Of a DNA stretch of 64,000 nt, positions 1-64,000 are shown piece after piece. The position numbers and the translations under genes were made by a program. The notes under the pieces were generated by a model. It did not search any database. It saw only the letters and a program-made list of their open reading frames with translations, and was not told where the DNA came from. Each line of letters starts with the position of its first letter. The stretch's first letter is position 1. Source of the stretch: Bacteroidetes bacterium 43-93 (GTDB taxonomy: Bacteria; Bacteroidota; Bacteroidia; Chitinophagales; Chitinophagaceae); contig MKUO01000004.1 in assembly GCA_001897855.1 (NCBI GenBank), positions 248,001 through 312,000 of the forward strand. The letters run 5' to 3'.

Positions 1-1138
1 TGTAATAATCTTTTACTTCAATATCCAGCGCTTCCTTGGTTATCATTACCGGGCTGAAGGGATCTATCATCACGGCTACTTCCTTCGTTTCTTTTTGGCC
101 AATACTGCGTTCAATAGCACCCGGATGCGGACCGTGGGGTATACCACCGGGATGCAGCGTCAACTGCCCTTTTTGTATATTGTTTCGGCTCATAAAATCA
201 CCATCTACATAATAGAGTATCTCATCAGAATCTATGTTACTGTGGTGGTATGGGGCAGGTATTGCCTGCGGATGGTAGTCATATAACCTGGGCACGAACG
301 AACACACTACGAAGCCAGCGGCTTCAAAGCTCTGGTGTATGGGTGGCGGCATGTGTATGCGGCCTGTGAGCGGCTCGAAATTGAAGATGGAGAATGTGTA
401 AGGATAGAGATAACCATCCCAGCCTACAATATCAAACGGGTGATATAGGTAGACGTAAGGAAATATCATTCCTTTTTTCTTGATGAGAATGTCAAACTCT
501 CCCTTTTCATCTATTGTTTGTAAATTCTGTGGCCTCTTAATATCCCGTTCACAGAAGGGCGCATGTTCCTGCAACTGTCCAAACTCATTCCTGTATCGTT
601 TGGGTGTATATATCGGGCTAAATGATTCTACGATCAATAACCGGTTCTCTTTAGTTTCAAATTCTATTTTATATACTGTACCGCGTGGTATCAATACATA
701 GTCGCCATACTTAAATGGTAGCTGGCCGAACATGGTATGCAGGGTGCCGCTGCCTTTATGAACAAACAACAATTCATCTGCATCTGCATTTTTAAAAAAG
801 TAGCCGGGTGATTTTGTAGGTGCCGCAAGGCCAATAGTCAATTGGCTATTTACAAACAATGTCTTCCTGCTCTCTAAATAGTCGTCAGCAGGTTTTATAT
901 CAAAGCCGCTAAAGCTCATGGCATTGAGACTATTTTCTATGGCTACCTCGGGTTTTACAGAATAGGGCTTGCCTTTTTGCTTTACACATGTTGGCGGATG
1001 GATATGATACACAAGGGAAGAAAGGCTGCTGAATCCCTGCGTACCTACCAGTTCTTCCTGGTACAATTGATGATCCTCATTACGAAATACAACATGTCTT
1101 TTTTCGGGTATGGTTCCTAATGAATGGTATATTGGCAT
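1..1138 (-). CDS. homogentisate 1,2-dioxygenase paralogue, 3' end cut by window
   Basis: This is an Fe(II) ring-cleavage dioxygenase of the homogentisate 1,2-dioxygenase family. It starts at the ATG at 1138 (protein begins MPIYHSLGTIPEKRH) and stays open to base 1, giving 379 codons; only about the last six residues are missing compared with its 385-aa paralogue at 26291. Conserved blocks include PPPIHQ, HSNIDSDEILYY and LHPGGIPHGPHPG, which hold the candidate His/Glu iron ligands. The paralogue sits beside hppD whereas this copy does not, so its substrate may be homogentisate or a related aromatic. Family membership is clear; the exact substrate is inference. Confidence 0.9.
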   Translation of the reverse strand, partial: MPIYHSLGTIPEKRHVVFRNEDHQLYQEELVGTQGFSSLSSLVYHIHPPTCVKQKGKPYSVKPEVAIENSLNAMSFSGFDIKPADDYLESRKTLFVNSQLTIGLAAPTKSPGYFFKNADADELLFVHKGSGTLHTMFGQLPFKYGDYVLIPRGTVYKIEFETKENRLLIVESFSPIYTPKRYRNEFGQLQEHAPFCERDIKRPQNLQTIDEKGEFDILIKKKGMIFPYVYLYHPFDIVGWDGYLYPYTFSIFNFEPLTGRIHMPPPIHQSFEAAGFVVCSFVPRLYDYHPQAIPAPYHHSNIDSDEILYYVDGDFMSRNNIQKGQLTLHPGGIPHGPHPGAIERSIGQKETKEVAVMIDPFSPVMITKEALDIEVKDYY

Positions 1139-1329
1139 TATTTGTTCAATTTTTAAGCTCAACAAGTCTATTACAATTTGCTGCGCAGGAATATGACAGC
1201 CATTATCTAAAAACCTGATATTTCTCAGGAAATGAAATGACGTGTGAGGGCCGTTTTAAACCATTTGTGTATTTCTCACTATTTTAGCCACCGGAGGCAG
1301 GATAATTAATAGAGTATAAGAATATAAGT

Positions 1330-2559
1330 ATGGGATTATATAACCTTTTTGCCATTATTGTTTTATTAGCTGCGGTTTTCAGCTATTTCAATCACCGGGT
1401 ATTGAAATGGCCGCAAACTATTGGTGTAATGGCATTGTCTCTGCTGGTATCTATACTCATTGTGTTTACAGGTTCGTTTTTCCCATTCTTACAGGAGTTT
1501 GGCAAGAAAGTATCTGAGTTAGATTTCAATACTTTATTGATGAAAGCCATGCTGGGTTTCCTGCTTTTTGCAGGGGGCTTTCATATCAACGCACAGCAGT
1601 TAAAAAAGCAGGGGTTGTCCATATTTGTACTTTCCACTTTGGGGACTATTCTTTCTACATTCATCGTCGGTGGGCTCACTTATTTTGCTTTTAAACTATT
1701 CCATGCACCGATACCATTTGTTTATTGCCTTTTATTCGGTTCCCTTATATCACCTACAGATCCTATTGCGGTGCTGGGCATTTTAAAACAATCTAAAATG
1801 CCGTCGTCACTGGAGCTTAAGATATCCGGGGAGTCTTTATTTAACGATGGGGTAGCGGTGGTAATATTTCTTACACTATTCGAGGTGTCAGCAAACGGTA
1901 TTGAAGATTTTTCGTTCTCCAAAACCATTATGCTATTCCTGCAGGAGGCCGTAGGCGGTGTCGCCTATGGCTTTGCATTGGGTAGCCTTGGTTACTGGGC
2001 ATTAAGATCTGTAGATAATTATAAGATAGAAGTGCAGGTAACCCTTGCACTGGCAATGGCAGGCTATTATTTCGCCGACCTGATACATGTTTCCGGGCCG
2101 CTGGCAATGGTGGTAGCAGGCATCGTAACAGGTAACCAGGGTAAAAAAGCTGCCATGTCTGATGTGACAAGAGATTATGTATCAAAATTCTGGGAATTGA
2201 TTGATGAGATATTGAATGCAATATTGTTCCTGCTGGTAGGTATTGAGATGCTGGTGGTAAAAATAAATATAGATATATTCATCATCGGCCTGGTAATGAT
2301 AGGAGTAGTGCTACTGGCAAGGTTTCTTTCCGTTTCGTTACCTGTTGTGTTTCTAAAACGCATTACTAATATAGAGCGGAATGCAACGTATATCCTTACA
2401 TGGGGTGGGCTGCGCGGTGGGCTATCCATTGCCATGGCCTTATCCCTGCCAACAATTTTTCATCGCGATGAATTTGTAGCGATAACTTATATAGTAGTTG
2501 TTTTCTCTATATTGGTACAGGGCCTCACCATAGAGCGGCTCGCAAAAAGACTTCTTTAA
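1330..2559 (+). CDS. Na+/H+ antiporter, CPA1 (NhaP-type)
   Basis: This 409-aa inner-membrane protein has about 12 hydrophobic segments. It is a monovalent cation/proton antiporter that exchanges cytoplasmic Na+ (or K+) for external H+ in pH and salt homeostasis. The CPA1 signature [10 protein letters not shown] lies at residues 141-150, the ion-binding pair Asn172-Asp173 sits in [14 protein letters not shown], and the late [13 protein letters not shown] motif is present. There is no long cytoplasmic C-terminal tail. The ATG start follows the divergent dioxygenase by 191 bp. The next gene begins 12 bp downstream, so the two are probably co-transcribed. Ion specificity cannot be read from the sequence. 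Confidence 0.93.
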
Positions 2560-2571
2560 TTAATAAAACCT

Positions 2572-3117
2572 ATGCAAAAGATACTATTCCTCTTTCTATC
2601 AATATTGAGCTTATCGTTTACTACACATGCCGGGCCGTTAGATGCAGCGAAGATCATCGAAGGGCTGTCGGGGCAATGGCGTGCGGTGAAATGGGTGAAT
2701 TTTGAGAATATGAACAAAACTTTTACCGCGGATGAGCAAAACGATATACAGTTCGATAGCCTGAAATGCACCGCTTCAGAACTTACGATCACCGCTGATA
2801 GTTTGTATTTCGATAGGGATAAGGTGTGTTATTTCATGACCTGCTCACAACCTTTCTCAGCTTATAATGTAAAAAGGCTGCTGGTGGTGAACACAGGCGA
2901 TATACATCAAAAAACACCCGGTATAGAACTGGCTACAGAGCGGATCAGTAAATACCTGCTTCGCCTTATGGACCAGGATCTCAATAGCCAGCCATTATTG
3001 ATCTATACGTCTTGTCCTGTTGCCGATAAAGAAAGAAAGCTGCAGATCATTTATATCAACGATCGAAATATTGGTTTGTATAATGGCACTGATATCATCG
3101 TCCTAAAAAAGAAGTAA
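2572..3117 (+). CDS. secreted hypothetical protein
   Basis: This 181-aa protein begins with a clear signal peptide (MQKILFLFLSILSLSFTTHAG), so it is probably periplasmic. The mature part contains KIIEGLSGQWRAVKW, which resembles the first strand of lipocalin-like or DUF4488-type domains, and four Cys residues that could form disulfides. I do not recognise the family. It lies 12 bp after the antiporter gene and ends just before a bidirectional hairpin terminator, so it is probably the last gene of that operon. Confidence 0.75.
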   Translation: MQKILFLFLSILSLSFTTHAGPLDAAKIIEGLSGQWRAVKWVNFENMNKTFTADEQNDIQFDSLKCTASELTITADSLYFDRDKVCYFMTCSQPFSAYNVKRLLVVNTGDIHQKTPGIELATERISKYLLRLMDQDLNSQPLLIYTSCPVADKERKLQIIYINDRNIGLYNGTDIIVLKKK

Positions 3118-3123
3118 AAAATA

Positions 3124-3147
3124 GTCCCGCTTCATGCGGGACTTATC
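3124..3147. terminator. bidirectional terminator hairpin
   Basis: GTCCCGC (3124-3130) pairs perfectly with GCGGGAC (3136-3142) across a 5-nt loop. It sits between the stop codons of two convergent genes and is flanked by A-rich sequence on one side and T-rich on the other. Confidence 0.75.
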
Positions 3148-3149
3148 AT

Positions 3150-3608
3150 TTAATCTTCCACTGCTTTTTCCAGGTCGGCTATAATTATCTTACCCATTGC
3201 CATCATAGCATTCATAGCCTTCTGTGCTTTCGCAGGGTCTTTATGTTGCAGTAATTCTCCTAACCTGTCGGGTATAACCTGCCACGATAGGCCGAACTTA
3301 TCTTTAAGCCATCCGCACCGGCTTTCTTCACCGCCATCGGCCGTTAGCTTATTCCAGTAATAATCTACCTCTTCCTGCGTTTTGCAGCTGATGAAAAAAG
3401 AGATGGCTTCATTGAATTTGTACATAGGGCCACCATTTAAGGCATAGAATTCCTGCCCTTCCAGCTCAAACGTTGCAGAGAACACAGGTCCACTAGGGCC
3501 GGCGCGGTTGATGCTATGTACTTTGGCATTTTTAAATACAGAAGTATAAAAGTTGATGGCTTCTTCTACCTGGCCATCAAACCATAAAAAAGGTGTGATC
3601 TTACTCAT
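3150..3608 (-). CDS. VOC superfamily protein (PhnB-like)
   Basis: This 152-aa cytoplasmic protein has the glyoxalase/VOC fold of the PhnB or 3-demethylubiquinone-methyltransferase-like group. The N-terminal KITPFLWFDGQVEEAINFYTSVF block, the central EFYALNGGP and the GWLKDKFGLSWQVIP block are typical. Members bind a small substrate, often with a metal, but most have no assigned reaction. The ATG at 3608 is the natural start. It stands alone, convergent with the antiporter operon. Confidence 0.88.
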   Translation of the reverse strand: MSKITPFLWFDGQVEEAINFYTSVFKNAKVHSINRAGPSGPVFSATFELEGQEFYALNGGPMYKFNEAISFFISCKTQEEVDYYWNKLTADGGEESRCGWLKDKFGLSWQVIPDRLGELLQHKDPAKAQKAMNAMMAMGKIIIADLEKAVED

Positions 3609-3845
3609 ATATAATCCGGTGATTTTATAAGGTCAAAACTAAACAGCATTCATCTCTCTTGCGTGGTGCAATTGCGACATTTAAGAGGTTAGTTACGACA
3701 CTAAATATATACTCTAAGTTAGTATTGTCACACTATAGTTTTGGCAGATTCATTTGTTTGTCACATCTGGTCTGAAAGCTTGCATACACGCATGTTTGAG
3801 CAATACTTTTAGATCAGTATTTCTTCTTCACCAAAATTGCACCGT

Positions 3846-5531
3846 ATGAAAAGACACCTATGTTTATGTTTATTTACTCCGCTTATTTTTTATGCCGACA
3901 GATTGCATGCCCAGGCCGCGTTCAACACTGTTGAGTATATTGATGCCAACAAGATAAAGGCTGCAACCTCCGTACACGGAGATATGCTTTGGGATCCCGT
4001 TACCGGTAGTGAAAGCTGCGAATTTCCAAAAGGTACCGGAAATCATGCAGGGTTCATTACAACTGCGTGGATGTCGGGCTATGATCCATCCAATACGCTA
4101 CACGTATCTGCGCAAACCTATCGTACAATGGGCAACGACCTGTGGCCGGGACCATTGGACAATAACGGGCAACTTAGCTATACCACATCAGCAATGTGGG
4201 CGCGGATATGGAAGATCAATAAATCTGATATCACGGCCTTTAAAAACTTATCGAGTCACACAGTAGCGAATACACCTGCAGCGATATTGGAATGGCCGGG
4301 TAAAAACAATCCGTATGCAAAAGGGAACAACGGTAATACATTAACGATCACCACCGATATGGCACCCTTTGTAGATGCAAACCATGATGGAAATTACAAC
4401 CCCATTGACGGGGATTATCCGGATATGAAAGGCGACCAGATGCTTTGGTGGGTATTTAGCGATAATGGCCCTAAGCATAATAACCGTATAGACAGCCTTA
4501 CCAATAACCATCCGTTGATGATAGAAGTACATGCCTGCGCATACACCTATACCAGGGGTACCTTGCTCGATAATGTTATCTATTACGAGTACACGCTGCA
4601 AAACAAATCAAGCGTCAATTACAACAGGTTCCGTTTTGCGCTCCATGCCGACCTGGACATTGGTTTCTTTGGAGATGACGCTATAGGTTTTGATTCAAGC
4701 CGCAGACTAGGCATTGCATATAACGGAAAGTCTTTTGACGGAAATGGCAGTGGTGTTAATGAATATGGCTACAGTCCGCCAATTACAGGTATTACTTTAT
4801 TGCACAGTCCCGGAGACAACAGTACAACCCTGGAGCCTACAGGAAGCTTTATGTATTTCAACCCCGATTTTACGATAATGGGTGTGCCCGACTGTGATAC
4901 GCAATACAATAATTACATGCGTTCAAAATTCAGGGATGGTGTGCACCTGAAAAACGACTTTACCGGCCCTACTGTCAACACTAACGGCAGGGGAGCAGGC
5001 CCTGAAGCAAACTATGTGTATCCCGGTGATGTGGCTGATAATAACCAGTGGAGTTTTTGCAGCAGCAGTAACGTGCCAACTGATGTACGTTTTGTGCTTG
5101 CAACCAATGATTATAATTTCAACGCCGGCACTACTGCAAAAGTTGATTTTGCCCTGGTGATCGCAGATACCAGCACCCATAACACATGCCCAGGGTTGAC
5201 CTATGACGGCATCAGGAAAGTGAGTGATACGGCATGGGCAAACTACAGATATATGCCTTCCACAAATATTGCTACAACAAATCCAGCCCCTCGACAACTC
5301 CTTCACCTTTATCCTAACCCTGTACAGAACACCCTCTATATTGATGACAACGATGCGCCGCAGGATGCTGTGGTATCCGTATATGATATTACGGGTAACA
5401 AGATTATATTACCCGTAAGTACCCAGGCGCGCGGTGTGGTTGTGAATACGCAATCCCTGGCACCCGGAACCTATCAATTATGGTACAAAACCAAAACAGA
5501 TACACGTGCAGCTTTATTTATAAAGCAGTAA
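3846..5531 (+). CDS. T9SS type A sorting domain protein
   Basis: This 561-aa secreted protein has a signal peptide (MKRHLCLCLFTPLIFYADRLHAQ). I chose the ATG at 3846; a TTG three codons upstream is less likely. The C-terminal domain begins LLHLYPNPVQNTLYI and ends with GTYQLWYKTK, the classic type A signal for export through the type IX system and surface anchoring. The middle contains DANHDGNYNPIDGDYPD, a Ca-binding-like Asp/Asn loop, and no recognisable catalytic domain. It is monocistronic, followed by a strong hairpin. It is probably a surface or secreted protein of unknown role. Confidence 0.88.
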   Translation: MKRHLCLCLFTPLIFYADRLHAQAAFNTVEYIDANKIKAATSVHGDMLWDPVTGSESCEFPKGTGNHAGFITTAWMSGYDPSNTLHVSAQTYRTMGNDLWPGPLDNNGQLSYTTSAMWARIWKINKSDITAFKNLSSHTVANTPAAILEWPGKNNPYAKGNNGNTLTITTDMAPFVDANHDGNYNPIDGDYPDMKGDQMLWWVFSDNGPKHNNRIDSLTNNHPLMIEVHACAYTYTRGTLLDNVIYYEYTLQNKSSVNYNRFRFALHADLDIGFFGDDAIGFDSSRRLGIAYNGKSFDGNGSGVNEYGYSPPITGITLLHSPGDNSTTLEPTGSFMYFNPDFTIMGVPDCDTQYNNYMRSKFRDGVHLKNDFTGPTVNTNGRGAGPEANYVYPGDVADNNQWSFCSSSNVPTDVRFVLATNDYNFNAGTTAKVDFALVIADTSTHNTCPGLTYDGIRKVSDTAWANYRYMPSTNIATTNPAPRQLLHLYPNPVQNTLYIDDNDAPQDAVVSVYDITGNKIILPVSTQARGVVVNTQSLAPGTYQLWYKTKTDTRAALFIKQ

Positions 5532-5538
5532 TAATCAA

Positions 5539-5576
5539 TGGATAAACGGCTTTAAGGAGCTGTTTATCCATTTTTG
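5539..5576 (+). terminator. rho-independent terminator
   Basis: TGGATAAAC (5539-5547) pairs with GTTTATCCA (5562-5570), followed by TTTTTG. It lies 8 bp after the stop of the T9SS gene. Confidence 0.8.
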
Positions 5577-5652
5577 TTACCTATTTAACAGTGGGATATG
5601 ACAATATTACATATAATTGATTATATTTGTGTAGGTAATCATTGTAAATACA

Positions 5653-6021
5653 ATGTTTGAAGCATTAGCCGAATATATAAAAGGCCAGAAACCCTTTGTA
5701 GACATCTTCACCAAAGTGGCAGAAAACGTAACCAACGCTTACGTTGCAGAGGTATATGCGCAAATAGAACAAACAGGCATCACACCATCTTTTGAAGAGT
5801 TAATGGATAAGGTACGTGCCCTGCATGACGACCTTACCCGACGTAGCGTATGGATCAGGGAAGATTATAAAGAAGACCGTGGCCGCCGCTCACCAAGATT
5901 TACAAAAGGCTGCAAAAAGATCATCGATAAATCTACCCAGGATTTCCTCCGTACTGTAAAGCTGGTGCTAAGTACACGTAATAACAGCTACAGCCATCTG
6001 AGCGTCCCTGTACCACATTAA
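5653..6021 (+). CDS. hypothetical protein, helical and basic
   Basis: This 122-aa cytoplasmic protein has no signal peptide. It is predicted mostly helical, with an acidic first half and a Lys/Arg-rich stretch near residues 75-95 (EDRGRRSPRFTKGCKK), which hints at nucleic-acid or membrane contact. I do not recognise the family. A TATATTTG element at 5622-5629, 24 bp before the ATG, fits a -7 box of a Bacteroidota promoter, but no good -33 partner is visible. It is convergent with the permease gene downstream, with only 6 bp between stops. Confidence 0.65.
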   Translation: MFEALAEYIKGQKPFVDIFTKVAENVTNAYVAEVYAQIEQTGITPSFEELMDKVRALHDDLTRRSVWIREDYKEDRGRRSPRFTKGCKKIIDKSTQDFLRTVKLVLSTRNNSYSHLSVPVPH

Positions 6022-6027
6022 TTTCTT

Positions 6028-7101
6028 TTACTTTATCTGTTTCCGGTAGAGATAGTAAGCAATACTGCCGAATATAATATTAGGTATCCATACCGCCAGC
6101 AATGGGTTTAACCCGGCTTTTGTAGAGAATGTAGTGGAGAATTGCATGGCCATGATGTATAGCGCGCTAATAATGATACCTATAGCAAGATGCAAGCCGC
6201 TGCCTCCACGTACTTTTTTGCTGGCAATACATACGCCAATAAGCGTCAATATCAATCCCGCAAATGGCTCTGAAGACCTGCGGTACTTTTCTACATAATA
6301 GAAATTAAGCGATTCCCGCCCGCGAAGTTTTTCCCTTGCGATGTAACGATTAAGCTCGGGTGTGGTAAGCGCAGCCTTCACCTCTTCGTCATCTTCCAGG
6401 TCGCTGGGTTTAAAAGGGAACTTCATGATCGTATCAGGTATCTGCCGCAATGATTCCTGCAGCCCGTTATTATACCTGATCTTCACTGTGAACAGTTTCC
6501 ATTCATGTTTGATGCTGTCGTAATTAACGTGGTCAGCACTTATCTTTTTTTTGAGGTCGGTACCATCAATAGTTTCTGCAGTAAAGAAATAGCCGGTGTT
6601 GGCTACATAGTCGTAGTACAGCATATACACATACAGATCCTGCGACAACCTTAAATGTATATTCCTGTCAGACGATGATATTTTGTTATGTACATATGTG
6701 TCCTCAAATCGCAGCCTTTGCTTATTGGCATTGGGTACTATAAAGTGGTTGGACACCAGTGATAAAAGGCATAAAAATCCACCACCAATAAAATAGGGAC
6801 GCAGGAACCGCTGGAACGAAACACCTGTTGCCAGCATGGCAATGATCTCTGATTTATAGGCAAGCTTTGATGTAAAGAAGATAGTAGCAATAAATATGAA
6901 CAGCGGAAACAACAGGGCTGTTATATGGGGGATGAAGTTCTTAAAGTATAACAGTATCTGGATGGCAGGCGCTTTATGAGATACAAAATCATCTACTTTC
7001 TCAGAATAGTCTATCACACAGGCTATCACTGCCAGTATCATAATGGCGTAGAAGAATGTGCCGATAAACTTCTTAACAATATACCAATCCAGTTTTTTCA
7101 T
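6028..7101 (-). CDS. LptF/LptG family LPS export permease
   Basis: This 357-aa inner-membrane protein is of the YjgP/YjgQ family. It has the usual plan: three N-terminal membrane helices (residues about 10-115), a periplasmic beta-jellyroll-like domain (about 120-260) and three C-terminal helices. With LptB it extracts lipopolysaccharide from the inner membrane and passes it to LptC/LptA. It starts at ATG 7101, 10 bp downstream of tgt on the same strand, so the two form an operon. LptF and LptG cannot be told apart here. Confidence 0.9.
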   Translation of the reverse strand: MKKLDWYIVKKFIGTFFYAIMILAVIACVIDYSEKVDDFVSHKAPAIQILLYFKNFIPHITALLFPLFIFIATIFFTSKLAYKSEIIAMLATGVSFQRFLRPYFIGGGFLCLLSLVSNHFIVPNANKQRLRFEDTYVHNKISSSDRNIHLRLSQDLYVYMLYYDYVANTGYFFTAETIDGTDLKKKISADHVNYDSIKHEWKLFTVKIRYNNGLQESLRQIPDTIMKFPFKPSDLEDDEEVKAALTTPELNRYIAREKLRGRESLNFYYVEKYRRSSEPFAGLILTLIGVCIASKKVRGGSGLHLAIGIIISALYIMAMQFSTTFSTKAGLNPLLAVWIPNIIFGSIAYYLYRKQIK

Positions 7102-7111
7102 CCGTGCTGTA

Positions 7112-8242
7112 CTATAAACGTTGTTTTAAAACCGGTATTATTTCATTCTTCCAGCTGTTGAAATCGCCCTGCAAAATATGGGTACGCGCCTGTTTTACCA
7201 AATGCAGGTAAAATGCAAGGTTGTGTATGCTGGCGATTGTCAGACCCAGTATCTCACCGGCAACAAACAAGTGGCGCAGGTAAGCTTTTGTGTAGTAATT
7301 GCTGGTCTCGCAGTCTACACCATCATCTATAGGGCTGAAATCATTTGCCCATTTCTTGTTCTTAATATTAACAACGCCTTTTGAAGTAAACAGCATACCA
7401 TTACGGCCATTACGGGTAGGCATCACACAGTCGAACATATCCACACCCAGTGAAATATTCTCTAATATATTCCACGGTGTACCTACACCCATCAGGTATC
7501 GGGGTTTCGCATCCGGCAAGCGATCACAACACAGCGCACACATTTCATACATCATCTCTTCGGGCTCACCAACAGAAAGCCCGCCTATGGCATTGCCATC
7601 ACATTCCATAGAGGCAATGAAGTCTGCAGATGCTTCGCGCAGGTCTTTGTACGTGCTGCCCTGTACTATCGGGAACAACGATTGCTCGTATCCATATTTA
7701 GGTTCGGTTTCACTCATTTGCTTTACGCAGCGTGCAAGCCATCTGTGGGTTAGTTCCATAGATGTTTTAGCATATCCGTATTCGGACGGGTAGGGCGGAC
7801 ATTCATCAAACGCCATGATGATATCTGCACCTATGCTGCGCTGTATATCTATTACATTCTCCGGGGTAAACAGGTGTTTTGATCCGTCAATATGAGATTG
7901 AAATACGGCACCTTCTTCCTTGAGCTTCCTGTTATTGGCAAGAGAGAAAACCTGGTACCCACCACTATCAGTAAGTATGGGCTTATTCCACCCATTGAAT
8001 TTATGCAAGCCACCTGCCTGCTCCAGTATATCCGTACCGGGGCGCAGGTATAGATGGTAGGTATTGCCTAATATGATCTGGGCTTTTACTTCCTGCTCCA
8101 ACTGCTGCTGGGTAACGGCCTTAACACTGCCGACTGTACCAACAGGCATAAAAATGGGCGTTTCGATAGCGCCATGCGCCGTAGTGATGACCCCGGCCCT
8201 TGCCTTACTGTTACTATCCCTTGCTTTTAATTCAAACTCCAT
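7112..8242 (-). CDS. tgt: queuine tRNA-ribosyltransferase (TGT)
   Basis: This 376-aa TIM-barrel enzyme swaps guanine-34 of GUN-anticodon tRNAs for the queuosine precursor. The catalytic residues are present: Asp92 in TDSGGYQVFS and the nucleophile Asp271 in FDCVMPTRNGRNG, together with the GGLSVGEP substrate loop. The zinc site is unusual. The family Cys-x-Cys-x2-Cys...His pattern reads Val309-Asp-Cys311-Glu-Thr-Ser314 here, with only Cys311 and His340 retained. The length is normal. It lies upstream of the LptF/G permease with a 10-bp gap. Confidence 0.95.
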   Translation of the reverse strand: MEFELKARDSNSKARAGVITTAHGAIETPIFMPVGTVGSVKAVTQQQLEQEVKAQIILGNTYHLYLRPGTDILEQAGGLHKFNGWNKPILTDSGGYQVFSLANNRKLKEEGAVFQSHIDGSKHLFTPENVIDIQRSIGADIIMAFDECPPYPSEYGYAKTSMELTHRWLARCVKQMSETEPKYGYEQSLFPIVQGSTYKDLREASADFIASMECDGNAIGGLSVGEPEEMMYEMCALCCDRLPDAKPRYLMGVGTPWNILENISLGVDMFDCVMPTRNGRNGMLFTSKGVVNIKNKKWANDFSPIDDGVDCETSNYYTKAYLRHLFVAGEILGLTIASIHNLAFYLHLVKQARTHILQGDFNSWKNEIIPVLKQRL

Positions 8243-8304
8243 ATATCTGTCAGTTCAGGCATTATTGCCCTCACTATCTGCTAATAATTTGTTTCTTTGT
8301 CGCG

Positions 8305-9432
8305 GTGTTCAACGAGGTAATAGCTGCGATCTTTCTTTTATCAGTCACTATCCAGGTGGCTTACGCGCTCTATTTCTTTGTGCAGGTATTCAGGATACCA
8401 ATAGCTGCCGAGCCTTCATCCGCTCAAAAGCCGGTCTCTGTGATTATCTGCGCCAAAAACGAAGCCGCAAACCTGTTGCAGAACCTCCCCGCTGTAATGG
8501 CGCAAAGATATATTAATGATGCGGGTATTGTTCTTTTTAAAGTAATAGTGGTCAATGATGCATCTGAGGATGATACAGCTAAAGTATTGGCAGGCTTCCG
8601 GGAAATATACCCGCAATTGCAGGTAGTCACCATCGCTACTAATGAAGTGCGCGACGTACCGGGTAAAAAATATGCCCTGGGTAAGGGAATTGCTGCTGCT
8701 GAAACGAACCTGATTGTGGTAACCGATGCAGATTGTAAGCCATCTTCTGACCAGTGGCTGGCCAAAATGGTAGCACCTCTTCTAAACGGCAAGGGCATTG
8801 TAGCAGGTTATGGCAAGTACATTCAGCAACCGGGCTTGCTCAATCGTTTTATTCGTTGGGAAACACTGCATACTTTTTTACAATACAGCGGGTATGCACT
8901 TGCGGGTAAGCCCTATATGGCTACCGGCAGGAACCTTGCATATCATAAAGATGCATTTGTGAAGGCGAGTGCAACACCCGCGTGGGGTGCTTTGCCCTCC
9001 GGAGATGATGATCTGCTGATAGAGGCTTATGCCAATGCGGGCAATATGAGTATTGTTTGTGATGAACATGCCTTCACTATTTCGCCCGCGAAAAACACAT
9101 GGGCCGAATGGGTAAAACAAAAACAGCGCCACCTGTCCACCGGTAAATATTATAAAAAAAGCATACAGCTATTATTGGCCTGCTATGCCAGTACTCATGC
9201 GTTGATATGGTTACTATTTTTAATGAGTCTGTTCACATCTTTTTATCAAACAGCGCTGGTTGTAATGCTGTGCCGTTGTTTTATTTATTGGCTGATATGG
9301 GCCTATACGGCCAAACGTCTTGGAGAAAAAGACCTGGTAATATGGTTTCCTGTGATGGACTTTGCCTGGTTGCTTTATAATTTTGCGTTTTCGCCTTACA
9401 TATTTTTGAAAAATAAGACTCAGTGGAAATAG
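8305..9432 (+). CDS. family 2 glycosyltransferase, membrane-associated
   Basis: This GT-A fold glycosyltransferase (375 aa from GTG 8305) has an N-terminal membrane helix, a catalytic domain and two or three C-terminal membrane helices. Visible motifs are VSVIICAKNEAANL, VVNDASEDD, the metal-binding VTDADCKP, SGDDDLL, and a QKQRHLS segment resembling the QxxRW motif of processive enzymes. It probably transfers a sugar from a nucleotide donor for a cell-surface glycan or glycolipid. An upstream TTG at 8200 would place the start inside divergent tgt, so GTG 8305 is preferred, although not proven. It overlaps rsmG by 10 bp. Confidence 0.87.
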   Translation: MFNEVIAAIFLLSVTIQVAYALYFFVQVFRIPIAAEPSSAQKPVSVIICAKNEAANLLQNLPAVMAQRYINDAGIVLFKVIVVNDASEDDTAKVLAGFREIYPQLQVVTIATNEVRDVPGKKYALGKGIAAAETNLIVVTDADCKPSSDQWLAKMVAPLLNGKGIVAGYGKYIQQPGLLNRFIRWETLHTFLQYSGYALAGKPYMATGRNLAYHKDAFVKASATPAWGALPSGDDDLLIEAYANAGNMSIVCDEHAFTISPAKNTWAEWVKQKQRHLSTGKYYKKSIQLLLACYASTHALIWLLFLMSLFTSFYQTALVVMLCRCFIYWLIWAYTAKRLGEKDLVIWFPVMDFAWLLYNFAFSPYIFLKNKTQWK

Positions 9433-10049
9433 TCCTGAAATACTTTGCCGACTTTACAGATACTCAACTGCAACAGTTTGGCCAGCTCGAAGAGCTCTAT
9501 AAAGAATGGAATGAAAAGATCAACGTCATTTCCCGAAAGGATATCGACTCGCTTTACGAGCGCCATGTATTACATTCTCTTGCCATAGCTGCAGTTTGCA
9601 CCTTCAGCAAAGGTGCAGAAGTGGTTGATATAGGTACAGGCGGAGGCTTCCCCGGTATTCCGTTAGCTATATTCTTTCCCGAGGTAGAATTTCTGTTATC
9701 AGATAGCATTGGTAAAAAAATAAAGGTGGTGCAGGGCGTGGCCGATGCCATAGGCCTTAAAAATGTAACTGCCGTGCATAAAAGAGTAGAGGAGATAAAA
9801 GGACGTTCATTCGATTTTGCGGTATCCCGTGCTGTTGCTCCGCTCGGCGATCTGTGGAAATGGATAAAACCTGCATTGCGTGCCGGCTATAAAAGCGAAG
9901 AATTTCATAACGGGCTTATTTGCCTGAAGGGTGGCGATCTGCGTGAAGAAATAAAAGCATCAGGCTTAAATCCTAAACGATGGAAAGTACATGATATTTT
10001 TCCGGAACCTGCATTTGAAGATAAGTATATACTCTATGTGCAGCGATAA
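9423..10049 (+). CDS. rsmG: 16S rRNA (guanine527-N7)-methyltransferase
   Basis: This 208-aa protein methylates G527 of 16S rRNA with S-adenosylmethionine. The SAM loop VVDIGTGGGFPGIPLAIFFP lies near residues 67-86, preceded by NVISRKD and YERHVLHSL, which are specific to RsmG/GidB. FAVSRAVAPL follows as expected. The start is a GTG at 9423 inside the end of the glycosyltransferase gene, so the two are translationally coupled. A strong terminator follows the stop. Confidence 0.96.
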   Translation: MEIVLKYFADFTDTQLQQFGQLEELYKEWNEKINVISRKDIDSLYERHVLHSLAIAAVCTFSKGAEVVDIGTGGGFPGIPLAIFFPEVEFLLSDSIGKKIKVVQGVADAIGLKNVTAVHKRVEEIKGRSFDFAVSRAVAPLGDLWKWIKPALRAGYKSEEFHNGLICLKGGDLREEIKASGLNPKRWKVHDIFPEPAFEDKYILYVQR

Positions 10050-10056
10050 TGAAAAT

Positions 10057-10083
10057 GCCCCGTAAACACGGGGCGTTTTTTTA
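10057..10083. terminator. terminator between rsmG and small-ORF unit A
   Basis: GCCCCGT (10057-10063) pairs with ACGGGGC (10068-10074), followed by a run of T. It serves rsmG. On the other strand it is equivalent to the GCCCCGT hairpins that end repeat units B and C. Confidence 0.85.
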
Positions 10084-10110
10084 TATATAGAGGATAAGAG
10101 AGTGGACAAA

Positions 10111-10153
10111 TTTAAAAAAGTGCAGCGCGAAGCGACACGCTACACTTTTTAAA
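10111..10153. terminator. long hairpin overlapping the end of small ORF A
   Basis: TTTAAAAAAGTG with AGCG on one arm pairs with CGCT and CACTTTTTAAA on the other, with one C/A mismatch and a loop of about 10 nt. It overlaps the stop codon of the 32-aa peptide. It is probably a minus-strand terminator or an mRNA 3'-end stabiliser. Units B and C lack it. Confidence 0.6.
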
Positions 10154-10247
10154 GATTAACAGCCAGTAGTACACACGAAAGGATAGAAATAAAAAGAACA
10201 ATTCTTTTAGTAGCTTCTGCTTTGCGGAGGATGTTTGACTGTTGCAT
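10149..10247 (-). CDS. small membrane peptide A (32 aa)
   Basis: The predicted peptide is 32 aa. After an N-terminal MQQSNILRKAEATKR it has one hydrophobic helix, IVLFISILSCVLLAVNL. The last 24 residues match the peptides of units B and C (RKxEAxxxIVLFxSILSCxxLAVNL), whereas the 5' part differs. This is the pattern expected of a translated gene rather than a chance ORF. I chose the ATG at 10247 because the other two copies start at the equivalent MQ(Q/H). The role is unknown: candidates are a type I toxin-like peptide or a small regulator of a membrane complex. Confidence 0.72.
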   Translation of the reverse strand: MQQSNILRKAEATKRIVLFISILSCVLLAVNL

Positions 10248-10312
10248 TTGTGTGTTTTTTATTTTTTGTTTTGGGTTGTGTGTGTTTATTTTTTGTTTCG
10301 TTGTTTGTGCTA

Positions 10313-10345
10313 CAAAGATGCTATGATGCAAGCCCCTTTGCCAAA
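10313..10345 (-). promoter_or_regulatory. promoter of small peptide A
   Basis: On the minus strand, TTTG (10345-10342) and CATCTTTG (10320-10313) are separated by 21 bp. This matches the Bacteroidota TTTG / TANNTTTG pattern with one mismatch. The ATG lies about 65 bp downstream, after an A/C-rich leader with very little G. Confidence 0.75.
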
Positions 10346-10358
10346 TTATCAGGGCCGT

Positions 10359-10418
10359 TTAACCGCTTCTTTAAAACTCGTTAACGACCGTCGTTGCAAA
10401 CGATTAACCAGTTATTAA
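10359..10418. promoter_or_regulatory. five-box TTAA array A
   Basis: TTAA cores start at 10359, 10371, 10381, 10404 and 10415, giving spacings of 12, 10, 23 and 11 bp. The nearest core is 14 bp upstream of the -33 TTTG. The same spacings recur in units B and C. Helical phasing suggests cooperative binding of an activator on one face of DNA. The array lies between this promoter and the divergent T9SS gene at 10537. Confidence 0.65.
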
Positions 10419-10536
10419 GAACTGTTCACTTTCTATTTTTGTAAAAAGATTGTAAGGATATGTCTGGCAAGTTTTATTCGTGTTACCGGTGATGTATCTT
10501 AGATATTCCTTCTTTAACCACTTAAAGACCTTTACT

Positions 10537-11844
10537 ATGCGTTTACATTATCTATTCATCTGTATTTTACTTTTTAGCTTTTCTAAACCTTCTAATGCCC
10601 AAACGAACTATCGTCTAAAGGCTATGTCTCGCTACAGTTATAACTATGCCTACAACTATGATACTACACTCCATCTTACAGACTCATTCAGTTATATCTA
10701 TAGCGGCGGAAAGTCAGGCTATATTCCTACAAGCTTTTGGATGCAGGCTCTTAGTAAATTGTCGCTATCAATAGAACTGAATATTATGATGCCCGAAATG
10801 CATTGCGACTCTGTTTACGTATATCGTACTGATACAGGGAAAGTGAAGCCATTTAGGATAAATGTGCAGCATATAAATGCAAATAAGAATATAGATACTA
10901 TTTCACGTTACAATGTTGTGTCAGGACCACCTGTTTATGCCGGACGTGATACATTTGTTTACAACGGTAATACCATGTTAGAATACCGGAGCAGACCTAC
11001 CAACAGGTTATATAAGTACACGTACAACCCCAATGGGTCGTTAGATACCATGTATAACCTGCTTTCAGGCGGCTTTTCTAAATATGTTTATGATGTTAAT
11101 AATAATCTGACAAGTGTTAAAAATATATACTCATCCAACAGTTATACAGAAACGGATTACTTATATTCAAATGGTGTGCTTACCCAAGACAGTGTCACTT
11201 TTACAGTGAATAGCACAACTATAATTGAAATGAAGCATATATACAGCTACGACGCTGCATGGAACCTTGCATCCCAGATCACTCAGAAATGGAATAACCT
11301 AACTACAGATTGGGATAACTACGATCAGCGATATTTTGAATACGATGCCAATCATGTTTTGACAAGCGAAATGTATGCGGCCTGGCATAACAAATGGGAT
11401 ACAAGCGAACTGTATTCATTTTACTATAACTGGTTCGGATTAACTGATAGCATAGTTTCCAAAAGTTGGTATAATGGTTCCTGGCAGCAGTTAGGGAACG
11501 ATTCACTTGCTATACAATCCGATCAGACGTTTAAATTTTACTACGAACCTTATTTTCCTACTACAGTGTCTTCAGTTAAAGAAAAAAATAATAGCTCCCT
11601 GATGCTTTACCCGGTTCCCGCATCTGATATATTGATCATAAGGACAGACAATACACCTTCAAAGCCTTTCCGCGTAGCGATATTTGATATGCAGGGACGG
11701 ATAGTAAGGCAATGGGAAGAACAACCACAGGCCACAACATACACCCGTACTATACCCGTACCCGATCTCTCACCAGGCAATTATGTAATAAAACTGTCCG
11801 GTACAGATATAGATCTTGCCAGGCAATTCTCCATCTCCCGCTAA
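10537..11844 (+). CDS. T9SS type A sorting domain protein with YD-like repeats
   Basis: This 435-aa secreted protein starts at ATG 10537 (MRLHYLFICILLFSFSKPSNAQ, a signal peptide); an earlier in-frame start at 10480 would add 19 residues in front of the signal and is unlikely. The middle has repeated Tyr-rich strands such as YKYTYNPNGSLDTMYN, KYVYDVNNNLTSVKN and YFEYDANHVLTSE, resembling RHS/YD repeats. The C-terminus (SLMLYPVPASDILII ... GNYVIKLSG) is a T9SS type A sorting domain. The gene sits between repeat units A and B and could share TTAA array A, since it diverges from peptide A. Confidence 0.85.
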   Translation: MRLHYLFICILLFSFSKPSNAQTNYRLKAMSRYSYNYAYNYDTTLHLTDSFSYIYSGGKSGYIPTSFWMQALSKLSLSIELNIMMPEMHCDSVYVYRTDTGKVKPFRINVQHINANKNIDTISRYNVVSGPPVYAGRDTFVYNGNTMLEYRSRPTNRLYKYTYNPNGSLDTMYNLLSGGFSKYVYDVNNNLTSVKNIYSSNSYTETDYLYSNGVLTQDSVTFTVNSTTIIEMKHIYSYDAAWNLASQITQKWNNLTTDWDNYDQRYFEYDANHVLTSEMYAAWHNKWDTSELYSFYYNWFGLTDSIVSKSWYNGSWQQLGNDSLAIQSDQTFKFYYEPYFPTTVSSVKEKNNSSLMLYPVPASDILIIRTDNTPSKPFRVAIFDMQGRIVRQWEEQPQATTYTRTIPVPDLSPGNYVIKLSGTDIDLARQFSISR

Positions 11845-11869
11845 AGTGTATTCAATATATGTAATAATT

Positions 11870-11891
11870 AAGCCCCGTAAATACGGGGCTT
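11870..11891. terminator. hairpin ending unit B and the T9SS gene
   Basis: This is a perfect inverted repeat, AAGCCCCGTA / TACGGGGCTT, with a short AAA-type loop. It lies 25 bp after the T9SS stop codon and at the 3' end of peptide-B mRNA. No long U tract is present on either side. Confidence 0.65.
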
Positions 11892-11934
11892 CCATTACAT
11901 ATAGAGGATAAGAGAGAATGATTAAAATGCCTGT

Positions 11935-12063
11935 TTACAGATTAACTGCTAATACCAGGCACGATAGGATAGAAATAAATAGAACGATTTTTATCATTGC
12001 TTCTGATTTGCGGATATGCAGGGTTTGAACTTGTGCCGGGGTAAGATGAAGAGCCTGTTGCAT
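11935..12063 (-). CDS. small membrane peptide B (42 aa)
   Basis: This 42-aa peptide has the N-terminal part MQQALHLTPAQVQTLHIRKS and a single hydrophobic helix IVLFISILSCLVLAVNL ending at the C-terminus. It is 84% identical by eye to peptide C over its full length and shares the last 24 positions with peptide A. Differences between copies fall mostly at third codon positions or are conservative, which supports translation. With no signal-peptidase site and a positive HIRKS-K stretch before the helix, it is probably an inner-membrane peptide with its N-terminus in the cytoplasm. Confidence 0.78.
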   Translation of the reverse strand: MQQALHLTPAQVQTLHIRKSEAMIKIVLFISILSCLVLAVNL

Positions 12064-12128
12064 AAAATGTGTTTTTTATCTTTTGTTTGTGTTGTGTGTG
12101 TTTATTTTTTGTTTCGTTGTTTGTGATA

Positions 12129-12161
12129 CAAAGATGCTATCATGCAAGCCCCGTTGCCAAA
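12129..12161 (-). promoter_or_regulatory. promoter of small peptide B
   Basis: On the minus strand, TTTG (12161-12158), a 21-bp spacer and CATCTTTG (12136-12129), the same geometry as copies A and C. Confidence 0.77.
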
Positions 12162-12174
12162 TAATCAGGGCCGT

Positions 12175-12234
12175 TTAACCGCTTCTTTAAAACTCGTTAA
12201 CCACCATCGTTGCAAATGGTTAACCACTGATTAA
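12175..12234. promoter_or_regulatory. five-box TTAA array B
   Basis: TTAA cores at 12175, 12187, 12197, 12220 and 12231 give spacings of 12, 10, 23 and 11 bp. The array begins 14 bp upstream of the -33 element, exactly as in units A and C. Confidence 0.67.
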
Positions 12235-12279
12235 GAAATGATTTTTCCTTGTTATTTGACGCGTGTATAAACAAAAAAT

Positions 12280-12301
12280 AAGCCCCGTAAAAACGGGGCT
12301 T
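12280..12301 (-). terminator. terminator hairpin of unit C
   Basis: AAGCCCCGT / ACGGGGCTT stem around a short A loop. On the minus strand it is followed by ATTTTTTG, so it fits a rho-independent terminator for peptide C. Confidence 0.75.
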
Positions 12302-12345
12302 CCATTACATATAGAGGATAAGAGAGAACGATTAAAAATGCCTTC

Positions 12346-12474
12346 TTAGAGGTTTACTGCCAATACCAGGCATGATAGAATAGAAACAAATAGAACGATT
12401 TTTATCATTGCTTCTGATTTGCGGATATGCAGGGTTTGAACTTGTGGTTGGGTGATAGAAAGGGCGTGTTGCAT
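12346..12474 (-). CDS. small membrane peptide C (42 aa)
   Basis: This 42-aa peptide begins MQHALSITQPQVQTLHIRKS and ends with the hydrophobic helix IVLFVSILSCLVLAVNL. Compared with peptide B the first 12 residues vary, while the VQTLHIRKSEAMIKIVLF core is identical. The start is supported by the shared MQ(Q/H)A opening. No known domain is recognised. A conserved Cys sits in the middle of the helix in all three copies. Confidence 0.78.
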   Translation of the reverse strand: MQHALSITQPQVQTLHIRKSEAMIKIVLFVSILSCLVLAVNL

Positions 12475-12534
12475 AAATGTGTTTTTTATTTTTTGTTTTG
12501 TTGGTTTGTGTTAGTGTTTTTTGCTTTGATGACA

Positions 12535-12567
12535 CAAATATGGGGGCATCGTGCCTGCGTCTCCAAA
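12535..12567 (-). promoter_or_regulatory. promoter of small peptide C
   Basis: On the minus strand, TTTG (12567-12564), a 21-bp spacer and CATATTTG (12542-12535). The spacer sequence is unlike A and B, but its length is identical. Confidence 0.72.
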
Positions 12568-12580
12568 CATTTTGACCCGT

Positions 12581-12640
12581 TTAACGACCGATTTAAAACC
12601 GGTTAACGCCAATAAATACAACTTGTTAACGACCGTTTAA
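12581..12640. promoter_or_regulatory. five-box TTAA array C
   Basis: TTAA cores at 12581, 12593, 12603, 12626 and 12637 give spacings of 12, 10, 23 and 11 bp. Boxes 1 and 4 carry the longer form GTTTAACGACCG / GTTAACGACCG. The surrounding sequence is diverged from A and B, which makes the retained spacing informative. Confidence 0.68.
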
Positions 12641-12728
12641 GAAATGATTTCTGAAAGCCTTTACAGTAAAGGATATGTATATTTTTTACCGTATGATGCG
12701 GAAATATGCCGGTTCTTTGAATAAAATA

Positions 12729-12760
12729 TTTCAGCTTAGTAAAGACGTTTATTATTTTTG
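12729..12760 (+). promoter_or_regulatory. probable yebC promoter
   Basis: TTTC (12729-12732), a 20-bp spacer and TATTTTTG (12753-12760) fit the Bacteroidota consensus. The ATG is 34 bp downstream. Confidence 0.6.
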
Positions 12761-12794
12761 CGCCCTGAACCAACAACCGAAAATACATTAATAT

Positions 12795-13505
12795 ATGGGT
12801 AGGATATTTGAAGTACGGAAGTCAACCATGTTTGCCCGCTACGACCGTATGGCAAAGCAGTTTAGCCGTGTGGGTAAGGAAATAGCCATCGCGGTAAAAA
12901 AAGGCGGTGCCGACCCTAACACCAACCCTATGCTGCGCCGGGTGATCCAGAATGCCAAATCCTTCAACATGCCGAAGGACCGCATTGAGAATGCTATCAA
13001 AAATGCTTTAGGAAAAGATACCAGCAACTATGATGAGGTACTGTACGAAGGGTATGGCCCGCATGGCGTGGCTATTCTGGTAGTTACTGCCACTGATAAT
13101 ACTACACGTACCGTTGCCAACGTTCGCTCTCATTTTAATAAAGGCGGTGGTACACTGGGTAACAGTGGATCTGTAGCATTCCTTTTTAAGCACATGGGTG
13201 TATTTAAACTGAACCCCGAAGGTCTTAGCACCGAAGACCTGGAACTGGAACTGATAGATGCAGGACTGGAAGAACTGGGTGAAGACAGCGAAGGTAAGCT
13301 GATAGTACGTTGTGCATTCGAAGATTTCGGAAAGATGCAAAAAGCACTGGAAGAAAAAGGGATCACCCCTATATCTTCGGAGCTGGAATGGATACCTGGC
13401 ACCACGGTACAGGTAACAGATGAGCAATCAGAAGATATATTTAAACTGATAGAGCGTGTAGAGCAAGACGACGACGTGCAGCAGGTGTTCCATAATATGG
13501 CATAA
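12795..13505 (+). CDS. yebC: YebC/TACO1 family protein
   Basis: This 236-aa cytoplasmic protein is of the YebC/PmpR family, reported as a DNA-binding regulator and, in recent work, as a factor that relieves ribosome stalling on proline-rich sequences. The family blocks KSTMFARYDRMAKQFSRVGKEI, DRIENAIKNALGK, YEGYGPHGVAILV and NKGGGTLGNSGSVAFLF are present in order. The first residues MGRIFEVRK replace the usual MAGHSKW opening, a common variation in Bacteroidota. It is convergent with recQ. Confidence 0.93.
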   Translation: MGRIFEVRKSTMFARYDRMAKQFSRVGKEIAIAVKKGGADPNTNPMLRRVIQNAKSFNMPKDRIENAIKNALGKDTSNYDEVLYEGYGPHGVAILVVTATDNTTRTVANVRSHFNKGGGTLGNSGSVAFLFKHMGVFKLNPEGLSTEDLELELIDAGLEELGEDSEGKLIVRCAFEDFGKMQKALEEKGITPISSELEWIPGTTVQVTDEQSEDIFKLIERVEQDDDVQQVFHNMA

Positions 13506-13515
13506 TTAAATAGCG

Positions 13516-15405
13516 TTAGGCGATGCTGATGTTGCCGTAGATATCGAGCAGGATGGTACGCTCATCAGCCATACGTCTTACAATGCCGCTAATATATTCT
13601 TTAGGATGATCCGGGAAGTGTTCCGCCAGCGAAAGCAGGCTGAGCTTCCCGGTTCTTTTTACGATGGCCAGTATACTCTCCTGTGTAGGCAATGCTGTTC
13701 TTATCTTTCGCCTGCATACATCACAATGCCCGCAGTCTTCTGCTTTTTGCTCATTAAAGTAGGCAAGCAGCAATTTGGTGCGGCACACATCCTTATTGTA
13801 TAGATAGCTGACCATCGCAGCCGTACGCTCTGCATGTCGCTGCTTTAGTACCTGTATACGTTTATAGTTGATGATGAGTTGCCTGCTATCTACCCGGTAA
13901 TGGTGAAAGAATATTTGCGGCCCTTCTGTCTGCGCCCTATATTCAAAAGTACCCAGGTAGTCCAGTTGCTTTAAAGCCAGTTCCAAATCTGCCCTGTTCA
14001 TTTTGGCCTGCTTTGCTATGGCAGATAGCCGCACAGGGGTAGGGTACTGAAACAGGGAGCCGTACAGTCTTAATATACTTGTAATAAGATATGTGTATTG
14101 CGGATAACCATTCATAAAGAAGTCCAGCTCCTCACGGTTGAGCGGGCAGTAAAGGGTAGGCGGCATAAATACGGATTCGCTCAGCGTCCATAAACCTTCC
14201 TGTTCCAGCAGTTTCAGCGCATAGCTTGCCGGCGCCGTGTCCAGTTTAAAGCGCTGACAAAATTCTTTCAGGTCAAAATTGTAATAAGTATAAGGCTCTG
14301 CGCTGATAGGTATCTGCAGGTATTCGGCCAAGCATTGATAAATATGCCTCAGGTAAGGCTCTTCAGGATATTGGGTTTCTATGCTGCTTTCCAGCCGGTT
14401 AATATCTCCACCATTATAATAAATAACGGATAGTGCTGGCATATTGTTTCTGCCTGCCCTGCCTGCTTCCTGGTAGTAGGCTTCCAGGTGTTCCGGTGCA
14501 TCGTAGTTGATCACCAATCTTACATCCGGTTTATTGATGCCCATACCAAATGCTGTAGTGGCTATCATTACGGGCACTTCGTCCATCATCCATTGCCGTT
14601 GCGCCTCATCCCTGTCTTTTTTGGGCATACCCGCGTGGTACACCGCCGATGCGATACCGTATTGCGCCAACAGTTTACTCAATGTTTCTGTTTGCCTGCG
14701 GCTGCGGCAGTATATAATGGTACAGGCATCATTGGCTGATAGCTGCGATAACAGTTCCTGGTTCTTGTTCTCTGTATAGCTTACCGCATATTGTATGTTT
14801 TTTCTCTCAAAGCTCTGCACTACCAGCACCGGGGTGCGCATCTGTAATTGTAGTGCTATATCGTTTTGCACATGCTCGGTAGCTGTGGCGGTAAGTGCCA
14901 GTATTGGTATGTCCGGGAATTCTTCGCGTACGGTGATGATGCGTGTATAATCGGGCCTGAAATCGTGCCCCCATTGAGAGATACAGTGCGCTTCATCTAT
15001 CGCCAGCAGGTTCAGGTTGAATGCAGGAAGGAACTGTTTAAAGAGGTCTGTCTGCAAACGCTCGGGTGATACATATAATAGCTTATACGCATCGTTCATA
15101 GCATTACTCAATATTTGTTTCACTTCCAGGTAGTGCATACCGGAGTGAATGCAGGCCGCTGGTATCTCTAATTCCTTCAGGTATTGCACCTGGTCCTGCA
15201 TCAGTGCGATGAGCGGAGATATTACCAGGCACGTTCCTTCCATCATCAGCGCAGGCACCTGGTAACAGAGCGATTTACCACCGCCCGTAGGCAGCAGTGT
15301 CAGTGTATCTGTACCGGATAACACATAGTCTATGATATCCTTCTGCAATGGCCGAAAGCGATCATAGCCCCAGTATTGTTTTAGTATTTCTTCTGCTGAT
15401 GGCAA
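13516..15405 (-). CDS. recQ: ATP-dependent DNA helicase RecQ
   Basis: This 629-aa superfamily 2 3'-5' DNA helicase acts in recombination and replication-fork repair. Walker A is at 40-45 (TGGGKS) and the DEAH box at 137-140, followed by the aromatic-rich loop CISQWGHDFRPDY. The helicase motifs YCRSRRQTE, FGMGINKPDVR and YYQEAGRAGR come next. The RecQ-Ct zinc site is formed by the Cys of DVCRTK and by DCGHCDVC, then a winged helix. No HRDC domain is present. The start is a TTG, 11 bp after the 150-aa gene upstream, so they are probably co-transcribed. Confidence 0.95.
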   Translation of the reverse strand: MPSAEEILKQYWGYDRFRPLQKDIIDYVLSGTDTLTLLPTGGGKSLCYQVPALMMEGTCLVISPLIALMQDQVQYLKELEIPAACIHSGMHYLEVKQILSNAMNDAYKLLYVSPERLQTDLFKQFLPAFNLNLLAIDEAHCISQWGHDFRPDYTRIITVREEFPDIPILALTATATEHVQNDIALQLQMRTPVLVVQSFERKNIQYAVSYTENKNQELLSQLSANDACTIIYCRSRRQTETLSKLLAQYGIASAVYHAGMPKKDRDEAQRQWMMDEVPVMIATTAFGMGINKPDVRLVINYDAPEHLEAYYQEAGRAGRNNMPALSVIYYNGGDINRLESSIETQYPEEPYLRHIYQCLAEYLQIPISAEPYTYYNFDLKEFCQRFKLDTAPASYALKLLEQEGLWTLSESVFMPPTLYCPLNREELDFFMNGYPQYTYLITSILRLYGSLFQYPTPVRLSAIAKQAKMNRADLELALKQLDYLGTFEYRAQTEGPQIFFHHYRVDSRQLIINYKRIQVLKQRHAERTAAMVSYLYNKDVCRTKLLLAYFNEQKAEDCGHCDVCRRKIRTALPTQESILAIVKRTGKLSLLSLAEHFPDHPKEYISGIVRRMADERTILLDIYGNISIA

Positions 15406-15416
15406 GAGTGTAGCAC

Positions 15417-15869
15417 TTATTGCATATTGTCAACAAACATAGGTTTCAGCCCTTCTGCCCACAGTTGTTTCTTGGCCTCGGGTTTCTGCTCCATTTCGGT
15501 AAGTGATAAAGAGGCAATAAAGATCGCATTATCAAACCTGTTGGGGCCAAACAAACGGAAGCTGGCAGATATACCCAATTGTGCAGGCATGATGCCCAGC
15601 AGTATCACATATTGTGGTGCGAAAATGCTCTTCAGTTTATGCCAGGCTATTTTTTCCGTTGCAGGCACCTGTACAATATTATATTTAGTACCGTCCAGTT
15701 TGCAGGCACTCATCATTTTTTCAAGCTGTGTGGCCTCTGCGCTGTTTGTATTGTAAGGCATACTTACTATCAGCACATTCGCATCTTCATGTGTTTTTTT
15801 TATATCGGTTGCATCGTTCCAAAATGCGTCCCATTCATTCCTTACTATATCTACGTTAAAGATGTTCAT
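15417..15869 (-). CDS. hypothetical, possible DNA polymerase III psi-like fold
   Basis: This 150-aa cytoplasmic protein has no close family that I recognise. Its alternating strand/helix pattern (NVLIVSMPY, YNIVQVPA, YVILLGIMPAQLG) and the C-terminal SLSLTEMEQKPEAKKQLW (residues 120-137) resemble the end of HolD psi proteins, which carry a similar SPaLxxLxxNPxAxxxLW segment on a uracil-glycosylase-like fold. It lies 11 bp upstream of recQ on the same strand, which fits a replication or repair role. The relationship is a suggestion from pattern, not established. Confidence 0.7.
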   Translation of the reverse strand: MNIFNVDIVRNEWDAFWNDATDIKKTHEDANVLIVSMPYNTNSAEATQLEKMMSACKLDGTKYNIVQVPATEKIAWHKLKSIFAPQYVILLGIMPAQLGISASFRLFGPNRFDNAIFIASLSLTEMEQKPEAKKQLWAEGLKPMFVDNMQ

Positions 15870-15942
15870 ATATGCGCCGATTATATCTGAGAGGCAGGTT
15901 ACCGATTTTTTTCGTTTCTTTGTGCGAAATTAATCCTTTGTT

Positions 15943-17010
15943 ATGAGTGTTTCTACTATGGATATACATGTGCAGAAAGTAGAGAAGAGCAGAATCAACC
16001 AATTAGATCCAAACAACATCCAGTTCGGTAAGCTTTATGCTGATCATATGCTGATCGCTAATTACGAAGATGGCGAGTGGAAACAACCCGAGATCGTTCC
16101 TTTTGGAAATTTAAGCCTGAGTCCTGCTACAACATTCATGCATTACGGGCAGGCAATATTTGAAGGTGTAAAAGCTTATAAAGATGCTGATGGTAACGCG
16201 GTGATCTTTCGTCCGCAGGACAACTGGAAGCGTATGAACCGTTCTGCACACCGTATGGGTATGCCCGATGTTCCGGAAGAATTGTTCATAGAAGGTATGC
16301 GCGAGCTGGTGAAACTGGATAAAAACTGGATACCTACAGGCGAGGGTACTTCTTTGTACATCCGTCCTTTTATGATCGCTACCGATGAATTCATTGGCGT
16401 AAAACCTGCTGAGAAGTTCAGCTTCATTATCATTACAAGCCCTGCAGGCCCGTACTATGCACGCCCTGTCAATATATTCGTGCAAGATCAATATGTACGT
16501 GCCTTCCCCGGTGGTATCGGTTTCACCAAAGCTGCCGGCAACTATGGTGCGAGCATGTATCCTACTATGGAGATCCGCAAAATGGGCTATGACCAGATAT
16601 TGTGGACAGATGGACTGGAGCATAAATATGTTCAGGAGATCGGCACTATGAACGTATTTTTTGTGATAGGTGATAAAGTGATCACACCAAACCTGGGTGA
16701 AACTATCCTGGCAGGCGTTACACGTGATAGCGTTATCACACTGCTGCGCGAAAAAGGCGTTACGGTAGAAGAACGCCCGCTGAGTATTGACGAAATAGTA
16801 GGTGCTTATAAAAATGGCACACTGAAAGAAGCTTTCGGTACCGGTACTGCTGCTTCAATATCGCATATAGCAGAACTTACTTATCATGATCTGCACATTG
16901 TATTACCTGAAGAGAAAAACTGGGAAGTGTCTGATTGGGTAAAACAAGAAATGAACGATATCCGCTACGGCCGCAAAGCTGATACACATGGTTGGATCGT
17001 GAAACTATAA
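15943..17010 (+). CDS. ilvE: branched-chain amino acid aminotransferase
   Basis: This 355-aa PLP-dependent class IV transaminase interconverts Leu, Ile and Val with their 2-oxo acids using glutamate/2-oxoglutarate. The PLP lysine is probably Lys196 in GFTKAAGNYGAS, and the HYGQAIFEGVKAY, EIGTMNVFFV and GTGTAASISHI blocks define the BCAT group. The ATG start at 15943 gives the normal length. It is monocistronic, divergent from the recQ operon, with a hairpin after the stop. Confidence 0.95.
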   Translation: MSVSTMDIHVQKVEKSRINQLDPNNIQFGKLYADHMLIANYEDGEWKQPEIVPFGNLSLSPATTFMHYGQAIFEGVKAYKDADGNAVIFRPQDNWKRMNRSAHRMGMPDVPEELFIEGMRELVKLDKNWIPTGEGTSLYIRPFMIATDEFIGVKPAEKFSFIIITSPAGPYYARPVNIFVQDQYVRAFPGGIGFTKAAGNYGASMYPTMEIRKMGYDQILWTDGLEHKYVQEIGTMNVFFVIGDKVITPNLGETILAGVTRDSVITLLREKGVTVEERPLSIDEIVGAYKNGTLKEAFGTGTAASISHIAELTYHDLHIVLPEEKNWEVSDWVKQEMNDIRYGRKADTHGWIVKL

Positions 17011-17033
17011 TTGTTTAAGAATCGAATTTTTGA

Positions 17034-17064
17034 ATAAAGCCTGTCCACGCGATGGGCTTTAATT
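17034..17064 (+). terminator. terminator after ilvE
   Basis: AAAGCC and GGCTTT arms enclose a 13-nt GC-rich loop, followed by a T-rich tract about 25 bp after the stop codon. Confidence 0.6.
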
Positions 17065-17112
17065 TTTACTACACCGCTTTATTTGTTAATATTACGTTTC
17101 AATTAAAATAGT

Positions 17113-17949
17113 ATGAAGCCATACTGTAGTAAGTATTTATTACTGCTCAGTTTCTTTTTTGCAGCCATTGCTTCCCATGCACAAAATATTGATGAGGACG
17201 AAGGCATTCTTTCACCCGGTGGGTACAACCGTTTGCTGGGTGTAGGAGTAGGGGCTACCTACCGCAGTTTTCTAGACCAGGGTTTATCAAACCTCACTTA
17301 CCGCAAGCCGGGTGCCACCGTTTACCTCGAAAACCTGAAGACCGATGATATGAAGTTTACCGACCTGTCGATACAGGCTTCCTATCTTACCATGCAGCGC
17401 AAAACCAATGATCTTACACCCGGCGAGGCCAAAAGCTTTAAAGGTGTAATAGACTATCGCCATACTTATAAGATCAATGTACTGAACGAGAATGTATATG
17501 ATGTACGCCTCGGCGCCGTGCTATCGGGCCTGGTAGATATCCGCAATATGCCGCAGCTCAATTATTCGGCTCAGTCTTACGAACATGCTTTCAGCCTGGG
17601 CTTTCATGGCAAGATAGCCCGCTCTAAAAATATGAATAGCCGGAACGGCAGCATTATCTGGGACCTGAGCATACCCTTCGTTTCAGAAATTGGCAGGCCG
17701 CCATACAACAATACCAATGGCGAATATGACCCGAGCTACAAACCATTAAAAGGATTCTTTGGCAAGGACGAGATCGCCACTTTTGGTAAGTTCTTCCGCA
17801 TTACATCCAGGGTGCATTGGCAATACCCGCTGAAGAATGGTAATAAAATACGGTTCTCCTACACATGGGATTATTATAAAATGAAGGGTGCTACCACAGT
17901 GTATAGTGCAGAGCATACACTCACCGCAGCATTTCTGTTGAATTACTAA
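17113..17949 (+). CDS. secreted outer-membrane beta-barrel-like protein
   Basis: This 278-aa protein has a signal peptide (cleavage near ASHAQ, residue 24). The mature part has many alternating aromatic/hydrophobic strands and ends in TLTAAFLLNY, consistent with an outer-membrane barrel that closes on a C-terminal aromatic residue. I do not recognise a named family. The S41 protease lipoprotein starts 9 bp later, so the two probably form one transcript and may act together at the envelope. Confidence 0.72.
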   Translation: MKPYCSKYLLLLSFFFAAIASHAQNIDEDEGILSPGGYNRLLGVGVGATYRSFLDQGLSNLTYRKPGATVYLENLKTDDMKFTDLSIQASYLTMQRKTNDLTPGEAKSFKGVIDYRHTYKINVLNENVYDVRLGAVLSGLVDIRNMPQLNYSAQSYEHAFSLGFHGKIARSKNMNSRNGSIIWDLSIPFVSEIGRPPYNNTNGEYDPSYKPLKGFFGKDEIATFGKFFRITSRVHWQYPLKNGNKIRFSYTWDYYKMKGATTVYSAEHTLTAAFLLNY

Positions 17950-17958
17950 GCAACATCA

Positions 17959-18990
17959 ATGAAAAAACTAATATTATTTTCATTTATACTTATCAGTTTT
18001 GCATCCTGCGAAAAGCTGCTGATGCCTAAAAAGCCATCTGATCATAACGGTGCGATATTTAACGAGGTGTGGACGGCCTTAGATAAAGGCTATGTTCATT
18101 TTAATAAGGTACCCATCTCCTGGGATAGTGTAAAGAAGATATACACCCCCGTTTTTGCTGATAGCATCAATACCCAGCAGGTGTACGATAGTATGGTATC
18201 CATGCTCAATACTATGCTGCAGGATGTAAACGTTTCCCTCAATTCGGGCTTTGCTACCTCTTATTATTCCGAGAGATGGAAGTATCCTGCCAACTTCAAT
18301 AAGGGCTTATTGGAACAAAAATACTGGCCGGGCTATGAGCAAACAGGTGGGTTGCTATATAAAGTATTTGATTCGGTAGGGTATATCTACTATCACAGTT
18401 TCAACGATGTAGTAAGCGACGAACAGATGCAGGTGGTCATACGCAGGCTAAAGGGGAATGGCGCCAAAAGGGGAGTGATCCTGGACATTCGAGATAATGC
18501 CGGGGGAGACCCCGCCAACATGAAGGTGTTCTTTGACCATATGGGGCTCGATAGTAATATAGGGTATGACTACACTACCTTCCTCTACGAGATAGCCTAT
18601 AAAAAAGGCCCCGGACACGAAGATTTTGAGAATTATAAAGGCGCTTATACCGAGAAGAACAGCAACCTGAAGTTTCCCGGCCGCATCGTGGTACTTACCA
18701 ACCGTGGGGTATCGGGCACTGCTAATGTGTTTACCAGTGCTGCCAAAAGCTTTAATAATGTAAAGGTAATGGGCGATACCACCGGCGGCGGGGGAGCAAT
18801 GACCTCATCGTTCGAGCTGTCTAACGGCTGGATCCTTACTTACCCATCTGCCCGAATGAGGGATGGCGTGGGCACCGGGCTGGAAAATCCGATACCGCCG
18901 GACTTTTATGTGCCGATGAAAAAAGCCGATGAAGATGCCGGGGTAGATTCGATATTCGAGGCGGCCAGGCTGTTATTGGTCAAATACTAG
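17959..18990 (+). CDS. S41 family peptidase lipoprotein
   Basis: This 343-aa lipoprotein has the lipobox SFASC (Cys17). The S41 (C-terminal processing/tail-specific) fold is shown by VGYIYYHSF, the GVILDIRDNAGGDPANM block (about 172-188) and VVLTNRGVSGTANVFTSAA with probable nucleophile Ser252. The usual Lys a little downstream, in a TxGK motif, is replaced: the segment reads GDTTGGGGA (272-280). A tricorn-like or altered catalytic mechanism, or loss of activity, is possible. No PDZ domain is obvious. It follows the barrel-like gene by 9 bp. Confidence 0.85.
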   Translation: MKKLILFSFILISFASCEKLLMPKKPSDHNGAIFNEVWTALDKGYVHFNKVPISWDSVKKIYTPVFADSINTQQVYDSMVSMLNTMLQDVNVSLNSGFATSYYSERWKYPANFNKGLLEQKYWPGYEQTGGLLYKVFDSVGYIYYHSFNDVVSDEQMQVVIRRLKGNGAKRGVILDIRDNAGGDPANMKVFFDHMGLDSNIGYDYTTFLYEIAYKKGPGHEDFENYKGAYTEKNSNLKFPGRIVVLTNRGVSGTANVFTSAAKSFNNVKVMGDTTGGGGAMTSSFELSNGWILTYPSARMRDGVGTGLENPIPPDFYVPMKKADEDAGVDSIFEAARLLLVKY

Positions 18991-19003
18991 CTTACCCCAG
19001 AGG

Positions 19004-19027
19004 CAGTCGGCTTTACCGACTGTTTTT
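19004..19027 (+). terminator. terminator after S41 peptidase
   Basis: CAGTCGG (19004-19010) pairs with CCGACTG (19016-19022) across a CTTTA loop, followed by TTTTTG. Confidence 0.8.
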
Positions 19028-19047
19028 GTTTATTTACCGAAATAACA

Positions 19048-19077
19048 TTTCCGGCGGCCCGTCTGTGCGTAACTTTG
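19048..19077 (+). promoter_or_regulatory. probable promoter of ABC exporter gene
   Basis: TTTC (19048-19051), an 18-bp spacer and a perfect TAACTTTG (19070-19077). The ATG is 27 bp downstream. Confidence 0.65.
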
Positions 19078-19104
19078 CAGCACTACTAACGGGATTTTTA
19101 TATT

Positions 19105-20931
19105 ATGGCGCGTCCTAATGCTAACAGCAACGGAAGTTTACCTGCAGAATTACCAAAGGCAAAACTGAATAAAGAGAGCTTTAAAGAAGGGTTATTAATT
19201 TTCAAATATATTAAACCTTACCTGGGCAAGTTCATTGCCGGGTTATTGTTCATTGCGCTGTCGGCAGGTACCACCATGGCATTCCCTTACCTGCTCAAAG
19301 GGTTAATAGATAGCGCGCATAATACCCATCCTGCCACCTATTTCCAGACACCTTCGGGCATTGCCATCATGATGGTGGGGTTGCTGGCTATACAAATGGT
19401 TATTTCCTTTATGCGTGTGTTCCTGTTTACCACCGTGGGCGAGAACGCCCTGGGCGACATGCGTAAGGACATCTACAAGAAGATGATTACCATGCCTATG
19501 GATTTCTTTGCACAAAGGCGCGTGGGCGAGCTTTCCAGCCGCATTAGTACCGATGTATCGCAGATACAGGATGCTGTGACCACCATGCTGGCAGAGATAC
19601 TCAGGGGTATACTTACCTTATTGATAGGTATGGGGCTGATCATGTATATATCCCCAAAGCTTACCTTAATTATGCTGTCGGTAGTACCGGTGATCATAGT
19701 GATAGCGCTGATATTTGGCAAGTATATACGCAAACTGGCACGTACCGCGCAGGACCAGCTGGCCGATTCCGGTACCATTGTGCAGGAAACATTACAAGGT
19801 ATCAGCAACGTAAAGGCGTTCGGCAACGAGCATTTCGAGATACGGAGGTATAGCAAAAGCATCAATGATGTGGTGAAGCTCGCCATCCGTAACGGGCAGT
19901 TTCGTGGTTTCTTTATCTCATTTATGCTGTTCAGCGTGTTTGGCGCTATTGTATTGGTGGTATGGTATGGCGCCGGTATGATGCAGCAGGGGCTGCTATC
20001 TTTTGGCGATCTTACAGCCTTTGTGGTGTACACGGCGTTTGTGGGTGGTACCATGGCCGGCTTTGCAGATCTGTTTAGCCAGTTGCAGAAAACACTGGGC
20101 GCTACGCAGCGTGTACGCGAGCTGCTGCGCGAAGAACCGGAAGCGGTATCTATAGACGAGGAACCATTGCTGGATCAATACAGGCTTACCGGCAGGGTTA
20201 CCCTGGAGCATGTAGCCTTCAGGTATCCGAGTCGCCCCGAGGTGCAGGTATTGAAAGATGTGACCATCCGGGCCGAGCCCGGCCAGCAGATAGCCATTGT
20301 AGGACCTAGCGGCGCGGGTAAGAGTACGCTGGCATCTATATTGCTGCGTTTTTATGAGCCCGAAGCAGGCAAGCTGTTATTTGATAATATAGAAGCAAAA
20401 CAGATACCGCTGACGCAATTGCGTAAACAAATGGCGCTGGTACCACAGGATGTGCTGCTGTTTGGCGGAACGATATATGAGAATATTGCCTACGGTAAGG
20501 CGGGTGCCAGCCTGGAAGAAGTAATGGAAGCTGCCCGTAAGGCCAATGCCCATAATTTCATCAGCGGGTTCCCTGAGGGGTATGAAACGGTGGTGGGTGA
20601 GCGTGGTGTAAAACTATCGGGGGGACAACGCCAGCGTATAGCTATAGCAAGGGCTATATTAAAGGATCCTGCTATATTGATACTGGATGAAGCTACCAGT
20701 TCGCTGGATTCTGAATCTGAAGCATTGGTTCAGGACGCATTGAATAACTTAATGAAAAACAGGACTTCATTTGTTATAGCGCACAGGCTTTCTACCATTC
20801 GTAATGCGGATAAGATAGTGGTGCTGGAGCATGGTGTAGTTAAAGAAACGGGCACTCATAAAGAACTGATGGCCATACCGGACGGACTATACCACAGCCT
20901 GAACGCCTTACAGTTTGAAGGCATGATCTAA
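19105..20931 (+). CDS. ABC exporter, permease-ATPase fusion (MsbA-like)
   Basis: This 608-aa half-transporter has six membrane helices (residues about 35-330) followed by an ATPase domain. Walker A GPSGAGKST lies near 400, the signature LSGGQRQRIAIARA near 504, Walker B ILILDEATSSLDSES near 522, and the H-loop FVIAHRLST near 557. It works as a homodimer. The closest functional analogues flip lipid A-core (MsbA) or export drugs, and the substrate is not readable here. It has its own promoter and is convergent with the next gene, with 1 bp between stops. Confidence 0.92.
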   Translation: MARPNANSNGSLPAELPKAKLNKESFKEGLLIFKYIKPYLGKFIAGLLFIALSAGTTMAFPYLLKGLIDSAHNTHPATYFQTPSGIAIMMVGLLAIQMVISFMRVFLFTTVGENALGDMRKDIYKKMITMPMDFFAQRRVGELSSRISTDVSQIQDAVTTMLAEILRGILTLLIGMGLIMYISPKLTLIMLSVVPVIIVIALIFGKYIRKLARTAQDQLADSGTIVQETLQGISNVKAFGNEHFEIRRYSKSINDVVKLAIRNGQFRGFFISFMLFSVFGAIVLVVWYGAGMMQQGLLSFGDLTAFVVYTAFVGGTMAGFADLFSQLQKTLGATQRVRELLREEPEAVSIDEEPLLDQYRLTGRVTLEHVAFRYPSRPEVQVLKDVTIRAEPGQQIAIVGPSGAGKSTLASILLRFYEPEAGKLLFDNIEAKQIPLTQLRKQMALVPQDVLLFGGTIYENIAYGKAGASLEEVMEAARKANAHNFISGFPEGYETVVGERGVKLSGGQRQRIAIARAILKDPAILILDEATSSLDSESEALVQDALNNLMKNRTSFVIAHRLSTIRNADKIVVLEHGVVKETGTHKELMAIPDGLYHSLNALQFEGMI

Positions 20932-20932
20932 T

Positions 20933-21226
20933 TTAATTAAGGACAGCTCTAGGGTCGGTTTCCTGGCTTTGCATCACATATTTTACCACCTCGTTGATGG
21001 TCTGTTCAAACAGGTCAGACGATGGTTCCGGTATGTCTTGTTGCGATAAAACTGCCAGGGCATAGCTCAGGTCGGGTTTTATCAGCGGGTTCATCACCAC
21101 GCGGCCGTTCATAGTTGTTTTGATCAGCTCGTAGAGTATTTTGGCAGCACCGTCAAAATCGTGTGCGGTATAGTGGCTGCAGAATTCTGTAAAAGCCTCG
21201 CTCGAATAATTTCTATTCCTTCTCAT
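20933..21226 (-). CDS. hypothetical protein, 97 aa
   Basis: This small cytoplasmic, mostly helical protein (MRRNRNYSSEAFTEFCSHYTAHDFDG...) has no signal peptide and no recognisable domain. The C-terminal ELFEQTINEVVKYVMQ-like helix is amphipathic. The ATG start is clear. It is convergent with the ABC exporter and upstream of nothing on its strand, so context gives no hint. Confidence 0.65.
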   Translation of the reverse strand: MRRNRNYSSEAFTEFCSHYTAHDFDGAAKILYELIKTTMNGRVVMNPLIKPDLSYALAVLSQQDIPEPSSDLFEQTINEVVKYVMQSQETDPRAVLN

Positions 21227-21610
21227 AGCATTTAGTTTTTGAAGTGGTACCTGGTAGGGGTGTCACCTGTACTAATAGGTAATGCTAATCCTGTGCCACG
21301 AATTGCTATTATCTACAATATCTATGAAACTATGTTCTTTTTCTACTTAACATAATATAAATTATAGTACAATCCTGGATCGTTACCATAATTGGCATTC
21401 ATGTTAAATGAAAAATATATGGTACCAGAAACCCAAAAAGCATTAGCTGCAAGACTTAATATAATAAAATCAGAAGTTGAAGATTGCGCATGGCCAAACT
21501 TGGGTAGTGTTTCAGTTTGAATGTTAACTGGATTTTTATCTTTGGGGTTGTAACTTTGGGTATGAATAAGAAAAGACACCAGTACGTCCAAAAGATAAGA
21601 ATGATGAAGC
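21227..21610. other. AT-rich intergenic region with doubtful remnant ORF
   Basis: The region joins a normal-composition gene to the AT-rich cassette at 21.6-23.6 kb. A minus-strand reading frame at 21343-21591 (82 codons) opens only with TTG, is rich in Asn, Tyr and Ser, and has no family. It may be the degraded end of an old gene or a chance ORF. I see no RNA gene or terminator of note. Confidence 0.5.
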
Positions 21611-23014
21611 CTAAATATATTTTGCCAGTTCTATAAATCTTTCTTCTGTAGCCTTCCGTTGATCGGATGAGTTGGTGTATTCCAAAATTAAGTCTACTAG
21701 ACGACCTTTAAAAGCGTTATCTATCTCTTTAACATCTTCTCCCTCTACCTCAATTTCAAGTTCCGGATGAAAGATTTTTTTTACGCCATCTGGATATAAT
21801 AGGAACTTCCCCTTAATATCCTTTCTAAAAACGTAAGAAATATTATTATAAATCATTGGTGAGTGGATTGTATATGGTGCTTCTGGTTGTTCATCGCCAA
21901 ACAATAGATTTTCCTTTAAATCCTTAATCTTTATACTTGAAATATCTTGCCCCTCTTCCAATGCAACAACAAATTGAAATAGTTTAAGCCTCTTTTGTTT
22001 TTCTTCCTCAGCTTGTTCTTTTGTAGGCTTTGGTGTTACTATCTGTTTAAATTCTTCCGATAGTGGCTTTTTCTTAAAATCTCTTTCAAAGGTATTTTTA
22101 TAGTCTGTTATCTTAATAGAAATATTATCGTTGTCATAAATACGTATCAACGGTTCAAAAATCTTTTTTCTTTCTTCAGGTGTATATTTATTAGCAATGA
22201 TTTTTGCATCAGTCTCATTCGAAATATCAACGTTCAATACTTCATTCTTATACATTTCAATCAAAGTATTTCTCCAAACTTTTTCTTCGTCATCATCAGC
22301 TTCCAAGGTTATAACGTCCATTGTAAGCCAAACTTCAAAACTATGAAATAAATTATTGGCTACTCTCGGGGATAGATCATTCTTAAATCGATTGATTTTC
22401 TTTGTTTTTTTAGTAGTTGTAATGGGCTTTTGTTCTAACATTTTTGCGCCAGTAACATCAATAAAACCCTCCATTGATTTTGATGCGCCATGCAAAACCA
22501 TTGCAGCATCTTTGGCACTAACCGTTGGCCCATGAGAGTCATCTGATGGCTTTGCAATAAGTCTATAAGACTCGTGTCTCAATCTATCAATATAAAGATG
22601 GTCTTTCAGGTATACTTGATAGTATTCATTAATCCCCAATGAGTAATAGCTATTTTCACCAGCTAAATACTTTTCAGGAATTGCATAAGAATTAAGCATT
22701 ATAACCGATGTACATTGCCCATTAATATCAAAGTCTAGCAAGAAAACATAATCTGCTGCTAAGTCTTGAAAAAGAGACTTTAAAGACTTACTGCCTATTA
22801 AATAGTAGTAAAGCTCTTCAATGCTTACCTTCCCATAAACCCATCTTTTATGAGACTCGTCAAAATCCACCCAATAGCATACCCAGTCACTACCCCTTTC
22901 ATCCTTGAGGTGCAAAAGCATAGGCTCGCCGTCAAAGTCCAATAACTCTGTTATTAACTCTAACTGGTCAAATGGTAACCCATTTGCTATTTGTATGCCC
23001 TTAACTTCAAGCAT
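21611..23014 (-). CDS. DUF6575-like protein, AT-rich accessory gene
   Basis: This 467-aa cytoplasmic protein has an N-terminal region (about 1-180: GLPFDQLELITELLDFDGEPMLLHLKDERGSDWVCYW ... GKVSIEELYYYLIG) that resembles DUF6575. The middle (200-390) is Lys/Glu-rich and helical. The C-terminal part (about 395-467) contains YVFRKDIKGKFLLYPDGVKK. No enzymatic motif is visible. The base composition is more AT-rich than the neighbours, suggesting horizontal acquisition. It overlaps the upstream 147-186-aa gene by 8 bp, so the two form a coupled cassette of unknown function; defence or other accessory roles are possible. Confidence 0.75.
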   Translation of the reverse strand: MLEVKGIQIANGLPFDQLELITELLDFDGEPMLLHLKDERGSDWVCYWVDFDESHKRWVYGKVSIEELYYYLIGSKSLKSLFQDLAADYVFLLDFDINGQCTSVIMLNSYAIPEKYLAGENSYYSLGINEYYQVYLKDHLYIDRLRHESYRLIAKPSDDSHGPTVSAKDAAMVLHGASKSMEGFIDVTGAKMLEQKPITTTKKTKKINRFKNDLSPRVANNLFHSFEVWLTMDVITLEADDDEEKVWRNTLIEMYKNEVLNVDISNETDAKIIANKYTPEERKKIFEPLIRIYDNDNISIKITDYKNTFERDFKKKPLSEEFKQIVTPKPTKEQAEEEKQKRLKLFQFVVALEEGQDISSIKIKDLKENLLFGDEQPEAPYTIHSPMIYNNISYVFRKDIKGKFLLYPDGVKKIFHPELEIEVEGEDVKEIDNAFKGRLVDLILEYTNSSDQRKATEERFIELAKYI

Positions 23015-23450
23015 TTTTTAATTCACTTAATATTTTAAATTTCCTGGTTAAATCCGCAGTGTCAAATTCATAAAAACCAAAATGCCCTGTAACGCTTGGT
23101 TTATTTATCAGGCCATCTTTTTCGTCAAGTATCCCAGATGCTATATGAGTATATCCTAAGTTCGCTTTATTTTGTGCACTCATATTTTCCCAAGCGTTTA
23201 CCGCCGATTTAATTGTAGTAAAAAAAGATGCTCCGCAACGCTTGCATTTTGTAGGATTATCTTTTATATGATATGGGTAAGGATGATTAATAATCCTGTC
23301 AAAAACTACGTTTGGTAAAAAATTTCTTTCGTGTGTTATTGGATTGTAGGACCATCTAAAGACTTCCACACCTAAAGGCGAGACCGTTTCAGTAGGACAT
23401 AAATTTTGCAAATTCAGCCCGTCAATTTCTTTCTGGTACTTAAGAGGCAT
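23007..23450 (-). CDS. accessory partner protein with CxxC
   Basis: From ATG 23450 the protein is 147 aa (MPLKYQKEIDGLNLQNLCPTETVSPLG...). An in-frame ATG at 23561 would add a 37-residue hydrophobic stretch that looks like translated promoter DNA, but could be a signal. It contains one CKRCGASFF zinc-ribbon-like half-site near residue 77, and GHFGFYEF near the end. I know no function. Its stop overlaps the start of the DUF6575-like gene, so the pair is probably translated together. AT-rich like its partner. Confidence 0.68.
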   Translation of the reverse strand: MPLKYQKEIDGLNLQNLCPTETVSPLGVEVFRWSYNPITHERNFLPNVVFDRIINHPYPYHIKDNPTKCKRCGASFFTTIKSAVNAWENMSAQNKANLGYTHIASGILDEKDGLINKPSVTGHFGFYEFDTADLTRKFKILSELKNA

Positions 23451-23786
23451 AGCGTTACTGGTACAGTAGGTTGCCTGTAATAGTATAAAAAAAAATATTA
23501 CAATACAAGAATGTATATCATACTCATGATATGTGTAGTTTGAATTTGATTTTTTTACCATTTTCAATGGTAAAATTAATATATATTTACCATATATAAT
23601 TCATATATTTTTAAAAATATTTAGTTTAAAGTTTGCAACTATGGAATATTTATTTGCCTTTGATGCATGGCAGTGAAAGTAAGTAACCTGTTAACGATTA
23701 ATCTGCTAGGCGTAGTCTCTGACTACGCTGTAAAAGATGGCAAATCTCCTGATTTGCGAAGGTATGTTTACAAATACAAAACCAAG
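23451..23786. other. AT-rich region with promoter area and REP-like element
   Basis: It holds the upstream region of the AT-rich gene pair (23451-23640, very A/T rich, with TACCATTTTCAATGGTA, an inverted repeat, near 23556-23572) and then the REP-like double hairpin at 23711-23757. A plus-strand reading frame running through 23667-23951 is not considered a gene. Confidence 0.55.
23711..23757. repeat. REP-like double hairpin, copy 1
   Basis: CGTAGTC/GACTACG (23711-23727) is followed 12 bp later by GCAAATC/GATTTGC (23740-23757). A second copy in the same orientation lies at 26056-26102 with the same order and spacing. Paired short palindromes of this type are typical of repetitive extragenic palindromes moved by RAYT transposases; no transposase is in the window. 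Confidence 0.65.
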
Positions 23787-24089
23787 CTACTCCTTCTTCC
23801 CCGGGTACACTTCATAGATCTCATCGTCTTCTTCCTCCTCTTCATCATCATATTCTTCTTCCTCTGTTTCGTCAGCGTTTTCGTATTCTTCAAGTCTTGC
23901 TATGGCAATATCCAATTCCTCCTGCAGTTCCCGGGCATCTTCCAGGTTTAGTACTATGGAGGCACTGTTCATTACCTGGTGGTGCTCGCAGTTAATGCCC
24001 ACAAAAATCTGGTGCTTGTTGGTTAGAAAACATTCGATCTCCCCATCTTCGTTTGTGATCAGGGTTGTTACTGTTGTTGTTTTCGGCAT
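23787..24089 (-). CDS. hypothetical acidic-tail protein, 100 aa
   Basis: This 100-aa cytoplasmic protein has a small globular first half (TTTVTTLITNEDGEIECFLTN...), an amphipathic helix DARELQEELDIAIARLEEYEN, and a strongly acidic tail (residues about 75-92, almost all Glu/Asp). Such tails often mimic DNA or bind basic partners. The family is unknown. It is transcribed divergently from the 297-aa gene at 24166, with overlapping promoters that carry GTAC palindromes, so the pair is probably co-regulated. Confidence 0.7.
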   Translation of the reverse strand: MPKTTTVTTLITNEDGEIECFLTNKHQIFVGINCEHHQVMNSASIVLNLEDARELQEELDIAIARLEEYENADETEEEEYDDEEEEEDDEIYEVYPGKKE

Positions 24090-24106
24090 AAGATCTGTAT
24101 TTTATT

Positions 24107-24145
24107 ATTTGTACAAATGTACAAGTATTTGTACTTTTATCCAAA
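24107..24145. promoter_or_regulatory. divergent promoters overlapping GTAC palindromes
   Basis: ATTTGTACAAAT (24107-24118) is a perfect palindrome. Two more GTAC sites follow at 24119 and 24131. Minus promoter: TTTG (24145-24142), 20 bp, TACATTTG (24121-24114). Plus promoter: TTTG (24108-24111), 20 bp, TACTTTTA (24132-24139). The palindromes lie within both promoters, so a repressor binding there would shut off both genes. Confidence 0.6.
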
Positions 24146-24165
24146 TAAAATCTATCTTATTGATT

Positions 24166-25059
24166 ATGGAAACAGAAAACGAATCCCGGTTCTTCACCTT
24201 CCCCGTTACCCTGCTCCGCGGTGTATTTACAGATCATCGTACCGTTATGCTCCGCATTATTTGCTTTTCGTGCTACAACCTGGGCTTTAGCCTCGATGGC
24301 AGAGACGACCTGATCCGTACCCGGAAGGCTGCAAAATACCTGGGTGTATCTCCCGGCAAGCTGGATGCATTTGTCAGCAGCGGCAGGAAGATGTATGAGG
24401 AACACCAATTCGACCCCAAAACCAGTATGGCCACCACCATCGTCTGGGACTACCGGAACAATGAGAAGACAGAATTCCAGCTGGCATCCTTACTCGCCTT
24501 TGCTGCCATCCGGTCCATATTGCAGGTAAAAGCCCATTGCAAAACCAACAAATCGCTGATACTGGCCCGTATGTTTGGCTACAACACCATCAAGGCTATG
24601 GAGGCAGAACTCCCCTGCCCTTACCGCGATAAATATAGAAAAAGATGGCATATGGATAAACTGATACGCGAGCTGGAGCATAACTGGGGCCTGAAGACCT
24701 TCTCTGACCACTGCCGGGGTATGTATGTAGCCTTTGGCAAGGTAGATTATAAGACCCTTGCCCGCGTGCACGAAGAGCGGAAGATAAAGACAAAAGAGAT
24801 AACCCTCCGCAAGCAAAAGAAAGAAGCCCTGGATGCAGCCCGCGCAGAACTGAACCGCGAGCTTGCTACCCCGCCCGGTGATAACAATCCTGTACCACCA
24901 CCTGCTGATCACCTGCCACCGGCAGCACCATTTACGCAGCCGGGGCATTACCAGTCATCACACGGTACGGAACGATCATACTGGCATATTTCTGAAGGTG
25001 TAGCGGAAGCGATGGAAGAAATGAGAAAACGCAGAAACGACAGCTTAAATAAGCACTAA
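24166..25059 (+). CDS. hypothetical protein with possible HTH
   Basis: This 297-aa cytoplasmic protein is read from ATG 24166 (METENESRFF); the frame stays open further upstream, but that would run through the divergent promoter and gene. RTRKAAKYLGVSPGKLDAFV (about 47-66) looks like a helix-turn-helix. The region 200-235 is Lys/Arg-rich coiled helix (ARVHEERKIKTKEITLRKQKKEALDAARAELN), then a Pro-rich linker. It is higher in GC than the AT-rich cassette before it. The family is unknown; it may regulate the divergent GTAC promoters. Confidence 0.7.
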   Translation: METENESRFFTFPVTLLRGVFTDHRTVMLRIICFSCYNLGFSLDGRDDLIRTRKAAKYLGVSPGKLDAFVSSGRKMYEEHQFDPKTSMATTIVWDYRNNEKTEFQLASLLAFAAIRSILQVKAHCKTNKSLILARMFGYNTIKAMEAELPCPYRDKYRKRWHMDKLIRELEHNWGLKTFSDHCRGMYVAFGKVDYKTLARVHEERKIKTKEITLRKQKKEALDAARAELNRELATPPGDNNPVPPPADHLPPAAPFTQPGHYQSSHGTERSYWHISEGVAEAMEEMRKRRNDSLNKH

Positions 25060-25309
25060 CACATTACGCTGCAACCTGCAGTGAAGAAATAACGCCGGGA
25101 ATACTGCAACACCCAATGCAACAGTACAGCAGCTTAAATAAGGTATTAATAAAGGTATACAGTAAGATATAAAGAAAGGATTTAAAAAAGAAACTTAACC
25201 CATAAGAACAGCTACCGCTGTTGCAGCCTGTCGGCCGCGGGAGGGATGAGGTTTTAGAAGGGTAATTTTGGTGAGGTGATATCGTCTAGGCAACAGCGCC
25301 AACTTTCTC

Positions 25310-25990
25310 TTAATCACACGGATAAAGTAAATTATGTTTTTTCAATACTGCTTTGAACACTATTGGGTATGTAATAAAAGAAGCACTATTTATTTTCCTG
25401 CAAGCATAAAATACCGGTACCATTTGATCTCCACTTATAGCATGCACATCCCAAAGCGGGTTGAATCGTTTTGCTGTGAGCTTGCTGCCATAATATACAT
25501 CAATCAATGCATTTACCTTGTAGACCCTAATGTATTCGTCATGCGATATTTTGTAGTAAAAGCTGCCATACCCGCCTGTCGTTTTATCCAATGCGTCTGA
25601 TACTTCATGATATTCCGTTACCGCCAGCTTTTGCAAACTGTCCGTATTATTGTTCTTAAAGCCAGCAATTAAATCATAAACAAAATTGCTTTCTACATAA
25701 CCGGTAACGGTACGTTTAAAAACGTCAATTAGACTGTCATTCACATCGATTTTACCAGGAAAGAAAAATAGGTATTTGGTGCATAGTTTTACATCGCTGT
25801 CAAAGATGTACCTGTAATCAATAATGTACCCATCGAGATTTTTTTGTTTTACTTGCTGAGGTGCTAAAGTATCGCTTAATATATGTTCTACATCGCTATC
25901 AAAATAGCTATTGTAGATAGATTCACTTTTTTGTCCATACGTATATAATGAGCATAGCATTAAAATAAAAGCCATTCCATTTTTGATCAT
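25310..25990 (-). CDS. secreted hypothetical protein
   Basis: This 226-aa protein is read from ATG 25990 (MIKNGMAFILMLCSLYTYGQ, a signal peptide); an earlier in-frame start adds 9 residues before the signal. The mature part has no recognised domain and several aromatic-rich strands. It lies between the GTAC-regulated gene pair and the second REP-like element, with no partner on the same strand. The role is unknown. Confidence 0.65.
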   Translation of the reverse strand: MIKNGMAFILMLCSLYTYGQKSESIYNSYFDSDVEHILSDTLAPQQVKQKNLDGYIIDYRYIFDSDVKLCTKYLFFFPGKIDVNDSLIDVFKRTVTGYVESNFVYDLIAGFKNNNTDSLQKLAVTEYHEVSDALDKTTGGYGSFYYKISHDEYIRVYKVNALIDVYYGSKLTAKRFNPLWDVHAISGDQMVPVFYACRKINSASFITYPIVFKAVLKKHNLLYPCD

Positions 25991-26290
25991 AGTTGTTTCT
26001 CCCGGATAAATATTCATGAGTACTTAATGAATGCATTGAGGTCTTTTCTGGTCGGCATAGTCCCTGAATACACTTTGAAAGGTAGCAAATCTCCAGATTT
26101 GCAAAAACAAAGCAAGCCTACCACATACTCACCCATTCTTCCGCTGTTGGGCATATTCGCCCCTAAAAATTGCGCCTGCCCCTATTGATTTTTTCTTCAT
26201 TTCACCCGGTACTATTTATCGCCGCCTTAACATTCCGCCATTGTCAAAGCCGGGCAATATTGTACCTTTGAACAAAATCAGACCGTTTCA
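25991..26290. other. intergenic region with REP-like copy 2
   Basis: It contains the second REP-like double hairpin (26056-26102), then 180 bp leading to the homogentisate dioxygenase start. I see no further gene. Confidence 0.55.
26056..26102. repeat. REP-like double hairpin, copy 2
   Basis: The first palindrome is degraded (CATAGTCCCTGAATAC). The second, GCAAATCTCCAGATTTGC (26085-26102), is perfect. Order, orientation and spacing match copy 1 at 23711. Confidence 0.62.
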
Positions 26291-27448
26291 ATGGCACATT
26301 ACTATACGCTGGGGACAATCCCTCACAAGCGCCATACACAATTTCGCAAACCTGATGGTGGCTTGTACTCTGAGCAGCTTTTCAGCACAGAAGGTTTTTC
26401 CTCTAATTATTCGCTACTTTATCACATACATCCACCAACACAGATCATTAAGGCCGAAGAACCGATAGATGTATCGCCAAAGCCGGCACATGATAATATT
26501 CTAAAACATCGCAGTTTCCAGGGTTTTAATATCAAGCCCGAAGCCGACTACCTGAAAAGCAGGAAGATAGTATTGTTTAATAATGATGTGCAGATAACAT
26601 TGGCCGCACCAAGCAAGGGGCTTACAGACAGCTTCTTTAAAAATGCCGATGCCGATGAGGTAATATTTGTACACGAAGGAACGGGCGTATTAAAGACACA
26701 ATACGGCCAGTTACCCTTCGGCTACGGCGATTACCTGGTAATACCTCGTGGTACGATATATCAAATAGAATTCAACGACGAGAACAATCGTTTATTCATC
26801 GTTGAATCCTTTAGCCCTATAACCTATCCTAAACGCTACCTCAGCCGCTACGGCCAGTTGCTGGAACATGCTCCGTATTGCGAGCGCGATATCCGCAAGC
26901 CGCAGGACCTGATAACCATAGATGAAAAGGGCGAATTCCTGATCAATACCAAAAAGAAAGGGCTGCTCTACCCTATTACCTACGCCAACCATCCGTTTGA
27001 CGTAGTAGGCTGGGATGGCTGCGAATACCCTTACGCGTTCAGCATACACGATTTTGAGCCTATTACAGGCCGCGTACACCAGCCACCACCGGTACACCAG
27101 ACGTTTGATGCGCACAACTTTGTGATCTGCTCTTTCTGCCCCAGGTTGTTTGATTACCATCCGCAGGCCATACCGGCACCATACAACCACAGTAATATAG
27201 ATAGCGATGAAGTGCTGTATTATGTAGATGGCGATTTTATGAGCCGTAAACATGTAACAAGGGGTATGATCACCCTGCACCCAGCCGGCATACCGCACGG
27301 GCCACACCCCGGTGCTGTAGAAAAGAGCATAGGCGCCAAGGAAACAAAAGAACTGGCAGTAATGGTAGATACCTTCCACCCGCTGAAGATGACCATGGAA
27401 GCACATGGCATAGAAGATGAAGGCTATATTATGAGCTGGGCAGAATAA
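26291..27448 (+). CDS. hmgA: homogentisate 1,2-dioxygenase
   Basis: This 385-aa mononuclear Fe(II) dioxygenase opens the ring of homogentisate to maleylacetoacetate in tyrosine/phenylalanine breakdown. Conserved blocks are ESFSPITYPKRYLSRYGQLLEHAPYCERDI, QPPPVHQTFDAHNF, NHSNIDSDEVLYYVDGDFMSR and LHPAGIPHGPHPG, holding the probable His/Glu iron ligands. The 4-hydroxyphenylpyruvate dioxygenase gene, which makes its substrate, follows 46 bp downstream. It belongs to the shorter bacterial type, and a second paralogue is at 1-1138. Confidence 0.93.
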   Translation: MAHYYTLGTIPHKRHTQFRKPDGGLYSEQLFSTEGFSSNYSLLYHIHPPTQIIKAEEPIDVSPKPAHDNILKHRSFQGFNIKPEADYLKSRKIVLFNNDVQITLAAPSKGLTDSFFKNADADEVIFVHEGTGVLKTQYGQLPFGYGDYLVIPRGTIYQIEFNDENNRLFIVESFSPITYPKRYLSRYGQLLEHAPYCERDIRKPQDLITIDEKGEFLINTKKKGLLYPITYANHPFDVVGWDGCEYPYAFSIHDFEPITGRVHQPPPVHQTFDAHNFVICSFCPRLFDYHPQAIPAPYNHSNIDSDEVLYYVDGDFMSRKHVTRGMITLHPAGIPHGPHPGAVEKSIGAKETKELAVMVDTFHPLKMTMEAHGIEDEGYIMSWAE

Positions 27449-27494
27449 ATTTTAATTGATAAACGAAAAGTAACAAATCCTAAAAATAGTAGTT

Positions 27495-28622
27495 ATGCAA
27501 ACAATGACCGCGAGCGAGAAAATGGCAACAGCGCAAGACTTCCTGCCAATTAACGGTACCGATTACCTGGAACTGTATGTTGGCAATGCCAAGCAGTCTG
27601 CCCATTATTATAAAACGGCGTTCGGCTTTCAGTCTGTAGCTTATGCAGGCCCTGAAACAGGCGTACGCGACCGCGCATCTTATGTGTTACAGCAGGGCAA
27701 AATACGCCTGGTGCTCACAACCGCGTTAAAATCAGATCATCCTGTAGCAGACCATGTTCGCAAGCACGGCGATGGTGTAAAAATACTGGCCCTGTGGGTA
27801 GACGATGCCTACAAATCTTTTGAAGAAACTACAAAACGTGGCGCTAAACCATACATGGAGCCTACAACCCTTACAGATGAGCATGGAGAAGTGCGCATGA
27901 GCGGTATCTATACCTATGGCGAAACCGTGCACATGTTCATTGAGCGTAAGAACTACAAAGGCATCTTTATGCCGGGCTACAAACCTTATACTACAGAATA
28001 CCAGCCTAAAGAAGCAGGCCTGCTGTATGTAGATCATTGCGTAGGTAATGTGGGCTGGAACCGTATGAACGAAACCGTACAATGGTATGAAGATGTAATG
28101 GGCTTTGCCAACATTCTTACGTTTGACGATAAGCAGATCAACACCGAATACTCTGCCCTGATGAGCAAGGTGATGAGTAACGGTAACGGTTATGTGAAAT
28201 TCCCGATCAACGAACCTGCAGAAGGTAAAAAGAAATCACAGATCGAAGAATACCTCGATTTTTATGAAGGAGAAGGCGTGCAGCACATTGCTGTTGCTAC
28301 CAGCGATATCATCGCCACGGTGCGCGACCTTAAATCCCGCGGCGTAGAGTTCCTGGATACTCCGGATACATACTATGAAGAGTTGTTTGAGCGCGTTGGT
28401 AAAATAGACGAAGATGTAGCGCCATTGCAGGAACTGAAGATCCTTGTTGACCGCGATGAAGAAGGCTACCTGCTGCAAATATTTACCAAGCCTGTAGAAG
28501 ACCGCCCGACGTTGTTCTTTGAGATCATCCAGCGCAAGGGTGCCAAGAGCTTTGGTGCAGGTAACTTTAAAGCATTGTTTGAATCTATTGAAAGAGAACA
28601 GGCGAAAAGGGGCAACCTTTAA
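27495..28622 (+). CDS. hppD: 4-hydroxyphenylpyruvate dioxygenase
   Basis: This 375-aa Fe(II) enzyme with two VOC-like halves converts 4-hydroxyphenylpyruvate to homogentisate. The iron ligands fit His in YVDHCVGNVG (about 177), His in EGVQHIAVATSD (about 259) and Glu in PTLFFEIIQRKGAKSFGAGNFKALFE (about 340), a strongly family-specific C-terminal block. It lies directly after hmgA and before a strong terminator, forming a two-gene tyrosine-catabolism operon. Confidence 0.96.
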   Translation: MQTMTASEKMATAQDFLPINGTDYLELYVGNAKQSAHYYKTAFGFQSVAYAGPETGVRDRASYVLQQGKIRLVLTTALKSDHPVADHVRKHGDGVKILALWVDDAYKSFEETTKRGAKPYMEPTTLTDEHGEVRMSGIYTYGETVHMFIERKNYKGIFMPGYKPYTTEYQPKEAGLLYVDHCVGNVGWNRMNETVQWYEDVMGFANILTFDDKQINTEYSALMSKVMSNGNGYVKFPINEPAEGKKKSQIEEYLDFYEGEGVQHIAVATSDIIATVRDLKSRGVEFLDTPDTYYEELFERVGKIDEDVAPLQELKILVDRDEEGYLLQIFTKPVEDRPTLFFEIIQRKGAKSFGAGNFKALFESIEREQAKRGNL

Positions 28623-28645
28623 TAAATAAGTAAGACAATATAAGA

Positions 28646-28676
28646 ACGGGGCTAAACTTTAGCCCCGTTTTTTTTA
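28646..28676. terminator. terminator after hppD
   Basis: ACGGGGCTA pairs with TAGCCCCGT across a 5-nt loop, followed by eight T. It also overlaps the end of the convergent lipoprotein gene. Confidence 0.9.
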
Positions 28677-29117
28677 GTTACTTGTCTTTGGATTCTGAAT
28701 ATTAAAGCCCCCTACCACCAGCCGTATATTGGCGCCGTTGCTCGAGCTGGAAAACCTGAATTCGCCACTGATGGCATGCTCGCTTAAGTGCGAAATGTGT
28801 ATATATCCATCCTTCACCACATCAGGAACAGCGACGGTACCATCGCTATAATCAATGGTTTCGATACCGGGTTTCGTGATAGTGCAGGTATCATGAACGC
28901 CTGTCAGGTTCAATAAAAAGGATTCTCCTTTATATCCGTCTGCCAGTATAGTAGCAACACCCCTGTTATAGTCCCATTCAGCATTTATACGCTGTATCGG
29001 TACATAATCGCTGTCATCAGCATAGCGTACCCTTATGCCCGACGGTATGTTTACTGTATGATCCTTCTGGCAGGCAGCTACCAGCAAAAAAGATAACAGT
29101 ACAGCAATTTTCCTCAT
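28674..29117 (-). CDS. small lipoprotein, unknown
   Basis: This 147-aa lipoprotein is read from ATG 29117 (MRKIAVLLSFLLVAACQKD, lipobox Cys16); a TTG three codons earlier is less likely. The mature part is a predicted beta-sandwich with ATILADGYKGESFLLNLTG. It contains no catalytic motif. It is convergent with hppD and has no co-directional neighbour close by. Confidence 0.7.
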   Translation of the reverse strand: MRKIAVLLSFLLVAACQKDHTVNIPSGIRVRYADDSDYVPIQRINAEWDYNRGVATILADGYKGESFLLNLTGVHDTCTITKPGIETIDYSDGTVAVPDVVKDGYIHISHLSEHAISGEFRFSSSSNGANIRLVVGGFNIQNPKTSN

Positions 29118-29195
29118 CGGGCGCAAGGTATCAGCACTACGTTACGCCAGTGTTATCTCAATATTATCTTAATGTTTCCTAATGTATAAGTATTG

Positions 29196-29984
29196 CTATA
29201 TCCGGTCGTTTAATGTTGCCACACATATTAATGATGATCCTTTAAGCTTGCCGGGCACAATCCGTGCATCCAGGTACAGCATATTTCCAATGAACTTGTG
29301 CAGCACCTTTGACAACCGTGATGATGGAGCAGATAATTTGATTTGCCTGTCTTTCTTCGATATCGATTGTAGCCGAAGCATCATATAAAGCGGATGAAAA
29401 AAGTATTGCTGCTTTACAATAGAGAAACCGGTATTACGCATCGTGCTCTCCATCATCGGCAGGTCGTACCGCCTGAAATGCCCGTAAAACTCATCGTAGT
29501 TACTCCATATCTCTTTACAGGCAGGTACAGTAATGAGCAAATGTTTTAGCCTGGGATAATATTCTTTAAGCTCGCCAATAAATGCTTCCGGATCTTTAAT
29601 GTGTTCTATCACATCCAGCAAAATAATAGACTGTATATTCTCCCTTATGTGTATCGGCAGATGAATAGCATTGGTATTGTAATGAATGGTAGCATCACCT
29701 GCAATAGGCTCACAAATGCCTAATTCGACGCCTGTGATCATGGTACCCCTGCTAAAAATGTAATTGGTAGCAATGCCGCGTCCGCAGCCTACATCCAGTA
29801 TGTTTTTCAGTCCGTATTTTTTTGCAAAATGGTGTACCAGCCTGTTACGGGCAGTGTTCCAGAAATCATTTTCAATTCCATCGGGGTAAGCGTTGTGAAA
29901 TTCTTCCTGGTCAAACTCTGTGTTGAGTGTTGGAAATAGTTTCTCCTGTACGGCGCCGGCCGTATCCATCCTTAGTGGGTGCAT
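29196..29984 (-). CDS. class I SAM-dependent methyltransferase
   Basis: This 262-aa cytoplasmic protein has the SAM motif NILDVGCGRGIATNYIFS (about 62-79) and the DVIEHIKDPEAFIGEL motif (about 124-139) of the UbiE/type 11 group. FYGHFRRYD is typical of methyltransferases linked to glycan or lipid biosynthesis. The substrate is unknown. The ATG at 29984 gives a normal length. Confidence 0.85.
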   Translation of the reverse strand: MHPLRMDTAGAVQEKLFPTLNTEFDQEEFHNAYPDGIENDFWNTARNRLVHHFAKKYGLKNILDVGCGRGIATNYIFSRGTMITGVELGICEPIAGDATIHYNTNAIHLPIHIRENIQSIILLDVIEHIKDPEAFIGELKEYYPRLKHLLITVPACKEIWSNYDEFYGHFRRYDLPMMESTMRNTGFSIVKQQYFFHPLYMMLRLQSISKKDRQIKLSAPSSRLSKVLHKFIGNMLYLDARIVPGKLKGSSLICVATLNDRI

Positions 29985-30056
29985 GGCGAATAGTTTTAGT
30001 TATCAATAATGACAGTAGCAAAAATGTTATGGATAGCGTAATCTTGTCATTAAACT

Positions 30057-30103
30057 GTCTGTATTTATTTTAGCAATTGCAGGTTAATAAGTCTGTATTT
30101 ATT
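30057..30103. promoter_or_regulatory. direct repeat upstream of L,D-transpeptidase
   Basis: GTCTGTATTTATT occurs at 30057-30069 and 30091-30103, 34 bp apart, in the 250-bp gap between the divergent methyltransferase and L,D-transpeptidase genes. It may be a paired regulator site. Confidence 0.35.
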
Positions 30104-30233
30104 ATTACTACAGATTAATAGTTTAAATAAATATTTATATGTACGCACCCTATATACGTTTTAAGGATTTCTTTAAACTTATAGTCTTATCTTTACCTGA
30201 TTATTTACTAACCATACTTTTTACTAGTTACCA

Positions 30234-30995
30234 ATGAGGAAGCTGTTCTTGAGCGTGTTAATGATATTGGGGAGCTTGGCATCGCAGGCGCAGGACGAGG
30301 TGCAAACCTTTAGGAATTTCCAGTTATCATTCAGCCGTGTATCCCAGGCATGGGTAAGATGCAATGATACCCTGCAGCGTGTATTTGCATCAAAGGGGGT
30401 CGCTTATCCACCTTCTGAGATATACCTGCGCACCTTCAAGGCTCAAAATGAGATGGAACTATGGGCAAAAGACAGCACATCAGACAAGTTCAAGCTCATC
30501 AAATTATACCGTATTTGTGCCTTATCGGGCATACTGGGCCCTAAACGTACGGAAGGCGACCGCCAGGTACCGGAAGGCTATTATTTCATTGAAGATTTCA
30601 ACCCCAAGAGCGACTATTTCCTTTCCCTGTTGCTAAACTATCCTAACTATTCGGATATGGTGGTGGGCGATAAGAAAAAGCCTGGTGGCGATATCTATAT
30701 ACATGGTGGTTGTGTAACCGTTGGCTGTATGCCCATGACCGATCCTGTAATACAAGAGATATATACCCTTTGCCTGAATGCGAAATTTGCCGGGCAAAAC
30801 TATATACCGGTGCACATCTTCCCTACCCGTTTCAACCAGGCAGGCCTTAACTTCCTCGGTAAGGAGTATGGAACAGATACTACAAAACAACGTTTTTGGG
30901 TGAACCTGAAACAGGGCTACGATTATTTTGAGCATTACAAGAAACTGGAACCTGTTATTTATAATCCGGAAGGAAGGTATATACACACCAACTAA
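30234..30995 (+). CDS. L,D-transpeptidase (YkuD/YafK-like)
   Basis: This 253-aa exported protein has signal peptide MRKLFLSVLMILGSLASQAQ. The YkuD catalytic block IYIHGGCVTVGCMPMTD is at 154-170, with probable catalytic His157 and Cys165. The family makes 3-3 cross-links in peptidoglycan or attaches proteins to it; the YafK-like form may instead remove attached proteins. It is followed 20 bp later by a DUF4249 lipoprotein gene, possibly co-transcribed. Confidence 0.88.
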   Translation: MRKLFLSVLMILGSLASQAQDEVQTFRNFQLSFSRVSQAWVRCNDTLQRVFASKGVAYPPSEIYLRTFKAQNEMELWAKDSTSDKFKLIKLYRICALSGILGPKRTEGDRQVPEGYYFIEDFNPKSDYFLSLLLNYPNYSDMVVGDKKKPGGDIYIHGGCVTVGCMPMTDPVIQEIYTLCLNAKFAGQNYIPVHIFPTRFNQAGLNFLGKEYGTDTTKQRFWVNLKQGYDYFEHYKKLEPVIYNPEGRYIHTN

Positions 30996-31015
30996 GCTAT
31001 TCCTGCATTAATCTT

Positions 31016-31942
31016 ATGAGCAACATATTCAGCAAAAGCAATACAAGGTGGAGCGCCTTTATTGCTTTTTTTGTCATAGTAATATTCACACTTACATCCT
31101 GCGAGAAAGAAGTAAAGATCAATTTGCCGCCCAGCGAGCAGAAGGTGGTAGTAGATGGCGCCATTGAAACCGGGTTGCCACCTTATGTGATCCTTACCAG
31201 CACCATCAGTTATTTTTCTACCATCGATATCAATACGCTGCAAAACAGTTTCCTGCACGATGCTGTGATCACGGTGTCTGATGGCAACAGGACTATCAAC
31301 CTGAAAGAATATAGTATAGATACAGGCGTAAACGGGAATAAGTTTTACTTCTATAGCATCGATACCAGCGTAAAGCCTTATTTCATCGGCCAGGTCGAAA
31401 AGCAATATAAACTCCATATAGAATATGGTGGTAAAACTTACGAGGCTTATACTAAAATACCTACTCCTACCTCTTTGGATTCCGTAACGAGTGTGCAGCC
31501 CGATCCTCCGTTTGATCGGGAAAAAAATCCAACCGCCCGCCAGATACGCATCTTCTTCAAAGATCCGGATACGACCGGCAATTTCGTTCGGTATTTTACC
31601 AAGAAGAACAGCGAGCCTTATTTCCCGGGGGTTAATTCGGTTTACAACGATGATATTATAAACGGCATCGCCTTCCAGACGACGCTGGAATTAGGATACC
31701 CACGTTCTTCATCAGGGGGCAGGGATTCCCTGGGGGTATGTTATCCCGGCGATACAGTAACACTGAAATGGTGCGCAATAGATCGCCACGTGTACGATTT
31801 CTGGAGTACTTATGAATTTTCGCTAACGACGGTTGGCAATCCGTTTTCGAGCCCAATACAGGTAAAATCCAATATCAACAACGGCGCACTGGGCGTATGG
31901 TCGGGCTATGGCTCTGTGTATAAAACGTTGATAATCGAATAG
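31016..31942 (+). CDS. DUF4249 family lipoprotein
   Basis: This 308-aa lipoprotein has a lipobox ending LTSCEK. The pattern EKEVKINLPPSEQKVVVDGAIETGLPPYVILTSTISYF is characteristic of DUF4249 proteins, which usually accompany TonB-dependent outer-membrane receptors in Bacteroidota. No such receptor is next to it here, so it is an isolated member. It probably faces the periplasm or cell surface. Confidence 0.82.
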   Translation: MSNIFSKSNTRWSAFIAFFVIVIFTLTSCEKEVKINLPPSEQKVVVDGAIETGLPPYVILTSTISYFSTIDINTLQNSFLHDAVITVSDGNRTINLKEYSIDTGVNGNKFYFYSIDTSVKPYFIGQVEKQYKLHIEYGGKTYEAYTKIPTPTSLDSVTSVQPDPPFDREKNPTARQIRIFFKDPDTTGNFVRYFTKKNSEPYFPGVNSVYNDDIINGIAFQTTLELGYPRSSSGGRDSLGVCYPGDTVTLKWCAIDRHVYDFWSTYEFSLTTVGNPFSSPIQVKSNINNGALGVWSGYGSVYKTLIIE

Positions 31943-32009
31943 CTAAGTACAATAGCCGACATAAGAGCTCGGATTTTTTTTGCAAATTTGCAATCTTCAA
32001 TTACTGATA

Positions 32010-32951
32010 ATGTCTGATATAGAAAAAGTTCATTGCCTGATAATAGGATCAGGGCCTGCAGGTTACACTGCTGCTATATATGCCTCCCGTGCCGGATTGA
32101 ACCCTGTACTGTACCAGGGCCTGCAACCGGGCGGACAGTTAACCATTACTACAGATGTAGAGAATTATCCCGGCTACCCGGAAGGTATCATGGGTCCGCA
32201 GATGATGATAGATTTTGAGAAACAGGCACAACGCATGGGCGCAGATATACGCTGGGGATATGCTACGAAGGTAGATTTCTCACAGCGTCCTTATAAAGTA
32301 GAGATCGATGAGGAAAAATGGATAGAAGCCGACGCAATCATAATAGCAACCGGTGCGTCTGCAAAATGGCTTGGGCTGGAATCAGAACAGCGCCTGAATG
32401 GCCACGGTGTTTCCGCTTGCGCTGTATGTGATGGTTTCTTCTTCAAAGGTCAGGATGTAGCAATCGTAGGTGCAGGTGATACGGCTTGTGAGGAAGCCCT
32501 CTACCTGTCTAAAATATGCGCTAATGTACACATGCTGATACGCAGGGAAGAAATGCGTGCCAGTAAAGTAATGCAGGAGCGTGTATTGAAAACACCAAAT
32601 ATTAAAGTGCATTGGAACACCGATACGCTGGAAGTATTGGGTGATAACAAAGTAGATGCTATAAAAGTATTGAACAATAAAACCAACGAAGAAACTACCA
32701 TACCGGTAAAGGCATTCTTCGTAGCTATTGGCCATAAACCAAATTCAGACCTGTTTAAAGGCCTGCTGGATATGGACGATGCCGGTTACCTAATAACGCA
32801 GCCGGGCTCTTCTAAAACCAATATAGAAGGTGTATTTGCCTGCGGCGATGTGCAGGATAAAATATACAGGCAAGCGGTAACTGCAGCCGGCAGCGGCTGT
32901 ATGGCAGCGCTGGATGCGGAGCGGTACCTCGGAGCTTTAGAACATGCTTAA
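32010..32951 (+). CDS. trxB: thioredoxin-disulfide reductase
   Basis: This 313-aa flavoprotein uses NADPH to reduce thioredoxin. I chose ATG 32010 (MSDIEKVHCLIIGSGPAGYT), as the upstream in-frame start adds an unrelated 10 residues. The FAD motif GSGPAG is at 13-18, the redox-active Cys137-Ala-Val-Cys140 precedes DGFFFKG, the NADPH site is VAIVGAGDTACEEA, and FACGDVQDKIYRQ is near the end. Confidence 0.97.
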   Translation: MSDIEKVHCLIIGSGPAGYTAAIYASRAGLNPVLYQGLQPGGQLTITTDVENYPGYPEGIMGPQMMIDFEKQAQRMGADIRWGYATKVDFSQRPYKVEIDEEKWIEADAIIIATGASAKWLGLESEQRLNGHGVSACAVCDGFFFKGQDVAIVGAGDTACEEALYLSKICANVHMLIRREEMRASKVMQERVLKTPNIKVHWNTDTLEVLGDNKVDAIKVLNNKTNEETTIPVKAFFVAIGHKPNSDLFKGLLDMDDAGYLITQPGSSKTNIEGVFACGDVQDKIYRQAVTAAGSGCMAALDAERYLGALEHA

Positions 32952-32960
32952 TAATAGATA

Positions 32961-32984
32961 GCCTTACATTTGTAAGGCTTTTTT
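32961..32984 (+). terminator. terminator after trxB
   Basis: GCCTTACA (32961-32968) pairs with TGTAAGGC (32971-32978), followed by TTTTTT. Confidence 0.85.
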
Positions 32985-32997
32985 ATTTCCAATATAC

Positions 32998-33570
32998 ATG
33001 ACTGAGTTGGAGCAATACATACAGAGCTATTTTGACGTTGGTGAGGACAAAGACCTTGCTGCGATTGCTTCCTGTTTTGTTCCTAACGAGGTACGCAAAG
33101 GAGACTACCTGCTGAAGCAGGGGCGCATCTGTAATCAGCTATCTTTCATTCATTCCGGGTTGATACGCATATATGCTATTAAGGGAGATAAGGAAGTGAC
33201 TCAATGGATATCAACGCCGGGGTATTTTGTTACGGATCTGGCCAGCTTTACCTTCGGCACACCGGCCAGGTGGAATATACAGGCCTTGACAGACTGCGAG
33301 CTTTATACTATAGATCGCGATAAGTATAACAAGCTGGGAGAAGCTGTTCCTCAATGGCACCAATTGGAAAAGCTGTTCATTGCCAAATGTTTTATTATAC
33401 TGGAAGAACGGGTGAACAGCCATTTGTTTATGACCGCAGAAGAACGCTATCAGCAATTGGTAGCAAAACAGCCGGAGCTATTTAACCAGGTTCCGCTACA
33501 ATTTCTCGCATCTATGCTGGGCATGACACCCGAAACATTAAGCAGGTTGCGCAAAAAAGCAATTGGCTGA
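32998..33570 (+). CDS. Crp/Fnr family transcriptional regulator
   Basis: This 190-aa protein has an N-terminal cyclic-nucleotide-binding-like beta barrel (VRKGDYLLKQGRICNQLSFIHSGLIRIY) and a short C-terminal HTH (QFLASMLGMTPETLSRLRKKA). There are no Cys pairs for an Fe-S cluster. It is typical of Bacteroidota Crp-like regulators that control the adjacent gene. The DUF4260 membrane protein follows and is its likely target. Confidence 0.88.
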   Translation: MTELEQYIQSYFDVGEDKDLAAIASCFVPNEVRKGDYLLKQGRICNQLSFIHSGLIRIYAIKGDKEVTQWISTPGYFVTDLASFTFGTPARWNIQALTDCELYTIDRDKYNKLGEAVPQWHQLEKLFIAKCFIILEERVNSHLFMTAEERYQQLVAKQPELFNQVPLQFLASMLGMTPETLSRLRKKAIG

Positions 33571-33638
33571 AATTCTTGATATTTATCAATTCTGCGCGCG
33601 TGTTTCATAAAGAGCTTTGTATCATAAAATTCAAAGCA

Positions 33639-34016
33639 ATGAAACAACTGATCAGCATCGAAGAAATGGCTATGATGGCCATAGCAATCTACGGTATCTC
33701 TCTATTACCTATACACATCAGCTGGTGGCTCTACCCTATTCTATTTCTCAGTCCTGATATCAGTATGCTGGGATACGCTGTCAATAATACAATAGGGGCA
33801 TTTACCTACAATTTGTTTCACCATAAGGCCGTTGCTATTACAGTTGTCGCTATTGGTATTATCAGCGGTAACACGTACTGGTTATTTACAGGGCTCATAC
33901 TGTTTGCACATTCCGCTTTCGACAGGATGATGGGGTATGGGCTTAAGTACTTAACGGGCTTTTCTTACACGCACCTGGGCATTATAGGTAATAAACAGAA
34001 GGCAGCGGCAAAATAA
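33639..34016 (+). CDS. DUF4260 family membrane protein
   Basis: This 125-aa protein is read from ATG 33639 (MKQLISIEEMAMMAIAIYG). It has three or four membrane helices, and LSPDISMLGYAVNNTIGAFTYNLFHHKAVAI and SAFDRMMGYGLKYLTGFSYTHLG match DUF4260. Function is unknown. The preceding Crp/Fnr gene ends 68 bp before, and such pairs are common in Bacteroidota. Confidence 0.85.
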   Translation: MKQLISIEEMAMMAIAIYGISLLPIHISWWLYPILFLSPDISMLGYAVNNTIGAFTYNLFHHKAVAITVVAIGIISGNTYWLFTGLILFAHSAFDRMMGYGLKYLTGFSYTHLGIIGNKQKAAAK

Positions 34017-34047
34017 ATTACCTTTGCAGCTTAGTTAAGCATAATCA

Positions 34048-34884
34048 ATGATACAAATAGGCCAATACAATACGCTGAAAGTAGTAAAGAAAGTAGACTT
34101 CGGCATGTACCTGGATGGTGGAGAAGCCGGCGAGATATTATTGCCTAAACGTTTTGTTCCCAAAGAGCTGAAGGTAGATGATGAGGTAGAGGTATTTTTG
34201 TATCACGATTCTGACAATCGCATTATTGCCACTACGCAAAAACCATACGCCATTGCAGGGGAGATTGCTCTGCTGAGAGCGGTATCTACCAATAAACAAG
34301 GCGCCTTCCTTGATTTTGGACTGATGAAGGATGTATTCCTGCCTTTATCGCAGCAAGCAGAACGTATTGTGGAAGGTACACCCTACCTGGTGATGCTTTA
34401 TATCGATGAGCGCACCGGCAGGCTGGCTGCAACACAAAGAATTGAGCGCTACCTAAGTAACGATGTGCTTACCGTTAAAGAGAAAGATGAAGTAGATCTT
34501 GTGGTATATCAACGTACGGATATTGGCTATAAAGTAATCATCAATAACAAACATATTGGTGTACTGCATTATAACGAAGTGTTTAAGGAACTGGAGATAG
34601 GTGATAAAGTGAAAGGGTTTATCAAGACAGTAAGAGAAGATAATAAAATTGATGTATCGCTGGGCGAGATCGGTTATAAAAAGGTAGGTGGAGAAACAGA
34701 CAGGATCCTTGAATTATTAAAGGAGCATAACGGTTACCTGCCGTATAACGATAAAACAAACCCCGAAGAGATCTACGAGTTCTTCGGGGTAAGTAAGAAA
34801 GTATTTAAAATGGCTACCGGCGCACTATACAAGCAGCACAAAATAGAGTTTACACAAACCGGCATCAAATTGCTGGAAGAATAG
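34048..34884 (+). CDS. cvfB: S1-like RNA-binding protein (CvfB family)
   Basis: This 278-aa cytoplasmic protein has tandem S1-like domains (residues about 1-65, 66-140 and 145-215) and a C-terminal winged helix, the plan of CvfB/YitL. Members bind RNA and affect virulence or stress expression in Firmicutes. The segment FGMYLDGGEAGEILLPKRFVP is family-typical. A TACCTTTG element at 34019-34026 could be its -7 box. Confidence 0.88.
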   Translation: MIQIGQYNTLKVVKKVDFGMYLDGGEAGEILLPKRFVPKELKVDDEVEVFLYHDSDNRIIATTQKPYAIAGEIALLRAVSTNKQGAFLDFGLMKDVFLPLSQQAERIVEGTPYLVMLYIDERTGRLAATQRIERYLSNDVLTVKEKDEVDLVVYQRTDIGYKVIINNKHIGVLHYNEVFKELEIGDKVKGFIKTVREDNKIDVSLGEIGYKKVGGETDRILELLKEHNGYLPYNDKTNPEEIYEFFGVSKKVFKMATGALYKQHKIEFTQTGIKLLEE

Positions 34885-34887
34885 TTT

Positions 34888-35673
34888 TTAACGCATTCCA
34901 CCCATTTTATAATCGCTGATGTTCTTGGTAACATCGGCTTTTGTATTTATAGATGTTACTTCCATTTTAGTCTGTAGCTCGTTGTTCTTATAAAAATTGC
35001 CTTCCATCAAAAAGCCACCCGCTTTAGTATTGCCGAAATACGCCATCGGCCCGCGTGAAAAGCTGCTGCTGATGTCAATATTCACGGCAGTAGTAACCCA
35101 TGCTTCTGTGCGTGTATTTCTATCCTCATCTGTGCACACAAATTCAAAGCAGCTATAACCCTGTATCGTTTTGGTCTTACCCGTTTTATTACATTTTATA
35201 GATTTGGAAGCTCCCGAAGGATCATTCCTTTTTGCCTGCGCTTCGGCACTCATGAACGAATTGATATTAATAGCCATGCCCGTTTTCTTATCTTCATTCA
35301 GTGTCACCATGCTATTATTCTTATTATCATAGATCATAAACATATCTTCACTCTTTCGCCTGCCGGAGCCCTGTGGCTTCATACCAAAATACTTTTCCTT
35401 AGGGCTTAAATAATACCTTATATCATTCTCGTCCTTTACCTCGCCACCTTTGTAGGTAGTAACATGCATGGTAAGATCCTCGGTAAAATGATAAGACGAT
35501 TCCGTCTTTCCGTTCATCATGCCCTGGAGCCAGGCCTCGCCCTTAGCTTTGTTGCCTGCATTGTCTTTTTCGTATTTGCGTTCTACGGCATCGCGGGCAT
35601 AGCTGCTGCCGGGCTGTGCATACAGTAAACCGCAACTAAATACAATTGCTGTCGTAAGGAGTAAATTTTTCAT
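34888..35673 (-). CDS. secreted DUF4412-like protein
   Basis: This 261-aa exported protein has a signal peptide (MKNLLLTTAIVFSCGLLYAQ). The mature sequence contains MFMIYDNKNNSMVTLNEDKKTGMAI and TKTIQGYSCFEFVCTDEDRNTRTEAWVT, which match DUF4412. Such proteins are periplasmic or secreted beta-rich proteins of unknown role. It is convergent with cvfB, with 3 bp between stops. Confidence 0.78.
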   Translation of the reverse strand: MKNLLLTTAIVFSCGLLYAQPGSSYARDAVERKYEKDNAGNKAKGEAWLQGMMNGKTESSYHFTEDLTMHVTTYKGGEVKDENDIRYYLSPKEKYFGMKPQGSGRRKSEDMFMIYDNKNNSMVTLNEDKKTGMAININSFMSAEAQAKRNDPSGASKSIKCNKTGKTKTIQGYSCFEFVCTDEDRNTRTEAWVTTAVNIDISSSFSRGPMAYFGNTKAGGFLMEGNFYKNNELQTKMEVTSINTKADVTKNISDYKMGGMR

Positions 35674-35825
35674 GTTTGGGTGATTTAAGCCGAAATAAAA
35701 TTAGTAAAATAACATTTGAATATTATTAATTTAATTAACGTATTTAACACAATCTTGCAGTACTATTTCTTATTTTCAACTCCGGAAAAATGCTACCATA
35801 GCCGGTTACACTACGGACAAAGACT

Positions 35826-37208
35826 ATGAATTGGAAACAGATAAAATGGCTGACACGATATTATCTTCAATACTTCCCTTTTACTATCAATACCCTGGTA
35901 TGCGCGGTAGTTGCCTACGTAAGCTATAAGATACTCTACAGGCCGTTACAAAAGGACGAGGTGGCCCCCTTTCGCCCGTTTATACTGCTAATGGGCAAGA
36001 TCGTTTTCTGGTTCTTTATAGCTTTGGTTCTGTTATCTGTACTCAGCACCATTGCCAGCTGGTTGCACTACCTGTGGCTGAAACGTGATGAACGAAACAA
36101 ATTGCAAATATCGTTTACTACAGAAACGCGCAATGGTAAGAAGAACAAACTATACCTGCACGCTGTCATTGAAAAGATCAGGCGCCCAATACTTGGTTTT
36201 GTAAAAGCACGCCTCTATTACGATAATAATACACTTACAGAAACCTTCACCCTACTCTCTAATAAGCTGAAGGAAAAAAGCATTTGGCGCGAAGCAATAA
36301 CCGGTAAAAGCCGTATGGAACTACCCGATATTAAAGAATATGAGCTTAAAGGCAGTTTCCTGTTTTTTGAAGACATGCTGCAGATATGCAAGCTCACAGT
36401 ATCACAGCCATTAGGCGGACACTTCTACCAGCCACCGGTACTGGCTGAAGATGATGACCGGGATGTATATCCGAAGAAAACCGAAAGCATGGATGTGCGC
36501 ATAGATCAGCTCCGCAGGGTAGAAGGTGAATATCTAAACTACAAGGATTTTGAATCCGGCGATGATGTGCGCAGGATAGTATGGAAGGTATATGCCAAGA
36601 ACAGGGACCTGGTAGTGCGCGTGCCTGAGCTATATGAACCTTATGCATCACATCTATATTTCTATGCTTCATTCAATGCTACCATCAAAGCTCAGTGGGC
36701 CGGCGAGGGGTATATGAAGGAGATGCTCAACTATTATAAGAACTATGTATGGACGGTATATGATACTTTATCAAAGAAAGAATGGGCGCTGAGGTATATA
36801 CCCGACCAAAGCTTTAATATACCGGAGCATCTAAGCGATAGCGAAAAAGCATCGCGCATTATCAGTAACAGCAGCTGGAATAACGATAAGACGTTAACAC
36901 AGTATTTTAACCCCAGGCATGGTACCGTTCTTTGTATTTCATCTTTGACCGACCTGGAAGAACTGCAAACCTTACTGGATCAATGCGATGCCAGTACGGT
37001 CATCTACTTTGTAAAGCTTTCCGGTGTATTCAGGCAATTTGTTGCCTGGACATGGCTGAAACGTTTAATATTCTTACCGCCGAAGGACAGGCTTAATAAG
37101 CTACGGGCAAGATGGGTATTCTCTCCATTAAGGCCACAGTTATTGAAACGCGAAAAGGCTATAGATGCAATGCTGCAAAAAACAGCTGCCATAAATGCAA
37201 CTTTGTAA
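35826..37208 (+). CDS. DUF58-like membrane protein
   Basis: This 460-aa protein has two N-terminal membrane helices (about 20-40 and 55-80), then an extracytoplasmic or cytoplasmic domain, and the DUF58 core LNYKDFESGDDVRRIVWKVYAKNRDLVVRVPELYEP (about 238-272). DUF58 proteins often sit beside MoxR ATPases and von Willebrand proteins; none is adjacent here. Possibly involved in assembly or envelope maintenance. Confidence 0.78.
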   Translation: MNWKQIKWLTRYYLQYFPFTINTLVCAVVAYVSYKILYRPLQKDEVAPFRPFILLMGKIVFWFFIALVLLSVLSTIASWLHYLWLKRDERNKLQISFTTETRNGKKNKLYLHAVIEKIRRPILGFVKARLYYDNNTLTETFTLLSNKLKEKSIWREAITGKSRMELPDIKEYELKGSFLFFEDMLQICKLTVSQPLGGHFYQPPVLAEDDDRDVYPKKTESMDVRIDQLRRVEGEYLNYKDFESGDDVRRIVWKVYAKNRDLVVRVPELYEPYASHLYFYASFNATIKAQWAGEGYMKEMLNYYKNYVWTVYDTLSKKEWALRYIPDQSFNIPEHLSDSEKASRIISNSSWNNDKTLTQYFNPRHGTVLCISSLTDLEELQTLLDQCDASTVIYFVKLSGVFRQFVAWTWLKRLIFLPPKDRLNKLRARWVFSPLRPQLLKREKAIDAMLQKTAAINATL

Positions 37209-37265
37209 ATATTAATATAACCTTAAAACAGGTTCAGTACTTTTAAATTCTAAAATTATAATATC

Positions 37266-37757
37266 ATGTTAGACGAAATAATGAATATCATCAACCAGCA
37301 TGGCCAGCAAACTGTTGTAGAAAACGCTGCGGTGCCGAATGAGCACAACGAAGGTGTATTGCAGGAAGCGAGCAGTTCTATACTCGGCGGATTGCAGCAA
37401 ATGGTAGCAGGCGGCAATTTCAGTCAGCTTATTGGCATGTTCCAGGGTACTGACCATACGGTAACCAACGATATATCTAACAATTTTGCACAAAATATCT
37501 CTCAGAAGTTTGGTATTGAGCCATCAGCAGCGACCAATATCGCGGGCAGCCTGATACCACAAGTGCTGGGGTCTTTAAAATCGCAGATTGTAACTCAAGG
37601 CTTCGGTGGTATGAACATGCAAAATATCTTCGCCTCACTTAGCAATGGCGGTGGCGTTCAGGACATCATCAATTCAGTAGGAAATCAATTTGGCCTTGAT
37701 AAAGACAAAGATGGCGATGTAGATTTATCGGACATAACAGGAATGTTTAAAAAGTAG
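37266..37757 (+). CDS. DUF937-like protein with EF-hand-like loop
   Basis: This 163-aa cytoplasmic protein is rich in Gln, Asn and Gly, with repeated helical hairpins typical of DUF937/YidB. It ends in LDKDKDGDVDLSDITGMF (residues about 143-160), an EF-hand- or dockerin-like Ca-binding loop, and no export signal is visible. Function is unknown. It has its own upstream region and a terminator after it. Confidence 0.78.
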   Translation: MLDEIMNIINQHGQQTVVENAAVPNEHNEGVLQEASSSILGGLQQMVAGGNFSQLIGMFQGTDHTVTNDISNNFAQNISQKFGIEPSAATNIAGSLIPQVLGSLKSQIVTQGFGGMNMQNIFASLSNGGGVQDIINSVGNQFGLDKDKDGDVDLSDITGMFKK

Positions 37758-37785
37758 AAAGGTGCTAATGCACCTTTTTCTTTTT
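37758..37785. terminator. terminator between convergent genes
   Basis: AAAGGTGC (37758-37765) pairs with GCACCTTT (37770-37777), followed by a T/C-rich tract. It ends the DUF937-like gene and overlaps the end of the convergent DUF6048 gene. Confidence 0.75.
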
Positions 37786-38469
37786 CCACCTTATTGCATA
37801 ATCTACATAGAAGTTAAAGTCGAAAATACTTGGCTTATCTCCGCGGCCATACCCTGCTATATAAGATGGTGGTAATTCTTTCAACTGCTTACCGTTAAAT
37901 ATAAATTTACCCCTTACAGTCCACCCTGTAAAAAGTCCTTTAAACAGCTCTACCCTTACACCGCCGGTGATTTCAAACCAATGCGTGAAAATATTTTTAC
38001 CGGGTATGGTACCGCTGGTATTGCCCCATATCGGATCTATAATGGTAAAGGTAGCAGGGCTGCGATCGATGAAGGCGAGCCCATACCGTAGACCTATAAA
38101 TGCCATATCCCAATCGTTAGGAAATAAGCGGGTGAGAATGCCTTTGTTATAACCGCCCCTGAAAAAAACATTGCTGCTTTTATAACTCAGGTAAAGAGAA
38201 TCCTGCTGGCCGCTGCCCCAACCTCCTTCCAGCACCCAATACGATTCTTTTTTATAATAATAATCCAGTTCAAAATCATAGGCTTTACGCTGTTTGTCAA
38301 ATCCATACAGGATGGGCTTGAAAACATCAAAACCAAAACGCAACTGGCGCACGCTATCCACTACCACGGTTTTATTATCCTGGTCGTCTTCATCATCGTT
38401 TGCTACCTGCGCCTGTACGCATAAGCTAAATAATAACAATAATAGCGTACTAATAAAATATTTTGACAT
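37765..38469 (-). CDS. DUF6048 family outer-membrane protein
   Basis: This 234-aa secreted protein has a signal peptide (MSKYFISTLLLLLFSLCVQAQ). It is beta-rich, with RFGFDVFKPILYGFDKQRKAYDFELDYYYK and HWFEITGGVRVELFKGLFTGWTVRGKF, matching DUF6048, and looks like a small outer-membrane barrel. It overlaps the DUF6452 lipoprotein gene by 20 bp, and the two families are usually found together. Part of the pheT-coiled-coil-DUF6452-DUF6048 operon. Confidence 0.83.
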   Translation of the reverse strand: MSKYFISTLLLLLFSLCVQAQVANDDEDDQDNKTVVVDSVRQLRFGFDVFKPILYGFDKQRKAYDFELDYYYKKESYWVLEGGWGSGQQDSLYLSYKSSNVFFRGGYNKGILTRLFPNDWDMAFIGLRYGLAFIDRSPATFTIIDPIWGNTSGTIPGKNIFTHWFEITGGVRVELFKGLFTGWTVRGKFIFNGKQLKELPPSYIAGYGRGDKPSIFDFNFYVDYAIRWKKKKVH

Positions 38470-38938
38470 GTTCTATATTCGCAGTTCCGTCTATATTTCC
38501 GTTGACGATTTTTACAGAATCAATATTATAAGAGGTATTTTTCACACTTTGAAGTACATAATGAAAAGTGTACCCACAGGATGTCGATAAAAAGGTTAGG
38601 TTTCGCTGATAATAAAAGGTAACTGTATCTGACCCCAGGAAAGTAGAATCAGTACTGAAATAATACCGGATGCTATCGCTCTTAGGGGACAACAACAGTA
38701 CGAATTTGCTTTGATTAGCACCCTTATATAAGGCGAAATTACTATCGGGTATAGTGATCAATGCCTTTGGTAAAGTAGAATCTACCCCGGCAGTGCCTGT
38801 ATCAGCAGGCTTATAGGTTCCTATAATCATATTGACAGTCTTCGGCTGAAAACACGGCTCTGAAGATCTCTTACAGGAAACCCACAATACGGATACAAGT
38901 AATATGATCAGAGATAAATTAGTGCCTTTATTAATCAT
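38450..38938 (-). CDS. DUF6452 family lipoprotein
   Basis: This 162-aa protein has a lipobox ending LWVSC (Cys22). The middle is a beta-sandwich, and YYQRNLTFLSTSCGYTFHYVLQSV is typical of DUF6452. Its end overlaps DUF6048 by 20 bp, and its start overlaps the end of the coiled-coil gene by 8 bp, giving strong translational coupling. Function is unknown, probably envelope-related. Confidence 0.83.
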   Translation of the reverse strand: MINKGTNLSLIILLVSVLWVSCKRSSEPCFQPKTVNMIIGTYKPADTGTAGVDSTLPKALITIPDSNFALYKGANQSKFVLLLSPKSDSIRYYFSTDSTFLGSDTVTFYYQRNLTFLSTSCGYTFHYVLQSVKNTSYNIDSVKIVNGNIDGTANIEHVKIFY

Positions 38939-39206
38939 TGAGTGTAGACAATATTTTATCTATTTCACCAATTACGGTATCCAGTTGTTTCTTCATTACA
39001 TCTTTCTCGCTATCGCTGATGGCGGTGTTATTGATCTGCGATGCCAGTACATTCTCTTCCATACCGGCTACCTTTTCATGGAGCTTTCCTATTTCTTCAA
39101 CCTGCTGCGCAATAGTTTCCTGTAGCCGCTGGTTCTCCGACTTCAATGATGCGTATTTTCTCAATAAGGCATCCAGTTTATCGTTCAATAAGGTCAACTC
39201 CTGCAT
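38931..39206 (-). CDS. small coiled-coil protein
   Basis: This 91-aa protein is almost entirely coiled coil with heptads (LLNDKLDALLRKYASLKSENQRLQETIAQQVEEIGKL...). Its size and position resemble ZapB-like or septum-associated coiled-coil proteins found after pheT in Bacteroidota, but no specific match can be claimed. It overlaps pheT by 1 bp and the DUF6452 gene by 8 bp. Confidence 0.8.
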   Translation of the reverse strand: MQELTLLNDKLDALLRKYASLKSENQRLQETIAQQVEEIGKLHEKVAGMEENVLASQINNTAISDSEKDVMKKQLDTVIGEIDKILSTLND

Positions 39207-41608
39207 TACTCGCGTATTTGAGCCTGCAATTTGGTTTTATATGCGTTGATCAGTTGTTGCATCACCTGTTCTATCTCACCTTCCGTTAAGGTACGATCCT
39301 GCAATTGAAAAGTATAACTTAACGCATAGGATTTCTTACCCGCTCCCAGCTTTTCGTTCTCAAATACATCAAACAGCCCGAATCCTTTCAGGGAAGATAT
39401 CTTCTGCTGTTCTGTCACCTGCTGCACATCGTTATACATCACTGATTTATCCAGCACTATCGCCAGGTCGCGCTCTACAGAAGGGAACTTAGGCACCTCT
39501 GCGTATTTGATCTTATTTGCTGCCATAGCTTTCAGCCAGGTTTCCCAATTGATAGCTGCAAAGAACACATCCTGCTTTATATCAAAGTTCTTCAGTTTTG
39601 CCGCATCTACCTCTGTAATGGTACACAATACTTCATTTTTCCATTTCCATGAGGTACCATGTTCATCATAAACTATAGATGCCTTGGTAATGCCGCTGTG
39701 AGCAAGAAGATTTTGTATCATGCCTTTCAGATAAAATACATTTGCTTTTACCGGCTTTTCATCCCAGTTTGCAGGTGTTACATTACCTGTAATATATAGC
39801 GCAAGCTGGTGTACTTCTACATACTTGCCATCTGCCAGCGAATATACTTTTCCAAACTCATACAGTGCCAGGTCAGTATTCTTGCGGTTGCAATTATAGG
39901 CAATCACTTCCAGGCCGCTTTCGAGCATAGATGGACGCAGAACATCCAGTTCGCTGGTAAGGCTATTGAGCATCTTTACCAGATCGGTGCGTTCAGGATA
40001 GTATTTGCTGTTTACTATAGAATTGGTAACGATCTCTGTAAAGCCCCTGCCTGTCAGCAGATCGGCAATACGATTACGTTCCTGCCTGTCGTTTACCATT
40101 GGCTTCGTCAGGGAGATACTCAGGTTCTGCGGAATGGAAATATTGTCCAATCCGTCAATTCTCAATATTTCCTCTACAATATCAGCAGGCTGCTTTACAT
40201 CTGCTTTGTTGGTAGGCACTTTAAGAATGAGGCCATCCTTATCTTCCCTGTCTATAACAAAGTCTAATGCAAGAAGTATATTTTTTATTGTATCCTTGCC
40301 ATAGTTTTTACCTGCCAGTTTAGTGATGTAGTCATAACTTACTTCCACTTCTACCGGTACCAGTTCCCTGGCTGTAACATCCACAACATCACATGCAATT
40401 TCACCGCCTGCTATCTCTACGATCAATGCCGCTGCACGTTGCAGGGCGGGTAATACGTTATTGATATCTACGCCTTTTTCAAAATGCGTGGCTGCATCTG
40501 TACGCAGCCCATGATGCATAGATGTGCGGCGCACAAACATGGGGTGGAAATAGGCGCTCTCCAGGAATATATTAGTTGTAGTATCTGAAACACCACTACC
40601 CGATCCGCCAAAAACGCCCGCGATGCATAATCCCTCTGATGCATCACATATCATCAGGTCATTATCGTTCAGCTTTCGTTCGTTGCCATCAAGCGTAACA
40701 AATTTTGTATCCTGCGGCAAAAACTGAACATTAATAGTTTGTCCTTTTATCTTATCTGCATCAAATGCATGTAAGGGCTGGCCAAACTCGTGCAGCACAT
40801 AATTGGTGATATCCACCACGTTATTAATGCTTCTTACGCCTATTGCAGTCAGCCTGCGCTGCAGCCATTCAGGCGATGGAGCGACTTTTATACCCGATAT
40901 GCAAATACCTGTGTAGCGCGGGCAAGCATCCGGTGCTTTAATGTTGACTTTGATTTCAAGGAGGTCTTTACATTTTTCCGGCAACATGGTCGGCGGCATT
41001 AAAACCTCGTATTTACGCCCTTTATGATGGGTAAGATAAGCGCAAACATCTCTTGCCACCCCAATATGGCTCATAGCATCGCTGCGATTGGGTGTTAGCC
41101 CGATATGTATTACCTGGTCCGCATCAGGGATATTGAAATATTGCTTTGCACTCATGCCTATCGGGGCATCGTGCGGTAATACCATAATGCCCGCATGGCT
41201 GCTTCCAAGCCCTATTTCGTCCTCTGCACAGATCATACCTTCGCTTTCTTCTCCTCTTATTTTAGCCTTTTTTATCAGGAATGGCTCACCGGATACCGGG
41301 TGTACAGTAGTGCCTACAGGGGCTACTACTACCCTTTGCCCTGCCGCTACATTAGGCGCACCGCATACAATATTTGCCTCCAAACCGTTGCCTAAATGCA
41401 CTTTTGTAACACTCAGCTTATCGGCATTAGGGTGTTTATGACAAGTCAATACTTCGCCAATTACAAGCCCCTCAAGGCTTCCCGGCACTGCTTCTGCTTT
41501 TTCTATAGCTTCTACTTCCAAACCTATGGAAGTCAATATTTTACTTAATTCAGCTACCGGCAAGGGTTCCGGCAGGTATTGCAATAGCCATTGATAAGAA
41601 ATGGTCAT
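39206..41608 (-). CDS. pheT: phenylalanine-tRNA ligase beta subunit
   Basis: This 800-aa protein is read from ATG 41608 (MTISYQWLLQYLPEP), as a further in-frame start at 41701 adds 31 unrelated residues. The domains in order are a tRNA-binding domain (about 40-150, with LVIGEVLTCHKHPNADKLSV), B3/B4 (about 210-390), B5 (about 400-470), the catalytic-like core, and a C-terminal ferredoxin-fold anticodon-binding domain ending FPSVERDLAIVLDKSV and beyond. It pairs with PheS, which is not in the window, to charge tRNA-Phe. Confidence 0.97.
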   Translation of the reverse strand: MTISYQWLLQYLPEPLPVAELSKILTSIGLEVEAIEKAEAVPGSLEGLVIGEVLTCHKHPNADKLSVTKVHLGNGLEANIVCGAPNVAAGQRVVVAPVGTTVHPVSGEPFLIKKAKIRGEESEGMICAEDEIGLGSSHAGIMVLPHDAPIGMSAKQYFNIPDADQVIHIGLTPNRSDAMSHIGVARDVCAYLTHHKGRKYEVLMPPTMLPEKCKDLLEIKVNIKAPDACPRYTGICISGIKVAPSPEWLQRRLTAIGVRSINNVVDITNYVLHEFGQPLHAFDADKIKGQTINVQFLPQDTKFVTLDGNERKLNDNDLMICDASEGLCIAGVFGGSGSGVSDTTTNIFLESAYFHPMFVRRTSMHHGLRTDAATHFEKGVDINNVLPALQRAAALIVEIAGGEIACDVVDVTARELVPVEVEVSYDYITKLAGKNYGKDTIKNILLALDFVIDREDKDGLILKVPTNKADVKQPADIVEEILRIDGLDNISIPQNLSISLTKPMVNDRQERNRIADLLTGRGFTEIVTNSIVNSKYYPERTDLVKMLNSLTSELDVLRPSMLESGLEVIAYNCNRKNTDLALYEFGKVYSLADGKYVEVHQLALYITGNVTPANWDEKPVKANVFYLKGMIQNLLAHSGITKASIVYDEHGTSWKWKNEVLCTITEVDAAKLKNFDIKQDVFFAAINWETWLKAMAANKIKYAEVPKFPSVERDLAIVLDKSVMYNDVQQVTEQQKISSLKGFGLFDVFENEKLGAGKKSYALSYTFQLQDRTLTEGEIEQVMQQLINAYKTKLQAQIRE

Positions 41609-42032
41609 CTGTTTTGTATAAATTTTGTTGTAAAGATAGCCCCGAAAATGCATCTTTATAGTAAATCGCATCATTTTAAAAAGGGGATGCTTCAAAAACA
41701 TTTATTCACAATTATATGTGTGTACCGTGTGGATAGATGTGATTTCAGCCGTAACTTTGTTGGTAACGTAGAGGATTAATGTTCCACAAGTGGATAAACT
41801 GTTGGATTCAGGTGAGTTATACGCTGATAATTATTTATTTCAGAGGCTATTGACGAGTCAATTTTCAAGTTTACATTAGTCCTCCGCCCCAATTTTTACG
41901 GCCCGGAAATGATGGTTTTGCATTAGGAAAATGTTAAGCGAATATTACCCGGGTGTTAAAATAAGGTAAACAGCACCGGAAGCGGATTTAGAATAACAGA
42001 TTTACATAAAGACTAAAAGACTAACCCAAACG
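41609..42032. other. 424-bp intergenic region upstream of dnaB
   Basis: The region between divergent pheT and dnaB holds a cluster of DnaA-box-like sites (41702-41797), an AT-rich stretch, and the dnaB leader. No gene or RNA is recognised. A candidate dnaB promoter is not obvious. Confidence 0.55.
41702..41797. promoter_or_regulatory. cluster of three DnaA-box-like 9-mers
   Basis: TTATTCACA (41702-41710) is an exact TTATNCACA match. CTATCCACA (minus, 41736-41728) and TTATCCACT (minus, 41797-41789) each have one mismatch. Three such sites in 96 bp is more than expected by chance. They lie about 230-330 bp upstream of dnaB. They could be DnaA regulatory sites; there is no proof of an origin. 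Confidence 0.45.
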
Positions 42033-43712
42033 ATGGCAGTAAACATTAAAAAAGACTTTGGAAACACAAGAAACCGGAAACCGGATATTACCAATCTTGT
42101 GTATGGCAAAGTTCCTCCCCAGGCGCCCGAATTGGAGGAAGCTGTAATTGGCGCTATTATGCTGGAAAAGGATAAACTGGCGGAGGTACTCGAGATCATC
42201 CAAAGTGAAGACTGCTTTTATGTTGACGCTCACCAAAAAATATATGCATCTATCCGCAGGCTATTCGATAAGGGTATGCCCGTGGATCTTTTGACCGTTA
42301 CGGAAGAACTTAGGAAATCGAATGAACTGGAGATAATAGGCGGCGCCTATTACCTTACGCGCCTGACAATGAGCGTAGTATCAAGCGCCCACGTAGAAGC
42401 ACACGCCCGTATTGTGATGGAAAAATTCATCCAGCGGGAGCTGATACGCATATCCGGCCAGGTGATCGGTGACGCTTATGAGGACAGCACAGACGTTTTC
42501 GACCTGCTGGACAAGGCGGAAAGTAACCTGTACGAGATCACGGATAAACACCTGCGTAAAAACTTTACCAGCCTGAAAGATGTATTGGTACGCACCGTAC
42601 AGGAAATTGAGGAAGCCAAGAACAAGAAAGATGATATGACCGGGGTGCCATCAGGCTTTACCCCACTCGATAAGCTTACCAGTGGCTGGCAGAAAACCGA
42701 TCTTATTATCCTGGCTGCCCGTCCTGCGGTGGGTAAAACGGCGTTTTGTCTTAACCTGGCAATGAATGCGGCCACTCATACCGGCAAACCATTCCCCGTA
42801 GCCTTCTTCTCATTGGAAATGAGCTCTGGCCAGCTTGTAAAAAGGATGCTGGCCGCCGTTACCGAGGTAAGTATGGAAGCCCTTACCAAAGGCCGGATGC
42901 AGGAACATGAGTTTGTGCAAATGACCCAAAGGATGCCGAAGCTGGCACAAGCACCGATATTCCTCGATGACCAGGCAGCTTTGAACATCTTTGAGCTTCG
43001 CGCAAAGGCAAGGAGGCTGAAACAAAAACATGATATTCAATTAATTATAATAGACTATTTGCAGCTGATGCAGGCTACTATTAATGGTGGCGGTAATCGT
43101 GAGCAGGAAATATCCAAGATCTCGCGTGACCTCAAACAGTTGGCAAAGGAACTGGAAATACCTATTATAGCACTTTCGCAGTTAAACCGTTCTGTGGAAA
43201 CCCGTAAGGAGAGTAAAGTACCCCAGTTGAGTGACCTCCGTGAATCGGGTGCCATCGAGCAGGATGCCGATATGGTTATGTTCCTGTATCGCCCTGAATA
43301 CTATGGCATTAACAACGATGCGATGGGACAATCCATTGAGGGTGAAACACATATACACGTAGCCAAGCACCGTAACGGTAGTACCGACACAGTAAAAGTG
43401 CGCTTTATTAAAGAATATCAGAAGTTCGTTGACATGCCGGATGATTTCGGCTTCGGCGGTGACAATAATTTTGGCGGAGGCGGTGGTGGAGGCTTTATGC
43501 CTTCAGGCCCCGGCGACAACCCGAGTGCAGGCATCAGGCGCGACCGGGATACCAGCGATTTTGGCGGCAGTAAGATGTTCATCCCCGGCGGATTCCAGAC
43601 GCTGCCATCAAAGGCAAGCAATTATAGTTTTGATGATGACGAGCCATTACCTCCGTCCCCATTCATCAAAAGGCCTAACAGTCCCGCACCGGATGACGAT
43701 GCACCGTTTTAG
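42033..43712 (+). CDS. dnaB: replicative DNA helicase DnaB
   Basis: This 559-aa hexameric 5'-3' helicase unwinds the fork. It has an N-terminal primase-interacting domain (about 30-130), a linker and a RecA-like motor: Walker A RPAVGKTAF (230-238), Walker B LIIIDYLQLM (about 338), then ALSQLNRSVE and SDLRESGAIEQDADMV. The C-terminal extension (about 470-559) is Gly-rich, then polar, and ends APDDDAPF, resembling the acidic tip of SSB (DDDIPF). No intein is present. Confidence 0.97.
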   Translation: MAVNIKKDFGNTRNRKPDITNLVYGKVPPQAPELEEAVIGAIMLEKDKLAEVLEIIQSEDCFYVDAHQKIYASIRRLFDKGMPVDLLTVTEELRKSNELEIIGGAYYLTRLTMSVVSSAHVEAHARIVMEKFIQRELIRISGQVIGDAYEDSTDVFDLLDKAESNLYEITDKHLRKNFTSLKDVLVRTVQEIEEAKNKKDDMTGVPSGFTPLDKLTSGWQKTDLIILAARPAVGKTAFCLNLAMNAATHTGKPFPVAFFSLEMSSGQLVKRMLAAVTEVSMEALTKGRMQEHEFVQMTQRMPKLAQAPIFLDDQAALNIFELRAKARRLKQKHDIQLIIIDYLQLMQATINGGGNREQEISKISRDLKQLAKELEIPIIALSQLNRSVETRKESKVPQLSDLRESGAIEQDADMVMFLYRPEYYGINNDAMGQSIEGETHIHVAKHRNGSTDTVKVRFIKEYQKFVDMPDDFGFGGDNNFGGGGGGGFMPSGPGDNPSAGIRRDRDTSDFGGSKMFIPGGFQTLPSKASNYSFDDDEPLPPSPFIKRPNSPAPDDDAPF

Positions 43713-43734
43713 GAATAATCTGTACTATAAGTAT

Positions 43735-43764
43735 AAGCGCTGTCCGAAAGACAGCGCTTTTTTA
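43735..43764 (+). terminator. terminator after dnaB
   Basis: AAGCGCTGTC (43735-43744) pairs with GACAGCGCTT (43750-43759), followed by TTTTT. Confidence 0.88.
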
Positions 43765-43810
43765 TTATACTAGTGAATAAAATTTAAATTCAGGAATTGT
43801 AATGGATGTT

Positions 43811-44428
43811 CTATTTTTTACATTTAATTAAATAAAATGGATAGTTCTCCTCTATCTCAATCACTTCTAATAACCCGGCATTGCCAAACTCATCGGCTAT
43901 CGATTCCCTGTCGTAAAAGAACAAAGTAACACCGCCAAACATTTCATAGCGGTCTTTGCTGATATACTTACCTTGTCCATAAGTTGAAGCCTCCTTTGAA
44001 ATGATGGTAAATACCATAAAGCCTCCGTCAACTAATTGATCATAACAGTCCCGGATTAATTTTTTCCTGTCTTCCTCACCTAATAAATGGATCAATGCAT
44101 GGCAGAATATGCCGTCATACCTGGAATTATCAAATGGCATATCAGTTGCAGAACCGTGGTAGATCGTCATGTCTGTACCATAGTGCTTCTTTGCCATATC
44201 AATGGCTGCTTTGGATATTTCGATTCCCGTAACAGACATACCCGCCTCTACAAAAACAGCGGCATTTCTGCCGTAACCAATACCCGGGATCAAAACATTC
44301 TTTATAGATTGGGCAACAAAAAAATCCCTTGTTATTACTGCCGACTTTGCGGGTTCAAATCCCCACATCTCCTTCTTTTCATTAAACGCCGTATCCCAAA
44401 ATTCAGGTTGTTCTGCTTCGTTATCCAT
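43811..44428 (-). CDS. class I SAM-dependent methyltransferase
   Basis: This 205-aa cytoplasmic protein has SAM motif VLIPGIGYGRNAAVFVEAG (about 45-63) and a substrate-side IFCHALIHLLGEEDRKKLI motif. The opening (PEFWDTAFNEKKEMWGFEPA) is typical of TehB/TPMT-like small-molecule methyltransferases. The substrate is unknown; metal or thiol methylation are possibilities. It stands alone. Confidence 0.83.
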   Translation of the reverse strand: MDNEAEQPEFWDTAFNEKKEMWGFEPAKSAVITRDFFVAQSIKNVLIPGIGYGRNAAVFVEAGMSVTGIEISKAAIDMAKKHYGTDMTIYHGSATDMPFDNSRYDGIFCHALIHLLGEEDRKKLIRDCYDQLVDGGFMVFTIISKEASTYGQGKYISKDRYEMFGGVTLFFYDRESIADEFGNAGLLEVIEIEENYPFYLIKCKK

Positions 44429-44559
44429 TAGTATTTATTATTGTCGAAAATACTATATATCTAACCTGATAAAAAACAAAAAATTGGAAAATGTAATATT
44501 ATCGGTATCTTCACGTATAGGTAGCGATAGTCATTCCCGGTAAATAACCGATTTTTCGT

Positions 44560-44607
44560 TTTATTTCTCTCCGTATTACTTTCTTTATTTCTCTCCGTAT
44601 TACTTTC
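44560..44607 (+). repeat. two exact 24-bp tandem repeats in RRM gene leader
   Basis: A 24-bp unit containing TCTCTCCGTATTACTTTC occurs exactly twice back to back (44560-44583 and 44584-44607), ending 22 bp before the ATG of the RRM protein. It is pyrimidine-rich. It could be a binding site for the encoded RNA-binding protein or part of the promoter/leader. Confidence 0.75.
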
Positions 44608-44628
44608 TAAATTACCTGTTCACAATTA

Positions 44629-44883
44629 ATGAAGTTATTTATTGGTAATCTTTCATTAGAGATTACATCACAACACCTTTATTCCCTTTTTTCGGGCTTT
44701 GGAAAGGTAAAATCTGCCCATGTAGCCCTCGATAGCAAAGGCCATTCACGCGGTTTTGGATATGTGCTGATGGCATTACCGTCTGAAGCAGAGACAGCCA
44801 TACAAACTTTGAACAAGAGAAAGTTCATGCAGCAATTTATATCTGTAAGTGAAGCTATGGTTAACGAAAACATAGACAAGTAA
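44629..44883 (+). CDS. RRM-type RNA-binding protein
   Basis: This 84-aa protein is a single RRM domain: RNP2 LFIGNL (3-8) and RNP1 RGFGYVLM (about 41-48). Such small RRM proteins are frequent in Bacteroidota and are thought to bind RNA, often in cold response. The leader carries two exact 24-bp pyrimidine-rich repeats. A 91-aa gene follows 34 bp later, possibly on the same transcript. Confidence 0.9.
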   Translation: MKLFIGNLSLEITSQHLYSLFSGFGKVKSAHVALDSKGHSRGFGYVLMALPSEAETAIQTLNKRKFMQQFISVSEAMVNENIDK

Positions 44884-44917
44884 ATATTAGTTAAGCAAAG
44901 AGAAATTATATAGTATC

Positions 44918-45193
44918 ATGCAGATGTACGATTCTGAATACAACAAAAAGCAACGCCAGTTTGAGGAAGGCATTAATTCTATCAAAAGAAAGAATAACTA
45001 TTTCTTCAAAAATCAGATCTATAAGGCTACTATCTACGATCTTACCGATATAAAATCTTATTTCGAAGTAACACCGACCTTGTCGAGTCCCCTTCCTATT
45101 CTTGAGTTCAATACCAAATCACCGCTTCCTCAGGAAATTGAAAATGATATCCGCGAACTGTTTGCAAGGATCTGGACGGCTGAAAGCGTGTAG
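44918..45193 (+). CDS. hypothetical protein, 91 aa
   Basis: This 91-aa cytoplasmic protein is basic at the N-terminus (NKKQRQFEEGINSIKRKNNYFFKNQIYK) and then has a small beta/alpha part (LPILEFNTKSPLPQEIENDIRELFARIW). No family is recognised. It lies 34 bp after the RRM gene, so it may act with it. Confidence 0.65.
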   Translation: MQMYDSEYNKKQRQFEEGINSIKRKNNYFFKNQIYKATIYDLTDIKSYFEVTPTLSSPLPILEFNTKSPLPQEIENDIRELFARIWTAESV

Positions 45194-45265
45194 TGCAAGT
45201 TTAGCTTGAACCTTTTGTGCTTTCTAATGGCATAATATTACAGCCTCTAAATAAAAAATAGCATT

Positions 45266-45370
45266 ATGTTTTTTATGATGTGGGCCGTGGGCTTCCTTGC
45301 TTTAATGTATGTAGGTTATCTTTTGTTTTTCAAAAAGAAAGAGTCGAAAGAACCAACAAAAGGAGAATAG
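45266..45370 (+). CDS. small membrane peptide, 34 aa
   Basis: This 34-codon ORF begins MFFMMWAVGFLALMYV with one hydrophobic helix (about 1-22), then a Lys-rich cytoplasmic tail KKKESKEPTKGE. This inside-positive plan is typical of real small membrane proteins. It lies 83 bp before the MFS exporter gene and 72 bp after the 91-aa gene. Function is unknown; it could be an accessory subunit. Confidence 0.6.
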   Translation: MFFMMWAVGFLALMYVGYLLFFKKKESKEPTKGE

Positions 45371-45452
45371 TTATTCTTAGAAATACTAACATAAAATTGT
45401 GACTTACCGGGCGTCGCAATTAGGGATTGTTGTATGAACTTTGCAGTGATCA

Positions 45453-46727
45453 ATGGCAATCACCAACGTACAAACCTTCAGAGCATTTCAGAGCAGGAAT
45501 TACGCACTTTTTTTCGGCGGACAATCCATATCGCAGATAGGTACGTGGATGCAGAGAACAGCTGTTAGCTGGGTTGTTTACTCTATCACGCATTCGGCTT
45601 TTATGCTGGGGCTTACCGTATTTGCCCAGCAATTCCCCTCTTTCATACTATCGTTATACGGAGGCATTATATCAGACCGTTACAGTAAATACAAAATATT
45701 ACTGATCACCCAAACAGCGTCTATGATACAGGCGATACTGCTTGCTATCCTTACGCTTAGCGGCCATTATGTAGTATGGCAGATCTTGGGGCTAAGTATC
45801 TTGTTAGGTATTATTAATGCCTTCGATGTGCCCGCACGGCAACCTATGATCCATGAGATGATCGATAATAAAGAAGATCTGCCCAATGCCCTGGCGCTTA
45901 ACTCAGCGATGGTAAACCTTGCCCGGTTGCTCGGCCCTGCGTTATCGGGTATCGTGCTGCAAAAATTTGGTGCTGGTATTTGCTTCCTGTCTAATGCCAT
46001 AAGCTTTATGGCAGTATTAACGTCGTTGCTGATGATGAAATTGCCGTCTTTTACACCCTCTTCTGTAAAAAAGAAAGCCTTGCTGGAGATACACGAAGGT
46101 TTTCAGTATATGAAGCAGACACGGGAAATAAGTATTCCCTTATTGCTGCTGATGCTGGCTAGTATGTTTGTACTACCCTACGATACGCTGATACCCATAT
46201 TTGCCAATGTAGTATTTAAAGGCGATGCAGCTACGTTTGGATATATCAGCAGCTTTATGGGCCTCGGTGCAATAGCAGGTACATTCTTCCTTGCCTCCCT
46301 AAAAAAAGGCGACAGCCTGAAGACGGTGATCATGTTTACGGGTATCCTGTTAGGCATTGGGCTATGCTTTTTTTCCCATATCAGCTATTTTCCCCTTGCT
46401 ATGGTATTCGCTGTGCTGATTGGGTTTGGAGCCATGTCGCAAAATACGGCTTGTATTACCATTGTACAGGTACATTCTGCACAGCATATGCGCGGCAGGA
46501 TGATGAGCTATATAGCCTTTGCATACTTCGGTACATTGCCACTAGGCAGCCTGTTAATCGGTACTGTATCGCAGCAGATAGGGGCACAAAATACGTTGCT
46601 GGTACAGGGCATTATCTCATTGATAATAGCTGCCATATTCTTCCCAATGCTGCGAAGGGAAAGCCTTACTGAAGATGAAAAAACGCAGATGGAGGAAGTA
46701 GAAGCCACCGTAGCTGATAAAATATAA
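45453..46727 (+). CDS. MFS exporter (EntS/MFS_3-like)
   Basis: This 424-aa protein has 12 membrane helices and opens FRAFQSRNYALFFGGQSISQIGTWMQRTAVSWVVYSIT, typical of the MFS_3 enterobactin-exporter-like group. GGIISDRYSKYKILLITQ is the loop 2-3 motif A. It probably exports a siderophore or drug-like compound; the substrate is not readable. The isochorismatase-like gene follows 21 bp later and may be co-transcribed. Confidence 0.88.
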   Translation: MAITNVQTFRAFQSRNYALFFGGQSISQIGTWMQRTAVSWVVYSITHSAFMLGLTVFAQQFPSFILSLYGGIISDRYSKYKILLITQTASMIQAILLAILTLSGHYVVWQILGLSILLGIINAFDVPARQPMIHEMIDNKEDLPNALALNSAMVNLARLLGPALSGIVLQKFGAGICFLSNAISFMAVLTSLLMMKLPSFTPSSVKKKALLEIHEGFQYMKQTREISIPLLLLMLASMFVLPYDTLIPIFANVVFKGDAATFGYISSFMGLGAIAGTFFLASLKKGDSLKTVIMFTGILLGIGLCFFSHISYFPLAMVFAVLIGFGAMSQNTACITIVQVHSAQHMRGRMMSYIAFAYFGTLPLGSLLIGTVSQQIGAQNTLLVQGIISLIIAAIFFPMLRRESLTEDEKTQMEEVEATVADKI

Positions 46728-46748
46728 AAATGTAAACAACTAAGATTA

Positions 46749-47312
46749 ATGGAAGAGCTTACAAAAAACACCGCGCTGCTTGTAATGGATATGCAGGCAG
46801 GTATTGTAAATATGTACCCCGATGCTAAAGAGGTAGTAAAGCAAGTAAACAAAGCGATAGTTACTGCCCGCAAAAATAATATCCCGGTCATCTATGTTGT
46901 CGTAGGTTTCAGGCAGGGCAGCCCGGAAATAAGTGCCAACAATAAGGGTTTTAGTGTCAGTAAGGAAAGATTTGCCAATGCCAATATGGAAGAATGGATG
47001 AAGATACATCCTGAAGTATTGCACGATGAAAAAGATATCATCGTGATAAAACGCCGGGTGAGTGCATTTACAGGCAGTGACCTGGAAGTTGTGCTACGCG
47101 CCAAAGACATCAAACATATAGTACTTACGGGTATCGCTACGAGCGGTGTAGTGCTATCTACTACCCGCGAAGCTGCTGATAAAGATTATCGGATCACTAT
47201 ATTATCTGATGCGTGTGCTGATGGCGATGAAGAGGTGCATCGTGTATTGACCACAAAGGTATTTCCACGCCAGGCAGAGGTGATCACTGTTGATGATTGG
47301 CTTACAAACTGA
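46749..47312 (+). CDS. isochorismatase-like hydrolase lacking the catalytic Cys
   Basis: This 187-aa protein has the isochorismatase-like fold. The catalytic Asp14 (LLVMDMQAG) and Lys101 (VIKRRVSAF) are present. The Cys nucleophile expected in TxxCV is Val134 (T131-S-G-V134-V). This resembles true isochorismatases, which also lack Cys, rather than cysteine amidohydrolases. The reaction is therefore open. It follows the MFS exporter and ends before a strong terminator. Confidence 0.85.
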   Translation: MEELTKNTALLVMDMQAGIVNMYPDAKEVVKQVNKAIVTARKNNIPVIYVVVGFRQGSPEISANNKGFSVSKERFANANMEEWMKIHPEVLHDEKDIIVIKRRVSAFTGSDLEVVLRAKDIKHIVLTGIATSGVVLSTTREAADKDYRITILSDACADGDEEVHRVLTTKVFPRQAEVITVDDWLTN

Positions 47313-47327
47313 TGAGCAGGTATTAAT

Positions 47328-47360
47328 AAAAAGAGCGCAGATGTAAACTGCGCTCTTTTT
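47328..47360 (+). terminator. terminator after isochorismatase-like gene
   Basis: AAAAAGAGCGCAG (47328-47340) pairs with CTGCGCTCTTTTT (47348-47360) across a 7-nt loop. Confidence 0.9.
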
Positions 47361-47431
47361 ATGACTATAATTACTCAGTTTAAAAAAGCAATGTAATTTT
47401 TTAGTATTTTGACAGTAGAACCATTGCACTG

Positions 47432-47893
47432 ATGAAAATAGCAATAACGAAGCATCTTCTTTCATTACTTACAATTGTATTATTAAGCTGCTCAAATAAT
47501 ACTGCCGGAACAAATGCAAAAACAAAATCACCCAAGTCTTTAGATGTTATATGCTATGAACATGGAGAATTAAAATTCACTGTGCTATATAAGAATAATT
47601 TGGTCTCTAGGTTCGAACTACACAGCAAGCTTAACAACATTAACCTGGATGGAACGCCCGAATTAATAACTGTAGATGGTAAAATTCCGGAAGGTACAAA
47701 TAGAATAGATTACAATAATCCAGACGATCTCAGAGGATACCAATGCGATAGTACATACATGTTTAAATCAGACAGTCTAAACATCGCTTTTGCAATGGAA
47801 AGTAACACAAAAAGGCGGTTAGATCTGACCATTTATGATTCTAAAAGTAAAAAAATTATAAATGGAGATTTCACCTTGCTATTAAAGCAGTAA
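47432..47893 (+). CDS. small lipoprotein, unknown
   Basis: This 153-aa protein begins MKIAITKHLLSLLTIVLLSC (lipobox Cys20). The mature part is Lys/Asn-rich and beta-like, with no known motif. It is more AT-rich than its neighbours. It is convergent with the cupin gene, 16 bp between stops. Confidence 0.7.
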   Translation: MKIAITKHLLSLLTIVLLSCSNNTAGTNAKTKSPKSLDVICYEHGELKFTVLYKNNLVSRFELHSKLNNINLDGTPELITVDGKIPEGTNRIDYNNPDDLRGYQCDSTYMFKSDSLNIAFAMESNTKRRLDLTIYDSKSKKIINGDFTLLLKQ

Positions 47894-47909
47894 GTAGCTC
47901 GGTCACTTT

Positions 47910-48263
47910 TTATGGTATTGGTATAAATATAGATTTTCTCAGGGCCTGCTTCACATTCCTTGTCCTGTGACCCTTTCCTGTGGTGTCTTCCAGTAACAGT
48001 ATATCACCTGCTATAAAGCTTCTTTTCTCTCCCAGCGAAGTTTCTATTTCTATTTCACCATCCAGCAAAATAAGGTATTGCTTTTGCGGTGCGTTATGGA
48101 AATCGTAATCATAAGTAGGTTTCACCTCGCGAAAGATGATGCCATTTGCGGGTATCATCTCTGATAGGTTTCCTATCTCTCCCCCATTTTGCAGTTCTAT
48201 CAACAGATCTTCAAAACGGCTATCGCCATTTGCATCGCTATATATTCTTGTTATAGAAAACAT
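47910..48263 (-). CDS. small cupin-like protein
   Basis: This 117-aa protein has a cupin barrel: DYDFHNAPQKQYLILLDGEIEIETSLGEKRSFIAGDILLLEDTTGKGHRTRN, with potential metal-binding His residues in the two motifs. It lies 6 bp after the MhqD-like gene and is the last gene of the quinone-detoxification operon. The substrate is unknown. Confidence 0.8.
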   Translation of the reverse strand: MFSITRIYSDANGDSRFEDLLIELQNGGEIGNLSEMIPANGIIFREVKPTYDYDFHNAPQKQYLILLDGEIEIETSLGEKRSFIAGDILLLEDTTGKGHRTRNVKQALRKSIFIPIP

Positions 48264-48269
48264 ACTCTT

Positions 48270-48893
48270 TTATTGTTGATTAAAGACAAGTTTGTTAGCA
48301 TTATCTATCTCATCATGGCTGATGGTGTGTCCCATATTAGTATACACTTTTTCATGCACATCCGCATTCATGCTTCGCAATATATTAGATGTGGCATATA
48401 CACGCGCTACAGGCACATGAGGATCAGGATCGCTGGTGCCTATAAAAACAGGTGTACCTGCAAAATCTCCTTTATAGTTTTCGCTATATATTTTATCGCC
48501 TATCAATCCACCGGTAAAAGCTACTACCCCACCATACCGGGCAGCATTGCGTGTTACAAACTCTAATGTTAAACATGCACCCTGCGAAAAACCAAGAAAA
48601 TAGATATGATCGGAGGGTATGCCCATTCCTAAAAGATCATTCAGCAAGCCTTTTAAAACATCTAATGCTGATGACAGCCACGGTTCATTTTGCGCGGGCG
48701 GAAACATAAACGAAAATGGGTACCATGTATGGTTGGTTGCCTGTGGCGCTGCCAATGTAAAGTCTTTTACATCCAGGTGATGTGCAAGGGTGAGTATATC
48801 TTCTGCACTGCCGCCACGGCCATGAAGCATTATCAGCACTTTACTGTCTTTAGTCAATTCTTTACCTGAAAAAATTATATTCTTTTGATGCAT
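48270..48893 (-). CDS. MhqD-like carboxylesterase/phospholipase
   Basis: This 207-aa alpha/beta hydrolase has oxyanion loop LHGRGGSAED, nucleophile Ser103 in GFSQGACLTLEF, probable Asp155 or Asp157 in IGTSDPDPHVP, and His189. It starts 2 bp after the MhqO-like gene upstream. In Bacillus the similar MhqO/MhqD pair protects against quinones and is derepressed by MhqR. Here the regulator upstream is a Crp/Fnr protein instead. Confidence 0.87.
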   Translation of the reverse strand: MHQKNIIFSGKELTKDSKVLIMLHGRGGSAEDILTLAHHLDVKDFTLAAPQATNHTWYPFSFMFPPAQNEPWLSSALDVLKGLLNDLLGMGIPSDHIYFLGFSQGACLTLEFVTRNAARYGGVVAFTGGLIGDKIYSENYKGDFAGTPVFIGTSDPDPHVPVARVYATSNILRSMNADVHEKVYTNMGHTISHDEIDNANKLVFNQQ

Positions 48894-48895
48894 GA

Positions 48896-49840
48896 TTATC
48901 TGTATTTATCCGGGTTCATGATAATGGGTTCCAGAACAGTTTCAATATGCTGCCTGTTAGGTTCAAATTGCGGGGGAAGCTTTAATGCTTCTCCCAGATG
49001 CTCGGGGCTTTCATCTATAGCAAAACCCGGCCCCTCTGTAGCCACCTCAAACAGCACACCTCCCGGTTCCCTGAAGTACACGGATGTAAAATAATTCCTA
49101 TCCAATACCGGTGTGGGGTTCAGCATCCGTTGCGCGATCTTTCTTCGTACTAATTCCTGGGATTGCCTGTCGGCTGTTGCAAATGCTATGTGGTGAACGG
49201 TGCCGCTACCTGCAAGCCCTTTCAGGCTATCGGGCATACATAATATATCTACATAATTGCCCGGTGCATCTTTAGCCGCGAAGCGGAAGCGATTCCCTTT
49301 TTCTGCTATCAGTTTATGATCCAGTTGTTCAGTCAGCAAACCCGCAGTGCGTTCATAGCCATCTTCCCATATCTCTACATTATAAAAACCTTTGATTGCG
49401 TGCTTCGCGGGTATGTGCCCTTTCGTGTAACCTGTTCTTGTGTCCTTATCGTTAAATACCAGTTCCAGCCCCAGCCCATCCTCATCCTCAAAATATACTA
49501 CTGCCTCGCCATCAAATCTTTCCTGCGGTTGCTTATAGCTAATATTAAACCGCTCCAACCTTTTCAACCAAAAATCCATAGAGGACATGGCCACAGAAAA
49601 GGTGGTAGTATTCAGCATTCCTTTACCGTGTCTTCCGTTTACCAGTCCCTTGTATGGAAAGAATGTAAGCACTGTACCGGGAGTCCCTGTGGTATCACCG
49701 TAATAAAAATGATATACTTCCGGCGCATCAAAGTTGACTGTCTTCTTCACCAATCGCAGCCCCAGCACACCTGCATAAAAATCTATATTGTCTTGAGCAT
49801 TGCTGGTTATTGCCGTTACATGATGAATACCTGTGATCAT
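48896..49840 (-). CDS. MhqO-like ring-cleaving dioxygenase 1
   Basis: This 314-aa two-domain VOC dioxygenase acts on catechol or hydroquinone-like compounds. The Fe ligands fit His in IHHVTAIT (about 5), His in VHHIAFAT and Glu in VLFEVATEGPG. A Shine-Dalgarno GGAG (49852-49849) lies 8 nt before the ATG, unusual for this phylum. A hairpin separates it from the paralogue at 49914. It pairs with the MhqD-like gene. Confidence 0.88.
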   Translation of the reverse strand: MITGIHHVTAITSNAQDNIDFYAGVLGLRLVKKTVNFDAPEVYHFYYGDTTGTPGTVLTFFPYKGLVNGRHGKGMLNTTTFSVAMSSMDFWLKRLERFNISYKQPQERFDGEAVVYFEDEDGLGLELVFNDKDTRTGYTKGHIPAKHAIKGFYNVEIWEDGYERTAGLLTEQLDHKLIAEKGNRFRFAAKDAPGNYVDILCMPDSLKGLAGSGTVHHIAFATADRQSQELVRRKIAQRMLNPTPVLDRNYFTSVYFREPGGVLFEVATEGPGFAIDESPEHLGEALKLPPQFEPNRQHIETVLEPIIMNPDKYR

Positions 49841-49874
49841 AAAGAAATCTCCTATAAATAAAAAATAAGGTAAT

Positions 49875-49901
49875 GGTTGGGCATATTGTATATGCCCAAC
49901 C
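49875..49901 (-). terminator. hairpin between the two MhqO-like genes
   Basis: GGTTGGGCATAT (49875-49886) pairs perfectly with ATATGCCCAACC (49890-49901), loop 3 nt. On the minus strand it is followed by TTATTTTTTATTT. It may terminate or attenuate transcription between the two dioxygenase genes. Confidence 0.65.
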
Positions 49902-49913
49902 TTGTTTGTTTGT

Positions 49914-50855
49914 TTAGTTTTGTTTTAATACTGGCAGTACTTCTTCTATCCTCTTGCGCATCGCTTCGTATTGAGCAGGCAGCATCAGGTGCGTACCCAG
50001 TTCTTCAAGCGTTTCGTCTGTCACAAATCCGGGATTCTCAGATGCCAGCTCAAACAAAACACCACCGGGTTCACGGAAGTATAATGAATAGAAATAATTA
50101 CGGTCTATCTTTTCGGTTATATGCAACCCTGCCGCCACCACTTTCTTACGAAAGTCCATTAATACCGTATCATCTTTTACCCTGAATGCCACATGATGAT
50201 TGGTACCGCCCGCATTGATGCCATGCTGCCCGTTTGGTGCTTCAATGATATCTACCATGTTAGCAGTGTCAATAGCATCGGTAGTAAAGCGAAGCATATT
50301 GCCTTCCTGCGCTGTTTGCTGGTAGCCGAAGATGTCTGTCAACACTTTTGCGGTTGCCTTGCTGTCTTTAAGCATCAGCGTTACGCTGTGAAAGCCTTTT
50401 ATTGCCACGTCTTCTTTTATTTCATCAGTGGCCCATGGTTTTCTTTCATCAGGTTTGGCAGATGCCACCAGGTTTAATATCAGTCCGTCAGTATCTTTCA
50501 GTTGTATGTATTGCTCACCAAACCGTTCACTGATTGGTGTGTGCTTAATATTTAATGCATCCAGCCTTTTCACCCAGAAGTCCAGGCTGCCTGCCGGAAC
50601 GGAATACCCTATTTCGGTAGCCATTCCCGTACCTATACGTCCTTTTTGTATTCCCTCCCATGGAAAGAAAGTGAGGATAGAACCAGGAGTGCCAACTGTA
50701 TCACCATAATAAAAATGGTAGGTACCGGGGTCATCAAAATTCACTGTTTTCTTTACCAGCCTTAGCCCCAGCACTTTGCTATAGAAATCATAGTTTCTCT
50801 GTGCATCGCCTGCTATAGCGGTTATATGGTGAAGGCCTAAAATCCTGTTATTCAT
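49914..50855 (-). CDS. MhqO-like ring-cleaving dioxygenase 2
   Basis: This 313-aa VOC dioxygenase is read from ATG 50855 (MNNRILGLHHITAIAGD); GGAG at 50864-50861 lies 5 nt before it, which decides the start. A longer frame to 50897 would overlap the YceI gene. The Fe ligands are His in LHHITAI, His in NHHVAFRV and Glu in VLFELASENPG. It follows YceI by 13 bp and precedes the paralogue, with an intervening hairpin. Confidence 0.88.
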   Translation of the reverse strand: MNNRILGLHHITAIAGDAQRNYDFYSKVLGLRLVKKTVNFDDPGTYHFYYGDTVGTPGSILTFFPWEGIQKGRIGTGMATEIGYSVPAGSLDFWVKRLDALNIKHTPISERFGEQYIQLKDTDGLILNLVASAKPDERKPWATDEIKEDVAIKGFHSVTLMLKDSKATAKVLTDIFGYQQTAQEGNMLRFTTDAIDTANMVDIIEAPNGQHGINAGGTNHHVAFRVKDDTVLMDFRKKVVAAGLHITEKIDRNYFYSLYFREPGGVLFELASENPGFVTDETLEELGTHLMLPAQYEAMRKRIEEVLPVLKQN

Positions 50856-50860
50856 AATTA

Positions 50861-50866
50861 CTCCTT
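50861..50866 (-). promoter_or_regulatory. Shine-Dalgarno site setting MhqO-2 start
   Basis: AAGGAG on the minus strand, 5 nt before the ATG at 50855. Strong SD sites are rare in this phylum, so this supports the shorter start. Confidence 0.6.
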
Positions 50867-50868
50867 TT

Positions 50869-51432
50869 TTATGCTGCTGCTGATTCAGATGTTGCAACCT
50901 GTTCAGCTTGTTTTACTAATTGCACTTCTGCATGAATTTTTATTTCGTCGCTTACCACTACTTGTCCTGCTTCTGTTACTGCATTCCAGGTAAGTCCAAA
51001 ATCTTTACGGCTGATCTTGCCACTAACGGTAAATCCTGCTTTTGTTTGTCCGTAAGGATCTACTACAATGCCACCTACCTCTACATTTAATGTTACCGGG
51101 CGGGTAACGCCTTTTATGGTCAGCTGGCCATGCAGTTTAGCTTCGTCACCATTGCCTTCAAATTTAGTACCTGTAAAATGTAATTGGCTGTGATTATCTG
51201 CATCAAAGAAATCGGCTGATTTCAGGTGTGCATCACGCTGCGCATTGTTGGTATCAAGCGAGTGAATATCGGCGCTGAATTCAATTCTACTTGCTGTAGC
51301 AAAATCATCGCTTTCAGTTTCTACCTGCAGGTCAAAGTTCCTGAAATGTCCAGTCACTGTAGTGATCATCAAGTGTTTCACTTTGAACTGGAGTTCTGAG
51401 TGTGCTGCATCTATTTTCCATTGCTTTTTCAT
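50869..51432 (-). CDS. YceI family protein
   Basis: This 187-aa lipocalin-like beta-barrel (YceI) begins MKKQWKIDAAHSELQFKVKHLMITTVTGHF without a signal peptide, so it is probably cytoplasmic. Typical blocks are DIHSLDTNNAQRDAHLKSADFFDA and GQLTIKGVTRPVTLNVE. YceI proteins bind isoprenoid or fatty-acid ligands such as polyisoprenoid quinones. It is the first gene of the MhqO/MhqD operon. Confidence 0.9.
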   Translation of the reverse strand: MKKQWKIDAAHSELQFKVKHLMITTVTGHFRNFDLQVETESDDFATASRIEFSADIHSLDTNNAQRDAHLKSADFFDADNHSQLHFTGTKFEGNGDEAKLHGQLTIKGVTRPVTLNVEVGGIVVDPYGQTKAGFTVSGKISRKDFGLTWNAVTEAGQVVVSDEIKIHAEVQLVKQAEQVATSESAAA

Positions 51433-51528
51433 AACTGTTTTGTTTTTGTCTTTTGTAATACAAAACTACTATGAGGCACAGGGCAGCTCCATTGCTCTAT
51501 GATAATAAATAAGTGTGATCTAGATCAA

Positions 51529-52158
51529 TTATTTTTTCTCAGATAACTGCTTGCGTATACGGCTAAGCGTTTCCCTGGTAATACCAAGGTACGATGCTAT
51601 CATATGTTGGGGAACGCGTTGCATACAATCAGGATAGGTTTGCGTGTATTTCAGGTACTTTTCTTCGGCAGTTTCCGAAAGCGAGCCCATGAGCCTTCTT
51701 TGGGTAGCTACCAGATTATTTTGTAATAATACCCGGAAATACCTTTCGAATTTGGGAACGTTTTGCAAAAGCATATCCCACGATGATTTGTTGATGAGCA
51801 ACACTTCAGAATCTTCCAGGGCTTCTATATTGAAAGAGGAGGGCTCATCTGTAAAAAAGCTGTACAGATCGGCAACCCACCATCCTTCCGGTGCAAACTG
51901 CAGGATATGCTCTACTCCTTTATCATCTATTTTATACGATCGCAGCAAGCCTTTTTCTACAAATGCCTGGTATTTGCCTACATCGCCTTCCTGCAGCAGG
52001 TACTGGCGTTTACGCAGTTTGCGCGGTGTAAAAGCAGTACGGCAATAGTTAAATTCCTCGTCGGTTAATGTAATGATCTCGTTTATCTTTTTATGCAATA
52101 GCTCAAACATAGATGCTGTACTGTATTGTTTAAAGATACTATCTATTGTCTTATCCAT
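51529..52158 (-). CDS. Crp/Fnr family transcriptional regulator
   Basis: This 209-aa protein has an N-terminal sensor barrel (LRKRQYLLQEGDVGKYQAFVEKGLLRSYK) and a C-terminal HTH (QHMIASYLGITRETLSRIRKQL). There is no Cys cluster for Fe-S. It lies 96 bp upstream of YceI on the same strand, so it is the likely regulator of the quinone-detoxification operon. Family membership is clear; the ligand is not. Confidence 0.88.
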   Translation of the reverse strand: MDKTIDSIFKQYSTASMFELLHKKINEIITLTDEEFNYCRTAFTPRKLRKRQYLLQEGDVGKYQAFVEKGLLRSYKIDDKGVEHILQFAPEGWWVADLYSFFTDEPSSFNIEALEDSEVLLINKSSWDMLLQNVPKFERYFRVLLQNNLVATQRRLMGSLSETAEEKYLKYTQTYPDCMQRVPQHMIASYLGITRETLSRIRKQLSEKK

Positions 52159-52259
52159 ATACCATGCTTTTCCATTCCTGACATCAATCAGTCAGCGCAT
52201 GTTGCATTATCATTTTTTACAAGATCAGAAGATGGTCTTTTTGTAGTAAAAGAAGACCA

Positions 52260-52853
52260 ATGAAAACAGACAACTCCGTATTAATGGAAATGGCCCGTCA
52301 ATCCCTTCGGGGGAAATGGGCATTAGCTATAGGCACCTTTCTTGTTTACAGCATTATTATGGGATCATTTGGCGCACTGCAAAGGGCCGGCATTGTAGCC
52401 TTGCTGGTGGCAGGGCCTATGATGCTGGGCGCCGCTGGTTTTTCGTTGACGCTATCAAGAGGCGGCGATGCCCGGCTCGAACAAATATTTGATGGGTTTC
52501 GCACGTATGCAACGGCTTTGGCAACGCATTTACTGATGGTCCTGTATATTATTCTATGGTCTCTGTTGCTGATCATACCGGGCATTATTGCAGCGCTCTC
52601 CTATTCTATGGCCTTCTATATCCTGGTTGATGAGCCAACCCTGGCACCGCAGCAAGCTTTAGATAAAAGCAAGCTGATGATGTATGGTTACAAATGGAAA
52701 TTGTTTGCGCTACTTATGTGGTTCCTTTTGCTGGCTTTGTTATGCATACTTACCCTTGGCATTGGCTTTCTTTGGCTGATACCTTATATACACATCACCA
52801 TGGCCAAGTTCTATGACGATCTAAAAACCACCAGTGTGGCAAGCAATTTATAA
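52260..52853 (+). CDS. DUF975-like membrane protein
   Basis: This 197-aa protein has five or six membrane helices and the DUF975 pattern AAGFSLTLSRGGDARLEQIFDGF, LIIPGIIAALSYSMAFYILVDEP and ALDKSKLMMYGYKWKLFAL. Function is unknown. It lies 35 bp before the flavodoxin gene. Confidence 0.82.
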   Translation: MKTDNSVLMEMARQSLRGKWALAIGTFLVYSIIMGSFGALQRAGIVALLVAGPMMLGAAGFSLTLSRGGDARLEQIFDGFRTYATALATHLLMVLYIILWSLLLIIPGIIAALSYSMAFYILVDEPTLAPQQALDKSKLMMYGYKWKLFALLMWFLLLALLCILTLGIGFLWLIPYIHITMAKFYDDLKTTSVASNL

Positions 52854-52888
52854 ATGAACAAATCTCTTCAAATACAAAAACACTTTTT

Positions 52889-53350
52889 ATGGCTCTGATA
52901 ATATATGATTCTGCCTACGGCAATACAAAACGGATTGCAGAGGCAATCGCGGAAACTATCGGCGCTGGTGCCCGGTGCATTTTCATAGACGATATAGAAA
53001 AGGTAAACTTAAATGATGACCTCCTGATCGTTGGTTGTCCTATTAATGCATGGCATCCTACACCTAAAGTCACCGAATTTTTAAAAAGTCTTTCGTCATC
53101 ACAGTTGTCTGGCGTCAGTGCCGCCAGTTTCGATACACGTATCGATTCCATTTTTAGCGGCAACGCGGCAAGAAGAATAGCTTCGGGACTAAAAAAAGCC
53201 GGTGCTATTATTGTTACAGCGCCGCAGGGTTTTTATGTAAAGGCAACTGCAGGTCCGTTAGCAGATGGTGAAATAGAGAAAGCAAAAGAATGGGCGCGAT
53301 CCTTAATGAAGGTAATGCACAATACACATAGCGCTGTGCTGCCGGGCTAA
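52889..53350 (+). CDS. flavodoxin-like protein
   Basis: This 153-aa cytoplasmic protein has an FMN phosphate loop SAYGNTKRIAEAI (about 8-20) and the flavodoxin fold alternation. The aromatic flavin-stacking loops are less clear. It is probably a small electron-transfer protein; its partner is unknown. The ATG at 52889 gives the usual length. Confidence 0.8.
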   Translation: MALIIYDSAYGNTKRIAEAIAETIGAGARCIFIDDIEKVNLNDDLLIVGCPINAWHPTPKVTEFLKSLSSSQLSGVSAASFDTRIDSIFSGNAARRIASGLKKAGAIIVTAPQGFYVKATAGPLADGEIEKAKEWARSLMKVMHNTHSAVLPG

Positions 53351-53383
53351 TATGTTAATGCCGAGTAGTAACTTAGCCGGAGA

Positions 53384-53842
53384 ATGTACACCAAACAGGA
53401 GACATCGCGGCAGAAGCAGGCATTTTGGACCACCTTCGGCAAATACATGCAGCCTATACTTTCTGCGGATGGTATGGAGGTAAACTGGGTGAATTATAAA
53501 ACAGGTATACCCGGCTTATACTTTCGCATGGATGCCGATACGAAGGTGGCGAGTATTACTATTGAGCTATCGCAAAATGATAGCAACATACAACGAATGT
53601 ATTACGATGAACTCCTGCAGCGAAAGAACATATTACACGAAATATTGGGGGAAGAATGGGACTGGCAGTTATTGCAACCCAATGAATACGGAAGTATGGT
53701 AAGTACCATCAGTAACAACATCACCAATGTCAATATCCACCGGATGGAGGACTGGCCCACGATCATTTCTTTCTTAAAACCAAGGATTATAGCACTGGAC
53801 GAATTCTGGAGCATAGCCAATATCCAAAGGATCTGGGGCTAG
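53384..53842 (+). CDS. DUF4268 family protein
   Basis: This 152-aa cytoplasmic protein matches DUF4268 through RQKQAFWTTFGKYMQPILSADGMEVNWVNYKTGIPG and ITIELSQND. DUF4268 is often linked to restriction-like or repair contexts, but no such genes are adjacent. It is convergent with dusB, 7 bp between stops. Confidence 0.83.
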   Translation: MYTKQETSRQKQAFWTTFGKYMQPILSADGMEVNWVNYKTGIPGLYFRMDADTKVASITIELSQNDSNIQRMYYDELLQRKNILHEILGEEWDWQLLQPNEYGSMVSTISNNITNVNIHRMEDWPTIISFLKPRIIALDEFWSIANIQRIWG

Positions 53843-53849
53843 CCCGTTA

Positions 53850-54848
53850 TCAGGCTATTATCAATTCAGGATTACTGTACCGTTGCCTTATCTCTTCAAA
53901 TATCTCAGTTATGGCTCCTACATTATCGGCAGTCACCAGTTTCATGCGGTACTCTTTAATATGCGATAAACCCTTCAGGTAGTTTCCGTAGTGCATACGC
54001 ATTTCCAGTATGCCCAGTTTCTCACCTTTCCACTTAATGCTGCCGTTCAGGTGCTTCATGCAGGCGTCTATCCTTTCATCAATTGTGGGTGGTGCCAGCT
54101 GCTCCCCTGTTGCCATGTAATGTTTTATTTCCCTGAATATCCACGGGTAGCCTATGGCAGCGCGGCCTATCATCACACCGTCAACGCCATACCTGTTCTT
54201 ATATTCCAAAGCCTTGGCGCCACTATCAATATCACCATTGCCAAATATTGGTATGTGTATTCGTGGGTTTTCTTTCACTTTTCCTATCAGGGTCCAGTCT
54301 GCTTCTCCTTTATACATCTGCACCCGGGTACGTCCGTGTATGCTTAATGCCTGGATGCCTACATCCTGCAGGCGTTCGGCCACTTCTTCTATATTGCGGT
54401 TATCATGATCCCAGCCAAGGCGTGTTTTTACGGTCACGGGCAGTTTTGTGGCATTTACAACAGCCCTGGTAAGCCTTACCATCAGGTCTATATCCTTTAG
54501 TACTGCCGCACCTGCACCCTTGCACACTACCTTCTTTACCGGGCAACCGAAGTTAATATCTACAAGATCGGGGTTGGTGGTATCTACTATTTTAGCCGCC
54601 AGCGCCATAGCTTCCTCGTCACCACCAAATATCTGGATGCCTACAGGGCGTTCATAGTCGAAAATATCCAGCTTCTGACGGCTTTTGATAGCGTCGCGTA
54701 TTAATCCTTCGCTGGAAATGAATTCGGTGTACATCAGGTCGGCACCATGTTCTTTGCACACTGCCCTGAATGGCGGATCACTTACATCCTCCATTGGGGC
54801 GAGTAACAGGGGGAAATTCCCCAATTCTATGTTGCCGATCTTCACCAT
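53850..54848 (-). CDS. dusB: tRNA-dihydrouridine synthase
   Basis: This 332-aa FMN-dependent enzyme reduces uridines in the D-loop of tRNA. I used ATG 54848 (MVKIGNIELGNFPLLLAPMEDV); the frame's earlier start adds five residues. LAPMEDVSDPPFR, IQIFGGD, DINFGCPVKKVVCKGAGA with catalytic Cys109, and IFGNGDI are all present. The class (DusB) is the most usual for this phylum, but DusA/B/C are not separated rigorously. Confidence 0.93.
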   Translation of the reverse strand: MVKIGNIELGNFPLLLAPMEDVSDPPFRAVCKEHGADLMYTEFISSEGLIRDAIKSRQKLDIFDYERPVGIQIFGGDEEAMALAAKIVDTTNPDLVDINFGCPVKKVVCKGAGAAVLKDIDLMVRLTRAVVNATKLPVTVKTRLGWDHDNRNIEEVAERLQDVGIQALSIHGRTRVQMYKGEADWTLIGKVKENPRIHIPIFGNGDIDSGAKALEYKNRYGVDGVMIGRAAIGYPWIFREIKHYMATGEQLAPPTIDERIDACMKHLNGSIKWKGEKLGILEMRMHYGNYLKGLSHIKEYRMKLVTADNVGAITEIFEEIRQRYSNPELIIA

Positions 54849-54985
54849 ACAAATGAGGCGCAAAGTTACTGTATTTACACCTTTTCGAGGCTAATTCGTT
54901 CATTCACATTAAAAAAATGTAAAAATCGGTAGTTATTATAGGTGCAGGCACAAAAATTATTGGCTGTAGGAAAAAAGTAAGTACT

Positions 54986-55207
54986 ATGGAAAATACAACG
55001 TACCAGCCAAATAACAGCATCTATGGGTTTGTGCTGTTATCAATTATATCTGCAATAGCTGCCATTTATTATGCAGTGAATGTTTCTTTTAATTCCGGCG
55101 GCTTTAAACCAGCTAACTGGATAGTACTTAGTTTATTAATTACAACATCGGTGTTGTTCATTGCGATCGCCATACGAAAGGATGCACGAACAGCAGACGG
55201 ATTTTGA
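54986..55207 (+). CDS. small membrane protein, 73 aa
   Basis: This 73-aa protein has two membrane helices (about 13-32 and 45-63) with a short polar loop and a C-terminal IRKDARTADGF. No family is known. Its hydrophobic pattern and ATG support a real gene, but context gives no role. Confidence 0.6.
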   Translation: MENTTYQPNNSIYGFVLLSIISAIAAIYYAVNVSFNSGGFKPANWIVLSLLITTSVLFIAIAIRKDARTADGF

Positions 55208-55294
55208 CGTTTTGCTGAAAAAAAACCAGTAAACTATTGACATTTCGGCTGTTAACTTCTAAATTTAAGAAACTAACAAATTAATTGCCAGCTC

Positions 55295-55468
55295 ATGAAC
55301 TATAGAACAGTCAACTATTTCAACAGAAAGAAAGCATTATCAAACCTGCCAAAGGCAACCGATCTGAAAACGATCCTGAAAACAGGGTTCTTTGCCTCAG
55401 CCAACTTAATGGTAAAAAGAGATATTTTAAAGATATATACAGAATTGAGCCGCGCTAAAGCGTCTTAG
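55295..55468 (+). CDS. small basic protein, 57 aa
   Basis: This 57-aa ORF begins MNYRTVNYFNRKKALSNLPK and is Lys/Arg-rich and helical (LKTILKTGFFASANLMVKRDILKIYTELSRAKAS). It is followed at 24 bp by a strong terminator, which supports a transcribed gene. No membrane segment is present. Function is unknown; nucleic-acid or ribosome binding is possible from charge alone. Confidence 0.55.
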   Translation: MNYRTVNYFNRKKALSNLPKATDLKTILKTGFFASANLMVKRDILKIYTELSRAKAS

Positions 55469-55491
55469 TTCGCAAAACAATATTTTTATAC

Positions 55492-55520
55492 ATCCCGCTA
55501 CAGTCAGCGGGATTTTTTTT
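55492..55520 (+). terminator. terminator after 57-aa gene
   Basis: ATCCCGCT (55492-55499) pairs with AGCGGGAT (55506-55513), followed by seven T. Confidence 0.88.
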
Positions 55521-55591
55521 GCAGCACAACTGCTCCATTAGTGAACAATTCATAACGCCGGCACGTTATATGGTATATCATAATTATGCGC

Positions 55592-55599
55592 TAACTTTG
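55592..55599 (+). promoter_or_regulatory. -7 element of kup promoter
   Basis: A perfect TAACTTTG lies 31 bp before the kup GTG start. No clear TTTG -33 element is seen at the right distance. Confidence 0.5.
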
Positions 55600-55630
55600 C
55601 GCGCTGTATCTAAAATAATCGCTTGCAACT

Positions 55631-57589
55631 GTGGGCAAAAATCAAAATAAAGCATCCCTTGCGGGCTTGCTGATCGCTTTAGGCATTATTTACGGTGATA
55701 TCGGTACTTCCCCGCTCTACGTATTCAATGAAATTTGTAACGGACGCCCAATCAGCGAGTTACTTATTATAGGTGGACTGTCTTGTATCATCTGGACCCT
55801 TACTCTGCAAACTACGGTTAAATATGTGCTACTTACTTTAAAAGCAGATAACAAAGGCGAAGGTGGTATTTTTTCGTTATTTGCCCTGGTACGCCGGCAT
55901 GGTAAATGGACCGTCTTTCCCGCTATGATAGGCGGCGCAGCCTTACTGGCCGATGGTATGATCACCCCACCCATCTCGGTGGCTTCAGCCGTTGAAGGAC
56001 TCCAGAATATACCTTCCATGGGCCATATCACCACCTGGACGTTGGTAAATATCATTATGGCCATTCTTACGGCCCTGTTCTTTTTTCAGCAGTTTGGTAC
56101 GGCAAGCATTGGCAAATTATTTGGGCCTATCATGCTGATATGGTTCCTGATGCTGGGGACCCTTGGCCTCTACCATATCAACGATGAATGGAGCATTTTT
56201 AAGGCATTCAACCCGATGTATGCCATCAAATTATTGACGCAATACCCTAAAGGTTTCTGGATACTTGGTGCCGTATTCCTATGTACTACGGGTGCGGAGG
56301 CGCTCTATTCAGACCTTGGCCACTGCGGCCGCGGCAATATCAGGGTGTCCTGGATATTTGTAAAAAGCTGCCTGATACTTAACTACCTGGGGCAAGGAGC
56401 ATACCTGCTAAACCATAAGGGTAAAATATGGGATGCTACAGCTGCTAACCCGTTCTATGAATTAATGCCCGAGTGGTTCCTCATCATCGGTATCTCAATC
56501 GCCACAATGGCTGCCATTATCGCCAGCCAGGCATTGATATCGGGCTCCTTTACGCTTATCAGTGAGGCCATAAAACTAAACTTGTGGCCTAAGATGAAGA
56601 TCAACTACCCGTCGAACGAGCGCGGCCAGTTGTTTATTCCGGGTATCAATTTTGTTCTTTTTGCTGGTTGCACAGCGGTGGTTTTCATCTTCCAGAAGTC
56701 TTCTAACATGGGTGCGGCGTATGGCCTGGCAATCACCTTGTGTATGATCATGACCTCCTGCCTGTTTAGCTATTATATGTTCATCAGGCGGGTGCCTATT
56801 GCCTGGATAGCAACTTATCTTATAGTATTCCTGACCATAGAATTTTCATTTCTTGTTGCCAACCTCGAGAAATTCCCACACGGTGGTTATGTAGCCCTGA
56901 TAGTGGCGGGCATCCTGTTCATGGTGATGATCGTATGGTTCCGTGCACGCAAGATCAAAAACAGGTATGTAGAATTTGTACGGCTGGAGGATTATGTGCC
57001 TATCATGCAGGAATTAAGTAACGATAAGAGCATTCCTAAATACGCAACGCACCTTGTATATCTCACCAGTGCCAATAATCCGAAGGAAATAGAACATAAG
57101 ATCATATTTTCCATACTTTATCGCAAGCCCAAACGTGCGGATATTTACTGGTTTGTACACGTAGATGTATTAGATGACCCATATACTATGGAGTATTCTG
57201 TGCAGACGATTGTTCCTAACGAGATCATCCGTATTGAGTTCCGATTAGGTTTCCGGGTAGAGCATCGCATACAGCTCATGTTCCGCAAGGTGGTGGAAGA
57301 AATGGTGCTGAACAAAGAGGTAAACGTGGTGAGCCGCTACGAATCTCTTAGTAAGAACAATGTAAAAGGAGATTTCCGTTTCATCGTAATGGAGAAATTC
57401 CTGTCTCGCGATAATGAACTTCCTCTGTGGGATAGAATGCTGATGCGTGGTTATTTCCTGTTGAAAAAGGTAAGCCTTTCGGAAGAACGTGGTTTCGGGC
57501 TCGACTCATCAGATGTAACATTAGAAAAATACCCGATAGTTGTTACCAACGTATCGGATATCAATCTAAAACGTATTGACGGGGATTAA
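55631..57589 (+). CDS. kup: KUP/HAK/KT potassium transporter
   Basis: This 652-aa K+:H+ symporter has 12 membrane helices in the first about 440 residues and a cytoplasmic C-terminal region. The signature YGDIGTSPLYVFNEI lies near 20-34, followed by GGIFSLFALVRR, ADGMITPPISVASAVEG and EALYSDLGHCG. The start is a GTG at 55631. It mediates K+ uptake at low external pH or osmotic stress. Its stop overlaps the convergent MBL gene by 4 bp. Confidence 0.95.
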   Translation: MGKNQNKASLAGLLIALGIIYGDIGTSPLYVFNEICNGRPISELLIIGGLSCIIWTLTLQTTVKYVLLTLKADNKGEGGIFSLFALVRRHGKWTVFPAMIGGAALLADGMITPPISVASAVEGLQNIPSMGHITTWTLVNIIMAILTALFFFQQFGTASIGKLFGPIMLIWFLMLGTLGLYHINDEWSIFKAFNPMYAIKLLTQYPKGFWILGAVFLCTTGAEALYSDLGHCGRGNIRVSWIFVKSCLILNYLGQGAYLLNHKGKIWDATAANPFYELMPEWFLIIGISIATMAAIIASQALISGSFTLISEAIKLNLWPKMKINYPSNERGQLFIPGINFVLFAGCTAVVFIFQKSSNMGAAYGLAITLCMIMTSCLFSYYMFIRRVPIAWIATYLIVFLTIEFSFLVANLEKFPHGGYVALIVAGILFMVMIVWFRARKIKNRYVEFVRLEDYVPIMQELSNDKSIPKYATHLVYLTSANNPKEIEHKIIFSILYRKPKRADIYWFVHVDVLDDPYTMEYSVQTIVPNEIIRIEFRLGFRVEHRIQLMFRKVVEEMVLNKEVNVVSRYESLSKNNVKGDFRFIVMEKFLSRDNELPLWDRMLMRGYFLLKKVSLSEERGFGLDSSDVTLEKYPIVVTNVSDINLKRIDGD

Positions 57590-58992
57590 TCACCTAACCC
57601 TATAGTCTGGTGCATATCCGGTATCTCGATATCGGTAAAGCCTTTTTTCAGCAGCCTGTCTTTAAATTCTATTTGTACATCATATTCACCGTGTACCAGG
57701 AATAGCTTTTTAACGTCTTTAGGATCCTGGCATGCCAGCCATTGGCTCAGGTCATTATAATCGCCGTGCGCGCTCAGGCTTTCAATGATAGCTACTTCTG
57801 CATTGACCGGGTATCTCGTACCAAATATTCCCACCTCTTTAGCACCGGCACGCAAGCGGCCACCTAACGATTGAGGTTCACAGTACCCCACTATTAATAT
57901 CGTATTTCTGCTATCCTCAATATTATGCGCTATATGGTGTTTGATCCTTCCGGCCTCGGCCATGCCTGATGCCGAGATGATTACACAAGGTTCTTTTATT
58001 TCGTTCAATGCTTTGGACCCTTCTACATCTTTGGTATAAAAAAGGCCCTTGAAGTCAAATACATCTTCATCCTTCTTTAGCAGGGCTTGCACACGGTCAT
58101 TAAAGCATTCGGGATGATGTTTGGTAACCTGTGTGGCCTCAATCGATAAAGGGCTATCTACGTAATAGTTAACGGGTGGCAGCCTTCTTTCCAGGTCCAG
58201 CCTGTTCAGCAGGTATAATAGCTCCTGCGTGCGGCCCACGCTAAATGCCGGTATGATCAATTTACCACGCTTTTCCAGGCAGGTATGCACAATATTGTTC
58301 AGCAGCTTTTCTGTGGAAGAACTGATACGGTCATGCAGCCTGTTACCGTAGGTAGATTCTATGAGTATGTAGTCGGCTTGCGGAAAGGTAGCCGGACTGC
58401 GTAATATCTCATCTCCATACCTCCCAACATCGCCGCTGAAGGTGATTCGGGATGTTTTACCATCTTCCGTGATAGTTAGATTCACAGCCGCGCTTCCCAG
58501 TATATGTCCGCAATCGGTGTACATCAGTTCTACTTCTTCATCTATACGGTATGGTGTGTTATAATCTATTGTAAATATCATCGGGAATACCTGCTGCACG
58601 TCTTCCTCTGTGTATAGCGGCTCTACGAGTTCCCTGTTTTCCCTTTCCCTGATCTTATTGATATGCTGCACATCGCCTTCCTGTATCCTTGCCGAATCCA
58701 GCAGTAATATCCGCATCAGGTCTGCAGTAGCAGGTGTGCAATAGATGGTGCCTTTATACCCATCCTTTACCAGTTTGGGCAACAAGCCTATGTGGTCTAT
58801 ATGTGCGTGAGAAATGATCACATAGGTCAATTCTGAAGGGTTAAATCCCCATTCCTGGTTGAGCCTTATGGTGTCGCGTCCCATTCCCTGGAACATGCCG
58901 CAATCCAGCAATACTTGTTTATCCGAATTTAAATGCAAAAGGTGTTTAGAACCTGTAACTGTCCTGGCTGCGCCGTGAAAAGATATCTTCAT
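57586..58992 (-). CDS. MBL-fold RNA-processing protein (beta-CASP type)
   Basis: This 468-aa metallo-beta-lactamase-fold nuclease-like protein has the metal motif SHAHIDHIGLLPKL (about 59-72), a beta-CASP insert with IPAFSVGRTQELLYLLNRL, ISASGMAEAGRIKHH, and a C-terminal ESLSAHGDYNDLSQWL motif. This plan matches the RNA-specificity (CPSF73/Ysh1-like) group. It probably acts as an RNA or nucleic-acid nuclease; the substrate is unknown. Confidence 0.9.
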   Translation of the reverse strand: MKISFHGAARTVTGSKHLLHLNSDKQVLLDCGMFQGMGRDTIRLNQEWGFNPSELTYVIISHAHIDHIGLLPKLVKDGYKGTIYCTPATADLMRILLLDSARIQEGDVQHINKIRERENRELVEPLYTEEDVQQVFPMIFTIDYNTPYRIDEEVELMYTDCGHILGSAAVNLTITEDGKTSRITFSGDVGRYGDEILRSPATFPQADYILIESTYGNRLHDRISSSTEKLLNNIVHTCLEKRGKLIIPAFSVGRTQELLYLLNRLDLERRLPPVNYYVDSPLSIEATQVTKHHPECFNDRVQALLKKDEDVFDFKGLFYTKDVEGSKALNEIKEPCVIISASGMAEAGRIKHHIAHNIEDSRNTILIVGYCEPQSLGGRLRAGAKEVGIFGTRYPVNAEVAIIESLSAHGDYNDLSQWLACQDPKDVKKLFLVHGEYDVQIEFKDRLLKKGFTDIEIPDMHQTIGLGD

Positions 58993-59038
58993 TGTGTTAA
59001 TTACGGTGTAAATGTAACGGGCTTATACCATTAAAAAA

Positions 59039-59062
59039 ATAGCCTCCCGTTCAGGAGGCTAT
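59039..59062 (-). terminator. terminator of chaperone operon
   Basis: ATAGCCTCC (59039-59047) pairs with GGAGGCTAT (59054-59062). Read on the minus strand it is followed by a run of T, just after the parvulin gene stop at 59083. Confidence 0.85.
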
Positions 59063-59082
59063 GTAAGTTTTGTTAAACTCTT

Positions 59083-61053
59083 TTATTGCTGCACCATAGA
59101 TCCAAAAACTTTTTCATCTACGTGCATAGGATATTTTTTGCGTATAGCATCATTCCAGCTTTTTTCCAGGTAATCCTGGTATTCAGCTACAATATATCCT
59201 TTTGCTTCTTCCAGTGTTTTTGGTGTTGGTGTTGTAAATACATCATCCACTTTTATCACTGTATAGCTGCCATTATCATTTTTCTTAGGCTCAGTTACTT
59301 TGCCCTTGATAACGTTGGCAGGCTGCATATCTTTCATTTTAGAGAATTCATAATGGCCATGCTGCACTACCACTGCATCAGGTGTAGTTTTTGAGTTCAG
59401 CTTTTTCATCACGTCTTCATCTTTAGTGCCTTTCTTAGCCAGCATTTTCTGGCCTTCTTTCAGCGCTTCTTCGTTCTTGAACACATAGATAGAACCGATA
59501 AAGCCCGGCTCCCACATATATTTATTTTTGCGGGTTTCATAAAACTCTTTCAGCCCTACGGTATCTTTCGATGCTTTGCTCCATACATTTCTGTCCATCA
59601 GTTCAAACAGCATGATGCCATCTTTGTATTCTTTCATCAGCGATTTGAAATCAGGATTTTCATCCACGAGTTTCTGCTCTTCAAAATCTGTAAGCACTTC
59701 TTTCTGATAATAAGTCATCAGGTCGCGCAAAACTGCGTTTCTCGCACCCATCAGCCTGCCGCGGGTCATTGTTTCCGCGTATTTCATGAAGTCGCTTTGC
59801 AGGTAGTCTTTGCCGGCAAAGGTGAATACAGGCTTGTTCATACTCGCGAAATCAGTAGCACGGAACGAATTGGCTGCCTTACCCGTATCAGGTATCTTCA
59901 TCACTTTTGCTTCCAGCTCTGACATATTAGCTGGGTAATCTTTAAACCCGTTCTGCTGTTTTATTTTAGCATAGAACGCTTCCTTTGCAACCTGCGCGCG
60001 GGAATCGTTTTCTACTTTACGTTTCAGAGCAGTTCTTACACTGTCAAAAGGTTTAGTTTCTGTTTTGGCGATGAGCTTAATGATGTGCAGGCCATATTCT
60101 GTTTGTATAGGAGCAGAAATATCACCCGGTTTTTTCAAAGCAAAAGCGGCTTTTTCAAATTCAGGAGCTACTTCACCAATGCCAAATGGTTTCAGCACGC
60201 CATTTTCAGGCATGGAATATTTATCATCAGAATATCTGTGCACCAGGCTGTCAAAAGCAATGCCTTTTTTCAGGTCTGCCTGTATAGAATCCATTCTTTT
60301 GCGTGCAGCAACCAGTCCTTCCTCACCTTTCGATTTTGGTGATGCTACCATTATTTGCTGTACCGTTACTTGTCCTGATGCTGGACGCTTATCCAGCACT
60401 TTTACAATGTGGTAACCAAACTGTGTGCGGAATGGTTTGGACACTTTACCTACCGGCGTATTATAAGCTGCATTTTCAAAAGGATATACCGTTTGTAATG
60501 CTGTCATATAACCAATGTCGCCACCCTGTGCTTTTGATCCGGGATCTTCAGAATACTGCATCGCCATTTTCGAAAAATCGGCTTTGCCTTTCACGATCTC
60601 GTTGTATATACTATCGATCTTTTTATATGGCGCTACTGTATCTGCAGACGGCACATAGATAGATGATGAAATAAGAATATGCTGTACATGCACTTCCTGT
60701 TTCATCCTTTCGTATGCTTCTTTCACCAGTTGTTCTGTTACCTGGTCATCCGTCAGGTAATTTTTTGCGAGTTGCTTACGATAGTTATCCAGTTCGTTCT
60801 GTATAGATGGTATGGTGTCTATCTGTTGCAGTTCCGCCTCTTTTACTTTCATCCTGAAGAGCGAATAAAGGTCCAGGTATTCCCGGAGCGCTTTCTCATT
60901 CATTTCGGGTTTCTTATTGAGGCTGTTTTTTTGATAAACCCTCAGAAATTCCTCTTTACTTACGGGGGTGTTGCCAAATTCAAAAAGGGTTTGTGCATAA
61001 CCCTGGGCTGTAATGGCTGCAAAGGCAAAAAAAGTCAGAACAAGCTTGCGCAT
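59083..61053 (-). CDS. parvulin-type peptidyl-prolyl isomerase (SurA-like)
   Basis: This 656-aa periplasmic chaperone has a signal peptide, an N-terminal helical SurA-like region, and two parvulin domains: EVHVQHILIS ... AQYSEDPGSKAQGGDIGYM (about 115-220) and GQVTVQQIMVASPKSKGEE ... (about 225-330). It folds or escorts outer-membrane proteins by proline isomerisation and chaperoning. It is downstream of two thioredoxin-like genes, spacing 31 bp, so the three form an envelope-folding operon. Confidence 0.9.
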   Translation of the reverse strand: MRKLVLTFFAFAAITAQGYAQTLFEFGNTPVSKEEFLRVYQKNSLNKKPEMNEKALREYLDLYSLFRMKVKEAELQQIDTIPSIQNELDNYRKQLAKNYLTDDQVTEQLVKEAYERMKQEVHVQHILISSSIYVPSADTVAPYKKIDSIYNEIVKGKADFSKMAMQYSEDPGSKAQGGDIGYMTALQTVYPFENAAYNTPVGKVSKPFRTQFGYHIVKVLDKRPASGQVTVQQIMVASPKSKGEEGLVAARKRMDSIQADLKKGIAFDSLVHRYSDDKYSMPENGVLKPFGIGEVAPEFEKAAFALKKPGDISAPIQTEYGLHIIKLIAKTETKPFDSVRTALKRKVENDSRAQVAKEAFYAKIKQQNGFKDYPANMSELEAKVMKIPDTGKAANSFRATDFASMNKPVFTFAGKDYLQSDFMKYAETMTRGRLMGARNAVLRDLMTYYQKEVLTDFEEQKLVDENPDFKSLMKEYKDGIMLFELMDRNVWSKASKDTVGLKEFYETRKNKYMWEPGFIGSIYVFKNEEALKEGQKMLAKKGTKDEDVMKKLNSKTTPDAVVVQHGHYEFSKMKDMQPANVIKGKVTEPKKNDNGSYTVIKVDDVFTTPTPKTLEEAKGYIVAEYQDYLEKSWNDAIRKKYPMHVDEKVFGSMVQQ

Positions 61054-61084
61054 GTGGTAATCGTTTAAAAATAGTTTTAGTTGG

Positions 61085-62536
61085 TTACTTGGATTTAGTT
61101 TTCTTATTTCTCTCCAGCATGTCTATAAGACCTGCAATATTACTATAATCAATTTGTTTCCCTCTAATTATCTTTTTATCGTCGAGCAAATATATAATAG
61201 GCGTCATATATATATTGTATTGCTCGCGGAAACGGCTCTGATGCTCAGGGTCCCATACATTGGTCCACTCCTGCATACCGGGGTTTTTCTTCAGGAAATC
61301 CTTCCACATTTTCTCTTCGTCGTAGGTAGAGACTGCATATACTCTTACACCCTTTGCTTTCAATACTGCTTTGTAGGTTGAATCTAGTTTGGGTAGTTCT
61401 ACCTGGCAATGTCCGCAATCAGGCGACCAGAATACCAGCAAAGTATATTTTGCATCTATAGCGTGCATCGATTGTTCTTTGCCATTTACATCTTTCATTT
61501 TCAATTCAGGCGCTACATTGCCAATAACGTTGGGGGCTATCTTACGGGCGGCTGTAATGTATTGCTGCAGTTCATCAGGTTTCAGCCAGGTAGCATCGCC
61601 CTTCATATAGTAGTTTTCTACAAAATGCACATACGAGGCATCCATACCCATTATCTTGCTGTTACCTGCATTATTGGTAAGCCACCACAATGTGTATTTA
61701 AAAAGTTCCTGCGTACCTCTTGTTTTTGCGAGCAGCCAATCTCCTTCTTTATTGATGCTGTCTTCGTATTGCAGCGTCAGCTTATTGATGTATTCATCGA
61801 GTTTGGCATCATATAAGGGTGTATTGATAAGCCTGTCATCACGAAGGTCAAAACCATCCCAGTAATGCGCTTTATAGTACAGGTAGCCAAAGGCGCTATC
61901 CACTTTACCATCTGCTGTATAATGCGGGCCTTCAGGTACCTGTGGCAGCTCTAATGCAGAAAATATCTTTGCCAGCAGGGTCTTCGGATGGCTCTTTATG
62001 TAGTTCTCCCTGTAGTCATACAATTCTTTTGCAGCATCCTTTACTTGCTTTTCCAGCGCTGCAGAGTCTGCTTTGGTTTTTGCGTTCTTATACCCTTCAG
62101 AGATCTGCTCTTGCTTTTGGCCGTAGCCATTCAGAAACTCGCCGTATGCTATAAAATCATTGTTCTGCTGTGATCCTGTGTACTTAAGGCTTTGTGGCAG
62201 TGTCTTTACAGTAATGTTGATGCCTATATCATCGCCGTTATCCAGCAAAAAGTCAAAATAGGTTTTCTTGTCTGACAGCAATATCATGTAGATGCCGCCT
62301 AATATCTTCTCCTTGCTCTGCATCACTCCTACTCCATTCTTATCCACTTTTACAGAGTCTGTTTTGTAGATGGTAGGCAGTGGTTTTCCGTAGTAATGCG
62401 CCAGGTACACCAGGCTGTCTTTAATATCGGTAAACTTCAGTTGTATCTTATAACCATCGCGGGCCTGCACCTGCGATGCGCAAAGCAAACACAGTACAAA
62501 GCCCGGAAGTAGGTTTGAAGCAATTTTTCTCAGCAT
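61085..62536 (-). CDS. thioredoxin-like protein with DUF4369/DUF5106-like regions, paralogue 1
   Basis: This 483-aa exported protein has a signal peptide (MLRKIASNLLPGFVLCLLCASQVQA), an N-terminal DUF4369-like region (GYKIQLKFTDIKDSLVYLAHYYGKPLPTIYK), a helical middle (DUF5106-like), and a C-terminal TlpA/AhpC-like thioredoxin domain with redox motif CGHC (WSPDCGHCQVELPK, near residue 375). It is a periplasmic disulfide oxidoreductase. The tandem paralogue at 62546 is very similar. Both precede the parvulin chaperone. Confidence 0.88.
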   Translation of the reverse strand: MLRKIASNLLPGFVLCLLCASQVQARDGYKIQLKFTDIKDSLVYLAHYYGKPLPTIYKTDSVKVDKNGVGVMQSKEKILGGIYMILLSDKKTYFDFLLDNGDDIGINITVKTLPQSLKYTGSQQNNDFIAYGEFLNGYGQKQEQISEGYKNAKTKADSAALEKQVKDAAKELYDYRENYIKSHPKTLLAKIFSALELPQVPEGPHYTADGKVDSAFGYLYYKAHYWDGFDLRDDRLINTPLYDAKLDEYINKLTLQYEDSINKEGDWLLAKTRGTQELFKYTLWWLTNNAGNSKIMGMDASYVHFVENYYMKGDATWLKPDELQQYITAARKIAPNVIGNVAPELKMKDVNGKEQSMHAIDAKYTLLVFWSPDCGHCQVELPKLDSTYKAVLKAKGVRVYAVSTYDEEKMWKDFLKKNPGMQEWTNVWDPEHQSRFREQYNIYMTPIIYLLDDKKIIRGKQIDYSNIAGLIDMLERNKKTKSK

Positions 62537-62545
62537 TCCTGTTGA

Positions 62546-63979
62546 CTATTTAGCAGCTTTTTTCTCTTTATTTTCTAAAATATCCAGTAGGGTAATAATA
62601 TTCTCATAGTCCAGCCGCTTGCCGCGGATGATCTTCTTTTCATCGAGCAGGTAAATGGTTGGCGTACCATAAACATCGTATTGAGATTGGTAATCAGAAT
62701 GGTGTTCCGGATCCCAAACGTTCACCCATTCTTCCATTCCCGGATTTTTTTTGATGAAGTCCTGCCATTTGGCTTCGTCGCCTTCGGTACGTACGGCATA
62801 CACTTTAACTCCTTTTTTCTTCAGTACTGCTTTATACACAGAATCCATCTTAGGTATCTCGGTCATGCAGTGGCCACAGTCGGGCGACCAGAATATGAGG
62901 AGTGTATATTTTGCTTTAAGTTCAGACAGGCTGTGCTCTACTCCTTTCACATCTTTCATCTTCAGTTCAGGAGCTACGTTGCCTATTACATTCGGCGCCA
63001 CTTTACGCGCGCGGTCTATGTATTTATTCAGTGTTTCATGGTCCATCCAGTAGGCATCGCCTTTCATATGGTAGTTCTCTACCAGGTACACAAACACTTC
63101 ATCCAGCCCCATTATCTTACTGTTCTGCGCCCAGTTGGTTATCCAGTGAAGCGTGTATTTAAATAATTCGGTACGTCCGCGTGTTTTGGCTAATAAAATA
63201 TCTGCTTCTTTTTCTACAGAATCAGGTGTTGGTATCAGCAGTTTATTAAAATATTCATCCAGCTTCTGGTCATACACAGGTGTGTGTATCAGCCTGTCGT
63301 CCGTAAAATCAAAGTAATCCCAGAAATGGCTTTTGTAATAATTGTATGCGAAATTGCTATCCACTTTTCCATCTGGCAGGTAGTGCGTCCCTTCGGGAAC
63401 TTGCGGGGTACGGATAGCGTTGAATATCTTAGCTAGTAGAGAGTTCGGATATTCTTTGATGTAGTTCATCCGGTAGTCTATCAGCTCTTTAGACATATCT
63501 TTGCCCTTCGCATATACTGCATCGGAATCCGCTTTTGTTTTTGCTGCCTTTAACTCATCCTCCAGCTTTTTACCTCTTGCTCCAAAATCTATCAGGTAAT
63601 TAGAATATTTATTGAAGCGCTCATTTTCCGGCGAGCCCGTTATCTTAATGCTTTGCGGAAGCTTTTCTGAATTGGCGGTGATGTTCATGTTATCGCCATT
63701 ATTCAGCAACACTTCAAAGTAGCGCTGGTTGCCTTGCACTAGTATAATATAGATACCGCCCAGCACCTTTTCTTTCGATTGCAATACCAGCACACCGTTT
63801 TTGTCGATCCGGCCTGAGTCTTGCTTATACAGGGTTGGTAAAGGTTTGGCGTAATAATGGGCCAGGTAAACCAAAGAATCCTTCAGGTCAGAGAATTTGA
63901 TCGTAAGCTTATAACCATCACCGGCAAAACTCGCCGTACTCAAAAGGATAAAAAGAGAAGCAAATAAAAATCTTTTCAT
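62546..63979 (-). CDS. thioredoxin-like protein with DUF4369/DUF5106-like regions, paralogue 2
   Basis: This 477-aa exported protein has the signal peptide MKRFLFASLFILLSTASFAGDG and the same three-part layout as its neighbour: a DUF4369-like start (GYKLTIKFSDLKDSLVYLAHYYAKPLPTLYK), a helical middle and a thioredoxin domain with CGHC (WSPDCGHCMTEIPK). It lies 9 bp upstream of paralogue 1, so the pair arose by tandem duplication. The start ATG at 63979 is just inside the window. Confidence 0.88.
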   Translation of the reverse strand: MKRFLFASLFILLSTASFAGDGYKLTIKFSDLKDSLVYLAHYYAKPLPTLYKQDSGRIDKNGVLVLQSKEKVLGGIYIILVQGNQRYFEVLLNNGDNMNITANSEKLPQSIKITGSPENERFNKYSNYLIDFGARGKKLEDELKAAKTKADSDAVYAKGKDMSKELIDYRMNYIKEYPNSLLAKIFNAIRTPQVPEGTHYLPDGKVDSNFAYNYYKSHFWDYFDFTDDRLIHTPVYDQKLDEYFNKLLIPTPDSVEKEADILLAKTRGRTELFKYTLHWITNWAQNSKIMGLDEVFVYLVENYHMKGDAYWMDHETLNKYIDRARKVAPNVIGNVAPELKMKDVKGVEHSLSELKAKYTLLIFWSPDCGHCMTEIPKMDSVYKAVLKKKGVKVYAVRTEGDEAKWQDFIKKNPGMEEWVNVWDPEHHSDYQSQYDVYGTPTIYLLDEKKIIRGKRLDYENIITLLDILENKEKKAAK

Positions 63980-64000
63980 ATATGCAATAATTACGGAAAG

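What the first reader, a model, noticed from the sequence alone, without database searches (positions are those of the whole stretch)
10149..12474. Three copies of an undescribed 32-42 aa membrane peptide
The minus strand at 10149-10247, 11935-12063 and 12346-12474 encodes peptides of 32, 42 and 42 aa. All end in the same hydrophobic helix (IVLFxSILSCxxLAVNL) preceded by RKxEA. Each has its own promoter and terminator-like hairpin. The tandem, homologous, short hydrophobic ORFs resemble the layout of E. coli Ldr/Ibs type I toxins, but the sequence is unlike them. Conserved C-terminal residues with diverged N-termini argue for translation.
Basis: partly seen in the sequence, partly recalled or inferred. 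Interest (0 to 1): 0.85.

Follow-up and report, generated by a model that had tools for sequence, protein, structure and literature searches.

The report
Tiny-peptide genes sharing an RNA tag
Three tiny membrane-peptide genes in a Chitinophagaceae bacterium belong to a multi-copy family whose messages mostly end in the same exact 18-letter RNA tag, and the tag's complement lies at the ends of some surface-protein messages, so each message probably makes both a peptide and a regulatory RNA.

Summary
The three ORFs are real and under strong purifying selection: 75 of 96 single-base codon changes are synonymous, 25% expected. The peptides (about 20-58 aa, one helix with a central Cys, usually ending AVN[L/I/F]) occur in 12 of 15 same-genus genomes and a few other genera. 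Between stop codon and terminator most monocistronic copies carry the identical CTCTCTTATCCTCTATAT: 44 exact sites in 12 of 15 genomes, reversed control 0; 9 of the 44 are stand-alone sRNA-like loci. Variants of this seed+terminator module end genes of a secreted-protein family that shares the promoter motif and, in one subgroup, a signal peptide resembling the tiny peptide. A 17-nt complement follows the stop of a PorP/SprF gene in 11 of 15 genomes, perfect in 9, with one G-U-compatible change in 2. Best reading: a dual-function RNA family, a signal-peptide-like membrane peptide plus a trans-acting 3'UTR sRNA. Type I toxin membership is unsupported: no antisense promoter found, and the seed occurs without the peptide. 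Pairing and peptide function are untested. Closest known: FopS sRNAs and dual-function RNAs.

The parts
10149..10247 (-). peptide ORF, copy 1 (32 aa)
11935..12063 (-). peptide ORF, copy 2 (42 aa)
12346..12474 (-). peptide ORF, copy 3 (42 aa)
10085..10102 (-). invariant 3'UTR seed CTCTCTTATCCTCTATAT, copy 1
11899..11916 (-). invariant 3'UTR seed, copy 2
12309..12326 (-). invariant 3'UTR seed, copy 3
10057..10074 (-). terminator hairpin of copy 1 (GCCCCGTGTTTACGGGGC), also at the end of convergent rsmG
   Evidence: sequence
11870..11891 (-). terminator hairpin of copy 2, also at the end of the convergent T9SS cargo gene
   Evidence: sequence
12280..12301 (-). terminator hairpin of copy 3
   Evidence: sequence
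10114..10148 (-). hairpin plus T-run directly after the copy 1 stop codon and before the seed
   Evidence: sequence
10313..10344 (-). promoter match (-33/-7) of copy 1
12129..12160 (-). promoter match (-33/-7) of copy 2
12535..12566 (-). promoter match (-33/-7) of copy 3
10359..10385 (-). GTTAA..TTTTAAA..GTTAA box array upstream of copy 1
12175..12201 (-). GTTAA box array upstream of copy 2
12581..12607 (-). GTTAA box array upstream of copy 3

Best explanation
Each unit is a small stand-alone gene for a dual-function RNA. The mRNA encodes a peptide with one membrane helix that resembles a signal peptide cut short before its cleavage site. Its 3'UTR (mostly unpaired seed plus Rho-independent terminator) acts as, or releases, a trans-acting small RNA. 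The seed is identical in most monocistronic copies and in stand-alone sRNA-like loci. It base-pairs with complementary sites in mRNAs of cell-surface proteins (3'UTR of a PorP/SprF type IX secretion protein, 3'UTRs of some secreted-protein paralogues, a few RBS or 5'UTR sites) and changes their stability or translation. The copies are probably switched on together through the GTTAA-box promoter they share with the secreted-protein genes, from a truncated member of which the peptide genes may have arisen. Supported by computation: coding selection, the module and its conservation, the shared promoter motif, the complementary sites. Inferred: transcription, sRNA release, pairing in the cell, the sign of regulation, origin by truncation, any peptide activity.
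For: Coding selection. 18-mer exact at 44 sites in 12 of 15 genomes, 4 more with one mismatch, reversed control 0; my sorting: 35 of 44 after a peptide ORF, 9 stand-alone. All 9 stand-alone sites lie 107-311 nt after a gene ending YNFKF and before a gene that looks the same by eye. Flanks diverge (majority identity 0.39 upstream, 0.55 downstream, 57 contexts). Mean unpaired probability 0.73 in the seed against 0.45 for the 110 nt upstream, higher in 71 of 76 sites, which are not independent and include a few seed-B sites that may not be modules. A second seed CTCTCTTATCCCTTATAC with the same layout ends secreted-protein genes and stand-alone loci. 17-nt complement after the PorP/SprF stop in 11 of 15 genomes, 9 perfect, 2 with A-to-G that still pairs as G-U; complements after secreted-protein stops in 5 genomes. 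All 19 genomes with peptide E<1e-6 are among the 22 with RNA E<1e-8, of 394 searched. Promoter match in 50 of 55 upstreams. Peptide-core profile matches the signal peptides of one secreted subgroup at 21-31 bits (8 of 32 proteins).
Against: No expression data. ACATATAGAGGA gives 80 hits in the genus: 40 modules and 40 others, against 21 for the reversed control, so complement sites as a whole are only moderately in excess; the case rests on the conserved PorP and secreted-protein sites. G005 has the seed but its PorP 3'UTR lacks the site. 3'UTR targets are unusual in bacteria. Duplex tests used sites picked for complementarity and so are circular; for two sites shuffled seeds did as well 13 and 3 times in 1000. 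In the window, seed accessibility is clearly high only for copy 1 (0.91 against 0.55); copies 2 and 3 equal their transcript average (0.61/0.60, 0.60/0.57, folded somewhat past the terminator). No consensus fold for the 3'UTR hairpins. 24 of 32 secreted proteins do not match the peptide core and the whole-family test against other hydrophobic N-termini is negative (p 0.90). Co-occurrence is confounded by phylogeny.
Confidence: 0.6

Rival explanations
1. Type I toxin-antitoxin family: the peptides are membrane toxins held down by RNA, like Ldr/Ibs, or by a trans RNA as for ZorO/OrzO. The complementary RNA (for example a PorP 3' end) would be the antitoxin.
For: Multi-copy short hydrophobic peptides, tandem copies. 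Complementarity of 17 nt in trans is in the range I recall for trans type I antitoxins.
Against: No antisense promoter match on the plus strand from 9900 to 12800. The complement pairs with the 3'UTR, not the start codon region. The seed occurs without the peptide. No match to known toxin families.
Confidence: 0.12
2. The invariant 3'UTR sequence is a protein-binding or RNA-processing site (for example for an RRM protein), not a base-pairing seed. The peptides are ordinary small membrane proteins.
For: The conserved stretch of 18-22 nt is longer than most seeds need. RbpB binds FopS sRNAs in Bacteroides (PMC11697453, abstract and passages).
Against: Conserved 17-nt complement after PorP stops with a G-U-preserving variant in 2 genomes, and complements after secreted-protein stops, are not explained by a protein site alone.
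Confidence: 0.18
3. The peptide genes are decaying remnants of secreted-protein genes that kept promoter, signal peptide and 3'UTR; the module is a terminator cassette inherited from them, without function of its own.
For: Shared promoter motif and 3'UTR tags; signal peptides of one subgroup match the peptide core.
Against: Peptides are under purifying selection. Terminator stems and flanks differ while the 18-mer does not. Stand-alone loci keep the seed at a conserved place. No exact 18-mer in viral contigs.
Confidence: 0.1

Closest known systems
FopS paralogous sRNAs with RbpB, Bacteroides thetaiotaomicron (PMC11697453; abstract and passages seen)
   Same: Multi-copy RNA family in Bacteroidota; unpaired conserved seed followed by a terminator hairpin; targets among cell-surface genes.
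   Different: FopS is described as noncoding with a 5' seed acting near start codons of SusC-type mRNAs. Here most copies are mRNAs of a membrane peptide and the best complements are in 3'UTRs of PorP/SprF and secreted-protein genes. No Rfam match; I did not check that Rfam 15 holds FopS, nor compare the two seeds.
Dual-function RNAs, e.g. VcdRP of Vibrio cholerae (PMC8672173, abstract start in search listing); SgrS/SgrT (recalled)
   Same: One short transcript that encodes a tiny protein and carries a base-pairing segment.
   Different: Here several peptide copies per genome (2-7 hits at E<=1, some of them signal peptides of the secreted family) share one seed, which also sits on other genes. 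No sequence comparison with VcdRP or SgrS was made.
Ldr/Ibs and ZorO/OrzO type I toxin-antitoxin systems (recalled; PMC3919570 abstract start in search listing)
   Same: Short hydrophobic peptides, several paralogues, short transcripts.
   Different: No library match, no antisense promoter found, seed exists without peptide.
CcaF1/CcsR of Rhodobacter (PMC10253847 title and abstract start in search listing; CcsR layout recalled)
   Same: Small protein gene linked to a multi-copy C/U-rich sRNA motif.
   Different: CcaF1 is a small RNA-binding protein; here a membrane peptide, and the motif is repeated with each copy.

Membership tests
Type I toxin-antitoxin (Ldr/Ibs type) | short hydrophobic single-helix peptide | tested here: met
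   KD maximum 2.77-2.79 over 17 residues in all three
Type I toxin-antitoxin (Ldr/Ibs type) | antisense RNA gene at the locus | tested here: not met
   no strict or relaxed Bacteroidota promoter on + strand 9900-12800; other promoter types not excluded
Type I toxin-antitoxin (Ldr/Ibs type) | sequence homology to a known toxin family | tested here: not met
   best matches E 0.019 (DUF2633), 0.075, 0.12, all weak
Type I toxin-antitoxin (Ldr/Ibs type) | toxicity relieved by the RNA | not testable with these tools
   needs expression experiments
Dual-function sRNA | encodes a translated small protein | tested here: met
   synonymous bias, p about 4e-27; translation itself not observed
Dual-function sRNA | separate conserved, accessible segment for pairing | tested here: met
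   invariant seed, more unpaired than upstream RNA in 71 of 76 sites
Dual-function sRNA | trans targets regulated by pairing | tested here: inconclusive
   complementary conserved sites found; regulation not tested
FopS sRNA family | homologous seed / Rfam model match | tested here: inconclusive
   no Rfam match; presence of FopS in Rfam 15 not checked
FopS sRNA family | seed plus terminator architecture, multi-copy | tested here: met
FopS sRNA family | pairs near susC start codons | not tested
   no target prediction over a genome was made
DUF2633 (PF11119) | score above Pfam cut-off | tested here: not met
   15.3 and 14.2 bits for copies 2 and 3, cut-off 25
Leader peptide / attenuator | regulated gene downstream on the same strand | tested here: not met
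   copies 1 and 2 face convergent genes, copy 3 is followed by the promoter of copy 2

The most novel reading that the evidence does not exclude
A 3'UTR tag and anti-tag network: signal-peptide-only genes, stand-alone sRNAs and some secreted-protein mRNAs carry a shared seed before their terminator, while other mRNAs, including paralogues of the same secreted family and a type IX secretion gene, carry the exact complement at the same place, so that messages of one envelope regulon control each other by 3'UTR-to-3'UTR pairing.
Probability: 0.4. Interest if true: 0.9.

Novelty: new variant of a known kind. Interest (0 to 1): 0.75.

Why it matters
It would add a family of coding sRNAs to Bacteroidota, where few sRNAs are understood. 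It links tiny membrane peptides, secreted proteins and type IX secretion in one post-transcriptional circuit. It suggests how truncated secreted-protein genes can turn into regulators. The genus-conserved seed and anti-seed pairs make 3'UTR-to-3'UTR regulation directly testable by compensatory mutation.

Tried and rejected
Rejected: leader peptide/attenuator (no downstream gene on the strand); classical cis type I TA (no antisense promoter match); DUF2633 membership; a phage source of the seed (no exact 18-mer in viral contigs); a known Rfam family (none at gathering; only matches far below gathering scores, best E 0.047). Led nowhere: consensus fold of the hairpins between stop and seed (no pairs; the alignment misplaces the arms); structure of the secreted partner (machine busy; one search gave only two weak matches, E 0.098 and 0.73); link of the GTTAA boxes to RprY (the response regulator convergent with PorP scores 250 bits on the RprY model, cut-off 370; no motif paper was read). 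The motif regex was faulty and was replaced.

Complement hits, all told: ACATATAGAGGA gave 80 hits in 15 genomes. All 40 that are not modules were looked at (reverse-strand contexts printed were wrong and were redone there). My sorting: PorP 3'UTR 9, secreted-protein 3'UTR 5, 5'UTR of a second tiny-peptide gene near fabD 4, RBS 4, sense module-like 4, others 14 (sense matches at or near start codons, two unclear, five singletons). Reversed control 21. Orthologous hits are not independent.

Secreted-family 3'UTRs: 26 proteins from loci mostly fetched because of a seed, anti-seed or promoter hit, so the shares are biased: seed A 2, seed B 8, third variant 3, anti-seed 5, none of these 8. Signal-peptide test: 8 of 32 secreted proteins above 8 bits; of 200 control N-termini 5 above 8 bits, three of which look like secreted-family members that my signature missed; Mann-Whitney over all p 0.90.

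The signal-peptide link was found during that check.
Full report
Observation. The three minus-strand ORFs are present as described. In the genus, homologues occur in 12 of 15 genomes (G005 only weakly there but E 3.6e-14 with the profile); G001, G003 and G013 have none. Over 394 family genomes the profile has E<=0.001 in 26 genomes of 9 genera and E<1e-6 in 19 genomes of 5 genera, the window's own included. The window's genome has five copies: three here plus G000:C5:13339 and G000:C1:286712. They share a basic residue or pair, a helix of about 17 residues with a central Cys, and usually the end AVN[LIF]; the shortest are 20 aa. Start codons of the longer ones were chosen by rule. Over the last 20 codons, 45 distinct sequences differ per pair by 7.05, 3.08 and 12.11 bases at codon positions 1, 2 and 3; in 18 disjoint pairs 75 of 96 single-base codon changes are synonymous, 25% expected. 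Selection supports translation; translation was not observed.

The missed element. The 3'UTRs hold CTCTCTTATCCTCTATAT, usually followed by GTAA, between stop codon and terminator. In the genus it is exact at 44 sites in 12 of 15 genomes, with 4 further sites at one mismatch, and the pattern read backwards gives none. By my sorting 35 of the 44 follow a peptide ORF and 9 do not. Some monocistronic copies lack an exact seed: L034 and L044 carry degenerate versions, L046 one mismatch, L047 none recognisable. A second class of peptide genes is bicistronic, with another small ORF (MKS.LLAPIGLLLR.YL-like) and no seed. The 22-mer CTCTCTTATCCTCTATATRTAA occurs at 50 sites in 44 stretches from 21 assemblies of the genome collection, titled mostly as Bacteroidetes, Chitinophagaceae, Flavipsychrobacter or Taibaiella; three stretches titled Azovibrio have the contig lengths of G011 and look mislabelled. 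The seed's 100% follows from how sites were chosen; one search is the fair test.

Stand-alone form. All 9 stand-alone sites lie 107-311 nt after the stop of a gene ending YNFKF and 53-78 nt before a gene that looks the same by eye. In G011 a TAACTTTG element lies about 22 nt before the seed. The expected transcript is little more than a seed plus a terminator, the layout reported for FopS.

Variants. A second seed, CTCTCTTATCCCTTATAC, with the same continuation into a terminator, occurs after secreted-protein genes and at stand-alone loci; G003 and G013, which lack the first seed, have a hybrid CTCTCTTATCCCTTATATGT. A third variant (TTCTTATCCTTCA..ATATGTAA) follows other secreted-protein genes. 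In genus g21 the same kind of promoter stands before a seed variant with at most a two-codon ORF at that place, while tiny peptides there lie at other loci without a recognisable seed in the 140 nt read (3 loci): peptide and seed are separable. A covariance model (R1) gives E<1e-8 in 22 of 394 genomes in six genera; all 19 genomes with peptide E<1e-6 are among them. R1 reaches E<=0.01 in 285 of 394 genomes; of the weak matches I read only a few, and I judge that many are plain terminators.

Regulon and origin. Of 55 distinct upstream regions of peptide genes, 50 have a -33/-7 match, nearly all of them TTTGG-N20-CATnTTTG, with GTTAA boxes mostly 23 and 22 bp apart. GTTAA-N4-TTTTAAA-N6-GTTAA with up to two mismatches has 20 hits in the window's genome against 4 for the control; the six exact ones are the three window copies, one bicistronic peptide gene, one secreted-protein gene and one unknown gene. 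Six of eight TTGCAAA-centred hits lie before secreted-protein genes. These ~180-aa proteins form one family (26 of 26 match at E<=4e-30), without a Pfam match in the three scanned. The core profile scores 21-31 bits on 8 of 32 secreted proteins (one subgroup); the rest score low, an unrelated N-terminus scores 21 bits, and the whole-family test is negative (p 0.90). I read this as a likely origin of the peptide genes by truncation of a secreted-protein gene just before the cleavage site, keeping promoter and 3'UTR tag; convergence is not excluded.

Complementary sites. After the stop codon of a PorP/SprF gene (TIGR03519), within 10 nt and before its terminator, lies TTACATATAGAGGATAG in 9 of 15 genomes and TTACATATAGGGGATAG in 2; the latter keeps pairing as G-U. 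The three genomes without the seed lack it, as does G005, which has the seed. A rough chance estimate for a 17-nt complement in any of about 3,500 3'UTRs is 1e-4 (my arithmetic, not a call). Secreted-protein paralogues carry a 13-14 nt complement after the stop in five genomes. Others lie at RBSs, or in the 5'UTR of a second tiny-peptide gene near fabD. Overall numbers are modest: 40 non-module hits against 21 control hits.

Mechanism. I favour a dual-function RNA: peptide plus 3'UTR seed acting in trans on surface-protein mRNAs. Seeds are mostly unpaired (0.73 against 0.45; 71 of 76 sites), though copies 2 and 3 of the window are only average. Duplex energies to four PorP sites are -24.9 to -26.4 kcal/mol, reached by 0 or 1 of 1000 shuffled seeds; RBS and fabD-peptide sites are weaker (up to 13 of 1000); all sites were picked for complementarity. 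The sign and purpose of regulation are unknown. The peptide may be a membrane stress peptide, a signal-peptide decoy or a mild toxin.

Known systems. I saw the abstract and passages of the FopS paper (PMC11697453); other papers were seen only as search listings with abstract starts. None of these seven listings showed this family; that is no proof that it is unpublished.

Noticed in passing
window 10537-11844 (+): Gene between copies 1 and 2 encodes a protein with a T9SS type A sorting domain (TIGR04183); pairs of peptide copies about 1.9 kb apart recur in other genomes.
   Followed up: partly
L007 / G000:C5:13339, L008 / G000:C1:286712 and relatives L062-L064, L066, L070-L072, L074, L075: Bicistronic version: a peptide of about 20 aa followed by a second small membrane-type ORF, without the seed.
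   Followed up: partly
L173, L177, L178, L181, L185, L188, L254-L261, L270, L372-L378: Multi-copy secreted family of about 180 aa sharing the peptides' promoter motif; 3'UTRs carry seed or anti-seed variants in many members; one subgroup's signal peptide matches the tiny peptide core; some copies sit at contig ends.
   Followed up: partly
L224, L228, L234, L244 (downstream of fabD): Another tiny peptide gene (MSKTLKNVELAVGLVMGVIALYLLMM) whose 5'UTR holds a complement of seed A and a partial complement of seed B; found in 6 of 15 genomes, two of them weak.
   Followed up: partly
L253, L271, L277 (G000:C7:48193 and relatives): Seed-B-like sequence between a response-regulator gene and a divergent small ORF (MRSEIFTKE...), without a terminator; could be a target site or a 5'UTR element.
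   Followed up: no
   Followed up: no
L334, L336-L338 (genus g21): Same promoter type with seed variant GTCTCCATTCTCTCCTTATATACAG; ATAAGGA upstream could pair with TCCTTAT in the seed in some copies.
   Followed up: no
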